Shown here in pieces: positions 1 to 43,410 of a DNA stretch of 43,410 nucleotides. Position numbers and translations under genes: made by a program. Under the pieces are notes generated by a model. It worked only from the letters and a program-made list of their open reading frames with translations. It searched no databases and was not told the origin of the DNA. The number at the start of each line of letters is the position of its first letter. Position 1 is the stretch's first letter. The DNA is from an uncultured bacterium (lineage in GTDB: Bacteria; Patescibacteriota; Dojkabacteria; SC72), in the NCBI GenBank assembly GCA_903840015.1, contig CAIMEL010000015.1:1-43410 (forward strand), given 5' to 3'.

Positions 1-936
1 AGATACTAGGGTTTCGGTACAATCGGGAGCATAAGTCACAGATACCGATTCACATTCACTTCCTGGAAGGTCCTTAATCTGTTTCTTAGAGATATCTTTT
101 CCAATGTATTCCAAAATTTCTTTTGTCGACATCTGACGACTACAATTCGGGTCAGTATGACGAATTAAACCATCCGCTTCCCTTGTATATCCTTTAATAT
201 CTAATTTCGACTCACCCAACAAGTTAAGAAGTAATGTGTATACCTCATTCTCAACTACACTATTACTTGAACAAAGATAACTTATGATATCAGACCAATT
301 TCTTGCAGACATCAAATATGCAGAACTTGTGTTCAACCCAAATGGTAAGAGATATCTTGCTACATCAAATGTTCTAGATTTCAGTGCTGACACCTCCTGT
401 TGACTGTCGGAATTAATTTGGAAAGCTTTCTCCAAAGCCTCTCTCGTCGGTCGCATCATCTCTCGGTAATCACTCATTTGTTTCAGAATCACCCTTTCAT
501 AGCCTTTTCTAATTTCAGAATCTTCACAAATTTCTCTCGGGATCTTAACAAATTCTGGATTTTCGAAATCTTGGTATCTTGTAGACCTTTCCTGGCCAGA
601 AACTACAGATGTCATATAGAAAAGCTTCATAGCAACATACATCGGGATATTTTCAATACAAACAAAAAGATCTGCCATATCTCCAACAGACTTATGACCA
701 TAACCAGTGAAAATCTTTTCTAGACGCTCTGCTGCATCTGTGTTGTTTTTTACAATCTCATTCGCAATATCTATGATTGAATCTGCAGATCTACTGTATC
801 TAGCACCGAGGTACGCATTGATTGAAGGCTGTTTACGTTCTGAATTCTGTAAGAGAGTATGCACCTTTATCTTGTTCCAATTAGATTCAGAGACTAAGGA
901 TGCAATACTCAGATCTTTTCGAAAACTTAATTTCAT
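1..936 (-). CDS. ThyX-like (FAD-dependent thymidylate synthase family) protein, N-terminal part; 3' end truncated by the window
   Basis: Manual translation of the minus strand from ATG at 936 is open to position 1 (312 codons): MKLSFRKDLSIASLVSESNWNKIKVHTLLQNSERKQPSINAYLGARYSRSADSIID...GYGHKSVGDMADLFVCIENIPMYVAMKLFYMTSVVSGQERSTRYQDF...ARYLLPFGLNTSSAYLMSARNWSDIISYL... It has ThyX-like GHxS and SxRY elements. Absent from the supplied ORF track because no stop lies in the window. It begins 3 nt after the glyA stop. Confidence 0.75.
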   Translation of the reverse strand, partial: MKLSFRKDLSIASLVSESNWNKIKVHTLLQNSERKQPSINAYLGARYSRSADSIIDIANEIVKNNTDAAERLEKIFTGYGHKSVGDMADLFVCIENIPMYVAMKLFYMTSVVSGQERSTRYQDFENPEFVKIPREICEDSEIRKGYERVILKQMSDYREMMRPTREALEKAFQINSDSQQEVSALKSRTFDVARYLLPFGLNTSSAYLMSARNWSDIISYLCSSNSVVENEVYTLLLNLLGESKLDIKGYTREADGLIRHTDPNCSRQMSTKEILEYIGKDISKKQIKDLPGSECESVSVTYAPDCTETLVS

Positions 937-939
937 ATC

Positions 940-2178
940 CTACTTTTTAAATTTAATTCCTGGTATTGGGAAAGCTGACATAAGTTTTCTTACCTGTTCT
1001 TTGATTTCTGCCAATTTCGATTGATTATCCCTGTTCTTAACGGCCATATCTATATATTCAGCAATTTTGGACATATCAGCAATTCTCATTCCTCTTGTTG
1101 TTATGGCTGGGGTCCCTATACGTATTCCTGATGGATCCCACGGTTTGCGAGAATCATTAGGAATTGCATTTTTGTTCACAGTAATACCCACTGTTTCTAA
1201 CAAATCAGAAAGCTCCCCACCTGACAAACCACATGACTGAACAGCATCTAACAGGAAAAGATGATTATCCGTTCCTCCAGAGACAATGCTGTATCCTTTT
1301 GAGATTAATTCTTTTGACAGTTGTTGTGCATTTTCAACTACGGCTTTTGCATACTCTTTAAATTCTTTAGTATTAGCTTCTTTCAAAGCAATAGCTATTC
1401 CAGCAGTCGTATGATTGTGAGGACCTCCTTGCAGACCAGGAAAAACAGCTTTGTCTATTCGCTCGGCAAGCTCCTCCTTGCAGATGATTATGGCCCCCCT
1501 AGGGCCTCTCAGAGTCTTGTGGGTGGTAGTAGTAACAACATCTGCAATGTTAATTGGAGATGGGTAGATACCTGCAGCTATTAATCCTGCAACATGAGAG
1601 ATATCAGCTACTAGGTATGCTCCAACTTCGTTTGCAATATCTCGGAATTTATTCCAGTCTACTATTCTCGAATATGCAGAAAATCCAGCCCAAATTAATT
1701 TCGGTTGGTGCTTTTTCGCTATCTCCAAAACCTCTTCATAATCAATATATCCTTCAGAATTTACTCCATAACTAGCAGAGTTAAAGTACTTACCAGAGAT
1801 GGAGACCTTAAATCCATGTGTCAAATGACCACCAGCATCTAGAGCCATTCCAAGAGTATTATCCCCTGGATCTAACAGGGCTAAATGTACTGCCAAATTT
1901 GCAGGAGAACCTGAATATGGTTGTACATTTACATGCTCTGCCTTAAAAAGTTCTTTTGCATTCTTTATTGCTTCTCTCTCAACCTCATCAATATATTCAT
2001 TCCCTCCATAGTACCTTTTTCCTGGATATCCCTCTGAATATTTATTCGTAAGGATGGAACCCATCGCATTTAAAATATCCTCAGAGACATAATTCTCAGA
2101 GGCTATTAACTCTATGCCCTCTATTTGTCTCTTTGATTCTGCTTCTATTAAATCTTCAATAACTTTGTATTTATTCAT
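940..2178 (-). CDS. glyA: Serine hydroxymethyltransferase
   Basis: 412 aa; IELIASENYVS, SGSPANLAVH and PLP-lysine motif VVTTTTHKTLRGPRGA. Confidence 0.97.
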   Translation of the reverse strand: MNKYKVIEDLIEAESKRQIEGIELIASENYVSEDILNAMGSILTNKYSEGYPGKRYYGGNEYIDEVEREAIKNAKELFKAEHVNVQPYSGSPANLAVHLALLDPGDNTLGMALDAGGHLTHGFKVSISGKYFNSASYGVNSEGYIDYEEVLEIAKKHQPKLIWAGFSAYSRIVDWNKFRDIANEVGAYLVADISHVAGLIAAGIYPSPINIADVVTTTTHKTLRGPRGAIIICKEELAERIDKAVFPGLQGGPHNHTTAGIAIALKEANTKEFKEYAKAVVENAQQLSKELISKGYSIVSGGTDNHLFLLDAVQSCGLSGGELSDLLETVGITVNKNAIPNDSRKPWDPSGIRIGTPAITTRGMRIADMSKIAEYIDMAVKNRDNQSKLAEIKEQVRKLMSAFPIPGIKFKK

Positions 2179-3022
2179 TTTTGTAACAGTTCATCAAATT
2201 TAACATTAAACAGGCGATCGTCATTGGACCGACTCCACCAGGTACTGGAGTTATGTAAGATGGAATACCTTGAACATTGTCCCAATCCACATCTCCTACT
2301 AAAGCACCAGTTTCAGGGTGCCTATTGGAACCCACATCTATAACTACACAATCTTTCTTCAAGAACTCTGCCTTAACCAAAAGAGGTTTTCCCGTTGCAG
2401 AAACTAGGATGTCAGCAAGTTTAGAAATATTTTGAATATCAACTGTATGGGAATTACATAGAGTAACCGTAGCATTTTTCTCTAACATCATTGCTGCAAG
2501 AGGAGTTCCGACAATATTACTTGAGCCAAGGATTACAGCATTCTTTCCAAACAATTTAATATTGTATGATTCTAAGAGCTTCATTATTCCTAAAGGAGTT
2601 GCGGGAGGTATAGAGGATCGGTCTTTTTGAAATAGTTTTCCTAAATTCGTAGGTGTTAAACCATCTACATCTTTCTTTGGCAAGATTGATTCAAGAACAA
2701 GATTAGTATTGATATGGACAGGAAGTGGCAATTGAATCATGAAGCCATCAACTTCAGGATTCTTGTTAAGAGAATCAACAAGATTCACAACATCTAAAGT
2801 GTTTACATCTGCAGGAAGATGATGAATTTTACCTTCTATTCCAACCTGTCTTGCTGTCCTTTCCTTCATACCCACATACTTAACACTTCCATAATCGTCT
2901 CCCAGTAGAATCATATCAAGCTGGGGAATCCTTCTTCCTTGAGCTTTAATATCAGTAATCTCCTTAGATATACTATCTAGGATTTCCTGAGCTACACTTT
3001 TTCCATCTAATATTTCCATCAT
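2171..3022 (-). CDS. folD: Bifunctional methylenetetrahydrofolate dehydrogenase/cyclohydrolase
   Basis: 283 aa; YVGMKERTARQVGI, VDGFMIQLPLP, KDVDGLTPTNLG, PGGVGPMTIACL. Overlaps the glyA start by 8 nt. Confidence 0.97.
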   Translation of the reverse strand: MMEILDGKSVAQEILDSISKEITDIKAQGRRIPQLDMILLGDDYGSVKYVGMKERTARQVGIEGKIHHLPADVNTLDVVNLVDSLNKNPEVDGFMIQLPLPVHINTNLVLESILPKKDVDGLTPTNLGKLFQKDRSSIPPATPLGIMKLLESYNIKLFGKNAVILGSSNIVGTPLAAMMLEKNATVTLCNSHTVDIQNISKLADILVSATGKPLLVKAEFLKKDCVVIDVGSNRHPETGALVGDVDWDNVQGIPSYITPVPGGVGPMTIACLMLNLMNCYKNE

Positions 3023-3051
3023 GGGTATATTTTACAGGATATTTTCTTTTT

Positions 3052-4866
3052 TTAAGAGTCTTTTTGTAATTTACTCTCTTGATACAACCTTCCCTTTGAA
3101 GAGATGAGCTTATTCCACGGGCCTGCCTCTATGATTTTTCCGTTCTCAAAGCAGTAAACCCTGTCAAAACGATCCAAAAATTTTATACTCCTTGTTATAT
3201 ATATCAAGGATCTCTTCTCACCTAAGAAGTTAAACAAATCCTTAAGTATTCCATCAGCAGAGATATCATCTATGAAGGTGAAAGGCTCATCCATTATGAA
3301 AATATTTTTGTTTCGGTACATCATTCTAGCAATAGCCAACCTTTGCCAATACCCAGGAGATAGCTCTTTCCCTCCAGCAAATGTTTTTCCAAGAATACTT
3401 GCATCATCTACATGAACAATCTTTTTAAAATTATCCACTCCAGATATTTGAGAAACCTCTTTGTAGAGGTCGGAGTCGACATTTATCCTTTGCCCAGAGA
3501 TCACAATATTCTCTTTCAGACTGAAATGATAGTTGACGAAGTCCTGAAAAGCTACAGACAACTGCTTCTTCAATTCTCCCCTATCTAAATCTTTGGTAAG
3601 ATTACCACCCAAAAGGTACTCTCCACTATCAACAGGATACAATCCGGTTAAAATTTTAACTGTAGTACTTTTTCCAGATCCATCTCCTCCGAAGAATGCA
3701 ACTTTCTCTCCAGGATTGACTTCGATATTAAGATTTTTTAGAATCTTAGTCCCCGGATCGTCAGGATATGCGAATGAAAGATTTTTAAATTCTAACTTAG
3801 GAGTTTCCTTGGTTAATTTAATTTCACCATGATGGTGATCCCCAAAGCCTTCATACTCCATCAAATCAAAGAATTTATTGATATATCCGAGATTAACAGA
3901 AATAAGAGACAGGGAATTTAGGATATTGAAAACACTGTTGTAAGTAACATCAACATAGTCATACAAGGCCTTAAAACTACCAAAAGATATTCCTTTTACA
4001 ATTGAAAAAGAAAGGACATAGATAACATAGAGGAATTTTAGAATCTGACCAAAGATAGAGGTTGTAATTTTATCTTTGTAGAACGATGCCTGAGTTTGCA
4101 TGTATCCATGCACATACTCATCATATTCCATCAAATATTTTCTCTTTAAATGTGAATATATATTGTTTACTCGAAGTTCTAAGAAATTGGAAATTGTTAG
4201 AGAAAGATTTTGAATATAGTTAAGATATCGAATTTTTCCAATCCCTTTATCTAAATAGTCTCGGATTTCTTTTCTTCTGATGTGAACTGCAAAAATCTCT
4301 GGCAGCACTATTATTACAAGAAATAGTACAGACCATCCCATTGTATTAAATATTATGAAGATAGCACTAATCAATCGTATCGTATTACTTAAAATAATTG
4401 AGAAATTATCATATGACCAGATTATCCTTACAATTGAAAAAGCAGGAGAGTATGTCACCTTGTCTTGATACTCATCTTTTTCCACATCTTGAAGATTTGA
4501 AGTAGATACTTTTGAAATGATTAAATATTGAGTATCTTCCCAGACCTTTTCATATATCGCATTGTATATATACTCACGAATATTGTTGCAGATTGCCACA
4601 AGAATCCAAAGTACAAGTATGAGAACCAGATAGAAGAATGATTCGGTAACTAGATACTGAGATATATCAAATTCTTTCCAATTTAGAAGAATTTGCGTTG
4701 TTTCGTCTATGAACTTTCCTAAGACTGTAATTCCATATATTTCTGAAAATGTAGCAATTAAAAATAGGATATCTCTTACTACGGCCAATCCTGTATATTT
4801 TCCATATACAAATTTTAGAACTTTTCTTAATGTCGAGAATTTTTCTTTGAGGTTTGTTAGAATCAT
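3052..4866 (-). CDS. ABC-type half exporter (TM domain plus nucleotide-binding domain)
   Basis: 604 aa; N-terminal hydrophobic segments, Walker A GGDGSGKST, Walker B IFIMDEP, non-canonical signature LSPGYWQRLAIAR. Confidence 0.9.
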   Translation of the reverse strand: MILTNLKEKFSTLRKVLKFVYGKYTGLAVVRDILFLIATFSEIYGITVLGKFIDETTQILLNWKEFDISQYLVTESFFYLVLILVLWILVAICNNIREYIYNAIYEKVWEDTQYLIISKVSTSNLQDVEKDEYQDKVTYSPAFSIVRIIWSYDNFSIILSNTIRLISAIFIIFNTMGWSVLFLVIIVLPEIFAVHIRRKEIRDYLDKGIGKIRYLNYIQNLSLTISNFLELRVNNIYSHLKRKYLMEYDEYVHGYMQTQASFYKDKITTSIFGQILKFLYVIYVLSFSIVKGISFGSFKALYDYVDVTYNSVFNILNSLSLISVNLGYINKFFDLMEYEGFGDHHHGEIKLTKETPKLEFKNLSFAYPDDPGTKILKNLNIEVNPGEKVAFFGGDGSGKSTTVKILTGLYPVDSGEYLLGGNLTKDLDRGELKKQLSVAFQDFVNYHFSLKENIVISGQRINVDSDLYKEVSQISGVDNFKKIVHVDDASILGKTFAGGKELSPGYWQRLAIARMMYRNKNIFIMDEPFTFIDDISADGILKDLFNFLGEKRSLIYITRSIKFLDRFDRVYCFENGKIIEAGPWNKLISSKGRLYQESKLQKDS

Positions 4867-4900
4867 CTTGATATAATAACATGAGGAGAAGATATATTGA

Positions 4901-5380
4901 ATGAGGAATAATACTGTACTAGAAAATATGCTATATGAACTCTGGGAGAATCATTTTTGTGATGTTCCAAGAAAAAATCTCGTCGTTATTAAATTCGGCA
5001 AATATTCTAAGCGACAGCTTGGCAGTATTAAACTCGCCCATTCTGGAACTAGAATAAAAGGAATTATGAAAACTCGCAAAGAAGAATTTCTTTCTCAGGA
5101 CGAGAAAAGTATCTCTGTTATAACTTTAACTGGCTATTTTAGAAACGACTTACTTGTTCCTGATTATGTAGTTAATGCAACGATAGCACATGAACTCTGC
5201 CACTATACTCACGGTTTTAGTTCTCCACTTGAGAAATGTTTTCTTAATCCTCATCAAGGGAATGTCATAAAGAAAGAGTTGAGTAAGAGAGGATTACTTG
5301 AAGAGCAAGAAATGGCTGATAAATGGCTTAAGAAAAATTGGGTTAATGTGATTTTGATGTATAAAATTGGTTATAAATGA
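4901..5380 (+). CDS. SprT/WLM-like zinc metalloprotease-fold protein
   Basis: 159 aa; HELCHYTHG (HExxH) plus downstream NPHQGNVIKKELSKRGL, which resembles a third-ligand segment. Confidence 0.65.
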   Translation: MRNNTVLENMLYELWENHFCDVPRKNLVVIKFGKYSKRQLGSIKLAHSGTRIKGIMKTRKEEFLSQDEKSISVITLTGYFRNDLLVPDYVVNATIAHELCHYTHGFSSPLEKCFLNPHQGNVIKKELSKRGLLEEQEMADKWLKKNWVNVILMYKIGYK

Positions 5381-5391
5381 TATAATGTAGT

Positions 5392-6021
5392 ATGACAGAG
5401 CCAACAGAAGATATAGTAATACCACAACATTACTCATTAGAAGATAGATCTACTAATTATGAGAAGTTTTTTCTGGATGCATTTCTCCAAGAGAGAGACG
5501 AGAAATCTAAGAGAGTCTGTGAATATCTCCGTGAGAATCTAACGAAGGTTGAAACTACTGAAAACGGAGAACCTAAGGAAAAAACTGCTTCTCCAACTAA
5601 CACATCTGACGATACAGTCAGATTGATGCAGTTGAGATTACATCAATTATCTCCTGATACTGAAGAAGAAACACTGGAAGAGTTTGAGCATCAGAGATCA
5701 ATTACAATAGCGACTTTTAGAGTCTTAAACCGTCTACCCTCATTGTTCGAAGGTAAAGAACTTGGAATAAGTTTTGCTGATTTAATTCTTGATCTTAGGA
5801 TGAAATTAGATGGGCTATTTGCTTCCACGGAAAAGGAAATATATTGGAGATCTGTTGTATATGATAGAACCGGTTCTGTTTTGTATAAATCACGAGAGGA
5901 AATGGATAGAAGAAATGGATACCGATCAAACCCAGATGGAAAGGTATCTTTAGATGAAATGAATAGTTTGGTTCTACCAAGAGTTGTTAAAATCCTAGAG
6001 AACCTAAGTCAAACTCTTTAA
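5392..6021 (+). CDS. Hypothetical acidic/charged protein
   Basis: 209 aa complete ORF, ATG 5 nt after TGATATAAT; no family recognised. Confidence 0.7.
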   Translation: MTEPTEDIVIPQHYSLEDRSTNYEKFFLDAFLQERDEKSKRVCEYLRENLTKVETTENGEPKEKTASPTNTSDDTVRLMQLRLHQLSPDTEEETLEEFEHQRSITIATFRVLNRLPSLFEGKELGISFADLILDLRMKLDGLFASTEKEIYWRSVVYDRTGSVLYKSREEMDRRNGYRSNPDGKVSLDEMNSLVLPRVVKILENLSQTL

Positions 6022-6026
6022 ACAAG

Positions 6027-6049
6027 AAAGAGGGCCTTAAGCCCCCTTC
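6027..6049 (-). terminator. Rho-independent terminator downstream of groEL
   Basis: Minus strand GAAGGGGGC-TTAAG-GCCCTCTTT stem with two G-U pairs, followed by C-TTGTTT. Confidence 0.6.
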
Positions 6050-6074
6050 TCTAATCACATCTTCTTCATACAGA

Positions 6075-7703
6075 TTACATCATACCTGGCATTCCACCCA
6101 TTTCACTTCCCATAGGAGCTTTACTATCTTTCTCCTCAGGTAACTCGGCAACTACAGCTTCTGTTGTCACCAACATTGATCCTACGGAAACAGCATTGGT
6201 TAGAGCCAATCTAGTAACTTTCACAGGATCAATAATACCAGCTTCTATCATATCTACATATTCACCTGTCTTTGCATTGAATCCTGTATTACCCTTACAA
6301 TTAGCAGCAACAACCGCACCATCCTCACCAGCATTTTCAGCAATCTGCTTTAGTGGCTCGCTTAGAATATTTCTCAATATCTCTATACCCAACTGTTCAT
6401 CACTATCATCCAATTTAACTTTCTTGAGAACTTCTTTTGCATTGTGAAGTGCTAATCCACCACCAGCTACAACACCTTCTTCAATTGCTGCCCTTGTAGC
6501 ATTGATTGCATCCTCTATTCTCATCTTCTTTTCCTTAGCTTCAACCTCAGATGCAGCACCAACCTTTATGACAGCGACACCACCAGAGATCTTTGCCAAA
6601 CGCTCTTGCAACTTCTCTTTATCATAATCCGAAGATGTGCTTTCAATTTGAGCCCTAATTTCCTTAACTCTATTTTCTATCTCTCTCTTATCTCCTTTAC
6701 CTTCAACTATGATTGTTTTCTCCTTGTTAACTATAACTTTCTTAGCAGAACCCAAATCAGTAAGTTGAACTGAATCTAATGTTTTGCCAACTTCTTCAGA
6801 GATATACTCTGCACCAGTCATCACAGAAAGATCTCTTAGCATCTCTTTCTTCCTATCTCCAAACCCAGGAGCCTTCACTGCAACAACATCTAGAGTTCCT
6901 CTAAGTTTATTCACTACCAATGTTGCCAATGCTTGATTCTCGATATCATCAGCAATGATGACTAGTGGTCTGTCAGCAGCTCCTAGGACTTTTTCAGCTA
7001 TTGCTTGAATATCCTGTAAGTTAGATAGTTTTTTATCAGTAATGAAAACATATGGATTATCCATAACTGTTTCCAAAGTTTCAGCATTATTTACAAAATA
7101 TGCACTAACATACCCATTATCAAATTCCATTCCCTCAGTGTACTCAACTTCATCTTTAAAACCTTTTGCTTCTTCGACTGTAATAACGCCATCTTTTCCA
7201 ACTTTTTCGAAGACACCACCAATCATATCTCCTAGTTCTTTATCGTTATTCGCAGAAATAGTGGAGACTTGAGAAATCTCTTCTTTACTTGTAATCTTCT
7301 TTGCTGTCTTTTCTAGCTCATTCACTATCATCTCCGTACCTCTATCTAACCCTCTTTTCAAAGAGATTGGGTTTGATCCTGCAGCAACATTTTTGAAACC
7401 TGCAGATGCTATAGCCTGAGCAAGAACAGTCACTGTTGTTGTACCATCTCCTGCGACATCATTTACCTTGTTGGCAGCCTCCTTAATCATCTCTACTCCA
7501 ACATTCTTAAAAGGATCCTTATCCTCTATTTCCTTCGCAACAGTTACACCATCTTTGGTAACAACTTGAGAACCGAAGCTTTTCGCTATTGCAATGTTTC
7601 TACCTTTAGGTCCAAGTGTAACTTTTACAGCATTGGCTATTGTATCTACACCAGCTTTGAGAGCCTTTCTAGCATCTTCGTTGTATATTATTGATTTTGA
7701 CAT
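6075..7703 (-). CDS. groEL: Chaperonin GroEL (60 kDa)
   Basis: 542 aa; [29 protein letters not shown]-terminal GGMPGMM. Confidence 0.99.
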
Positions 7704-7727
7704 AGTAGTTAGATGTAATAATTTAAG

Positions 7728-8027
7728 TTACTTGATAATGGCTAGAATATCTTCGGTATCTAACAAAAGATATCTTTCATTTTCGATCTCAATCTCTTCT
7801 GGAGAATACTTTTTGAAATATACTCTGTCTCCGACTGCAACATCAAAGGACACTTCTTTACCTTTGGATTTTCCCTTACCAAGCTTAACAATGACACCAG
7901 TCTCTGGTTTCTTGTCATCATTGGAGGAAGGAGGAAGAACTAATCCACCTGCCGTCTTTTCTTCAACCTCATCTGGTTGAATCAACACTCTGTTACCTAT
8001 TGGTTGGATTTGCGGATTTTTTGACAT
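7728..8027 (-). CDS. groES: Co-chaperonin GroES
   Basis: 99 aa; PIGNRVLIQPDEVEEKTAGGLVLP, VGDRVYFKKYS. Confidence 0.98.
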   Translation of the reverse strand: MSKNPQIQPIGNRVLIQPDEVEEKTAGGLVLPPSSNDDKKPETGVIVKLGKGKSKGKEVSFDVAVGDRVYFKKYSPEEIEIENERYLLLDTEDILAIIK

Positions 8028-8033
8028 ATATTT

Positions 8034-8060
8034 TTAGCAGATTAATTTAATGATTGCTAG
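8034..8060 (-). promoter_or_regulatory. CIRCE-like HrcA operator upstream of groES
   Basis: Plus strand TTAGCAGAT-TAATTTAAT-GATTGCTAG: 9-N9-9 geometry of CIRCE (TTAGCACTC-N9-GAGTGCTAA), with outer arms conserved apart from the terminal base. Confidence 0.8.
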
Positions 8061-8063
8061 AGA

Positions 8064-8092
8064 ATTGTATCATATGGAATAGGGATGTTCAA
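8064..8092 (-). promoter_or_regulatory. Sigma70-type promoter for groES-groEL
   Basis: Minus strand TTGAAC-17 nt-TACAAT; the predicted start falls in the CIRCE-like element. Confidence 0.75.
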
Positions 8093-8105
8093 GAAAATGA
8101 GGGAG

Positions 8106-8702
8106 CTAAATAGTACCCTTTACAACAACATTTTCTTTCATTAGCTCAATATTAATAATGGTTCTTCCAAGAAAAGAGTTTTCATTCATCAAAACTACTC
8201 CATCACTTATACCCATATTAATATCAGAGATTATCTTCTCAACAAACAATTGAGGTATTTTTAATCCTCCCAGAAGTATTTCATCAACATAGAGTTCTGC
8301 AGTTTCTCTCTTTTCTTTAACTACATTCAAACCGATCCATGGAATATTTATAAATCCAAGCTTGGTATTAAAATATACCTTCCAATGGGAATCGTTAGGT
8401 TCTAGACATATACCTTGTAACTTCAGATTGCCAGATAATACAATGTTTTCATTCATTAATTGTAAAATTTCCTCAGGAGTAAAAGAAACAAAATCACTCT
8501 TTTCAAATGAAAGCACAAAAGCTTTTACTTTCTCTTCAATACTGTAATCTTCATCTTCAATATCTTCGGAACAAATTACACTATCATTCTGTTCAATATA
8601 CTCATTCCTCCAAATAAAATAGTTGTATACAACAAAAGCAAGAGAGAACAAAATTGTTACAGATACGAAGAGGAAGATTGTTATGAATGTTTTCTTAAGC
8701 AT
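8106..8702 (-). CDS. Hypothetical single-pass membrane-anchored protein
   Basis: 198 aa; N-terminal TM (FITIFLFVSVTILFSLAFVVYNYF); overlaps the end of murJ by 8 nt. Confidence 0.7.
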   Translation of the reverse strand: MLKKTFITIFLFVSVTILFSLAFVVYNYFIWRNEYIEQNDSVICSEDIEDEDYSIEEKVKAFVLSFEKSDFVSFTPEEILQLMNENIVLSGNLKLQGICLEPNDSHWKVYFNTKLGFINIPWIGLNVVKEKRETAELYVDEILLGGLKIPQLFVEKIISDINMGISDGVVLMNENSFLGRTIINIELMKENVVVKGTI

Positions 8703-10467
8703 TTTTCTTGAAAATCTGATCCTTCAACTTAAGAAGCTTCTTTTCAAAGATACCCAATTCTTCAATATTGAAAACTTTTGAACCGACCCAGTACGAGATT
8801 AGACCATATGCTGCGGTTATTGAGGTCAAAACAACAATGGACCAAGTTCTAGTAGTGTCTAATTGGAAATCAAACAGTTTGAATACAAAATACATTCCGA
8901 TACACATCAATACTGTATTCATAATTTTTGTTATTGCAGGCAATACTGTTCTCTTCCAAGAGAGGATTTTGCCTTTTTTGTTTAGAAGAATTCCTAAAAT
9001 TACACTTTGTACGAAATATGCAATACTTAGACTTAACGAGAGACCACCAACACTCATATCAGAATTCCCACGGGAAGTAGACCATACAAATATATCTTTA
9101 AAGAATGATCCCAAGACCTTAATGAATTCTCCACCATTTGCATTAGAAATCTGTGTTACCATCTGATCAAATATCGGTCTCCAATCGTAATAGTGGCTGA
9201 AGAAATTAGTAAGAAGATATGCTAAAGCAATATTTACAACGATACCAATAGAGATAGCGAACAGAGGTAACCATGTCTCTTTGAGAGCATAGAAGGCACG
9301 CAGAAGAATTTGCGCAACGGTTTGCCCTACTATCGAAACCCCAAGAAGAGCTAAACACCATGCTGTAAGTATTGTACCTCTCCAGTCAAAAGCACCAGTA
9401 CCGTAGGCAAGACGTATTATTGGTAGTCTTAGAATTATGAATATTGCAACTATTGGCAATACTAAGAAAAGAGCTAATTGTATGGAGTTATTTAAAACCC
9501 TTTCAAATTCTTTTTTGTTTTCACTATGTTGAGCCATATTGGGTAATGCAACCTGAGCAACGGCACTACCAATAATATTTATTGGGAAGAGATGGAGGCT
9601 AAGTGCAAATTTGTATGCACTTAAGGCACCAGCAGCTAGAGAGAAACTTATTAAAGTATTAACAACAACATTTAGCTGTTCACCCAATATCGCTATAGTC
9701 CTGGGTATTGCAAGTTTTAATGCTTTCCAAACATACCTGTTCTTCAGTGATTCAGAAAATGTCTTCAAACTAAGACTGAAGTTATATGTATAGAATTTCT
9801 TGAAAAGGGGTATCTGTGTTAAGAAATGTAAAAAGGAACCAATGACAGCTGAGATTGCTATTCCCTCTACACCCATACCTAACCACAACACCAAAATCAT
9901 AGGTCCAATAACCATGGCCAGGTTATACATTAAAGGTGCTAAAGATGTAACAAAGAACTGCTTTCTCACCTGCAAATAACCAGTCAACAGAGTACTTGTA
10001 CCAAGTAACAGAGGTGAGATCATCATTATTCTGGTAAGGTTTATGAAGATATCATAATCCTCCGGGCTAATCCTATCTGAGAAATTAAGGAAACCCTGAA
10101 GCAGATGAGAGTTGATTAGGAAATCTGTTAATTGAGGAGTAAAAATGAAAAGTAACAAAGCTATGACAGAACAAGTGGAAATGATAATGATTGTAAGATG
10201 GTTAAAGAATTTGTTTAGAACTTCAGTGCCTTTTTTGTAAAAAATTTCAGAAAAGATCGGAATAATTGCAGCATTAATAGAGCCTGCAACAATAATCATG
10301 AAAAGCATATCGGGGATTGTGAATGCAGCCCAAAATATATCTAATTCGTGTGATACACCGAAAAGCTGAGCTATTATCCTTAACTTAAGAAAACCAAGGA
10401 CTTTAGTTACAAGCAAAAGGGCCATTACAAAAAAAACACTGTTTTTCTTCTCTAATATTTTCAACAT
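8695..10467 (-). CDS. murJ: Lipid II flippase MurJ family (MviN)
   Basis: 590 aa polytopic protein; KVLGFLKLRIIAQLFGVSHELDIFWAAFTIPDMLF N-terminus typical of MurJ. Confidence 0.93.
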   Translation of the reverse strand: MLKILEKKNSVFFVMALLLVTKVLGFLKLRIIAQLFGVSHELDIFWAAFTIPDMLFMIIVAGSINAAIIPIFSEIFYKKGTEVLNKFFNHLTIIIISTCSVIALLLFIFTPQLTDFLINSHLLQGFLNFSDRISPEDYDIFINLTRIMMISPLLLGTSTLLTGYLQVRKQFFVTSLAPLMYNLAMVIGPMILVLWLGMGVEGIAISAVIGSFLHFLTQIPLFKKFYTYNFSLSLKTFSESLKNRYVWKALKLAIPRTIAILGEQLNVVVNTLISFSLAAGALSAYKFALSLHLFPINIIGSAVAQVALPNMAQHSENKKEFERVLNNSIQLALFLVLPIVAIFIILRLPIIRLAYGTGAFDWRGTILTAWCLALLGVSIVGQTVAQILLRAFYALKETWLPLFAISIGIVVNIALAYLLTNFFSHYYDWRPIFDQMVTQISNANGGEFIKVLGSFFKDIFVWSTSRGNSDMSVGGLSLSLSIAYFVQSVILGILLNKKGKILSWKRTVLPAITKIMNTVLMCIGMYFVFKLFDFQLDTTRTWSIVVLTSITAAYGLISYWVGSKVFNIEELGIFEKKLLKLKDQIFKKNA

Positions 10468-10564
10468 ATTCAGGTATGGGTTTATGCGAATAATATCATA
10501 GTTTAAAGTTAAATTTTTATCAATTCAGAGAATTTTCATCTTAATAACAGATAGTATTCTCTAA

Positions 10565-11272
10565 ATGTATATTCTAGATTTGTTGTTTCCTAAATCTTGC
10601 CAAATTTGCAAAAAAGAGGGCCAGTATCTCTGTAACCAATGTATTAAATTGTTTAAAAAGAATCTCCCTGAATGCTACAAATGTCGCAAACTTTCAAACC
10701 TATATATCACACATCGTCTTTGTAAGGATGATACAAACCTGAATTCCGTATTTGTTGGTTGGGAATATAACGACCTCACATCGTTGATATTAAAAAAATA
10801 CAAGTATTCTGGTGTAAAAGATATGGCACAAACATTATCGGAGATATTTGTCCAAAGGATTGCGGAAACCGAATACCCTAAATACTTAGAAGGAACTTTA
10901 CTTACAATAGTTCCCATATCTAGAAGGAGACAGAAAGAGAGAGGTTTCAATCAACTTAGTACCATAGGTAAAGCAGTAAGTGAAAAATTTGGATATGCTT
11001 TTTCTGATTCAATTCTGATACGGAAGAAAGATAGAGAGCACCAATCCGTCAAAAACAGGTTGGAAAGAAGCTACATTAATTATTCCGACTTTTATATTAA
11101 GAAGGATCTTGATATAAGAGATTACAAATCAATAACGGTATTGGATGATGTAATAACTACTGGGAGTACTTTGGAATCAATATGCCTATGCTTTCAGAAG
11201 CGATTTGGAAACGAGATTCAAGTAAACGCACTCTGCATTTTCAGAGGGAAACCATACTATTTGTCTTGTTGA
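10565..11272 (+). CDS. comF: ComF-family phosphoribosyltransferase (competence-associated)
   Basis: 235 aa; zinc-ribbon CxxC pairs (CQIC, CNQC, CYKC) and PRTase motif SITVLDDVITTGSTL. Confidence 0.9.
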   Translation: MYILDLLFPKSCQICKKEGQYLCNQCIKLFKKNLPECYKCRKLSNLYITHRLCKDDTNLNSVFVGWEYNDLTSLILKKYKYSGVKDMAQTLSEIFVQRIAETEYPKYLEGTLLTIVPISRRRQKERGFNQLSTIGKAVSEKFGYAFSDSILIRKKDREHQSVKNRLERSYINYSDFYIKKDLDIRDYKSITVLDDVITTGSTLESICLCFQKRFGNEIQVNALCIFRGKPYYLSC

Positions 11273-13548
11273 GTATCTTTTTCTTTCTCCTTCTCTTTCT
11301 CTGTTTCCTTACTTAAAGCATTTAACTGTTTACTTATCTCATTGTAGATATCTAGATTAGTATTCCCTTGTACTTCAAGAATTTTCTTCGCCGCTTTAAG
11401 ATAAGATTCATAGACAACCATATTACCTTTCTCTTTATTTAAATCACCCGCAAGGATAATGGAAGGAATATGCTGAGGATTAATACTCAAAGCCCGAGTA
11501 AGAGAGGCTAATGCATCATCTTTCTCTCCTTTAATTATGTAGATCTGTGCTTTACTATAATGCAATTCAAAGTTTGCAGGATTCAATTCTATAGCTTTAT
11601 CTAATGAATAAACCGAATCAGCAATGTAATCATAAAACCCCATCCCCACCAAGCCCATATATACCCTTGTACTAGATTCCCAGTTTGCATACACCATAGG
11701 TGCAATGTCTATACCCTTTCTAACAGAATCTATGGCATAGTTTTTCCACATTCCGACATCTTTGATAATTCCTTCTTTGTTACCATCCTCATCTAATTTC
11801 GAATATTTCTCAGCAGCAATCCCTATTCTCTCCAAGTACATCATACCCTTCTTCCTTGCAAAATATGCATTCCCTTTATCAAGCTCTAGAGCCTTTGAGT
11901 AGTATTTAGCCATCCTCTCTGTAAAGTCTTCGCGTTCCTCCATTGTTGGATATGAGTTACCCTGATACTTTCTGTTTTCTTGAATGAAGTATGATTCAGC
12001 TTTGAGAGCATACATAGAAGCGACACCTTTGGTTATCCAGAAGGACAGTATTGCAAGAGATACAACTGAAACTAATACTGCCATAACTGTATTTAAATTT
12101 TTGAAATTCCTCGTATTTCCAGATTCTGTATCTAAGTTTGCAGTCCAAAGTTTCAAAACAAATTTGTCCGCTGTACCTTTGTTCAATATATCCCTTAAAA
12201 TACCTCTAAAGGAAATTAAAGAGAGGAGAATGATCAGAGAAAGAACAAAGTAGGATGCAAAGAATGAAGAAACATACAGAAACAGTATTGCCAAATCAGT
12301 CATAACTAAATACCAAGTCACATCCGTATTTCCATACTGTTTAATTCTTCCAAGATCTGAGAGTAGAGATTTAACAACTAAGAATCCAAAAAGTATCCAA
12401 CATCCTAACCAGAATAATCCTCCTGTGGCTATTTGAGTCAGGACTTCATTCCCTGAGTAGAAGAAATTGACATTATTGAATGCTACCAGGGATGTATTAA
12501 CTGGTTTGAACAGGTTGAATGCTATTGCATATGTATCAGGCCCGAATCCAAACACTCCAGAATTAAACGAATCAACAAGGACAGAGGAAGCAACACTCCA
12601 CGAAAGATCTAAACCTAATGAAACCTGAGAAACTATGTTTATACTCTTTGGTATTAAAACACCTCTTACTGCTGGAATTTGCAACAGTATGAAAGGGACC
12701 AGAATACTACCCATTAAGATAACTAAATACAGGAATATTTTCTTCGAATCCTGCGCTTGTAACTTCAACTTTTTATATACCAAGAAAAGAAGAGCACCGA
12801 GAACAAGTAATGTTGTTAGGACTATCCCAATTCCAAGATTGATTGAGTACAGCCATATATTTACAACTGCTAGTACAAGGGAGATTATGGAGATGGTAAA
12901 GAGTGTCTTACCTTGCTTTAGAATTGAGTATCCTCCTAAAAGTCCAAAACTAAACAGTATTGTAACAGCATTAATTACAAGATGTAATTTGGAGGATCTT
13001 AGTAGAGGAAGCCCTACCTGGTTTAATTCCTTATATATTGGTAAGAAACCCCAGGAATTAACTCCAAGGAAAGAAAGAATACTTAGAACATTATTAAAAA
13101 TCATCCCTAGAATGAATGCAGATATTGCCCATTTAATATCTCTTTCATTCTGTATAAATAATCGAACGGAGAAAGAGAGAAATACTAAGCACAGCAGTAC
13201 AAGTAATCCTCCACCAAGTCGATTGTCAATTCCCCATATACTCGTATTGATATCTTTTGAAAAGATGGTAGACAAAAGTGCTGAAAGAAGTAAAAGGAAT
13301 ATTCCAATATCCAGAGAGCTTTTTAAAATACTAACCTTGCCCTCTAAGAAAATTCTTAGTACTTCAAGGCCTAAGATAACAGCAGAGAAAGACAGTATAA
13401 CTAAGGACATACTTCTCTCTGTCCAATCCCAAGCAAATGGCATAATGGCAAGAGGAAGGATGAATAGGAGAAGATAGAAAAGATACTTTTGGACTAAAGG
13501 TATAGTTATTTTATTAAGGATATTCGTTTTTCGAAGAGTACCTTCCAT
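11257..13548 (-). CDS. O-antigen ligase/Wzy-like polytopic membrane protein with C-terminal TPR repeats
   Basis: 763 aa; many TM segments, SIWGIDNRLGGG, FGFGPDTYAIAF, then TPR-like AIELNPANFELHYSKAQIYIIKGEKDDALASLTRALSINPQ. Confidence 0.8.
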   Translation of the reverse strand: MEGTLRKTNILNKITIPLVQKYLFYLLLFILPLAIMPFAWDWTERSMSLVILSFSAVILGLEVLRIFLEGKVSILKSSLDIGIFLLLLSALLSTIFSKDINTSIWGIDNRLGGGLLVLLCLVFLSFSVRLFIQNERDIKWAISAFILGMIFNNVLSILSFLGVNSWGFLPIYKELNQVGLPLLRSSKLHLVINAVTILFSFGLLGGYSILKQGKTLFTISIISLVLAVVNIWLYSINLGIGIVLTTLLVLGALLFLVYKKLKLQAQDSKKIFLYLVILMGSILVPFILLQIPAVRGVLIPKSINIVSQVSLGLDLSWSVASSVLVDSFNSGVFGFGPDTYAIAFNLFKPVNTSLVAFNNVNFFYSGNEVLTQIATGGLFWLGCWILFGFLVVKSLLSDLGRIKQYGNTDVTWYLVMTDLAILFLYVSSFFASYFVLSLIILLSLISFRGILRDILNKGTADKFVLKLWTANLDTESGNTRNFKNLNTVMAVLVSVVSLAILSFWITKGVASMYALKAESYFIQENRKYQGNSYPTMEEREDFTERMAKYYSKALELDKGNAYFARKKGMMYLERIGIAAEKYSKLDEDGNKEGIIKDVGMWKNYAIDSVRKGIDIAPMVYANWESSTRVYMGLVGMGFYDYIADSVYSLDKAIELNPANFELHYSKAQIYIIKGEKDDALASLTRALSINPQHIPSIILAGDLNKEKGNMVVYESYLKAAKKILEVQGNTNLDIYNEISKQLNALSKETEKEKEKEKDTQQDK

Positions 13549-13590
13549 ATGAGGGGCAATAAATGTTAATCAGATAATCCTACCACAAAT

Positions 13591-13619
13591 AAAAAGGGAG
13601 ACCAACTGTCTCCCTTTTT
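13591..13619 (-). terminator. Rho-independent terminator downstream of dnaK
   Basis: AAAAAGGGAGAC-CAACT-GTCTCCCTTTTT, perfect 12-bp stem; may act on both strands. Confidence 0.9.
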
Positions 13620-13637
13620 ACCGGAATTAAAAAGAAG

Positions 13638-15539
13638 TTAATCTACAACCTCACCTTCCTTAACTTCATCCTCTTTCTCTTTCTTCTCCTCTTCCTTATT
13701 TTCAGATGCTTTCTCCGAAGATTCTTTAGAAGCTTGCTCATACATCTTCTTACCAACCTCTTGCATCTTCTTCATTAGAGCATCAGATTTTTCCTCTACT
13801 TCCTCCTCATTGAAGTCCTCTTTCTCTATTAGCTTTTTAAGCTCCTCAGACTTCTTCTCCATCTCCTCCTTATCAGCAGAATCAATCTTATCCTTGTTCT
13901 CACTTATTAATTTCTCAACACTGAAACATAGAGAATCTGCATTATTTCTTTTCTCTGCTCTCTCCCTCTTTTTCTTATCTTCCTCTGCATTCTTCTCCGC
14001 CTCCTCAACCATTTTCTCAATCTCATCTTCCTTCAAACCTGTAGACGCTGTTATTGTAATTTTCTGTTCTTTCTTTGTTGCTAAATCAACAGCCTTAACA
14101 TTCAGGATACCGTTTGCATCGATCGAGAATGTAACTTCAATCTGAGGAACTCCTCTTGGTGCAGGAGGTATACCATCAAGGATGAATTTCCCTAGTGTCT
14201 TGTTATCTGAAGCCATCTCTCTTTCTCCCTGAAGGATATGAATCTCCACTCCTGGTTGATTGTCTGCAGCAGTAGAGAATACCTGTTTCTTTTCAACAGG
14301 AATTGTTGTATTTCTATCGATCAATTTCGTCATAACTCCCCCTAGAGTTTCAAGACCAAGAGAGAGTGGTGTAACATCAAGCAGAGTTATATCTTTAACA
14401 TCACCACCAAGAACTCCTCCCTGGATTGCAGCTCCAAGTCCAACAACCTCGTCAGGATTTACACCTTTATTAGCCTCTTTACCAAAGAATTCTTCAACCT
14501 TTTTCTGTACAGCTGGCATTCTTGTCATACCACCAACTAGAAGTACTTCGTCAATATCTTTTTTGTCTAACTTTGCATCCTTCAATGCCTTCTCACATGG
14601 CTTGATACTCTTCTCAATTAAATCCATAACTAATTTCTCTAGTTCAGATCTAGTCAATTTCTCCTTGAGATGCTTTGGTCCTTTATCTGTTGCAGTAATG
14701 TATGGGATGTTAATCTCTGTTTCCTCAGAGGAGGATAGCTCTATTTTCGCCTTCTCTGCAGCTTCCCTTAACCTTTGTAATGCAGTTCTGTCATCACGCA
14801 AATCAAGCCCTTCTTTGTTCTTAAAAGAATCAGCTAGATGATCTATAATTTTCTGATCAAAGTCATCACCTCCTAGGTGAGTATCTCCGTTAGTTGAAAG
14901 AACTTCGAATACACCATCTCCCATTTCTAAGATGGAAATATCAAAAGTACCACCACCGAGGTCAAATATTGCAACTTTCTCATCTTTACCTTTATCAACA
15001 CCATATGCAAGAGCTGCAGCGGTTGGCTCATTAACTATTCTCTTAACATCCAAACCAGCTATCTTTCCTGCATCCTTAGTTGCTTGCCTCTGAGAGTCAT
15101 CGAAATATGCGGGAACTGTAATGACAGCTTCCTTAACCTCTTCTCCTAAAAATTCCTCAGCATCCTTTTTCATTTTTGCAAGTATTTTCGCAGAGATCTC
15201 TTGAGGTGTATACCATTTCTTCCCCATTTTTACCTCAATGCCTCCACCATCAGACTTTCTCATTTCAAAAGGTAGTAATTTCTTATCCTTTTCAACTTCG
15301 GGATCATCCCAGGTCCTACCTATCAATCTTTTTACAGAGTAAATTGTCCCCTCTGGATTCATAACAGCTTGGTTCTTGGCTAAAACACCAACCAATATTT
15401 CTCCTTTCTCATCCTCTGCCACAACAGATGGAGTTAACCTACCTCCTTGAGAATTTGAGATCACATTTGGCTTACCACCTTCCATGTAGGCCATAACGGA
15501 ATTGGTAGTACCAAGATCTATACCTATAATTTTTGACAT
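13638..15539 (-). CDS. dnaK: Hsp70 chaperone DnaK
   Basis: 633 aa; [50 protein letters not shown]. Confidence 0.99.
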
Positions 15540-15563
15540 AATTTTTATAATAATAATTTAAAT

Positions 15564-16109
15564 CTATTTAGATACAACAACCCTTGCAGGTCGTATTACT
15601 GTATTTTCTAAAATATAACCTGGCTGCAAAGTATCAACTATTTTCCCTTTCTCAGCACCTTCTACAGCTGCCACAGCCTCATGTACTTCAGTATTGAAAA
15701 GATCTCCTTTACTAGGTACATACTGCACAAGACCCATATTCCCAAGACTCTTAAGTATTGAACTTATTATTGCAACTACACCCTCCAACCATGCCTTACC
15801 CTGTTCATCTAGGGTAATAGCTTTGCTACCCTCGACAGCCATCATCATTGCATCTAGAGATGGTAAGATTTCTTCAAATAGTTTCTTCTTGGATTGAAAG
15901 ATTTTTAAATTTTCTCTCTTTACCGAATTATTTAGAAGATTATGGTAATCCGCCAAAGCTTTCTTTAACTGATTCTGGATCTCAAACTTTTCATCCTCAA
16001 CCTTATCTATAATTAAGGCAAGTTCATTTATCTTTTGGTCCTGTGTCTCACAATCACAATTCTCACAGTGACAATTATTCCCCTTTGTTTTTTTGTTTTC
16101 TGACTTCAT
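15564..16109 (-). CDS. grpE: Nucleotide exchange factor GrpE
   Basis: 181 aa; coiled-coil then GVVAIISSILKSLGNMGLVQYVPSKGDLFNTEVHEAV; lies between hrcA and dnaK. Confidence 0.93.
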   Translation of the reverse strand: MKSENKKTKGNNCHCENCDCETQDQKINELALIIDKVEDEKFEIQNQLKKALADYHNLLNNSVKRENLKIFQSKKKLFEEILPSLDAMMMAVEGSKAITLDEQGKAWLEGVVAIISSILKSLGNMGLVQYVPSKGDLFNTEVHEAVAAVEGAEKGKIVDTLQPGYILENTVIRPARVVVSK

Positions 16110-16126
16110 ACAAGAAATTTTTCAAA

Positions 16127-16852
16127 TTATCTCCAACCTGCTGTTGCAGATTGTAATGCTTCTTTAACTTCATTCAATGCAGGAATTACTTTTGAATAGT
16201 CCATTCTCTTCGAACCTAGGACTCCAACATATGATTGATTTTTCTCCCAGAAAGGTATTTTTACAAAAGCAATAGCACACTCTGACATATTGTTAATTCC
16301 TGATTCTTTACCAATTAGTAGTGAGACACCAGAACTAGAGTATTTTTCCACCAAATTTCGTAAGAAAGATTCATCTTCCAATATATTAAGAACTGTTTCA
16401 ATTCTCTCAATTGATCTGAACTCTTCATATTTCAGAATATTCGACATTCCAAAGAAACGGATATCATTATCTAAAATTACAAAGACAAGAGATTCTGTTT
16501 CCTTTGCCAAAATATTTAATATGGACTTTACTACTAGATCCTTTGCGAATCTATCTCTAAATATACCCTGTCTAATTTCTACTGTAACCAAGGGATTGAT
16601 CCTGCCATTCTCTACAATATTTGAAACATACAATCTAAGTGCCTGATCAGTTGGTAATCTTCCAGATGATATATGGCTTTTTTCTAAGAGACCAAGTCTC
16701 ATCAGTTTTACCATCTCATTACGGATTGTTGCTGAACTGACACCAATGTTGTATTTTTCGACTAAAGCCAAAGATCCAACCTCATCAGCTTCTTCCATAA
16801 ATTCTTTTATTATGGCCATAAGGATTTCTCTTTGTCTTTCAGTTATATCCAT
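16127..16852 (-). CDS. hrcA: Heat-inducible transcription repressor HrcA (short form)
   Basis: 241 aa; LTERQREIL-type N-terminus, GVSSATIRNEMVKLMRLGLLEKSHISSGRLPTDQALRLYV. Confidence 0.95.
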   Translation of the reverse strand: MDITERQREILMAIIKEFMEEADEVGSLALVEKYNIGVSSATIRNEMVKLMRLGLLEKSHISSGRLPTDQALRLYVSNIVENGRINPLVTVEIRQGIFRDRFAKDLVVKSILNILAKETESLVFVILDNDIRFFGMSNILKYEEFRSIERIETVLNILEDESFLRNLVEKYSSSGVSLLIGKESGINNMSECAIAFVKIPFWEKNQSYVGVLGSKRMDYSKVIPALNEVKEALQSATAGWR

Positions 16853-16853
16853 C

Positions 16854-16880
16854 TTAGCAGAGTTACAGATTATTTGCTAA
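16854..16880 (-). promoter_or_regulatory. CIRCE-like HrcA operator immediately upstream of hrcA
   Basis: Plus strand TTAGCAGAG-TTACAGATT-ATTTGCTAA: exact 9-N9-9 geometry; outer 6 bp of both arms match CIRCE. Confidence 0.8.
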
Positions 16881-16909
16881 GTATATGGCATTGATATACC
16901 GGATGTCAA
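16880..16909 (-). promoter_or_regulatory. Sigma70-type promoter for hrcA-grpE-dnaK
   Basis: Minus strand TTGACA-18 nt-TATACT. Confidence 0.75.
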
Positions 16910-16933
16910 ATGTCTCTAAGAACATTCAGAATC

Positions 16934-16962
16934 TTGCTCCACACTCTTTTTTCTGATATACT
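16934..16962 (+). promoter_or_regulatory. Sigma70-type promoter for rplY
   Basis: TTGCTC-17 nt-TATACT, ending 10 nt before ATG 16973. Confidence 0.6.
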
Positions 16963-16972
16963 CCTACTCGTT

Positions 16973-17617
16973 ATGGAAAAACTTACATTCGAAAAAAGAG
17001 AACTTGATGGTAAAAAGAACAAAATCCTTTTACAAGAAGGAAAAACACCAGCAGTTGTATACAATGCAAAAGGTGAATCAACAAATATAATGATTGACTC
17101 CTCTGTTGCAGGACAAATATCAAGAGAGGCTACTTCTACAACAATTCTTGAAGCTTCTTTAGATTCAAACAACATGAAGGTTGTTGTAAAAGAGATAGAT
17201 ATGAATCCAATTACCGAACAGATTAGACATATTGCGTTCTTTGAAATCGATGAAAGTAAAGAGATGGTATTTACAATTCCTTTCGAAATTATTGGTATTT
17301 CACCTGCAGTTAAAAATAACCTTGGTATTTTGGTTGAGGTTATGAACGATATTGATGTCAGATGTAAAGTATCTGCATTGATTCCAGCTATTCAGGTTGA
17401 TATTTCAAAACTCGAGCATCCTGGTCAATCAATTTCTGTTGAAGATTTAGATATTCCTTCAGATATTGAGTTGGTCAATGATGAGTTGAAGCATGCAACT
17501 ATTGTTACCGTAACTGAACTTCAAGCAGAAGAAGTCTATACATCTACTGAAGCTCCAGTTGAGGGAACAGAAGCTGCTCCTACAGAAACTGCTAGCGAGG
17601 AAACTCCTAAAGAATAA
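16973..17617 (+). CDS. rplY: Ribosomal protein bL25 (CTC/TL5 family)
   Basis: MEKLTFEKRELDGKKNKILLQEGKTPAVVYNAKGES..., bL25 core plus CTC-like C-terminal domain. Start moved from 16910 to 16973 because the first 21 residues of the track ORF overlap the promoter. Confidence 0.9.
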   Translation: MEKLTFEKRELDGKKNKILLQEGKTPAVVYNAKGESTNIMIDSSVAGQISREATSTTILEASLDSNNMKVVVKEIDMNPITEQIRHIAFFEIDESKEMVFTIPFEIIGISPAVKNNLGILVEVMNDIDVRCKVSALIPAIQVDISKLEHPGQSISVEDLDIPSDIELVNDELKHATIVTVTELQAEEVYTSTEAPVEGTEAAPTETASEETPKE

Positions 17618-17674
17618 TTCACTCCTATTCAGAATGATTGAATCCAGTATATTACTGGTATTTTAACATTCAAA

Positions 17675-17700
17675 AAAAGAGACCCCTATGGGTCTCTTTT
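17675..17700. terminator. Bidirectional terminator between convergent rplY and rpsG
   Basis: AAAAGAGACCC-CTAT-GGGTCTCTTTT perfect 11-bp stem. Confidence 0.9.
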
Positions 17701-17722
17701 CAATTAGCAAAGTCCAGATATA

Positions 17723-18193
17723 TTACCATCTAAAATGTGCAAATGCTTTATTAGCTTCTGCCATTCTCTCTGTATCCTGTTTCTTCTTGATTGCATCACC
17801 CTCTCCATTATATGCACTTACCAATTCTCCCATCAAAATCTTGTCAAATGATTTTCCTGACTTCTTCCTACACAAATCGATTATCCATCGAATTGCTAAA
17901 GTCTCCTGTCTTTTAGGGGAAACAGGCATAGGAACTTGGTAATTTGCACCTCCAACTCTTCGAGCTTTGATCTCCAAGGATGGTCTAACATTATCTATTG
18001 CTTTATTAACAAAAGATACAACATCTGCTTCTTTTACAGCTGCAGTTCCTTTCTCCAAAGCTGAATACACTAACTCCTCAGCTAAGCTTTTCTTACCATC
18101 TTGCATTACCTTGTTAATCATCCTAGCAACAATTGCATTGGAATACTTTCTATCTATCTTCTGCGTTCTTTTTTTAGCTCTTTTACCTCTCAT
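17723..18193 (-). CDS. rpsG: Ribosomal protein uS7
   Basis: 156 aa; MRGKRAKKRTQKIDRKYSNAIVARMINKVMQDGKKSLAEELVYSAL... Confidence 0.98.
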   Translation of the reverse strand: MRGKRAKKRTQKIDRKYSNAIVARMINKVMQDGKKSLAEELVYSALEKGTAAVKEADVVSFVNKAIDNVRPSLEIKARRVGGANYQVPMPVSPKRQETLAIRWIIDLCRKKSGKSFDKILMGELVSAYNGEGDAIKKKQDTERMAEANKAFAHFRW

Positions 18194-18215
18194 AATTCAA
18201 TATTAATAATTAAAA

Positions 18216-18635
18216 CTATTCAGCAGCATCTTCCTTCTTAACTCCGTATTTTGATCTAGCCTTCTTCCTACCCTTAACTCCAGCTGTATCATACTTACCA
18301 CGTACAACAATATACTTAACACCAGGTAAGTCTCTCTTTCTACCAGCCTTTAGAAGTACAACAGAGTGCTCCTGAAGGTTATGTCCTTCGCCTGGGATAT
18401 ATGCAGTTACTTCCATACCGTTAGACATTCTAACCCTTGCAACTTTTCTCAAAGCTGAGTTTGGTTTCTTAGGTGTCATAGTTTTGACTTGCAAACAGAC
18501 CCCTCTCTTAAAAGGGTTTGCAATTTTCTTATACCTATTTTTCAAAGGATTGAAGTTTCTAGCAAGTTGAATATGCTTTGTCTTCTGTGTCTTCGTTTTC
18601 CTAGGTTTTCTTACTAATTGGTTAATCGTCGGCAT
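18216..18635 (-). CDS. rpsL: Ribosomal protein uS12
   Basis: 139 aa; [54 protein letters not shown]. Confidence 0.99.
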
Positions 18636-18660
18636 GGTGTGTATTATATATCAAAATCAA

Positions 18661-21600
18661 TTAAAATTTAAGCTCTTCAAGGTCATTTATATTCTTAACC
18701 TCTGCAGAGTCACCTACAGGTATTGGCCTTCCTATGATGACATTCTCTTTCATACCTCTCAGGTAATCTGTCTTCCCAAGAATCGCTATACTTGTTAATA
18801 CTCTAACCTGCTCTTGGAAGGATATTGAAGAGAGGAAGCTTTCTGCATTTAGTGAAGAGGTTTTAATTCCAAAGAGTTTTGGAACTACTAAGGCTTTGTT
18901 CTTACCTTCAGCAAGAAGCAACTCATTCTTAGCTTCTGCAAGATGCCTGTTCACTATCGAACCTACTAGATAATCGGAATCTCCAGATTCTACAACTCTA
19001 CCTAATCTCATCATCTGTCTTAAGATTACCTCAATATGGATATCATCTATAGTTACACCCTGTTCATTAAAGACCTTCTGTACACCATCAAGTACGTACT
19101 TCTGTGCAACTATTGGGTTAGTAACCTCTGCTAATTTCTTTGGATCGACAGAACCTTCGGTTATCTGGGTTCCTGCTTTGATTGTAGCTCCATCTTCTAC
19201 CAAGATATTTACTCCAGGTAATACAGAAACTATCTCTTCAGCTTTCATCTCTCCATTTATTGTTAGAATACCACCCTCTATCTCCACAGTACCATCAAAC
19301 GGTGCCTGTTTCTCATTCTCCTCATAATCTATGTACATCACTTGGCCAGCTTTAACCTCTTGCATATTTTCTACCAACACTTTCTTAGCCTTTGATACAA
19401 CATAGTATCTAGACATCTTCTTAACACCTGTGATTGAAACAACTGCTGATTCATCCTCTGCCACTTCAACATGTACTTTACCATCTATCGAAGAGATCTC
19501 AGCTTCTGCCTTAGGCTTTCTTGCCTCAAATAGCTCTTCAATTCTTGGAAGACCTTGAGTGATGTCGACCTTTGCAACACCTCCCTTATGGAAGGTCTGC
19601 ATAGTCATCTGAGTTCCTGGCTCTCCTATGGACTGAGCAGCAATAACTCCAACTCCTCTACCCATTTCTATCTCTTTGTTGTTCTCCAAGTTCAAACCGT
19701 AACACTTTTTACACATTCCTAAAGGAGCATTACAAAGCATTGGAGATCTTACATAAATCTCTTCCAATGCAGCACTCTCTATCTTCTCAACAATATCTTG
19801 TGTGATGATATCGTTTTTCTTCGCAACCACTTCCTTCCCTATCTTCAAATCCTGTGCCAAAACTCTACCGAATACTCTATCTTTAAAGTCTATTCTTCTG
19901 TCATCAGACCTTCTAAGTACAAGACCTTCACCATCATATCCACAATCATCTACACGAACAATAACATCATGAGCTACATCTACAAGCTTTCTAGTTAAAT
20001 ATCCAGAGGAAGAAGTCTTAAGAGATCTATCAGCAATACCTTTTCTTCCGCCATTTGCAGCTACAAAGTATTCAAACGCACTTAGACCATCTCGATAGTT
20101 ACTCTTGATAGGCATTGGTACCCAGTTTCCTCTAGAGTCTCTAACGACACCCTTGATTGTTAATACTTGTCTAGCTTGAATTTTACCTCCATTACCTCCA
20201 GATTCAACCATTTGGTAGATTGAGTTACCCTTATCAAGTTTCTCCCACGCTTTATCTGCCAATTCAGTTGCAAAATCATCCCACATATTTGTTGAGATAT
20301 TGATTTTCTCTGTCTTTGTCATTAATCCTTGTAGGTAATTCTCCTGTAATTGCTCATCTTTCTCTTCCATCTTCTTGATTTCTGTCTTTAAATCGAAATC
20401 AACATCACAATCCTCCATAGCAAAAGAAAATGCTAGATCTGTTGCATATTTGAAACCTAGTAATTTCATATTATCTAAAATTTCAACAACAACATCTAAA
20501 TCTCTTGTATTCTTTATATCATCAATGATTTTCTTGATAACTTTGATTCCAATCTGATCGTTTATGAATTCATAGTCTTCTGGAAGAATCTTGTTAAAGA
20601 TTATTCTTCCGACAGATGTATTGACAGTATTCCCCTTTACTCTTGCAACTATTTCTTCAGATATGGATATTTCATCTCTCTCGTATGCTTTTATAGCGAG
20701 GTCTTCAGATGCGAACATCTTTGGTTTTTCAACCTTGTTCATATCGGACATTAGATAGAACCCTATCAACATATCCTTAGCTGGAGAGGCTAACACTTGA
20801 CCATTAGAGATATTTACAATGTTCTTAGAAGACATCATTTCTCTCTTTGCTTCTTCCATTGCTTCCTCTGTAAGGAGAATATGTACAGCCATCTGGTCGC
20901 CATCGAAGTCTGCATTGAATGCTTTACATATCAAAGGATGGATTCTAATGGCCTCTCCTTCAACCAATCTAGGATAGAAAGCCTGTACACTATATTTGTG
21001 CAGTGTAGGGGCTCTGTTCAAAAGAACTGGTTTGTTCTTAATTACCTCTTCCAAGATATCCCAAATCATATCTGTTTCTTCCTCAACCATTTCCTTTGCC
21101 ATCCTTACATTAGGAGCTAATTCTCTTTCTAAGAGTTTGTATATTACAAAAGGTTTAAACATTTCCAAAGCTACAGACTTTGGTAAACCACACTGATCAA
21201 ATTTCAAGCTTGGGTCACCATCAATAACTGCTCTTCCAGAATAATCTACACGTTTTCCAAGAAGGTTCTTTCTAAAGATACCCTTCTTACCTCTAAGATC
21301 ATCAGTCAATGATTGATATGGTAATCTCTTACTGTTCATCATTGGTTTAGATGGTCTGTGTGAGTTATCTATTAATGCATCGACAGATTCTTGTAACATT
21401 CTCTTCTCATTTCGAAGAATAACCTCAGGTGCACCAATTTCAATTAACTTCTTAAGCCTATTATTTCTATTGATTATTCTTCTGTAAAGATCGTTAAGAT
21501 CGGATGTTGCGAATTTACCACCAGACAAAGGAATGATTGGACGTAACTCAGGAGGTAAAACAGGAAGTGTATGAATAATCATCCAACTTGGCTTACTGTT

Positions 21601-22542
21601 ATTTTTAATAAAGCCCTCTAAGTATTGGATTCTTCTAATTGTTGTTGCCTTCTTTTCACCTTTCTCTTTATCCGCCTGCTTTTTCAACTTTAGTAATTCT
21701 TTTTGAACATCAAGTCTTTCTAAAAGTTTCTCAATAGCCTCTGCACCCATCATAGCTTCAAAGAAAATCAGATCTCTATCAGCTAAATCAACATATTCAT
21801 CCTCTGAAATAACAGTACCTACTTTAAGCTTCTCTATTATTTGATTAATTCTTGTATAGAAAGCTTCTATCTGCTCCTCTTTCTCTGCATATTCCTTTCG
21901 AACTTTTGCTAAAGCTTGATTTCTTTTATGCTCTATCTGACTTACTTTAAAATCATTGATCTTCTCTTTAACTTTCTTTAATTCTTTTAACTCATCCTCA
22001 AACATATCAGCTGTAACCTTTAACTCTTCCTGCAAATCATCTTGCAATGTTTTAAGTTCTTCTTCTTTCTGTTGTTCAGCTTTTGAGGAAATCTCTGCCT
22101 TCTTGCCTTTTTCCACATCAACAACCATATATCTGGTGTAATAGAGGACGGAAAGAATCTTTTTATGGGAGATATCTAGGATTATAGACATCTTGTTAGG
22201 AATACCATATGCAAACCAAACATGAGAGACAGGAATTGCCAAATCAATATGACCCATTCTTTCTCTTCTGACATCCTGTGTTGTAACTTCTACACCACAC
22301 TTATCACAGACTATCCCCTTATATCGAATCTTCTTGTATTTGCCACAGTAACATTCATAGTTTTTAGTTGGTCCAAATATCTTCTCACAAAACAAACCAT
22401 CTGGTTCTGCTCTGAATGTTCGGTAGTTAATAGTCTCTGCTTTTGTAACCTCTCCGTATGACCAATCTAACACCTGATCAGGGGAAGCCAAGGTTAGCTT
22501 CAATACATCAAAGTCTTCGAATTTATCTTTGCTTTTATTCAT
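18661..22542 (-). CDS. rpoC: RNA polymerase beta' subunit
   Basis: 1293 aa; NADFDGDQMAVH catalytic motif and Zn-binding YCGKYKKIRYKGIVCDKCGVEV. Confidence 0.99.
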   Translation of the reverse strand: MNKSKDKFEDFDVLKLTLASPDQVLDWSYGEVTKAETINYRTFRAEPDGLFCEKIFGPTKNYECYCGKYKKIRYKGIVCDKCGVEVTTQDVRRERMGHIDLAIPVSHVWFAYGIPNKMSIILDISHKKILSVLYYTRYMVVDVEKGKKAEISSKAEQQKEEELKTLQDDLQEELKVTADMFEDELKELKKVKEKINDFKVSQIEHKRNQALAKVRKEYAEKEEQIEAFYTRINQIIEKLKVGTVISEDEYVDLADRDLIFFEAMMGAEAIEKLLERLDVQKELLKLKKQADKEKGEKKATTIRRIQYLEGFIKNNSKPSWMIIHTLPVLPPELRPIIPLSGGKFATSDLNDLYRRIINRNNRLKKLIEIGAPEVILRNEKRMLQESVDALIDNSHRPSKPMMNSKRLPYQSLTDDLRGKKGIFRKNLLGKRVDYSGRAVIDGDPSLKFDQCGLPKSVALEMFKPFVIYKLLERELAPNVRMAKEMVEEETDMIWDILEEVIKNKPVLLNRAPTLHKYSVQAFYPRLVEGEAIRIHPLICKAFNADFDGDQMAVHILLTEEAMEEAKREMMSSKNIVNISNGQVLASPAKDMLIGFYLMSDMNKVEKPKMFASEDLAIKAYERDEISISEEIVARVKGNTVNTSVGRIIFNKILPEDYEFINDQIGIKVIKKIIDDIKNTRDLDVVVEILDNMKLLGFKYATDLAFSFAMEDCDVDFDLKTEIKKMEEKDEQLQENYLQGLMTKTEKINISTNMWDDFATELADKAWEKLDKGNSIYQMVESGGNGGKIQARQVLTIKGVVRDSRGNWVPMPIKSNYRDGLSAFEYFVAANGGRKGIADRSLKTSSSGYLTRKLVDVAHDVIVRVDDCGYDGEGLVLRRSDDRRIDFKDRVFGRVLAQDLKIGKEVVAKKNDIITQDIVEKIESAALEEIYVRSPMLCNAPLGMCKKCYGLNLENNKEIEMGRGVGVIAAQSIGEPGTQMTMQTFHKGGVAKVDITQGLPRIEELFEARKPKAEAEISSIDGKVHVEVAEDESAVVSITGVKKMSRYYVVSKAKKVLVENMQEVKAGQVMYIDYEENEKQAPFDGTVEIEGGILTINGEMKAEEIVSVLPGVNILVEDGATIKAGTQITEGSVDPKKLAEVTNPIVAQKYVLDGVQKVFNEQGVTIDDIHIEVILRQMMRLGRVVESGDSDYLVGSIVNRHLAEAKNELLLAEGKNKALVVPKLFGIKTSSLNAESFLSSISFQEQVRVLTSIAILGKTDYLRGMKENVIIGRPIPVGDSAEVKNINDLEELKF

Positions 22543-25500
22543 TTTCTGTAACCTCCTCCTCTTGGAACTTTTTGTTAGAAATTAAATCGATATTTAGACA
22601 GAGAGCATTCAATTCTTTTACCAAAACCTTAAATGATTCTGGCATATTAACATTCTCTATCTTGTCTCCATGGATTATCGCCTTGTATGCAGACGATCTT
22701 CCTTTTATGTCATCAGACTTTATTGTTAACATTTCCTGTAAGGCATAAGGAGCACTATGTGCCTCTAAAGCCCAGACTTCCATTTCTCCAAATCTCTGGC
22801 CTCCCATTTGTGCCTTACCACCTAATGGCTGTTGAGAAACAGCTGTGTATGGTCCAGTAGATCTTGCATGTACCTTTTCATCTGCAATATGATGTAGTTT
22901 TAGAACATATTTCATACCAACTGTAACTTTTTGTGGGAATTTCTTACCCGTTCTACCATCATACAAATCTATTCTTTGAGAAGAATCTAATTGAGCTTTC
23001 TTCATCTCTTCTCTTAACCATTCTAAGTTCTCACCTTCAAATATTGGGAATGCTAATTTTTCATTTAATAGTTTTGCAAATCTTCCAAAGTGTATCTCAG
23101 CTGCCTGACCCATATTCATTCTCTTTAAGAAGGTTGGAGTTAAAACCAAATCAACAGGTTCTCCATCTTCAGTAAATGGCATATCCTCAATTGGTCGTAT
23201 TGCTGCAATAGTGTTCTTGTCTCCGTGTCTTCCTGCAATCTTGTCTCCAAAATCGATTTTCTTAGTGTTAGCAACCCAAACCTTGACTTGATGTAATACC
23301 CCTGGGGATAATTTGTCTCCTCTGTCTGCCGACAAAACCTGACTTCGAACAACAATCCCTTCTTCACCATGAGGAATCCTCAAGGAGTTATCTCTAACAT
23401 CACTTGCTGATTCTCCGAATATTGCTCTCAAAAGTCTTTCCTCTGCGGTAAGTTCTTTCTCACCTCTAGGAGCAACAACACCTACTAATATATCTCCAGA
23501 TTTCACTCTAACACCAGATCGGACGACTCCCAAAGAATCAAGTTTCTGCAAAACCTTGTCATTAACATGAGGGATATCAGCAGTTATGATCTCTGGCCCC
23601 AACTCTGTATCTCGGATATCAACGCTATACTCTCTAATATGCACAGATGTTAGAAGGTCATCTTTAACTATTCGATCAGAAATGATTACAGAATCCTCAT
23701 AGTTATACCCCTCGTAGAACATAAGGGCGGCCTTAAGATTGATACCAACTGAAAGTTCACCACCAACCATAGTAGGACCATCTGCCAACACATCACCTTT
23801 TTTAAATTTGTCTCCAACATTTACAACTGGCTTCTGTGTGAATGATGTATTCTCATTACTTCTGTAGAAAGATGTTAAGGTATAGTCTCTAACACCACTC
23901 TGTTTGTATTTAACAGATATTTTTTTAGCATCTACATAGTAAACTTCTCCATCTTCTTCTGCAAAAATACCCCATGAGGATTGTCTTGCAACTATCTCTT
24001 CCAAACCTGTACCTACATATGGTGTCTCCTGTTTAACAAGAGGCACAGCTTGTCTTTGCTGGTTTGCACCAGTCAAGGCTCTCATAGCATCGTTATGTGA
24101 TACAAATGGAATCAATGCCATACCCAAACCAGCTTGCTGGCTAGCAAAAGCATCAACATAGTTAACCATATCTACGTCTTCAATCATGAAATCACCCTTG
24201 TGCCTTACAGGGATCATTGTATCAACAATATTTCCATATTCATCTGCATTTATAGTTGCAGTAGAGATATAGTGTTTCTCCTCCTCCATTGCATCTAAAT
24301 ACTCAATGTTTTCTGTTAAGAAAGGTTTTACCTTTACAGATTTAATACTCTTCTCAGAAGAAATTGCAGAAGCAAGCTTCTCGTCTACAACGACACCAGC
24401 CTTTGCAACAGTCTTTTTCCCTACAACAACATCTTCAGCAATAGTTCTATTCAACAAATCCCCCTTCTTATTCGCTACCTCGTGGCACACTTTTCTATAT
24501 GGTGCTTCAAGAAAACCAAAATCATTAATTTTTGCCAACATTGCTAACTGTGTTACAACACCGATATTCGAACTTTCTGGACTGGTTACAGGGTCAAACT
24601 TGGAATAGTGAGAATTGTGTACCTCTCGGATAGAGAAAGTTGCTCTTTCTTTAGTTATTCCTCCTGGACCTCCAGCTGTAACCTTTCTCTTATTCTCCAA
24701 TTCAGAAAGAATATTGGTCTGATCCATGAAAGAAGAAAGTGCGTTAGCACCAAAGAAAGATTGTATAGAAGCTGATATAGGTTTGGTACTCACAAGCATA
24801 GAAGGAGTTACCTTAGCATCCTGACCATAGAGACTCATCTTGTCTTTGATATTTTTCTCTAATCTTCTGATACCAGGATTTAACTGTCTCTCAAGAATCT
24901 CACCAACACTTCTAATTCTTCTGTTACAAAGATGATCAATATCATCTGGTTCTACAACACCATTATTAATCTCTATCAATCTCTTAACTATCAAAACTAC
25001 ATCAGATGGGTAAAGCATAACTTCCTCAGGATTATCTACATTGTAAGATGTCCCTAGTTTTCTGTTTAATTGATATCTACCTATTCTTCCAAGATCGAAC
25101 TTTCTAGTATTGAAGAAATTACTCTTAATATATCTCTCAGCACTTTCCAATGTTACTGATTCATCTGGTCTTAATTTGTTATATATACTTATAACGGCCT
25201 CGTCTTTACTCTTAGTAAAATCCCTAGCTAAAGTTGCCTCTATATATTTATTCTCTTCATGAGTGTCAACATCAACAAAAAGCTTTCTAATTTCATCATC
25301 ACTCTCCCACCCAAAAACTCTAAGTAACTCAGTAATGAGTACCTTTGGTCTCTTAGGAAGAATTCTCATTGAAATAACATTGTGTCTGTTGGTATCAATC
25401 TCATACCATGGACCTCTACCAGGCATCAATCTAACTTTGTACAGGTTTCTCAATGGTAATTTTTCTGCAAGCTCATAGAGAACACCTTCTGCTCTTACTA

Positions 25501-25909
25501 CTTGGTGAGTAACAACTCTTCGAACACCATTAAAAACAAAAACCCCATCATTTGTCATGAGGGGGAGATCAGCAATGAATATCTCTTGCTCTTTAATCTC
25601 ACCTGTCTTGTTATTTAGCAACTGAACTTTCGCATAAACAGGAACTTCATACGACAGTCCTTTTGTTATAGCTTCCTCTACACTTCTGTATGGTTCTCCA
25701 TACTTAAAATCTTTGAATTCAAGAGTCCACATCTTCTCCATAGTATCCTTGACAGGATTGATTTCAGAGAATATTCTTTGAAAACCGTTCTTTTGGAAAT
25801 CCTTAAAAGAAGTAAGTTGAGCCTCTATTAAATTTGGGAATTCTACGTTGGAAGAATAACTAGAACCCAGATTTAACCTACCAGATCTGTTACGCTTTGG
25901 TTTTAGCAT
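22535..25909 (-). CDS. rpoB: RNA polymerase beta subunit
   Basis: 1124 aa; FMDQTNILSELENKRKVTAGGPGG, GYNYEDSVIISDRIVKDD, GGQRFGEMEVWALEAHSAPYALQEMLTIKSDD. Confidence 0.99.
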   Translation of the reverse strand: MLKPKRNRSGRLNLGSSYSSNVEFPNLIEAQLTSFKDFQKNGFQRIFSEINPVKDTMEKMWTLEFKDFKYGEPYRSVEEAITKGLSYEVPVYAKVQLLNNKTGEIKEQEIFIADLPLMTNDGVFVFNGVRRVVTHQVVRAEGVLYELAEKLPLRNLYKVRLMPGRGPWYEIDTNRHNVISMRILPKRPKVLITELLRVFGWESDDEIRKLFVDVDTHEENKYIEATLARDFTKSKDEAVISIYNKLRPDESVTLESAERYIKSNFFNTRKFDLGRIGRYQLNRKLGTSYNVDNPEEVMLYPSDVVLIVKRLIEINNGVVEPDDIDHLCNRRIRSVGEILERQLNPGIRRLEKNIKDKMSLYGQDAKVTPSMLVSTKPISASIQSFFGANALSSFMDQTNILSELENKRKVTAGGPGGITKERATFSIREVHNSHYSKFDPVTSPESSNIGVVTQLAMLAKINDFGFLEAPYRKVCHEVANKKGDLLNRTIAEDVVVGKKTVAKAGVVVDEKLASAISSEKSIKSVKVKPFLTENIEYLDAMEEEKHYISTATINADEYGNIVDTMIPVRHKGDFMIEDVDMVNYVDAFASQQAGLGMALIPFVSHNDAMRALTGANQQRQAVPLVKQETPYVGTGLEEIVARQSSWGIFAEEDGEVYYVDAKKISVKYKQSGVRDYTLTSFYRSNENTSFTQKPVVNVGDKFKKGDVLADGPTMVGGELSVGINLKAALMFYEGYNYEDSVIISDRIVKDDLLTSVHIREYSVDIRDTELGPEIITADIPHVNDKVLQKLDSLGVVRSGVRVKSGDILVGVVAPRGEKELTAEERLLRAIFGESASDVRDNSLRIPHGEEGIVVRSQVLSADRGDKLSPGVLHQVKVWVANTKKIDFGDKIAGRHGDKNTIAAIRPIEDMPFTEDGEPVDLVLTPTFLKRMNMGQAAEIHFGRFAKLLNEKLAFPIFEGENLEWLREEMKKAQLDSSQRIDLYDGRTGKKFPQKVTVGMKYVLKLHHIADEKVHARSTGPYTAVSQQPLGGKAQMGGQRFGEMEVWALEAHSAPYALQEMLTIKSDDIKGRSSAYKAIIHGDKIENVNMPESFKVLVKELNALCLNIDLISNKKFQEEEVTENE

Positions 25910-26020
25910 AATGATAATTATTTAGTAATGTTATACTATTGTTAAAAGAGAGCAACCAACATATCCTCTACTTCTAGAGGAGCGTAAGATCGCTCTGTAA
26001 AAGCAAAAAACAAGGGACTC
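25910..26020 (-). ncRNA. Candidate structured rpoB 5' leader
   Basis: About 110 nt between the predicted promoter and the rpoB ATG, with hairpins CCTCTA-GAAG-TAGAGG (25965-25980) and GAGCG-ATCTTA-CGCTC (25980-25995), and an alternative stem AGAGC...GCTCT followed by CTTTT. Structure judged by eye only. Confidence 0.35.
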
Positions 26021-26025
26021 GAAGG

Positions 26026-26054
26026 ATATTACCATATTTATATGTAATAGTCAA
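26026..26054 (-). promoter_or_regulatory. Sigma70-type promoter for rpoBC
   Basis: Minus strand TTGACT-17 nt-TAATAT. Confidence 0.65.
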
Positions 26055-26167
26055 AGGTTTTTTACAACTCTTAGCTTAGGACAAACACTAGAATTCCGTG
26101 AAGAATATTATATACTATAATCTGGTTTTGTAAAACACTTCAATATATCATATTATATACTAAGAAA

Positions 26168-28405
26168 ATGCCCAGAAAAAAGAAAAAAGAGAAAATTACA
26201 ATTCAAAGTAGCGAAACACAGATTCTGTTTGGAATCATCATATTCCTTGGTGGCTTAATAGTTGCAGCTTCTGTCTTCCTGCCTGAACAGTCAGCACTGT
26301 TTGACAGTATTGCATTAAAATTTGGATACTCTGCAATCTCTTGGGGTATCTTTCTCATATACCTTTCGTTCTTCCTCCTAACCAAAAGCAAAAGATTCAT
26401 CTCTGTAAAGCAAGCCATTGGGCTATTCTTTTTCTCCATATCTCTAAACATATTGCTTTCATTCTGGCAAATAGAAGAACAGCTAAACAACCCAGAAGCA
26501 CTAAAAGGAGCTGGAGGAGAAGTTGGTAAGGTTTTACACTTGGCAATTAACGGATACTTCGGTGGTTTCATTGAGATAATTGTAGTATTGATACTCCTCA
26601 TAATTTCATTCTCATTAATAACAGGTACAACATTGTCACAAATAAGGGATTTTGTTGAATCCTCTGTTCCAGAGAATAAAAATGAAGAGAAAAAGATAGA
26701 TGGTTTAAGAGCCTTCCTTAAAAAGATTGGTTTTGGAGAGGCAGATTCTAGTGACATAGAGCTATTGGGAGATCACACCACAGCAGCAGAATCCCAAGAC
26801 GAGACAGAGGAAGATATTCAAAGAAGATTAGATGAGATAATAAATTCACCACAAGAAACAAAGAATGATTCGGAACCGTTAGAAGAAAGTAATGACAATA
26901 TAGATAGCGTACTTCTTGAAGGGACTAATCCAGTCAAAGTGAACGAAGATCAAGAACCTCAGAAACCAAAATTCCTAGATTGGGTATTCCCTAGTATAGA
27001 CATATTACAAGATGGAGAAATACAGGAACAAGACAAAGAGCTCTACAAGGAGAAAGCCTTAATAATAGAAAGGACCTTGAATAGCTTCGGAATTCAGGCA
27101 AAAGTAGTTCAAATTTCTGTTGGACCAACTGTATTAAGATTTTCCCTTTCTGTCAGTGTTGGGACAAAAGTTTCTAAGATCAAGAATTTAAGCAATGACC
27201 TTGCACTTGCATTAGCATCACAAACGTCTTCAGTACGTATAGAAGCTCCAATACCAGGAACCTCTTTTGTTGGTGTTGAAATTCCAAATCCCACACCAAA
27301 CTTTGTATATATTAAAGATATGGTAAAGCGATTGAAGAAGGATAAAGTAAGATATGAGTTACCATTAATATTAGGGAAAGACATTACAGGGAAGACAACG
27401 ATAAAAGATTTGGCAAAAATACCACACCTCCTAGTAGCTGGTGCTACAGGCACAGGAAAATCTGTCGCTATGAACTCCTTAATCACAGGATTACTAATGA
27501 CCAAAAGTCCAGATGAGGTCAAATTCATTATGATAGATCCTAAGATGGGAGTCGAGATGGCTCTGTACAATGGTATTCCACATCTTCTCAACCCAGTAAT
27601 TACAGATTCAGAGGTAGTACCGAGTGTCTTGCAATGGACCATAGAGGAAATGATGAGAAGATACCGTCAGTTGAAACAGGTGCATGCAAAGAAGCTCTCT
27701 GAATACAATGTTAAAATGGGTTTCGTTGCTATGCCATATATCGTCATTGTCATAGACGAGATGGCCGATTTAATACTTACCTCTGGTATAGAAGTTGAGA
27801 AAAAGATCCAGAGATTGGCACAAATGGGAAGAGCTGTCGGTATTCATTTAATACTCGCTACTCAGAAGCCAACTGTTAACGTCATTACCGGTTTAATCAA
27901 ATCAAATATCCCAGGTAGAATGGCATTTGCAGTAGCAACTGCACTTGATTCAAGAGTTATTCTTGATGAAATGGGTGCAGAGACACTCCTTGGGAATGGC
28001 GATATGCTGTTCAAAGATCAAACGACTCCGAAATCTCTTAGAATACAAGGAACATGGACCTCTACAGAAGATTCAGAGAATGTAATAAAAGCAATAAAAG
28101 ATCAAGTAAAGGAAGAAGATATTGAATATTCAGAAGATTTAACACAAGCATTAGAGCGAGGTGTTGCATCTGAGGGTGGAAGTTCCAATGGAGAAAGAGA
28201 TCCAGATTTTGGTAAAGCATTAGAAATAGTCATTCTTACCAAGAAAGCATCTGCATCCTTCTTACAAAGGAAAATGCGTATAGGATATAACAAAGCAGCC
28301 AGATTGATAGATGAGCTAGAAGAGGCTGGCGCCATAGGACCAGAGGATGGTTCGAAACCAAGACAGGTTCTTGTAAATTCCGCAGAAGATATAGATAACA
28401 AATAA
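26168..28405 (+). CDS. ftsK: DNA translocase FtsK/SpoIIIE
   Basis: 745 aa; N-terminal TM region, Walker A AGATGTGKSVAMNSLI, Walker B PYIVIVIDEMADL, C-terminal gamma winged-helix domain. Confidence 0.95.
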   Translation: MPRKKKKEKITIQSSETQILFGIIIFLGGLIVAASVFLPEQSALFDSIALKFGYSAISWGIFLIYLSFFLLTKSKRFISVKQAIGLFFFSISLNILLSFWQIEEQLNNPEALKGAGGEVGKVLHLAINGYFGGFIEIIVVLILLIISFSLITGTTLSQIRDFVESSVPENKNEEKKIDGLRAFLKKIGFGEADSSDIELLGDHTTAAESQDETEEDIQRRLDEIINSPQETKNDSEPLEESNDNIDSVLLEGTNPVKVNEDQEPQKPKFLDWVFPSIDILQDGEIQEQDKELYKEKALIIERTLNSFGIQAKVVQISVGPTVLRFSLSVSVGTKVSKIKNLSNDLALALASQTSSVRIEAPIPGTSFVGVEIPNPTPNFVYIKDMVKRLKKDKVRYELPLILGKDITGKTTIKDLAKIPHLLVAGATGTGKSVAMNSLITGLLMTKSPDEVKFIMIDPKMGVEMALYNGIPHLLNPVITDSEVVPSVLQWTIEEMMRRYRQLKQVHAKKLSEYNVKMGFVAMPYIVIVIDEMADLILTSGIEVEKKIQRLAQMGRAVGIHLILATQKPTVNVITGLIKSNIPGRMAFAVATALDSRVILDEMGAETLLGNGDMLFKDQTTPKSLRIQGTWTSTEDSENVIKAIKDQVKEEDIEYSEDLTQALERGVASEGGSSNGERDPDFGKALEIVILTKKASASFLQRKMRIGYNKAARLIDELEEAGAIGPEDGSKPRQVLVNSAEDIDNK

Positions 28406-28444
28406 TAGCGTGACTAAACACTACATTTAGTAGTAGAATTAGCC

Positions 28445-29386
28445 ATGATCACTGCGGGGGAAATTTTAAAAAACAAAAGAGAATCTCTTGGGAAAAGCTT
28501 AGATACTGTATCCTTAGATACCAAAATACAGAAAAGATTCTTGGTAAATATAGAGGAAAACGAATATTCTGAATTTGAATCTGAAATTTTCTTAACCGGT
28601 TTCATAAAAATATACTCCAAATATCTTGATTTAGACACAGAGAAAATACTTGCTCTGTACAGAAGAAGCAGTCAAAAAAGAAAAGCTGAGAAGATACCGG
28701 AAGCTCAAAAAATCAAAACACTGAAAAAATTACCCATAATTTCTCTAAAGACCTTCATAACAATACTCTTGATAATCTTCTCCCTCTCCGTACTTGGCTA
28801 TGTAGGATTTCAGATATATCGCTTTCAAACTCCACCCACTATCACCCTAGAACAGCCCGATGACAATATTACTACTGAAAGCCCAACAATAGAGATTGTT
28901 GGAAAGACATCTCTTAACACAACAATTAGCATAAACGATATTCCGACAGATGTAGATGAAAATGGAGAATTCAAGAAAACAGTAACTTTGAATGAAGGCC
29001 CAAACACAATCTTAATCAAGGCTAGAAAGAATAACAACAACATTTTAGAGAGCACTGTTACAAGAAAGATAACATTCACACCTCCACAAATAGAAACTCC
29101 GGATTCAGAGGAAATACCAAGCACAAACAGTGTAATTACATTAGAGGTCGTAGGGACAGCATCTTGGATCAAACTGGATATTGATAATAAGAATGTGATT
29201 TCCGAAGTTATCAAACCATCAGAAGTAAAGTACAATGTGAAAGAAAGCTTCTACTTAATAACAGGAAGAGTAAATAATACAAAAATTTTCTACAATGGAG
29301 ATCTCTTAGAGTGGCGAAATAGTAGAACAGGTGGAGTTGCAGAAATGCGCTGTACCATTAAAAACAAGGCCATAAATTGCCAATAA
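28445..29386 (+). CDS. RodZ-like protein (N-terminal HTH, TM, extracellular Ig-like region)
   Basis: 313 aa; GEILKNKRESLGKSLDTVSLDTKIQKRFLVNIEENEYSEFESEIFLTGFIKIYSKYLDLD, followed by one TM and beta-rich repeats. Confidence 0.8.
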   Translation: MITAGEILKNKRESLGKSLDTVSLDTKIQKRFLVNIEENEYSEFESEIFLTGFIKIYSKYLDLDTEKILALYRRSSQKRKAEKIPEAQKIKTLKKLPIISLKTFITILLIIFSLSVLGYVGFQIYRFQTPPTITLEQPDDNITTESPTIEIVGKTSLNTTISINDIPTDVDENGEFKKTVTLNEGPNTILIKARKNNNNILESTVTRKITFTPPQIETPDSEEIPSTNSVITLEVVGTASWIKLDIDNKNVISEVIKPSEVKYNVKESFYLITGRVNNTKIFYNGDLLEWRNSRTGGVAEMRCTIKNKAINCQ

Positions 29387-29404
29387 TGGTATAATCAGTC
29401 ATAA

Positions 29405-31135
29405 ATGGATAACAGTGTAAGTCAAATCAAGGAGGCTCTAGACATCGTACAAGTGATAGAAGGCTATGTACCATTGAAACAGACAGGAAAGAACTATTCA
29501 GCCAGATGTCCTTTTCATCAAGAAAAAACTCCTTCTTTCATAGTAAGTCCTGACATTCAGAGATACAAATGTTTTGGCTGTGGTGCTTCCGGAGACATTT
29601 TCAATTTTGTACAAAATATTGAGAATATAGACTTCCAAGAAACTCTTGAAAAACTAGCAAAAATGGCTGGGATCGAAATTAAGAGATACGGACCAAATAC
29701 CGTTTTTAAGACTTTCGAAGAAATTAACTACATAGCAACCAAATACTATTACAACGAATTAAAGAAAAATATCAAAGCTTCTAAATATCTTGATGAAAGA
29801 GGTATTAACAAAGATTCAATAAAATCATTTGGACTTGGCTATGCCCCACAGAAACCACACTTACTCCAGAGTTTGATGAACGAAAAAAAATATACACGAA
29901 AAGATCTCCTAAATTCAGGACTCTTTGTAGAGAAAGAAGGTCGCTTAAGAGAAAAATTCTATGACAGAATAATGTTTCCAATTCGATCAAAGAGAGGGAA
30001 AGTAATAGGATTTACGGCACGAGTATTACCTGGAAACGATTGGGGACCGAAATATATGAACACACCCGAGACACCAATCTTCCATAAGAAGGAAAATCTT
30101 TTTGGGCAGTATGAATCTAGGCAAGAAATACGAAAGTCAGATTTGGCAATAATTTGCGAGGGATCCACCGACGTTATCTCTGCACATCAGAATGGAATTA
30201 AAAATATTGTTGCACCGTTGGGAACAAGTTTAACAAAAGAACAATTGCTATCTCTAAAATCTCAAACAAAGAATGTTCTATTCTTTTTCGATAGTGATTC
30301 AGCTGGCAAAGGTGCCCTTCTGAGAGGATTTCTACTAGCATCAGAGTTACAAATGAATCCATATGCTGCAAGCTCCGTACCCTACAAAGATCTAGATGAA
30401 TTACTACAACAGGATGTAACAGCAGCTAAAAAACAAATCGCAACCAGAGCAGAAGCCTTCTCTTTTATTCTCCAAGATTTTCTTGCTGACAGGAATTTGG
30501 AGAAGCTGAAAGATATGGAAGAGCTTAAAAAACTTGTCACAATATTACTCGGGAGTGTAACAGACGAAATAACAAAAAATCATTACATACAGAAGCTAGA
30601 GAAGATTACGAAAATCAGCTACCAGCAAGCAAAAAATGGACACGTGAAAACAAAGCTAGATGCAGAAAGCTCAGAGGGATTTCCTGTGAAAAGGAACAAA
30701 GATATAGTCGAGAGAAGATACATCGGCCTGCTCCTGATAGGCAACAACGAAAAGAGTAAACTGAATATCCCAAGCAAGTATTTTGCAGACAGAGAGTTAA
30801 GAAAAATCTATGAGATAATCTTAAACTTAGGAGATCTGAACCGAGAGGTTCTTTACAAAGAATTAGACAATGAAGAAGAGCTAAGAAATATTTTCGAAGA
30901 TATCATTTTTGAAGCAGATCAAATTCTGACAGACAAAGTGAGTATTACAGATCAACTTGAAAAATGTGCGAAACAGCTCGAAACACGATATTATGAAAGA
31001 AGAAGACAGGCAATCTCGATTAAAATAGCAATGGCAGAAGAGTTGGGCGATAATAAAACATCTGAAAGATTGCTTTTGAAATTGCAGAATATAAACAATA
31101 AGTTAAAAGGAACACATAATGACAAAAATATCTGA
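29405..31135 (+). CDS. dnaG: DNA primase DnaG
   Basis: 576 aa; zinc-binding CPFHQEKTPSFIVSPDIQRYKCFGCGASGD and TOPRIM CEGSTDVIS...FFFDSDSAGKGA. Confidence 0.96.
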   Translation: MDNSVSQIKEALDIVQVIEGYVPLKQTGKNYSARCPFHQEKTPSFIVSPDIQRYKCFGCGASGDIFNFVQNIENIDFQETLEKLAKMAGIEIKRYGPNTVFKTFEEINYIATKYYYNELKKNIKASKYLDERGINKDSIKSFGLGYAPQKPHLLQSLMNEKKYTRKDLLNSGLFVEKEGRLREKFYDRIMFPIRSKRGKVIGFTARVLPGNDWGPKYMNTPETPIFHKKENLFGQYESRQEIRKSDLAIICEGSTDVISAHQNGIKNIVAPLGTSLTKEQLLSLKSQTKNVLFFFDSDSAGKGALLRGFLLASELQMNPYAASSVPYKDLDELLQQDVTAAKKQIATRAEAFSFILQDFLADRNLEKLKDMEELKKLVTILLGSVTDEITKNHYIQKLEKITKISYQQAKNGHVKTKLDAESSEGFPVKRNKDIVERRYIGLLLIGNNEKSKLNIPSKYFADRELRKIYEIILNLGDLNREVLYKELDNEEELRNIFEDIIFEADQILTDKVSITDQLEKCAKQLETRYYERRRQAISIKIAMAEELGDNKTSERLLLKLQNINNKLKGTHNDKNI

Positions 31136-32054
31136 TTATGACATGTTTGATTATGACTACAGAACATATTGGGAGAACCGAGAATATGAAAATATGGCAG
31201 AAAAAATCCTTCTTGAGCGAGTATTCGACAAAACACAAGGGGTTTGGTTTTTAGATATAGGTGGCTCATATGGAAGACTAACATCTACTTACTACAATAG
31301 ATTTAGTAACCCAATAATTCTCGACTATTCACTCAAAACTTTACAGAAAAACAAAGAGATCCTGAAGAGTAAATACAAAAACATCTCCTTAATTGCTGCT
31401 AATGCTTACAATCTACCCTTTGCCCCCAACTCCGTCGATGGGGGATTGATGGTTAGAGTTCTTCATCACATCGAGAAGCCGGCAACATACTTCAAAGAGA
31501 TTGCAAGAGTTATGAAGTATAACTCTCCTTACATACAGGAATTTCCCAATATGATTCATATAAAAGCGTCAATTAGAGAGTTATTAAAGTTTAATTTCAG
31601 CTTTTTCAAGCAAGATTCTTACAAACAGCCGACAAGAAATAATTTTGAAGGAGTAAAAGAGGGAGTTGAGGGCATATTTCTCAACTACCATCCCAAATTC
31701 TTGAACAAAGAGTTAAAGAAACACAATTTTAAAATTACAGAGAGAATCGGTTGCTCTTTCTTGCGTTTACAATTTCTCAAAAAATTCCTAAATGTTGATT
31801 CTATGCTATTTTTAGAAGTTCTAGCACAAAAGGTTCTTTCCTGGACAAATATCTCACCAAGTATCTTTTTGAAAACTTCATCACAAAATCACAAGGATAA
31901 AAAGGAAATATCATACGAAACACTTGAGGATATGCTTGTATGTCCTAAGTGCAAAGAAAAACTTACTTTTCCAAATCCTACTACTGCAGTTTGTAGCAAA
32001 TGCTCCACTTCTTACATAAAGGATCAAGATATTTGGGATTTCAGAGTAAAATAG
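31119..32054 (+). CDS. SAM-dependent methyltransferase with C-terminal Trm112-like zinc ribbon
   Basis: 311 aa; FLDIGGSYGRLTSTY (motif I), NAYNLPFAPNSVDGGLMVRVLHHI; C-terminal LEDMLVCPKCKEKLTF...CSKCSTSYIKDQDIWDFR. Confidence 0.8.
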   Translation: MTKISDYDMFDYDYRTYWENREYENMAEKILLERVFDKTQGVWFLDIGGSYGRLTSTYYNRFSNPIILDYSLKTLQKNKEILKSKYKNISLIAANAYNLPFAPNSVDGGLMVRVLHHIEKPATYFKEIARVMKYNSPYIQEFPNMIHIKASIRELLKFNFSFFKQDSYKQPTRNNFEGVKEGVEGIFLNYHPKFLNKELKKHNFKITERIGCSFLRLQFLKKFLNVDSMLFLEVLAQKVLSWTNISPSIFLKTSSQNHKDKKEISYETLEDMLVCPKCKEKLTFPNPTTAVCSKCSTSYIKDQDIWDFRVK

Positions 32055-32055
32055 A

Positions 32056-32820
32056 ATGAAACAGAAAAAATCTCTTGGTCAAAACTTTTTTGTCAACAAA
32101 AACCTCGCAAAGAAGATAGTATCAAATCTCCTAGAGAAGCAACCTGATATCATAGTAGAAATAGGCCCTGGGAAAGGTTATTTTACTCAATTAATACAAT
32201 CTCAATTCACGGGGAAAATAGTACTAGTCGAGAAAGACGACGAACTATCATATTTTCTAAATCGGGAATATCCAAACACAAAGGTCATCAATACAGACTT
32301 CCTTGAATGGGATCTAAACGAGCTTGAAAAGATGAATTTTCAAAAAATTCTTTTCTGGGGATCCCTACCTTACAATGTTAGTAAACATATTATAAGGAAG
32401 ATAATAGAATCAAAATATTTTAACTCTGATATTTTCTTCATAATCCAAAAAGAGGTTGCAGATAAATATATAGCAACAAAACCAAATAACAACTTACTGG
32501 CTCTAGAAACGAATCTTTTTGCAAAACCAAGGAAACTATTTGATATATCACCAGCCTCATTTGCACCACAACCGAAGGTGAACAGCTCTTTAATTCAATT
32601 CTCTCCCACAGCGAAGCAGACAGATCTAGATATTTTCAAATTTAAAAAATTTTTGAGAGTAGCAAACTCCCAACCAAGAAAAACGTTAAGAAACAATCTA
32701 AAAGGTACAAACTTTGTTGAAAATGCTGAAACAAAAAGAATTCTAGAACAGAGAGCTCAGCACCTTTCCCTGGAGGAGTATATTTACCTTTTTTCTCAAA
32801 TAGAGAGCATTCTGGTATAA
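32056..32820 (+). CDS. ksgA: 16S rRNA dimethyladenosine transferase (KsgA/RsmA)
   Basis: 254 aa; KKSLGQNFFVNKNLAKKIV, VEIGPGKGYFTQLI, GSLPYNVSKHII. Confidence 0.95.
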   Translation: MKQKKSLGQNFFVNKNLAKKIVSNLLEKQPDIIVEIGPGKGYFTQLIQSQFTGKIVLVEKDDELSYFLNREYPNTKVINTDFLEWDLNELEKMNFQKILFWGSLPYNVSKHIIRKIIESKYFNSDIFFIIQKEVADKYIATKPNNNLLALETNLFAKPRKLFDISPASFAPQPKVNSSLIQFSPTAKQTDLDIFKFKKFLRVANSQPRKTLRNNLKGTNFVENAETKRILEQRAQHLSLEEYIYLFSQIESILV

Positions 32821-32827
32821 TCTCTTG

Positions 32828-33301
32828 ATGAAAACTAAAAGCCACAAGAAAAAAGTGGCTGAGGAAAATTTAGTCCAATTAGGTTTAGATATTAAAGAAC
32901 CCCTTAAGAACAAATTCTACAAGATAAAGGGGAAAATAGATTTCATTATTCTTAAATTTGAGGTACGAAAGTTCTTAAAGGATCCTTTTGTATGGGCAAC
33001 AGTCATTATTTCAACAGTAATGATTCTTACACAGCTCTTTCTCATTAGAGATAATTACTCAAACCTTCCATCATATTTGCCCATTTTCAAAACATTTACC
33101 ATTCTTACAAGTAAACTTGTAGAAAAGAGCTATATATTACTATACCCCATAGTGTCCACATTTGTTTTGCTTGTTGGTACTATCGCTGTTTCAAATTACT
33201 ACAATAGAGAGAAATCACTTGTTAAGATCTTGCTTTTTACAATTCTTTTTAACGCTATTGGTCAGAGTATTATTTTAATTGATCTCATAAACTCTTTTTA
33301 A
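32828..33301 (+). CDS. Hypothetical polytopic membrane protein
   Basis: About 157 aa with three hydrophobic segments. ATG at 32828 preferred over TTG 32825 used in the track. Confidence 0.65.
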   Translation: MKTKSHKKKVAEENLVQLGLDIKEPLKNKFYKIKGKIDFIILKFEVRKFLKDPFVWATVIISTVMILTQLFLIRDNYSNLPSYLPIFKTFTILTSKLVEKSYILLYPIVSTFVLLVGTIAVSNYYNREKSLVKILLFTILFNAIGQSIILIDLINSF

Positions 33302-33302
33302 A

Positions 33303-34511
33303 ATGGATATTTCAACATCAACGACCATATTAAATTCACTTTTTAATTTCATTCCACAAACTTTCCAAGGCTCGGTGTATGCAAAATATATTCAATACTG
33401 GCCAATATTGCTAATAGGGATGGTTCTAGCACTGATCTTGACTCCAATTATCGGCCATATAGCGACAAAATATGATATTACATACAAACCGGGCGTAAAG
33501 AGGAAAGATAAAGAATTTGAGAACGAGCAAAAAGCTGTTCACGAAGGAGTTACACCTGCTCTTGGAGGATTAGCCCTGACAATACCCGCCCTGATCGCTA
33601 TACTTGTATTTTTCAGGCTGGATAGTTTTACCTTACCTTTAGTTTTAGCTCTTTCCATTTTAATTATTGGCACTGCATTGGATGATATTTTTAATCTTCC
33701 AGCCAAAATTCAATTTGGATATCAGCTACTAGCAGCTTCAATAATTGCTTTTTCCGCTATTAATTTAACCAATCTATCACTCTTCAATCTGCCATTAGAC
33801 TCGTACGTATGGAATTTCTCAATACTGGGACTTCAACAATCTCTTGCATTACCTGGAGACATACTGTTGATATTTTGGATTTTGGTTTGTATAAACGCAG
33901 TAAAGTGGACTGCAGGCTCCCCCGGAATTATAGAAGCTAATTCCCTCATTATCTTTGCATTAATCTTTGTTATTGCAATAAGGTCAACCTCGCTTTTCTC
34001 TGGTACACTAAGTATTTTGATGGCTGGTGGACTTCTCGTATTCCTAATATTTGCATTCCCTCCTCAAAAGATAATGACAGGCTCATCTGGAAAAACCATA
34101 TATGGATTACTCATCTGTGTATTAGCCCTGATAGCTGATTCCAAATTTTCGACAACAATTATGCTCCTTGCATTGCCCGTTATTGATTTTGCATATGTAA
34201 TAATCAAAAGATTCATTATTTACAAACCAAAAAATCTAATCGAATTGATAAGGATAAGCGATACCAATCATATTCATCACCAACTTCTAAAGTTAAACCT
34301 TAATAGGAAGCAGGTTGTTCTAATAGAAACTGCAATCACTCTCTTCTTGGGATCATTCGCGGTCCTAAGTACTGGAGCTTTAAGATTCTTTGCCATCATA
34401 TTGGCATTAGCATTATGTATTGCTTTCATCGTGTATATAAATATACGAGCATCACAAAGAAAATTTACAGATAAAAAGGGAGAATCTCCCGAATCCAAAT
34501 ATTCATACTAA
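33303..34511 (+). CDS. MraY/WecA-family (polyprenyl-P sugar-1-P transferase-like) membrane protein, motif-degenerate
   Basis: 402 aa polytopic; GTALDDIFNLPAK (DD motif) and DTNHIHHQLL (HIHH motif) conserved; NxxNxxDGxDG replaced by NAVKWTAGSPG. Confidence 0.8.
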   Translation: MDISTSTTILNSLFNFIPQTFQGSVYAKYIQYWPILLIGMVLALILTPIIGHIATKYDITYKPGVKRKDKEFENEQKAVHEGVTPALGGLALTIPALIAILVFFRLDSFTLPLVLALSILIIGTALDDIFNLPAKIQFGYQLLAASIIAFSAINLTNLSLFNLPLDSYVWNFSILGLQQSLALPGDILLIFWILVCINAVKWTAGSPGIIEANSLIIFALIFVIAIRSTSLFSGTLSILMAGGLLVFLIFAFPPQKIMTGSSGKTIYGLLICVLALIADSKFSTTIMLLALPVIDFAYVIIKRFIIYKPKNLIELIRISDTNHIHHQLLKLNLNRKQVVLIETAITLFLGSFAVLSTGALRFFAIILALALCIAFIVYINIRASQRKFTDKKGESPESKYSY

Positions 34512-34549
34512 AATAGACAAATGCAGTACTTCTCCATATAATAGAGCGT

Positions 34550-35194
34550 ATGAAAGAAAATAAAACTGCCTTGCTTGTCCTAGCTTTCGTGGTGTTGCTA
34601 TCACTTTTCTTCTTTTTTGTACCACTAGACAGCATTATCGGAAGAATCCCCTTAATCAGCAGATTTTACAACAACACAACACTAGAGATAGTCACACAGA
34701 GAGGTAAAGCAAAAATATGGGTAGACGGGAAAGATTATGGAGAGACCCCATCTAAGATAGAAAACCTCCCAGAAGGAAAATATTTGGTAGAGATTGAAAA
34801 GATTGTAGAAAACGATTCTTTCTACAAAAAGCACGCATTTCAGATAGAACTAACTAAAAATACATCAGCTCGTATTGATTTGGAGATAGGGCCGGAGGAT
34901 TCCCTACAAGGATCTATCCTTTACTATACCCCTAGCAAAGTATCCTCTGAGGGTGGATTCTTAACTGTAACTAGTAATACAGAGGATGCAAAAATATATA
35001 TAGATAAAGAGTTTGTAAAACGTACTCCTGTAACAAATATACCTTTGAAGAGTAATCAGTATGAAGTAAAGGTTACATCACAAGGATATGAGAACGTCGA
35101 AATCCCCATCTTAATAAGGGATGGCTATCAATTAAATCTAAAAACATATCATTTTCCAATTCCAGTAATATTTGAAGGTGCAAACAATGAGTAA
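34550..35194 (+). CDS. Membrane-anchored PEGA-domain protein (two repeats)
   Basis: 214 aa; N-terminal TM, GKAKIWVDGKDYGETPSKIENLPEGKYLVEIEK and TEDAKIYIDKEFVKRTPVTNIPLKSNQYEVKVTSQGY. Confidence 0.85.
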   Translation: MKENKTALLVLAFVVLLSLFFFFVPLDSIIGRIPLISRFYNNTTLEIVTQRGKAKIWVDGKDYGETPSKIENLPEGKYLVEIEKIVENDSFYKKHAFQIELTKNTSARIDLEIGPEDSLQGSILYYTPSKVSSEGGFLTVTSNTEDAKIYIDKEFVKRTPVTNIPLKSNQYEVKVTSQGYENVEIPILIRDGYQLNLKTYHFPIPVIFEGANNE

Positions 35195-38186
35195 TTTAAG
35201 ATTAAATAAAATTAAACCACAAACTCCAATCTCCATCATCGTCCATGGAGGTAATAGGCTTGGATATCTAACAGCTAAAACACTCATAGAGCAAGGCTGC
35301 TATGTAATCATAATAGACAAATTTGATAGCACAACAAAAAAATATATTTCAGAACTTAAGAAATCAGAATTATTTGATTTCTTTGATTTCAAAGGATATT
35401 CCTCACTCTTTAAAAATATCAAAAGATTTGACTATCTCTTCTACCTCCTAAACGAGACCTTAACACAGCAACAATTTGATAGTAAAGAATTCCTTGCGCA
35501 CACTAAATATTTAGAAGAAAGTCTTACCAATACAAAAAAGAACAAGGCTAAGTTTGCTCTTGTAACATCTCTTGCATTAAACAGAGAGCTTGCGAACAGA
35601 GTAAACAACACAAAACTTGCACTACCTTCACCATATTCAAATATAGAGCTACAAAAATACTGTGAGACATTAACCGCTGAATTCAAGGACAAAACAGATA
35701 TAAATGTAAGAATTTTAAGAATAGGCACAATAGTTGGCAAAGGAGTAGAGAAGGTATCTTCTCCAACAATCGATTCTATGCTTCAAGATGCAACACAAAG
35801 GGCTCAAATCACCATAAATGGCGAAGGCTTAGATATTCATAACATAATCCACGAAACGGATGCCACATACGGGATATTAAAATTGACTTTTCTTGAAAGA
35901 ACAAAGGGGGAGGTAATTACTCTTGCAAATGAGAATAATTACACAACACTCTCTTTGGCATACAAACTTCTAGAACTAAATACAGAAGCACAAAGCATAC
36001 GATTTCTTGAAGACAAAAATCAAAAATTCTTAATACAAGACCTCTATGTACCAGCTCCTCATGCAACAAGATATGACTGGATTCAACAGGTATCGCTTGA
36101 GGATGCTCTAATTGAGCAACTACATACTTACTATGATCAGATAAATAAAGCGTGGGATATAGATGGGAACCTGGATAGCAAGAAAGAGAAGAAGGAAAAC
36201 ATAAAAACAACAAAAACAGATTTAGGGCAATTCTTAGCAGATTTGGTTAATCCCATAAGAGTGATCATTAAAAAGGCTTTTGAGAAGAAACCAAAACCCT
36301 CAAGTTTCCTTAAAACACTGGCTATTCTAGCCTCTGTTGCAATAGCAACATATTTCTTAATCTACCCCTTAATTGGAACAGCTCTTGGACTGACAATTGT
36401 AAATTCCTCTGCAAAAACTCTCTCCAATTCTTTTACTAACCTCGAGGACAATTCCTCACAGGTGGCAATCCAAAGGATAGAGAAGAATATAGATAGAATT
36501 TCAGACAACATAGGAACACTTAACTGGATATTCTACATAACAGGGCAAAAAGATTTCTACAACAACATTTCACAATTGATACTAGGCACACAGTACACGA
36601 TTGATGGTGCACAAGAGCTTTTGAATGCAACATATCCACTTGCACAATATATAAAGAACTTTGAACCAGCTGTAACATTTCAATCTGCTACAGCAACCTC
36701 AACAAGAGAATATCGAGAATATTTGGAGCTGATGGAAGACAATAAGTACAAGCTAGATGAAGCCTCATACAAGATATCCCTAGCATCGGAAATCATAAAT
36801 CAACTCAACACAAACTCGTTTCCCAAATTCTTACAGGATAAAGTCCTGGAAATAAAAGAGCTCATAACAAAAGTACAAGGAGGAACACAAACTTTTAAAG
36901 AGGCAATCCGATTCCTTCCAGATGTTCTTGGTGTTGATGGAAGAAAGAGATATTTAATACTCTTCCAAAATGAATCCGAATTGCGAAGTACTGGTGGATG
37001 GTTAACAAGCTACGGCATTATCGGTATCGAAGGTGGGCAAATTAGAGAAATTTTCGTTGATGATATATACAACGTAGAAGGGACATTAAGGACACAAGGT
37101 AAAAGATATACCCCTCCAAGATCGATGTCTAATGCTCTTGAGCTTAAGGAGTGGCCATTCTCTCTTGTAAACTGGTCTCCCGATCTCTCTGAAACACACA
37201 TGGCCTCAGAGCAATATATTCGTGACCTAGGTAAAGGCAACACATTAGATGGAATCATAACTATTGATATCTCCGTTGTTCAGAAGCTGTTAGACAAATG
37301 GGAAGGAATTGAGGTTCCAGGAGAAACTCAATTAATCACTAGTGAGAATATATACAGCAAGATCTTTGATATGCATAGAGAATTTTCACCCGGTTCTTCT
37401 GCCAAGTCGACATTCTTAGCAAATCTAGCAAACGAAATGGTAAAGAAGCTACTCTCGTTAAAAATAACTGAATTGATGGATCTACAAGATGTTTTACAAG
37501 AATCCTTAGATGAAAAACATTTACAAATTAACTTACGGAATACAGATGCTCTCAATTTCTTCTCCTCTAGAAATTGGGCTGGAACATTAGATTCGAAGTA
37601 TAATGATTCTCCATTGGCAATCGATTGGAATTGGGGTGGTAACAAAGCAAATCTTTACATAGACAAAAGCTACAACCTATCCATAGATGTTAAGGATACA
37701 GATACCATAGATTTTACATATAGTATATCTGCAGAAAATAACTCCAATAGTAATACATATCCAGAGGGTGACTACATAAACTATCAGAGGATATATATAC
37801 CCTCCGATGCAAAGATTCTACGAATCTCAGGGATCAAAGATAATGAGTATGATATCTATCGTGAAAGCGGATTTAAGGTAATAGGAGGTTGGTTCAACAT
37901 CCCAATAAAAACTACTGCTACCTTAGAGATTTCATATCGACTAGAAAGAGATTCAAACAACAAAAATTTCCCTATCCAGATAGAAGACAGTACTGTTTTC
38001 TTTGACGTAAATATTTTCAAACAAGCAGGGGAGAAGAAACATGCGTATGTATTGGATATAAACTATCCTTCGACATGGGTTCTAGACAATCCTGGAGGAT
38101 TAAACAGCATTAGTAGTCAACTCTCAAGTAGATTTGAACTGGCAAAAGATATTGAATTCCCAATTGTCTTAAAAATACCGAATTAA
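35187..38186 (+). CDS. Fusion protein: N-terminal SDR/NAD-epimerase-like domain, TM, extracellular DUF4012 domain
   Basis: About 999 aa from ATG 35187 (MSNLRLNK; upstream GAAGGTG SD-like). SDR-like ISIIVHGGNRLGYLTAKTL...PSPYSNIELQKYCE; TM FLKTLAILASVAIATYFLIYPLIG; DUF4012-like YLILFQNESELRSTGGWLTSYGIIGIEGGQI. Confidence 0.85.
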   Translation: MSNLRLNKIKPQTPISIIVHGGNRLGYLTAKTLIEQGCYVIIIDKFDSTTKKYISELKKSELFDFFDFKGYSSLFKNIKRFDYLFYLLNETLTQQQFDSKEFLAHTKYLEESLTNTKKNKAKFALVTSLALNRELANRVNNTKLALPSPYSNIELQKYCETLTAEFKDKTDINVRILRIGTIVGKGVEKVSSPTIDSMLQDATQRAQITINGEGLDIHNIIHETDATYGILKLTFLERTKGEVITLANENNYTTLSLAYKLLELNTEAQSIRFLEDKNQKFLIQDLYVPAPHATRYDWIQQVSLEDALIEQLHTYYDQINKAWDIDGNLDSKKEKKENIKTTKTDLGQFLADLVNPIRVIIKKAFEKKPKPSSFLKTLAILASVAIATYFLIYPLIGTALGLTIVNSSAKTLSNSFTNLEDNSSQVAIQRIEKNIDRISDNIGTLNWIFYITGQKDFYNNISQLILGTQYTIDGAQELLNATYPLAQYIKNFEPAVTFQSATATSTREYREYLELMEDNKYKLDEASYKISLASEIINQLNTNSFPKFLQDKVLEIKELITKVQGGTQTFKEAIRFLPDVLGVDGRKRYLILFQNESELRSTGGWLTSYGIIGIEGGQIREIFVDDIYNVEGTLRTQGKRYTPPRSMSNALELKEWPFSLVNWSPDLSETHMASEQYIRDLGKGNTLDGIITIDISVVQKLLDKWEGIEVPGETQLITSENIYSKIFDMHREFSPGSSAKSTFLANLANEMVKKLLSLKITELMDLQDVLQESLDEKHLQINLRNTDALNFFSSRNWAGTLDSKYNDSPLAIDWNWGGNKANLYIDKSYNLSIDVKDTDTIDFTYSISAENNSNSNTYPEGDYINYQRIYIPSDAKILRISGIKDNEYDIYRESGFKVIGGWFNIPIKTTATLEISYRLERDSNNKNFPIQIEDSTVFFDVNIFKQAGEKKHAYVLDINYPSTWVLDNPGGLNSISSQLSSRFELAKDIEFPIVLKIPN

Positions 38187-38518
38187 AGGATAACTTTACT
38201 TCTCTTCTTCATATCTACATACAGATCCAAGATGTTTTGTAGTGACAAAACCTCTTTCTTAGAAAACTTACGAATCTCATCTATACCTAAATCGGTATTT
38301 ATTGGGACTCTGCTACTCATTCCCATGTTGGAAGAAACATATGATGCTATATGCTTTGATTTACAAATGTGACATGAGAAGTGTATAATGGCAGATGCTC
38401 CGGAGCTTTGGAGTATGTTAAGATCATCTAGGGAGTATGCGTTACCACATTTGTCACAGAATTTTGCAATCGAATCTAAATAAAACTGCTTTTTCTCTAT
38501 TACATTAATATTGTCCAT
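38183..38518 (-). CDS. Small zinc-ribbon-like hypothetical protein
   Basis: About 111 aa from ATG 38518 (MDNINVIEKKQF); CDKC...CHIC. Shorter start preferred because the track start at 38566 lies inside rpoD. Confidence 0.6.
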   Translation of the reverse strand: MDNINVIEKKQFYLDSIAKFCDKCGNAYSLDDLNILQSSGASAIIHFSCHICKSKHIASYVSSNMGMSSRVPINTDLGIDEIRKFSKKEVLSLQNILDLYVDMKKRSKVIL

Positions 38519-38544
38519 AATATAAATTATATCATAATCCATAT

Positions 38545-39624
38545 ATGACAAATAAAAGTAAAGCAATTGCTTATTTAGTCAAGAAAGGTAAAGAACAAGG
38601 CTTCTTAACACAAGAAGATTTACTTGATGTCTTTCCTACCATAGAGGAAGAGATCGAATTGTTAGATGAAATATTTGAGAAGTTACAAGAGAACGAGATT
38701 GAGGTCCTAGAACCTGAAGAGAATTTGGAAACGGTCTCAAAGGAAGAGCTTACCCTTGAAAATAAGATAAAGATCTTGAAAACTATTCAAACCAACCTCT
38801 CAACAGATGCAATCAGATCATATCTTTATGAAATCGGAAGAATACCTCTCTTAAATGGAGAAGAGGAAATTATCCTTGCAAAAAGAATAGAGAATGGTGA
38901 TTCCGAAGCAGGGCAGCTACTCATTACAGCAAACTTAAGATTAGTTGTAAGTATTGCGAAGAAATACAGTAAAAGCAATTTGGAACTACTTGATCTTATC
39001 CAAGAAGGAAATATTGGACTAATGAGAGCAGTAGAGAAGTTTGACTATACAAAAGGCTTCAAATTTTCCACCTATGCTACTTGGTGGATTAGACAAGCAA
39101 TTACCAGAGCAATTGCCGACCAAGCAAGAACAATACGAGTACCTGTACATATGATTGAAACCATCAATAAATTCAACAAAGTTAGCAATACTTTAGCAAC
39201 AAAGCTTGGTAGACCTGCAACAGACGAGGAAATAGCTAAAGAAATGGATGTAGAAATTGAAAAGATAGCAGAAATTAAAAAGATCAAACAGAATCCAACT
39301 TCTTTGGCAACCCCAATAGGGGAGGAGAAAGACAGTAAACTACAAGATATAATCCCTGATGATTGGTCTCAATCTCCAGAAGAATATGCAACTAGTGAAT
39401 ACTTAAAGAATCAACTTCATGATATCTTGGACACACTCCAAGACAGAGAGAGAAGGGTACTAACATTGAGGTTTGGTCTGGATGATGGTGTTTCCAGAAC
39501 ATTGGAGGAAGTAGGAAGAGAGTTCGGTGTTACAAGAGAAAGAATTAGACAGATAGAGGCAAAGGCATTAAAGAGACTCAAAGAGAAATCGTCACAACAG
39601 AAGCTCAGTGACTATATTGATTAA
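38545..39624 (+). CDS. rpoD: Primary sigma factor (RpoD/SigA)
   Basis: 359 aa; [57 protein letters not shown], region 4 [25 protein letters not shown]. Confidence 0.98.
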
Positions 39625-39863
39625 TTCTCTCCAACCAAAGAGAAAAATTCATCTGGTTGAACAGGGAAGCTACTGGATGTTCTTTCTGTTATCTTAGCTA
39701 ACTCCTCGAGATCAAACTCCCCCCTTAATTGCTTGGTATACGAGCTGGCATTCGGATTAACATCCAGAGAAGTCGTATCGTAGTAGACACTTAAACCAAC
39801 CCAAATTGAGCAAACAACAAGAAGAAGTATTAGTGCAAGTATAGATCTCTTAAGTAATTCCAT
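39621..39863 (-). CDS. Small membrane-anchored protein in the PilN/PilO operon
   Basis: 80 aa; N-terminal [22 protein letters not shown]; 4 nt downstream of the PilO-like gene. Confidence 0.55.
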
Positions 39864-39867
39864 TTAG

Positions 39868-40482
39868 TTATTTGTAAAATTTATCATTATCTATGTCATA
39901 GACCCTTAGCACTATAGAAAAAGATGTCAGTCCTTCGTCATCTCTCTGAGTTGCGTAAGAAACTGCTTCCACAACAGGATACATTGGAAGAGCCTCGAAA
40001 TCTCTTAACAAATTTATAAGGTTAACTTCACGACCCTTAACACTCATTCTAAGAATTTTCGGTTGTAAAACTGCAGTACTGGTCTTGTAAAGATCCCCTT
40101 TGTAATCGTCAAAGTTAATTGACAGGAGAGAGAAACCATTCCTAGCAACAACAGAATCAATATTTGACATTAACAAACTAAAATTTCCATCTGCAGGGAA
40201 TATTAATTCTAAGTTATCTAAATCTTTCTTCTTCTCAGCATATTGATTCTCTAACACTGTAAGGGTGTTGATCTTAGCATCTAACATCTTTGTCAAAGCT
40301 TCCTTCTCTTTAATCTCCTTGTTTATCTTCGTTATTACAACAATTGTTGGTCTAATTGCAAAAACAATAAGGAGAATAGAGACCAAAATCGTCACTCCAA
40401 GAAAAATATATGATTTCTTTCTCTCGGGTGACTCCTTCACCATTTTAATATATTCAACTGTGTTTATATTCTTCTCTTCCAT
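39868..40482 (-). CDS. PilO-like type IV pilus inner-membrane protein
   Basis: 204 aa; one TM, coiled-coil, then alpha/beta domain; shares a TAATG stop/start with the PilN-like gene. Confidence 0.65.
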   Translation of the reverse strand: MEEKNINTVEYIKMVKESPERKKSYIFLGVTILVSILLIVFAIRPTIVVITKINKEIKEKEALTKMLDAKINTLTVLENQYAEKKKDLDNLELIFPADGNFSLLMSNIDSVVARNGFSLLSINFDDYKGDLYKTSTAVLQPKILRMSVKGREVNLINLLRDFEALPMYPVVEAVSYATQRDDEGLTSFSIVLRVYDIDNDKFYK

Positions 40483-41042
40483 TATTTTTTAGCTGGTGGA
40501 ACTAAAGAAAACGCAACCATAACACTAATCTCTGTACTCTCTTTATTTATGGAGAACCTCACATCATAATAATCGGAGTTGTTTTTCAAAGCACTTTCAT
40601 AATTCTTTACAGCTTCTAAACTTGACGCCCTAATTTGAAGCGACACTTTAGCTCCATTGTATGAAAAACTCTCTAGATTTAACGATGATGGCACACCGCT
40701 AATTAACTCACTTACTGTTATCGAATTTATACTCTGTTCCATTCGAACCTTACGAACATCCCCGAAAAGAGTTTGATAATTTTCAAACAAAACAGCATTC
40801 TTCCTCCAAGTATCATTGGCAAGGAGAACAACCTGACTATTTACCTTCTCTGTCAGGTCATTATTTTTTCTATCTAGTATGAATCTAGAGAAAAAGACAC
40901 CAAGGACAACAACTTCTACAAAAATCAACAAATACTTACCTATTTCTGTAAGCCAAATATATGCATTAGACCATATGTCATTAGGAGAATAGACTGCTTC
41001 TAAGAAGTTTATAGATTTTGGTTGTTTTTCAGTCCTTAACAT
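40482..41042 (-). CDS. PilN-like type IV pilus assembly protein
   Basis: 186 aa; SINFLEA N-terminus, single TM, ISGVPSSLNLESFSYNGAKVSLQIRASSLEAVKNYESALKN fold typical of PilN. Confidence 0.65.
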   Translation of the reverse strand: MLRTEKQPKSINFLEAVYSPNDIWSNAYIWLTEIGKYLLIFVEVVVLGVFFSRFILDRKNNDLTEKVNSQVVLLANDTWRKNAVLFENYQTLFGDVRKVRMEQSINSITVSELISGVPSSLNLESFSYNGAKVSLQIRASSLEAVKNYESALKNNSDYYDVRFSINKESTEISVMVAFSLVPPAKK

Positions 41043-41089
41043 TGGGCAGTGTAAAACTTTTTACTAAATTCAGTATAGCATATATATCC

Positions 41090-42535
41090 CTATATTTTAC
41101 TAAAAAGAATAATACTCTCTCTCTGTTCCAAAGCTCTCTTTGCCTTCTCTGCACTAGATGGGATTATTGGGGAGTACAATTCAATAACTACTGAGAGTAA
41201 ATAACTTAAATTGTTGAGAATCTTCTGTGTTGTTTCGAATGGTAGCTCTTTCTTCCAAGGCTCTTCCTTTGTAATATACTTGTTCCCAAAATCAGCAAGT
41301 TCATCTACCTTCTCACTCCCAAGCGCAATCTCAAAATCACCAAACAATTGCTTTGCTGCATCAGCATAACTATCAACTTCCTTTTTAAAATGTGCATCTA
41401 CCTCACCAAGATTATTAATTTCGACTTCCTTTGTATTACTAAGATGTATAACTCTATTCAGGAGATTTCCAAAATTGTTTGCTAAGCGAGAATTATACAT
41501 ATTGACTAAGTCATCCTCTTTGTAAGCTGAGTCGCCGTATGTTGAGATACCAGAGAGTAGGTAGAACCTTACAATTTCCGCACCATACTTCTTCTCTTGA
41601 TCAAAAGGAGAGATGACATTCCCCAATGACTTAGCCATCTTTCTACCATCTGGGCCCAAAACCATTCCATGCTCAAGAAGTTTATAGCTCTGAGGTAATC
41701 CTACAGAAGCCAACATGCCTTGCCATATACTACCTTGAAAGCGAAGATTGTCTGGACCAAAAAGCTGTACTCCAGGCCACCATTCTTTTAATCTTTCTTC
41801 ATCTTTGCCAAAACCTATCACATTGACATAATTTGTCAAAGCATCAAACCAAACATAGAAAACCTGTTCTGGATCATTTGGAACTTCTATACCCCAAGGA
41901 AGACTTTCTTTTAATCTCGAAATACTTATATCCTCAGCCTCACTGATTATTCTTTTAAGTTCCTCAACCTTAGAAAGAGGCTTAAGGCACTCTGGATTAT
42001 CTTCCAACCAGTTAAGAAGGTGATCTCTGTACTTTGATAACTTAAAGAAATAGTTCTCTTCATTCCTCTCTTCTGGAACAACTCCGTGATCGGGGCACTT
42101 ACCATCTACCAATTCCTTCTCCGTTATATACCTTTCACACCCAACGCAATACCACCCACTGTATTTCTTCTTGTATATATCACCATTTTCATCACACTTC
42201 TTCCAAAACTTCTGTGCAGCCTCATGATGATTCTTCTCCGATGTCCTGTAAAAAGAATCATATTCAACCAAAAACAGTTTACAAAAATCTTTAAATCTCT
42301 GAGAGTATTTATCAACAAATTCAATAACTCCAAGACCTTCCTCTTGTGCTTTCCGGAATATCTTCAAACCATGCTCATCAGTACCCACATTAAAAAACAC
42401 ATTCTCTTTTCCCAGCTTGTTTCTAAAATATCTTGAGATCGCATCTGCTTGAACAAATTCTAAAGCATGTCCAATGTGTGGCTCAGCATTAACATAGGGT
42501 AGAGTAGTTGTGATGTATAATTTTTTTCTTTCCAT
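41090..42535 (-). CDS. metG: Methionyl-tRNA synthetase
   Basis: 481 aa; TTLPYVNAEPHIGHALEFVQADAI, zinc cysteines CVGCERYI...CPDHG, KMAKSLGN. Confidence 0.97.
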   Translation of the reverse strand: MERKKLYITTTLPYVNAEPHIGHALEFVQADAISRYFRNKLGKENVFFNVGTDEHGLKIFRKAQEEGLGVIEFVDKYSQRFKDFCKLFLVEYDSFYRTSEKNHHEAAQKFWKKCDENGDIYKKKYSGWYCVGCERYITEKELVDGKCPDHGVVPEERNEENYFFKLSKYRDHLLNWLEDNPECLKPLSKVEELKRIISEAEDISISRLKESLPWGIEVPNDPEQVFYVWFDALTNYVNVIGFGKDEERLKEWWPGVQLFGPDNLRFQGSIWQGMLASVGLPQSYKLLEHGMVLGPDGRKMAKSLGNVISPFDQEKKYGAEIVRFYLLSGISTYGDSAYKEDDLVNMYNSRLANNFGNLLNRVIHLSNTKEVEINNLGEVDAHFKKEVDSYADAAKQLFGDFEIALGSEKVDELADFGNKYITKEEPWKKELPFETTQKILNNLSYLLSVVIELYSPIIPSSAEKAKRALEQRESIILFSKI

Positions 42536-42564
42536 TAAAATTCAGCAATAATTTAGATTAAAAT

Positions 42565-42600
42565 ATAATCAACTATTTGATTATATAACTATTTGATTAT
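42565..42600. repeat. Short tandem repeat with a perfect hairpin between metG and valS
   Basis: AACTATTTGATTAT repeated with period 16 (42571-42584, 42587-42600); the first copy forms ATAATCAA-CTAT-TTGATTAT (42565-42584). Confidence 0.7.
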
Positions 42601-42618
42601 CGTTAGAAATATATGCCC

Positions 42619-43410
42619 CTAGCGGGACATCATCTGCTGGTTCATCAACAGTCCTTCAGCAAGCCCCATTTTCACTAACTCTTGCCATACTGCTTCAGTT
42701 ACAAAAGGTATGAAAGGATGCATAATCTTAAGATTCTCCTTGAGGACATAAAGTAGTTCGGCTAATTTTTGAACTCTCTGTACATCTCCAATTGGTAAGT
42801 CCTTTACCTCACCTTTTACTTCTTCTATCCATTTGTCACAAAGTTGGTGCCAGAAAAACTCACGGATTTCTTCTGCTCCTAAATTGAACTGATATTTCTG
42901 AATATATTTACCTACTTTCTCTACATGAATATCTGTTTCCTTTTTCATTTTTCCATCCTCAACACTAGATTCATTAATCTGTGGAATTTCTTTCTCCTCA
43001 ATATTCATAAGGATGAATCTACTAGCATTCCAAATCTTGTTTACAAAGTTTCTGTTTCCCTTAATCTTCTCTTCTCGAAGCGGAGCATTAGAACCAGGTA
43101 GTGCATCTGAGTAATACCAGAGACGCAAAGCATCTGCACCATATTTTGTAAAAACTTCATCAGGTTCAATACCGTTGCCTTTAGATTTTGACATCTTAGA
43201 TCCGTCAGCAGCCAGAATCATACCGGTAAGGAATACAGTAGGGAATGGAACCTGTCCTGTTCTGTAGATACCCATCATAATCATTCTCGCAGACCACCAA
43301 AACAGGATATCCCTCGCATGAACCATCATCTGAGTTGGATAATATTTGCCGAAATCATCTCCCTCAGGTCCACCTAAGGTAGAGAATGGCCACTGTCCAG
43401 AGCTAAACCA
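42619..43410 (-). CDS. valS: Valyl-tRNA synthetase, C-terminal portion (5' end truncated by the window)
   Basis: Frame open to the window edge: WFSSGQWPFSTLGGPEGDDFGKYYPTQMMVHARDILFWWSARM..., KMSKSKGNGIEP. The track lists only the internal ATG at 43329. Confidence 0.9.
   Translation of the reverse strand, partial: WFSSGQWPFSTLGGPEGDDFGKYYPTQMMVHARDILFWWSARMIMMGIYRTGQVPFPTVFLTGMILAADGSKMSKSKGNGIEPDEVFTKYGADALRLWYYSDALPGSNAPLREEKIKGNRNFVNKIWNASRFILMNIEEKEIPQINESSVEDGKMKKETDIHVEKVGKYIQKYQFNLGAEEIREFFWHQLCDKWIEEVKGEVKDLPIGDVQRVQKLAELLYVLKENLKIMHPFIPFVTEAVWQELVKMGLAEGLLMNQQMMSR

Follow-up and report, generated by a model that had tools for sequence, protein, structure and literature searches.

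A putative envelope gene module of Candidatus Dojkabacteria containing transferase-like and epimerase-like proteins with replaced catalytic motifs

Gene content and organisation of the locus

The window analysed here, a stretch of DNA of 43,410 nucleotides, is contig C15 of a 680,604-base genome (25 contigs; 96.6% complete). Between positions 32828 and 38186 it holds four consecutive plus-strand genes, here called g1 to g4, and all four open reading frames set out in the original prediction were confirmed at these positions. The first, g1 (32828..33301), encodes a small membrane protein of 157 aa, and g2 (33303..34511) encodes a PNPT-fold, WecA/MraY-like protein (PF00953, Glycos_transf_4, E 7.8e-15) whose named relatives are from Candidatus Dojkabacteria (WS6) genomes. 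These are followed by g3 (34550..35194), with an N-terminal hydrophobic anchor and two PEGA repeats, and by g4 (35187..38186), whose 999 aa comprise an SDR domain, a transmembrane segment, a helical stalk, a DUF4012 domain and a C-terminal beta domain. The probable start of g4 is the ATG at 35187, with an alternative TTG upstream at 35172. On one side the genes are flanked by dnaG, a class I methyltransferase with a C-terminal Cys cluster (31119..32054, plus strand; Methyltransf_11, E 1.5e-13) and ksgA, and on the other by a minus-strand gene for a small Cys4, zinc-ribbon-like protein (38183..38566) and by sigA.

The locus was compared across 60 relative genomes spanning genus to class level. 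Throughout the order, the block dnaG-MTase-ksgA-g1-g2-g3-g4-znr-sigA is conserved, and the co-occurrence of the four genes on which the original prediction depended was thus found across family and order. At class level, beyond the order, the genes are split into two cassettes, g1+g2 and g3+g4 (PEGA plus SDR::DUF4012), which occupy separate sites and lie apart in most class genomes. Within the cassettes, g1 is the neighbour of g2 in much of the class (HMM E 1e-4 to 1e-25) and g3 stays beside g4 across the class; in G007 the g3-g4 cassette is inverted. Judged from this gene order, a division into two cassettes, joined only in Dojkabacteria, appears to describe the four genes better.

In several class-level families, g2 stands beside one of the two genes that also flank the Dojkabacteria block. 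The methyltransferase adjoins it in G043, G050 and G056, where g3 and g4 are elsewhere or were not found, and the Cys4 gene adjoins it in G046, G052, G058, G049 and G055. Furthermore, G047 has a separate, true LCP gene immediately upstream of g1-g2, and in G053 such a gene is found nearby; for two of the class-level links, the number of families behind them is small. A seeming giant open reading frame beside g2 in G015 (L066) proved to be an artefact of N runs.

Fold and active-site residues of g2

The AlphaFold model of g2 (pLDDT 87.7) matches MraY/DPAGT1 structures (Foldseek E 1.7e-8), and g2 relatives are present in 58 of the 60 genomes. In a maximum likelihood tree, all 34 tested g2 proteins fall into one clade (100/100), apart from the MraY/WecA proteins of the same genomes. 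Like other members of the PNPT superfamily (MraY, WecA/TagO, DPAGT1), g2 has the fold, the DDxxN and HxHH motifs and the loop order, but it differs from them in lacking the Mg2+ Asp and the first Asp of DGxDG, in carrying an extra C-terminal tail and in forming its own clade.

In BsMraY, the essential residues include D98, D99, K116, N171, D174, D231, H289 and H290, of which D98 acts on the carrier lipid (PMC5039524), while D265 of AaMraY, equivalent to D231, coordinates Mg2+ (PMC6606608). Residue counts for g2 were made on 58 sequences, namely the window and 57 relatives. The Asp pair corresponding to D98/D99, on the side of the carrier-lipid phosphate, is retained in g2 (33681..33686, in DDIFN), with D98 present in 58/58 and D99 in 55/58 sequences, and the histidine motif is retained as HIHH (34269..34280), HxHH being kept in the clade. 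The positions of N171, D174 and D231 are changed. NxxNxxDGxDG is replaced by NAVKWTAGSPG (33894..33926, aligned to MraY NAVNLTDGLDG), the loss of DGxDG that had already been read from the window; across the clade the N171 site is Lys in 47/58, the D174 site is Asp in one of 58 and Pro occupies the D177 position of the uracil pocket in 27/58. A second loss, that of the Mg2+ Asp, had been missed by the original prediction: according to the sequence alignment, GDxGS has become GSSGK (34080..34094), the D231 site being Asp in 0/58 (Glu in one) and the former Ser position Lys in 45/58.

Even in relatives with only 25-30% identity, the replacement residues of g2 and of the g4 SDR domain are conserved, which argues that the motif losses are neither chance nor decay and that they are old and maintained. 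Relatives with intact catalytic motifs, which would have spoken against the original prediction, were not found: D174 and the Mg2+ Asp are as counted above, and the altered SDR motif described below occurs in nearly all order-level relatives. From these alignments we consider it probable that both g2 and the SDR domain of g4 are non-catalytic.

The C-terminal tail of g2 and its small partner g1

The g2 protein ends in SPESKYSY-stop (34485..34511), a tail predicted to be cytoplasmic. A tail of the form [ST]PE-x-[KR][YF][SA]Y, mostly SPESKYSY, closes all 38 complete order-level g2 proteins, and the last eight residues are 89% pairwise identical, as against 20% for the preceding 16. Its codons vary synonymously while the peptide stays fixed, which points to selection on the peptide. 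In 43/60 genomes the corresponding DNA pattern occurs a single time, in every case where g2 ends, and a reversed control gave 0 matches; because of this single, fixed placement a shared sorting signal was rejected. The SPESKYSY-COOH tail is therefore likely to be a docking tag, as far as sequence conservation can tell. Among the papers searched, none dealt with the tail peptide, nor with DUF4012 together with LCP.

The tail may also track the other cassette. The PEGA/SDR-DUF4012 cassette is present in 9/9 class genomes whose g2 has a tail, strong or weak, versus 2/8 without one, an association that lends weak support to a link between tail and g4 when counted by genome (p 0.002) and is only suggestive when counted by family (p 0.067). 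A few class members are without the tail, without the SDR Tyr or without DUF4012 altogether.

The partner gene g1 matched no Pfam family. Its product has three hydrophobic helices, judged by eye, and, near its N-terminus, a motif predicted to be cytoplasmic, Q-[LIM]-x-[LMF]-x-[ILF]-[KR], in which the Gln is invariant in 34/34 members. When helices are counted in the g2 model from the cytoplasmic active-site loops, the tail would lie in the cytoplasm, on the same side as this motif and the SDR domain.

The PEGA protein g3 and the SDR-DUF4012 fusion g4

In g3, Pfam finds two PEGA stretches (PF08308, 76.9 bits, above the gathering score; E 1.1e-21), in agreement with the two-repeat protein first described. 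It resembles PEGA-domain surface proteins in having two such repeats on an N-terminal anchor, and differs from them in being a fixed partner of SDR::DUF4012.

The reading of g4 as an SDR::TM::DUF4012 fusion whose SDR lacks the catalytic Lys also held. The model (pLDDT 83.7, pTM 0.62) shows an SDR, a membrane helix, a helical stalk, a DUF4012 core and a beta-rich end, and the SDR and DUF4012 parts form a single open reading frame in 34/34 loci holding both. A Rossmann-type SDR fold is present and SDR matches dominate a Foldseek search with the whole fusion; 29/34 members of the g4 family match Pfam Epimerase, and the family profile matches UDP-sugar epimerases/decarboxylases (E 4e-14). In fold and overall sequence the domain is thus like the extended SDR epimerases, such as UDP-glucuronate decarboxylase and UDP-galactose 4-epimerase, but it differs from them in its active site, in its dinucleotide motif and in its fusion to a membrane anchor and DUF4012. 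The YxxxK motif reads Y-S-N-I-E (35634..35648, Lys to Glu), and YxxxE is found in most relatives at class level and nearly all at order level; GxxGxxG is altered to GGNRLG, a site that is variable among relatives.

The DUF4012 core (36936..37355; PF13196) scores 65.2 bits against a gathering score of 28 (E 1.2e-17). To our knowledge, DUF4012 is common in Patescibacteria and in Gram-positive envelopes and has no known function. It is the CPR family fam000574 (PMC6744442), and in Bifidobacterium it is located between the priming transferase and wzz (PMC5412050). With the DUF4012 proteins of the Bifidobacterium longum EPS cluster, g4 shares the domain and an envelope-glycan context; its N-terminal pseudo-SDR and its PEGA neighbour set it apart.

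A remote likeness of DUF4012 to LCP (LytR-CpsA-Psr) ligases did not form part of the original prediction. In hhalign, the DUF4012 profile aligned with the LCP proteins of the same genomes at a score of 34.1 (P 3.5e-4, 37%), as compared with at most 22.9 for 11 unrelated profiles and a reversed profile and at most 21 for 60 column shuffles; the alignment is short (47-66 columns), lies below usual hhalign significance and covers a beta-alpha 'GGV' segment. Against all PDB sequences, the top three of four matches of the profile were 3nro, 3owq and 3qfi (E 0.011-0.018), which we take to be LCP proteins. The LCP catalytic Asp/Arg motifs (DT, PRD) are unrecognisable in the DUF4012 alignment, and its N-terminal half is unalignable to LCP. 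The similarity of the 'GGV' segment, weak but specific, gives some support to the suggestion that the DUF4012 core may be related to LCP glycopolymer ligases.

The second PNPT and wall-synthesis genes

The genome does contain a second PNPT, as the original prediction had thought worth looking for, but it is not an intact one. This only other PNPT is the MraY of the dcw cluster, on a different contig from g2, with murA, murF, mraZ, mraW and ftsI (assigned by reading) as well as ftsW and murG as neighbours. It keeps TDGADG and HHH, and has D-V for D-D, Glu at N171 and GGPGA for GDxGS; it is thus without two catalytic Asps although MurG, FtsW, FtsI, MurA and MurF are present. A second, intact WecA/MraY that could act as the working copy was accordingly not found in this genome. 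The same degenerate dcw MraY was seen in 15 other family genomes read and in G038, while G014, G017 and G024 were the only family genomes read with an intact MraY; relatives elsewhere in the order and class have it intact. UppS was not found in G000, nor in most genomes of its family, and its loss was rejected as an explanation of the altered MraY, because UppS and a degenerate MraY occur together in G006 and G009.

Proposed function and alternatives

We tentatively propose, at slightly less than even odds, that the proteins form a membrane scaffold that binds a glycan linked to polyprenyl phosphate and connects it with an LCP-like module at the surface, handing over or gating the lipid-linked glycan. 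The genes would then represent an envelope module conserved in Dojkabacteria and their patescibacterial relatives. Having kept its carrier-facing Asp pair and His motif but neither the Mg2+ ligand nor the uridine-adjacent Asp, the PNPT-fold pseudo-transferase g2 should bind the polyprenyl-(pyro)phosphate carrier or glycan and not synthesise it; since the lost residues bind Mg2+ and nucleotide and the kept ones face the carrier phosphate, a non-catalytic carrier- or glycan-binding subunit is favoured, with g1 as its constant small membrane partner. In the cytosol the g2 tail would dock a partner protein, for which the g4 pseudo-SDR domain is the likeliest candidate; g4 would span the membrane to its LCP-related, extracytoplasmic DUF4012 domain, and g3 would contribute wall-side PEGA domains. 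In this way the complex could accept a lipid-linked glycan, which at the surface would be positioned, attached or gated. Lipid binding, complex formation and glycan handling are all inferred. The earlier suggestion of a membrane assembly binding lipid-linked sugars fits the residues kept and lost in g2, and the sequence agrees equally with a sensor, a scaffold or an organiser; its single four-gene unit gives way to two cassettes, whose separation in most class genomes means that a joint complex is not required.

Alternatively, g2 could still be an active phosphoglycosyltransferase of unusual chemistry, in which K201 and K264 replace the Mg2+/nucleotide contacts and another donor is used. Such activity would account for the strong conservation of both lysines and for the retention of DD and HxHH, which are normally catalytic, and the MraY of this genome, itself without the Mg2+ Asp, indicates that the lineage may tolerate such active sites. 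We nevertheless regard it as unlikely, because D231/D265 and D174, essential in studied MraY (PMC5039524, PMC6606608), are both gone and the uracil pocket often carries Pro at D177.

We give a similarly low probability to g2 with g1 having evolved from a PNPT into a polyprenyl-phosphate translocase or carrier-recycling protein. The loss of the nucleotide and metal sites with the carrier side kept, and the constancy of g1 as a small membrane partner, are compatible with such a role, and the absence of UppS from most genomes of the family suggests that the carrier lipid may be scavenged; against it, the g2 model is simply MraY-like and no genetic association with either UppP or UppS was apparent.

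The fact that both PNPTs of this genome are without the Mg2+ Asp essential in studied MraY also raises the improbable option, about on a par with the preceding two, that the family makes lipid-linked wall precursors without a canonical PNPT metal site, either through a dcw MraY with a relocated acidic ligand (the Glu at the N171 position) or through a new composite enzyme of g2, g1 and MraY. A partnership of g2 and the dcw MraY, each with a partial catalytic set, that serves lipid I either as a heteromer or through regulation of one by the other, appears less probable still. MraY is a dimer (PMC5039524), the genome has just these two PNPTs, both degenerate, and DD is kept by g2 while DGxDG is kept by MraY; yet the Mg2+ Asp is absent from both, the genes lie on different contigs, and g2 is equally degenerate where the MraY of relatives is intact, so that g2 did not arise as an MraY complement. 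Ordinary gene decay, conceivable for motif losses within a 680-kb genome, can be rejected given the open frames with 44-75% identity across genera, the conserved replacement residues and a tail peptide fixed despite synonymous codon changes.

The synthesis of many lipid-linked glycans begins with PNPT enzymes, among them MraY, a target of antibiotics in which three Asp residues are regarded as critical. With its fold and carrier-side residues kept over the time span of a class, its other active-site residues fixed and a C-terminal tag added, the g2 clade would be a natural experiment on what the PNPT fold does besides catalysis. The g1-g4 set likewise offers a testable group of partners for DUF4012, and a first hint that this domain may belong with the LCP ligases. 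The degenerate MraY, in turn, raises the question of how these symbionts make peptidoglycan; G000 carries one monotopic phosphoglycosyltransferase with two GT4 genes, and one LCP gene beside yceG.

Degenerate MraY of the dcw cluster

The MraY encoded in the dcw cluster of this Dojkabacteria genome (G000; contig C4, about 104559-105587, equivalent to 6560-7588 of locus L061) is degenerate, and the same changes are found in its relatives at loci L191-L203, L205, L208 and L209. In the dcw-cluster MraY of this Dojkabacteria family the second Asp of DDxxD is absent, the Mg2+ Asp is missing (GDxG is replaced by GGPG) and the N171 position (BsMraY numbering) is occupied by Glu, while the remaining dcw cluster genes are present despite these losses. 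The degenerate MraY also occurs in G038 (L209), a genome assigned to a different family of the same order, although no g2 (the WecA/MraY-like gene), DUF4012 or LytR-CpsA-Psr ligase was found there; this combination may reflect transfer, misplacement or a mixed bin.

Undecaprenyl pyrophosphate synthase (PF01255) was not found in G000 or in most genomes of the same family, and full-length versions occur in scattered relatives, a patchiness that looks like repeated loss or gain.

The small membrane protein and flanking genes

The small membrane protein g1 carries a predicted cytoplasmic N-terminal motif, QLxLGxK (window 32828-32900), whose Gln is invariant among 34 relatives with identities as low as 13%. 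A gene for a methyltransferase whose C-terminus bears a cluster of Cys residues (31119-32054) stands before ksgA-g1-g2 in the window, and in distant relatives (L047, L053, L059) it comes after g2. The window also encodes a small Cys4 protein (38183-38566, minus strand), and such a gene accompanies g2 in other families (L045, L046, L048, L058, L060).
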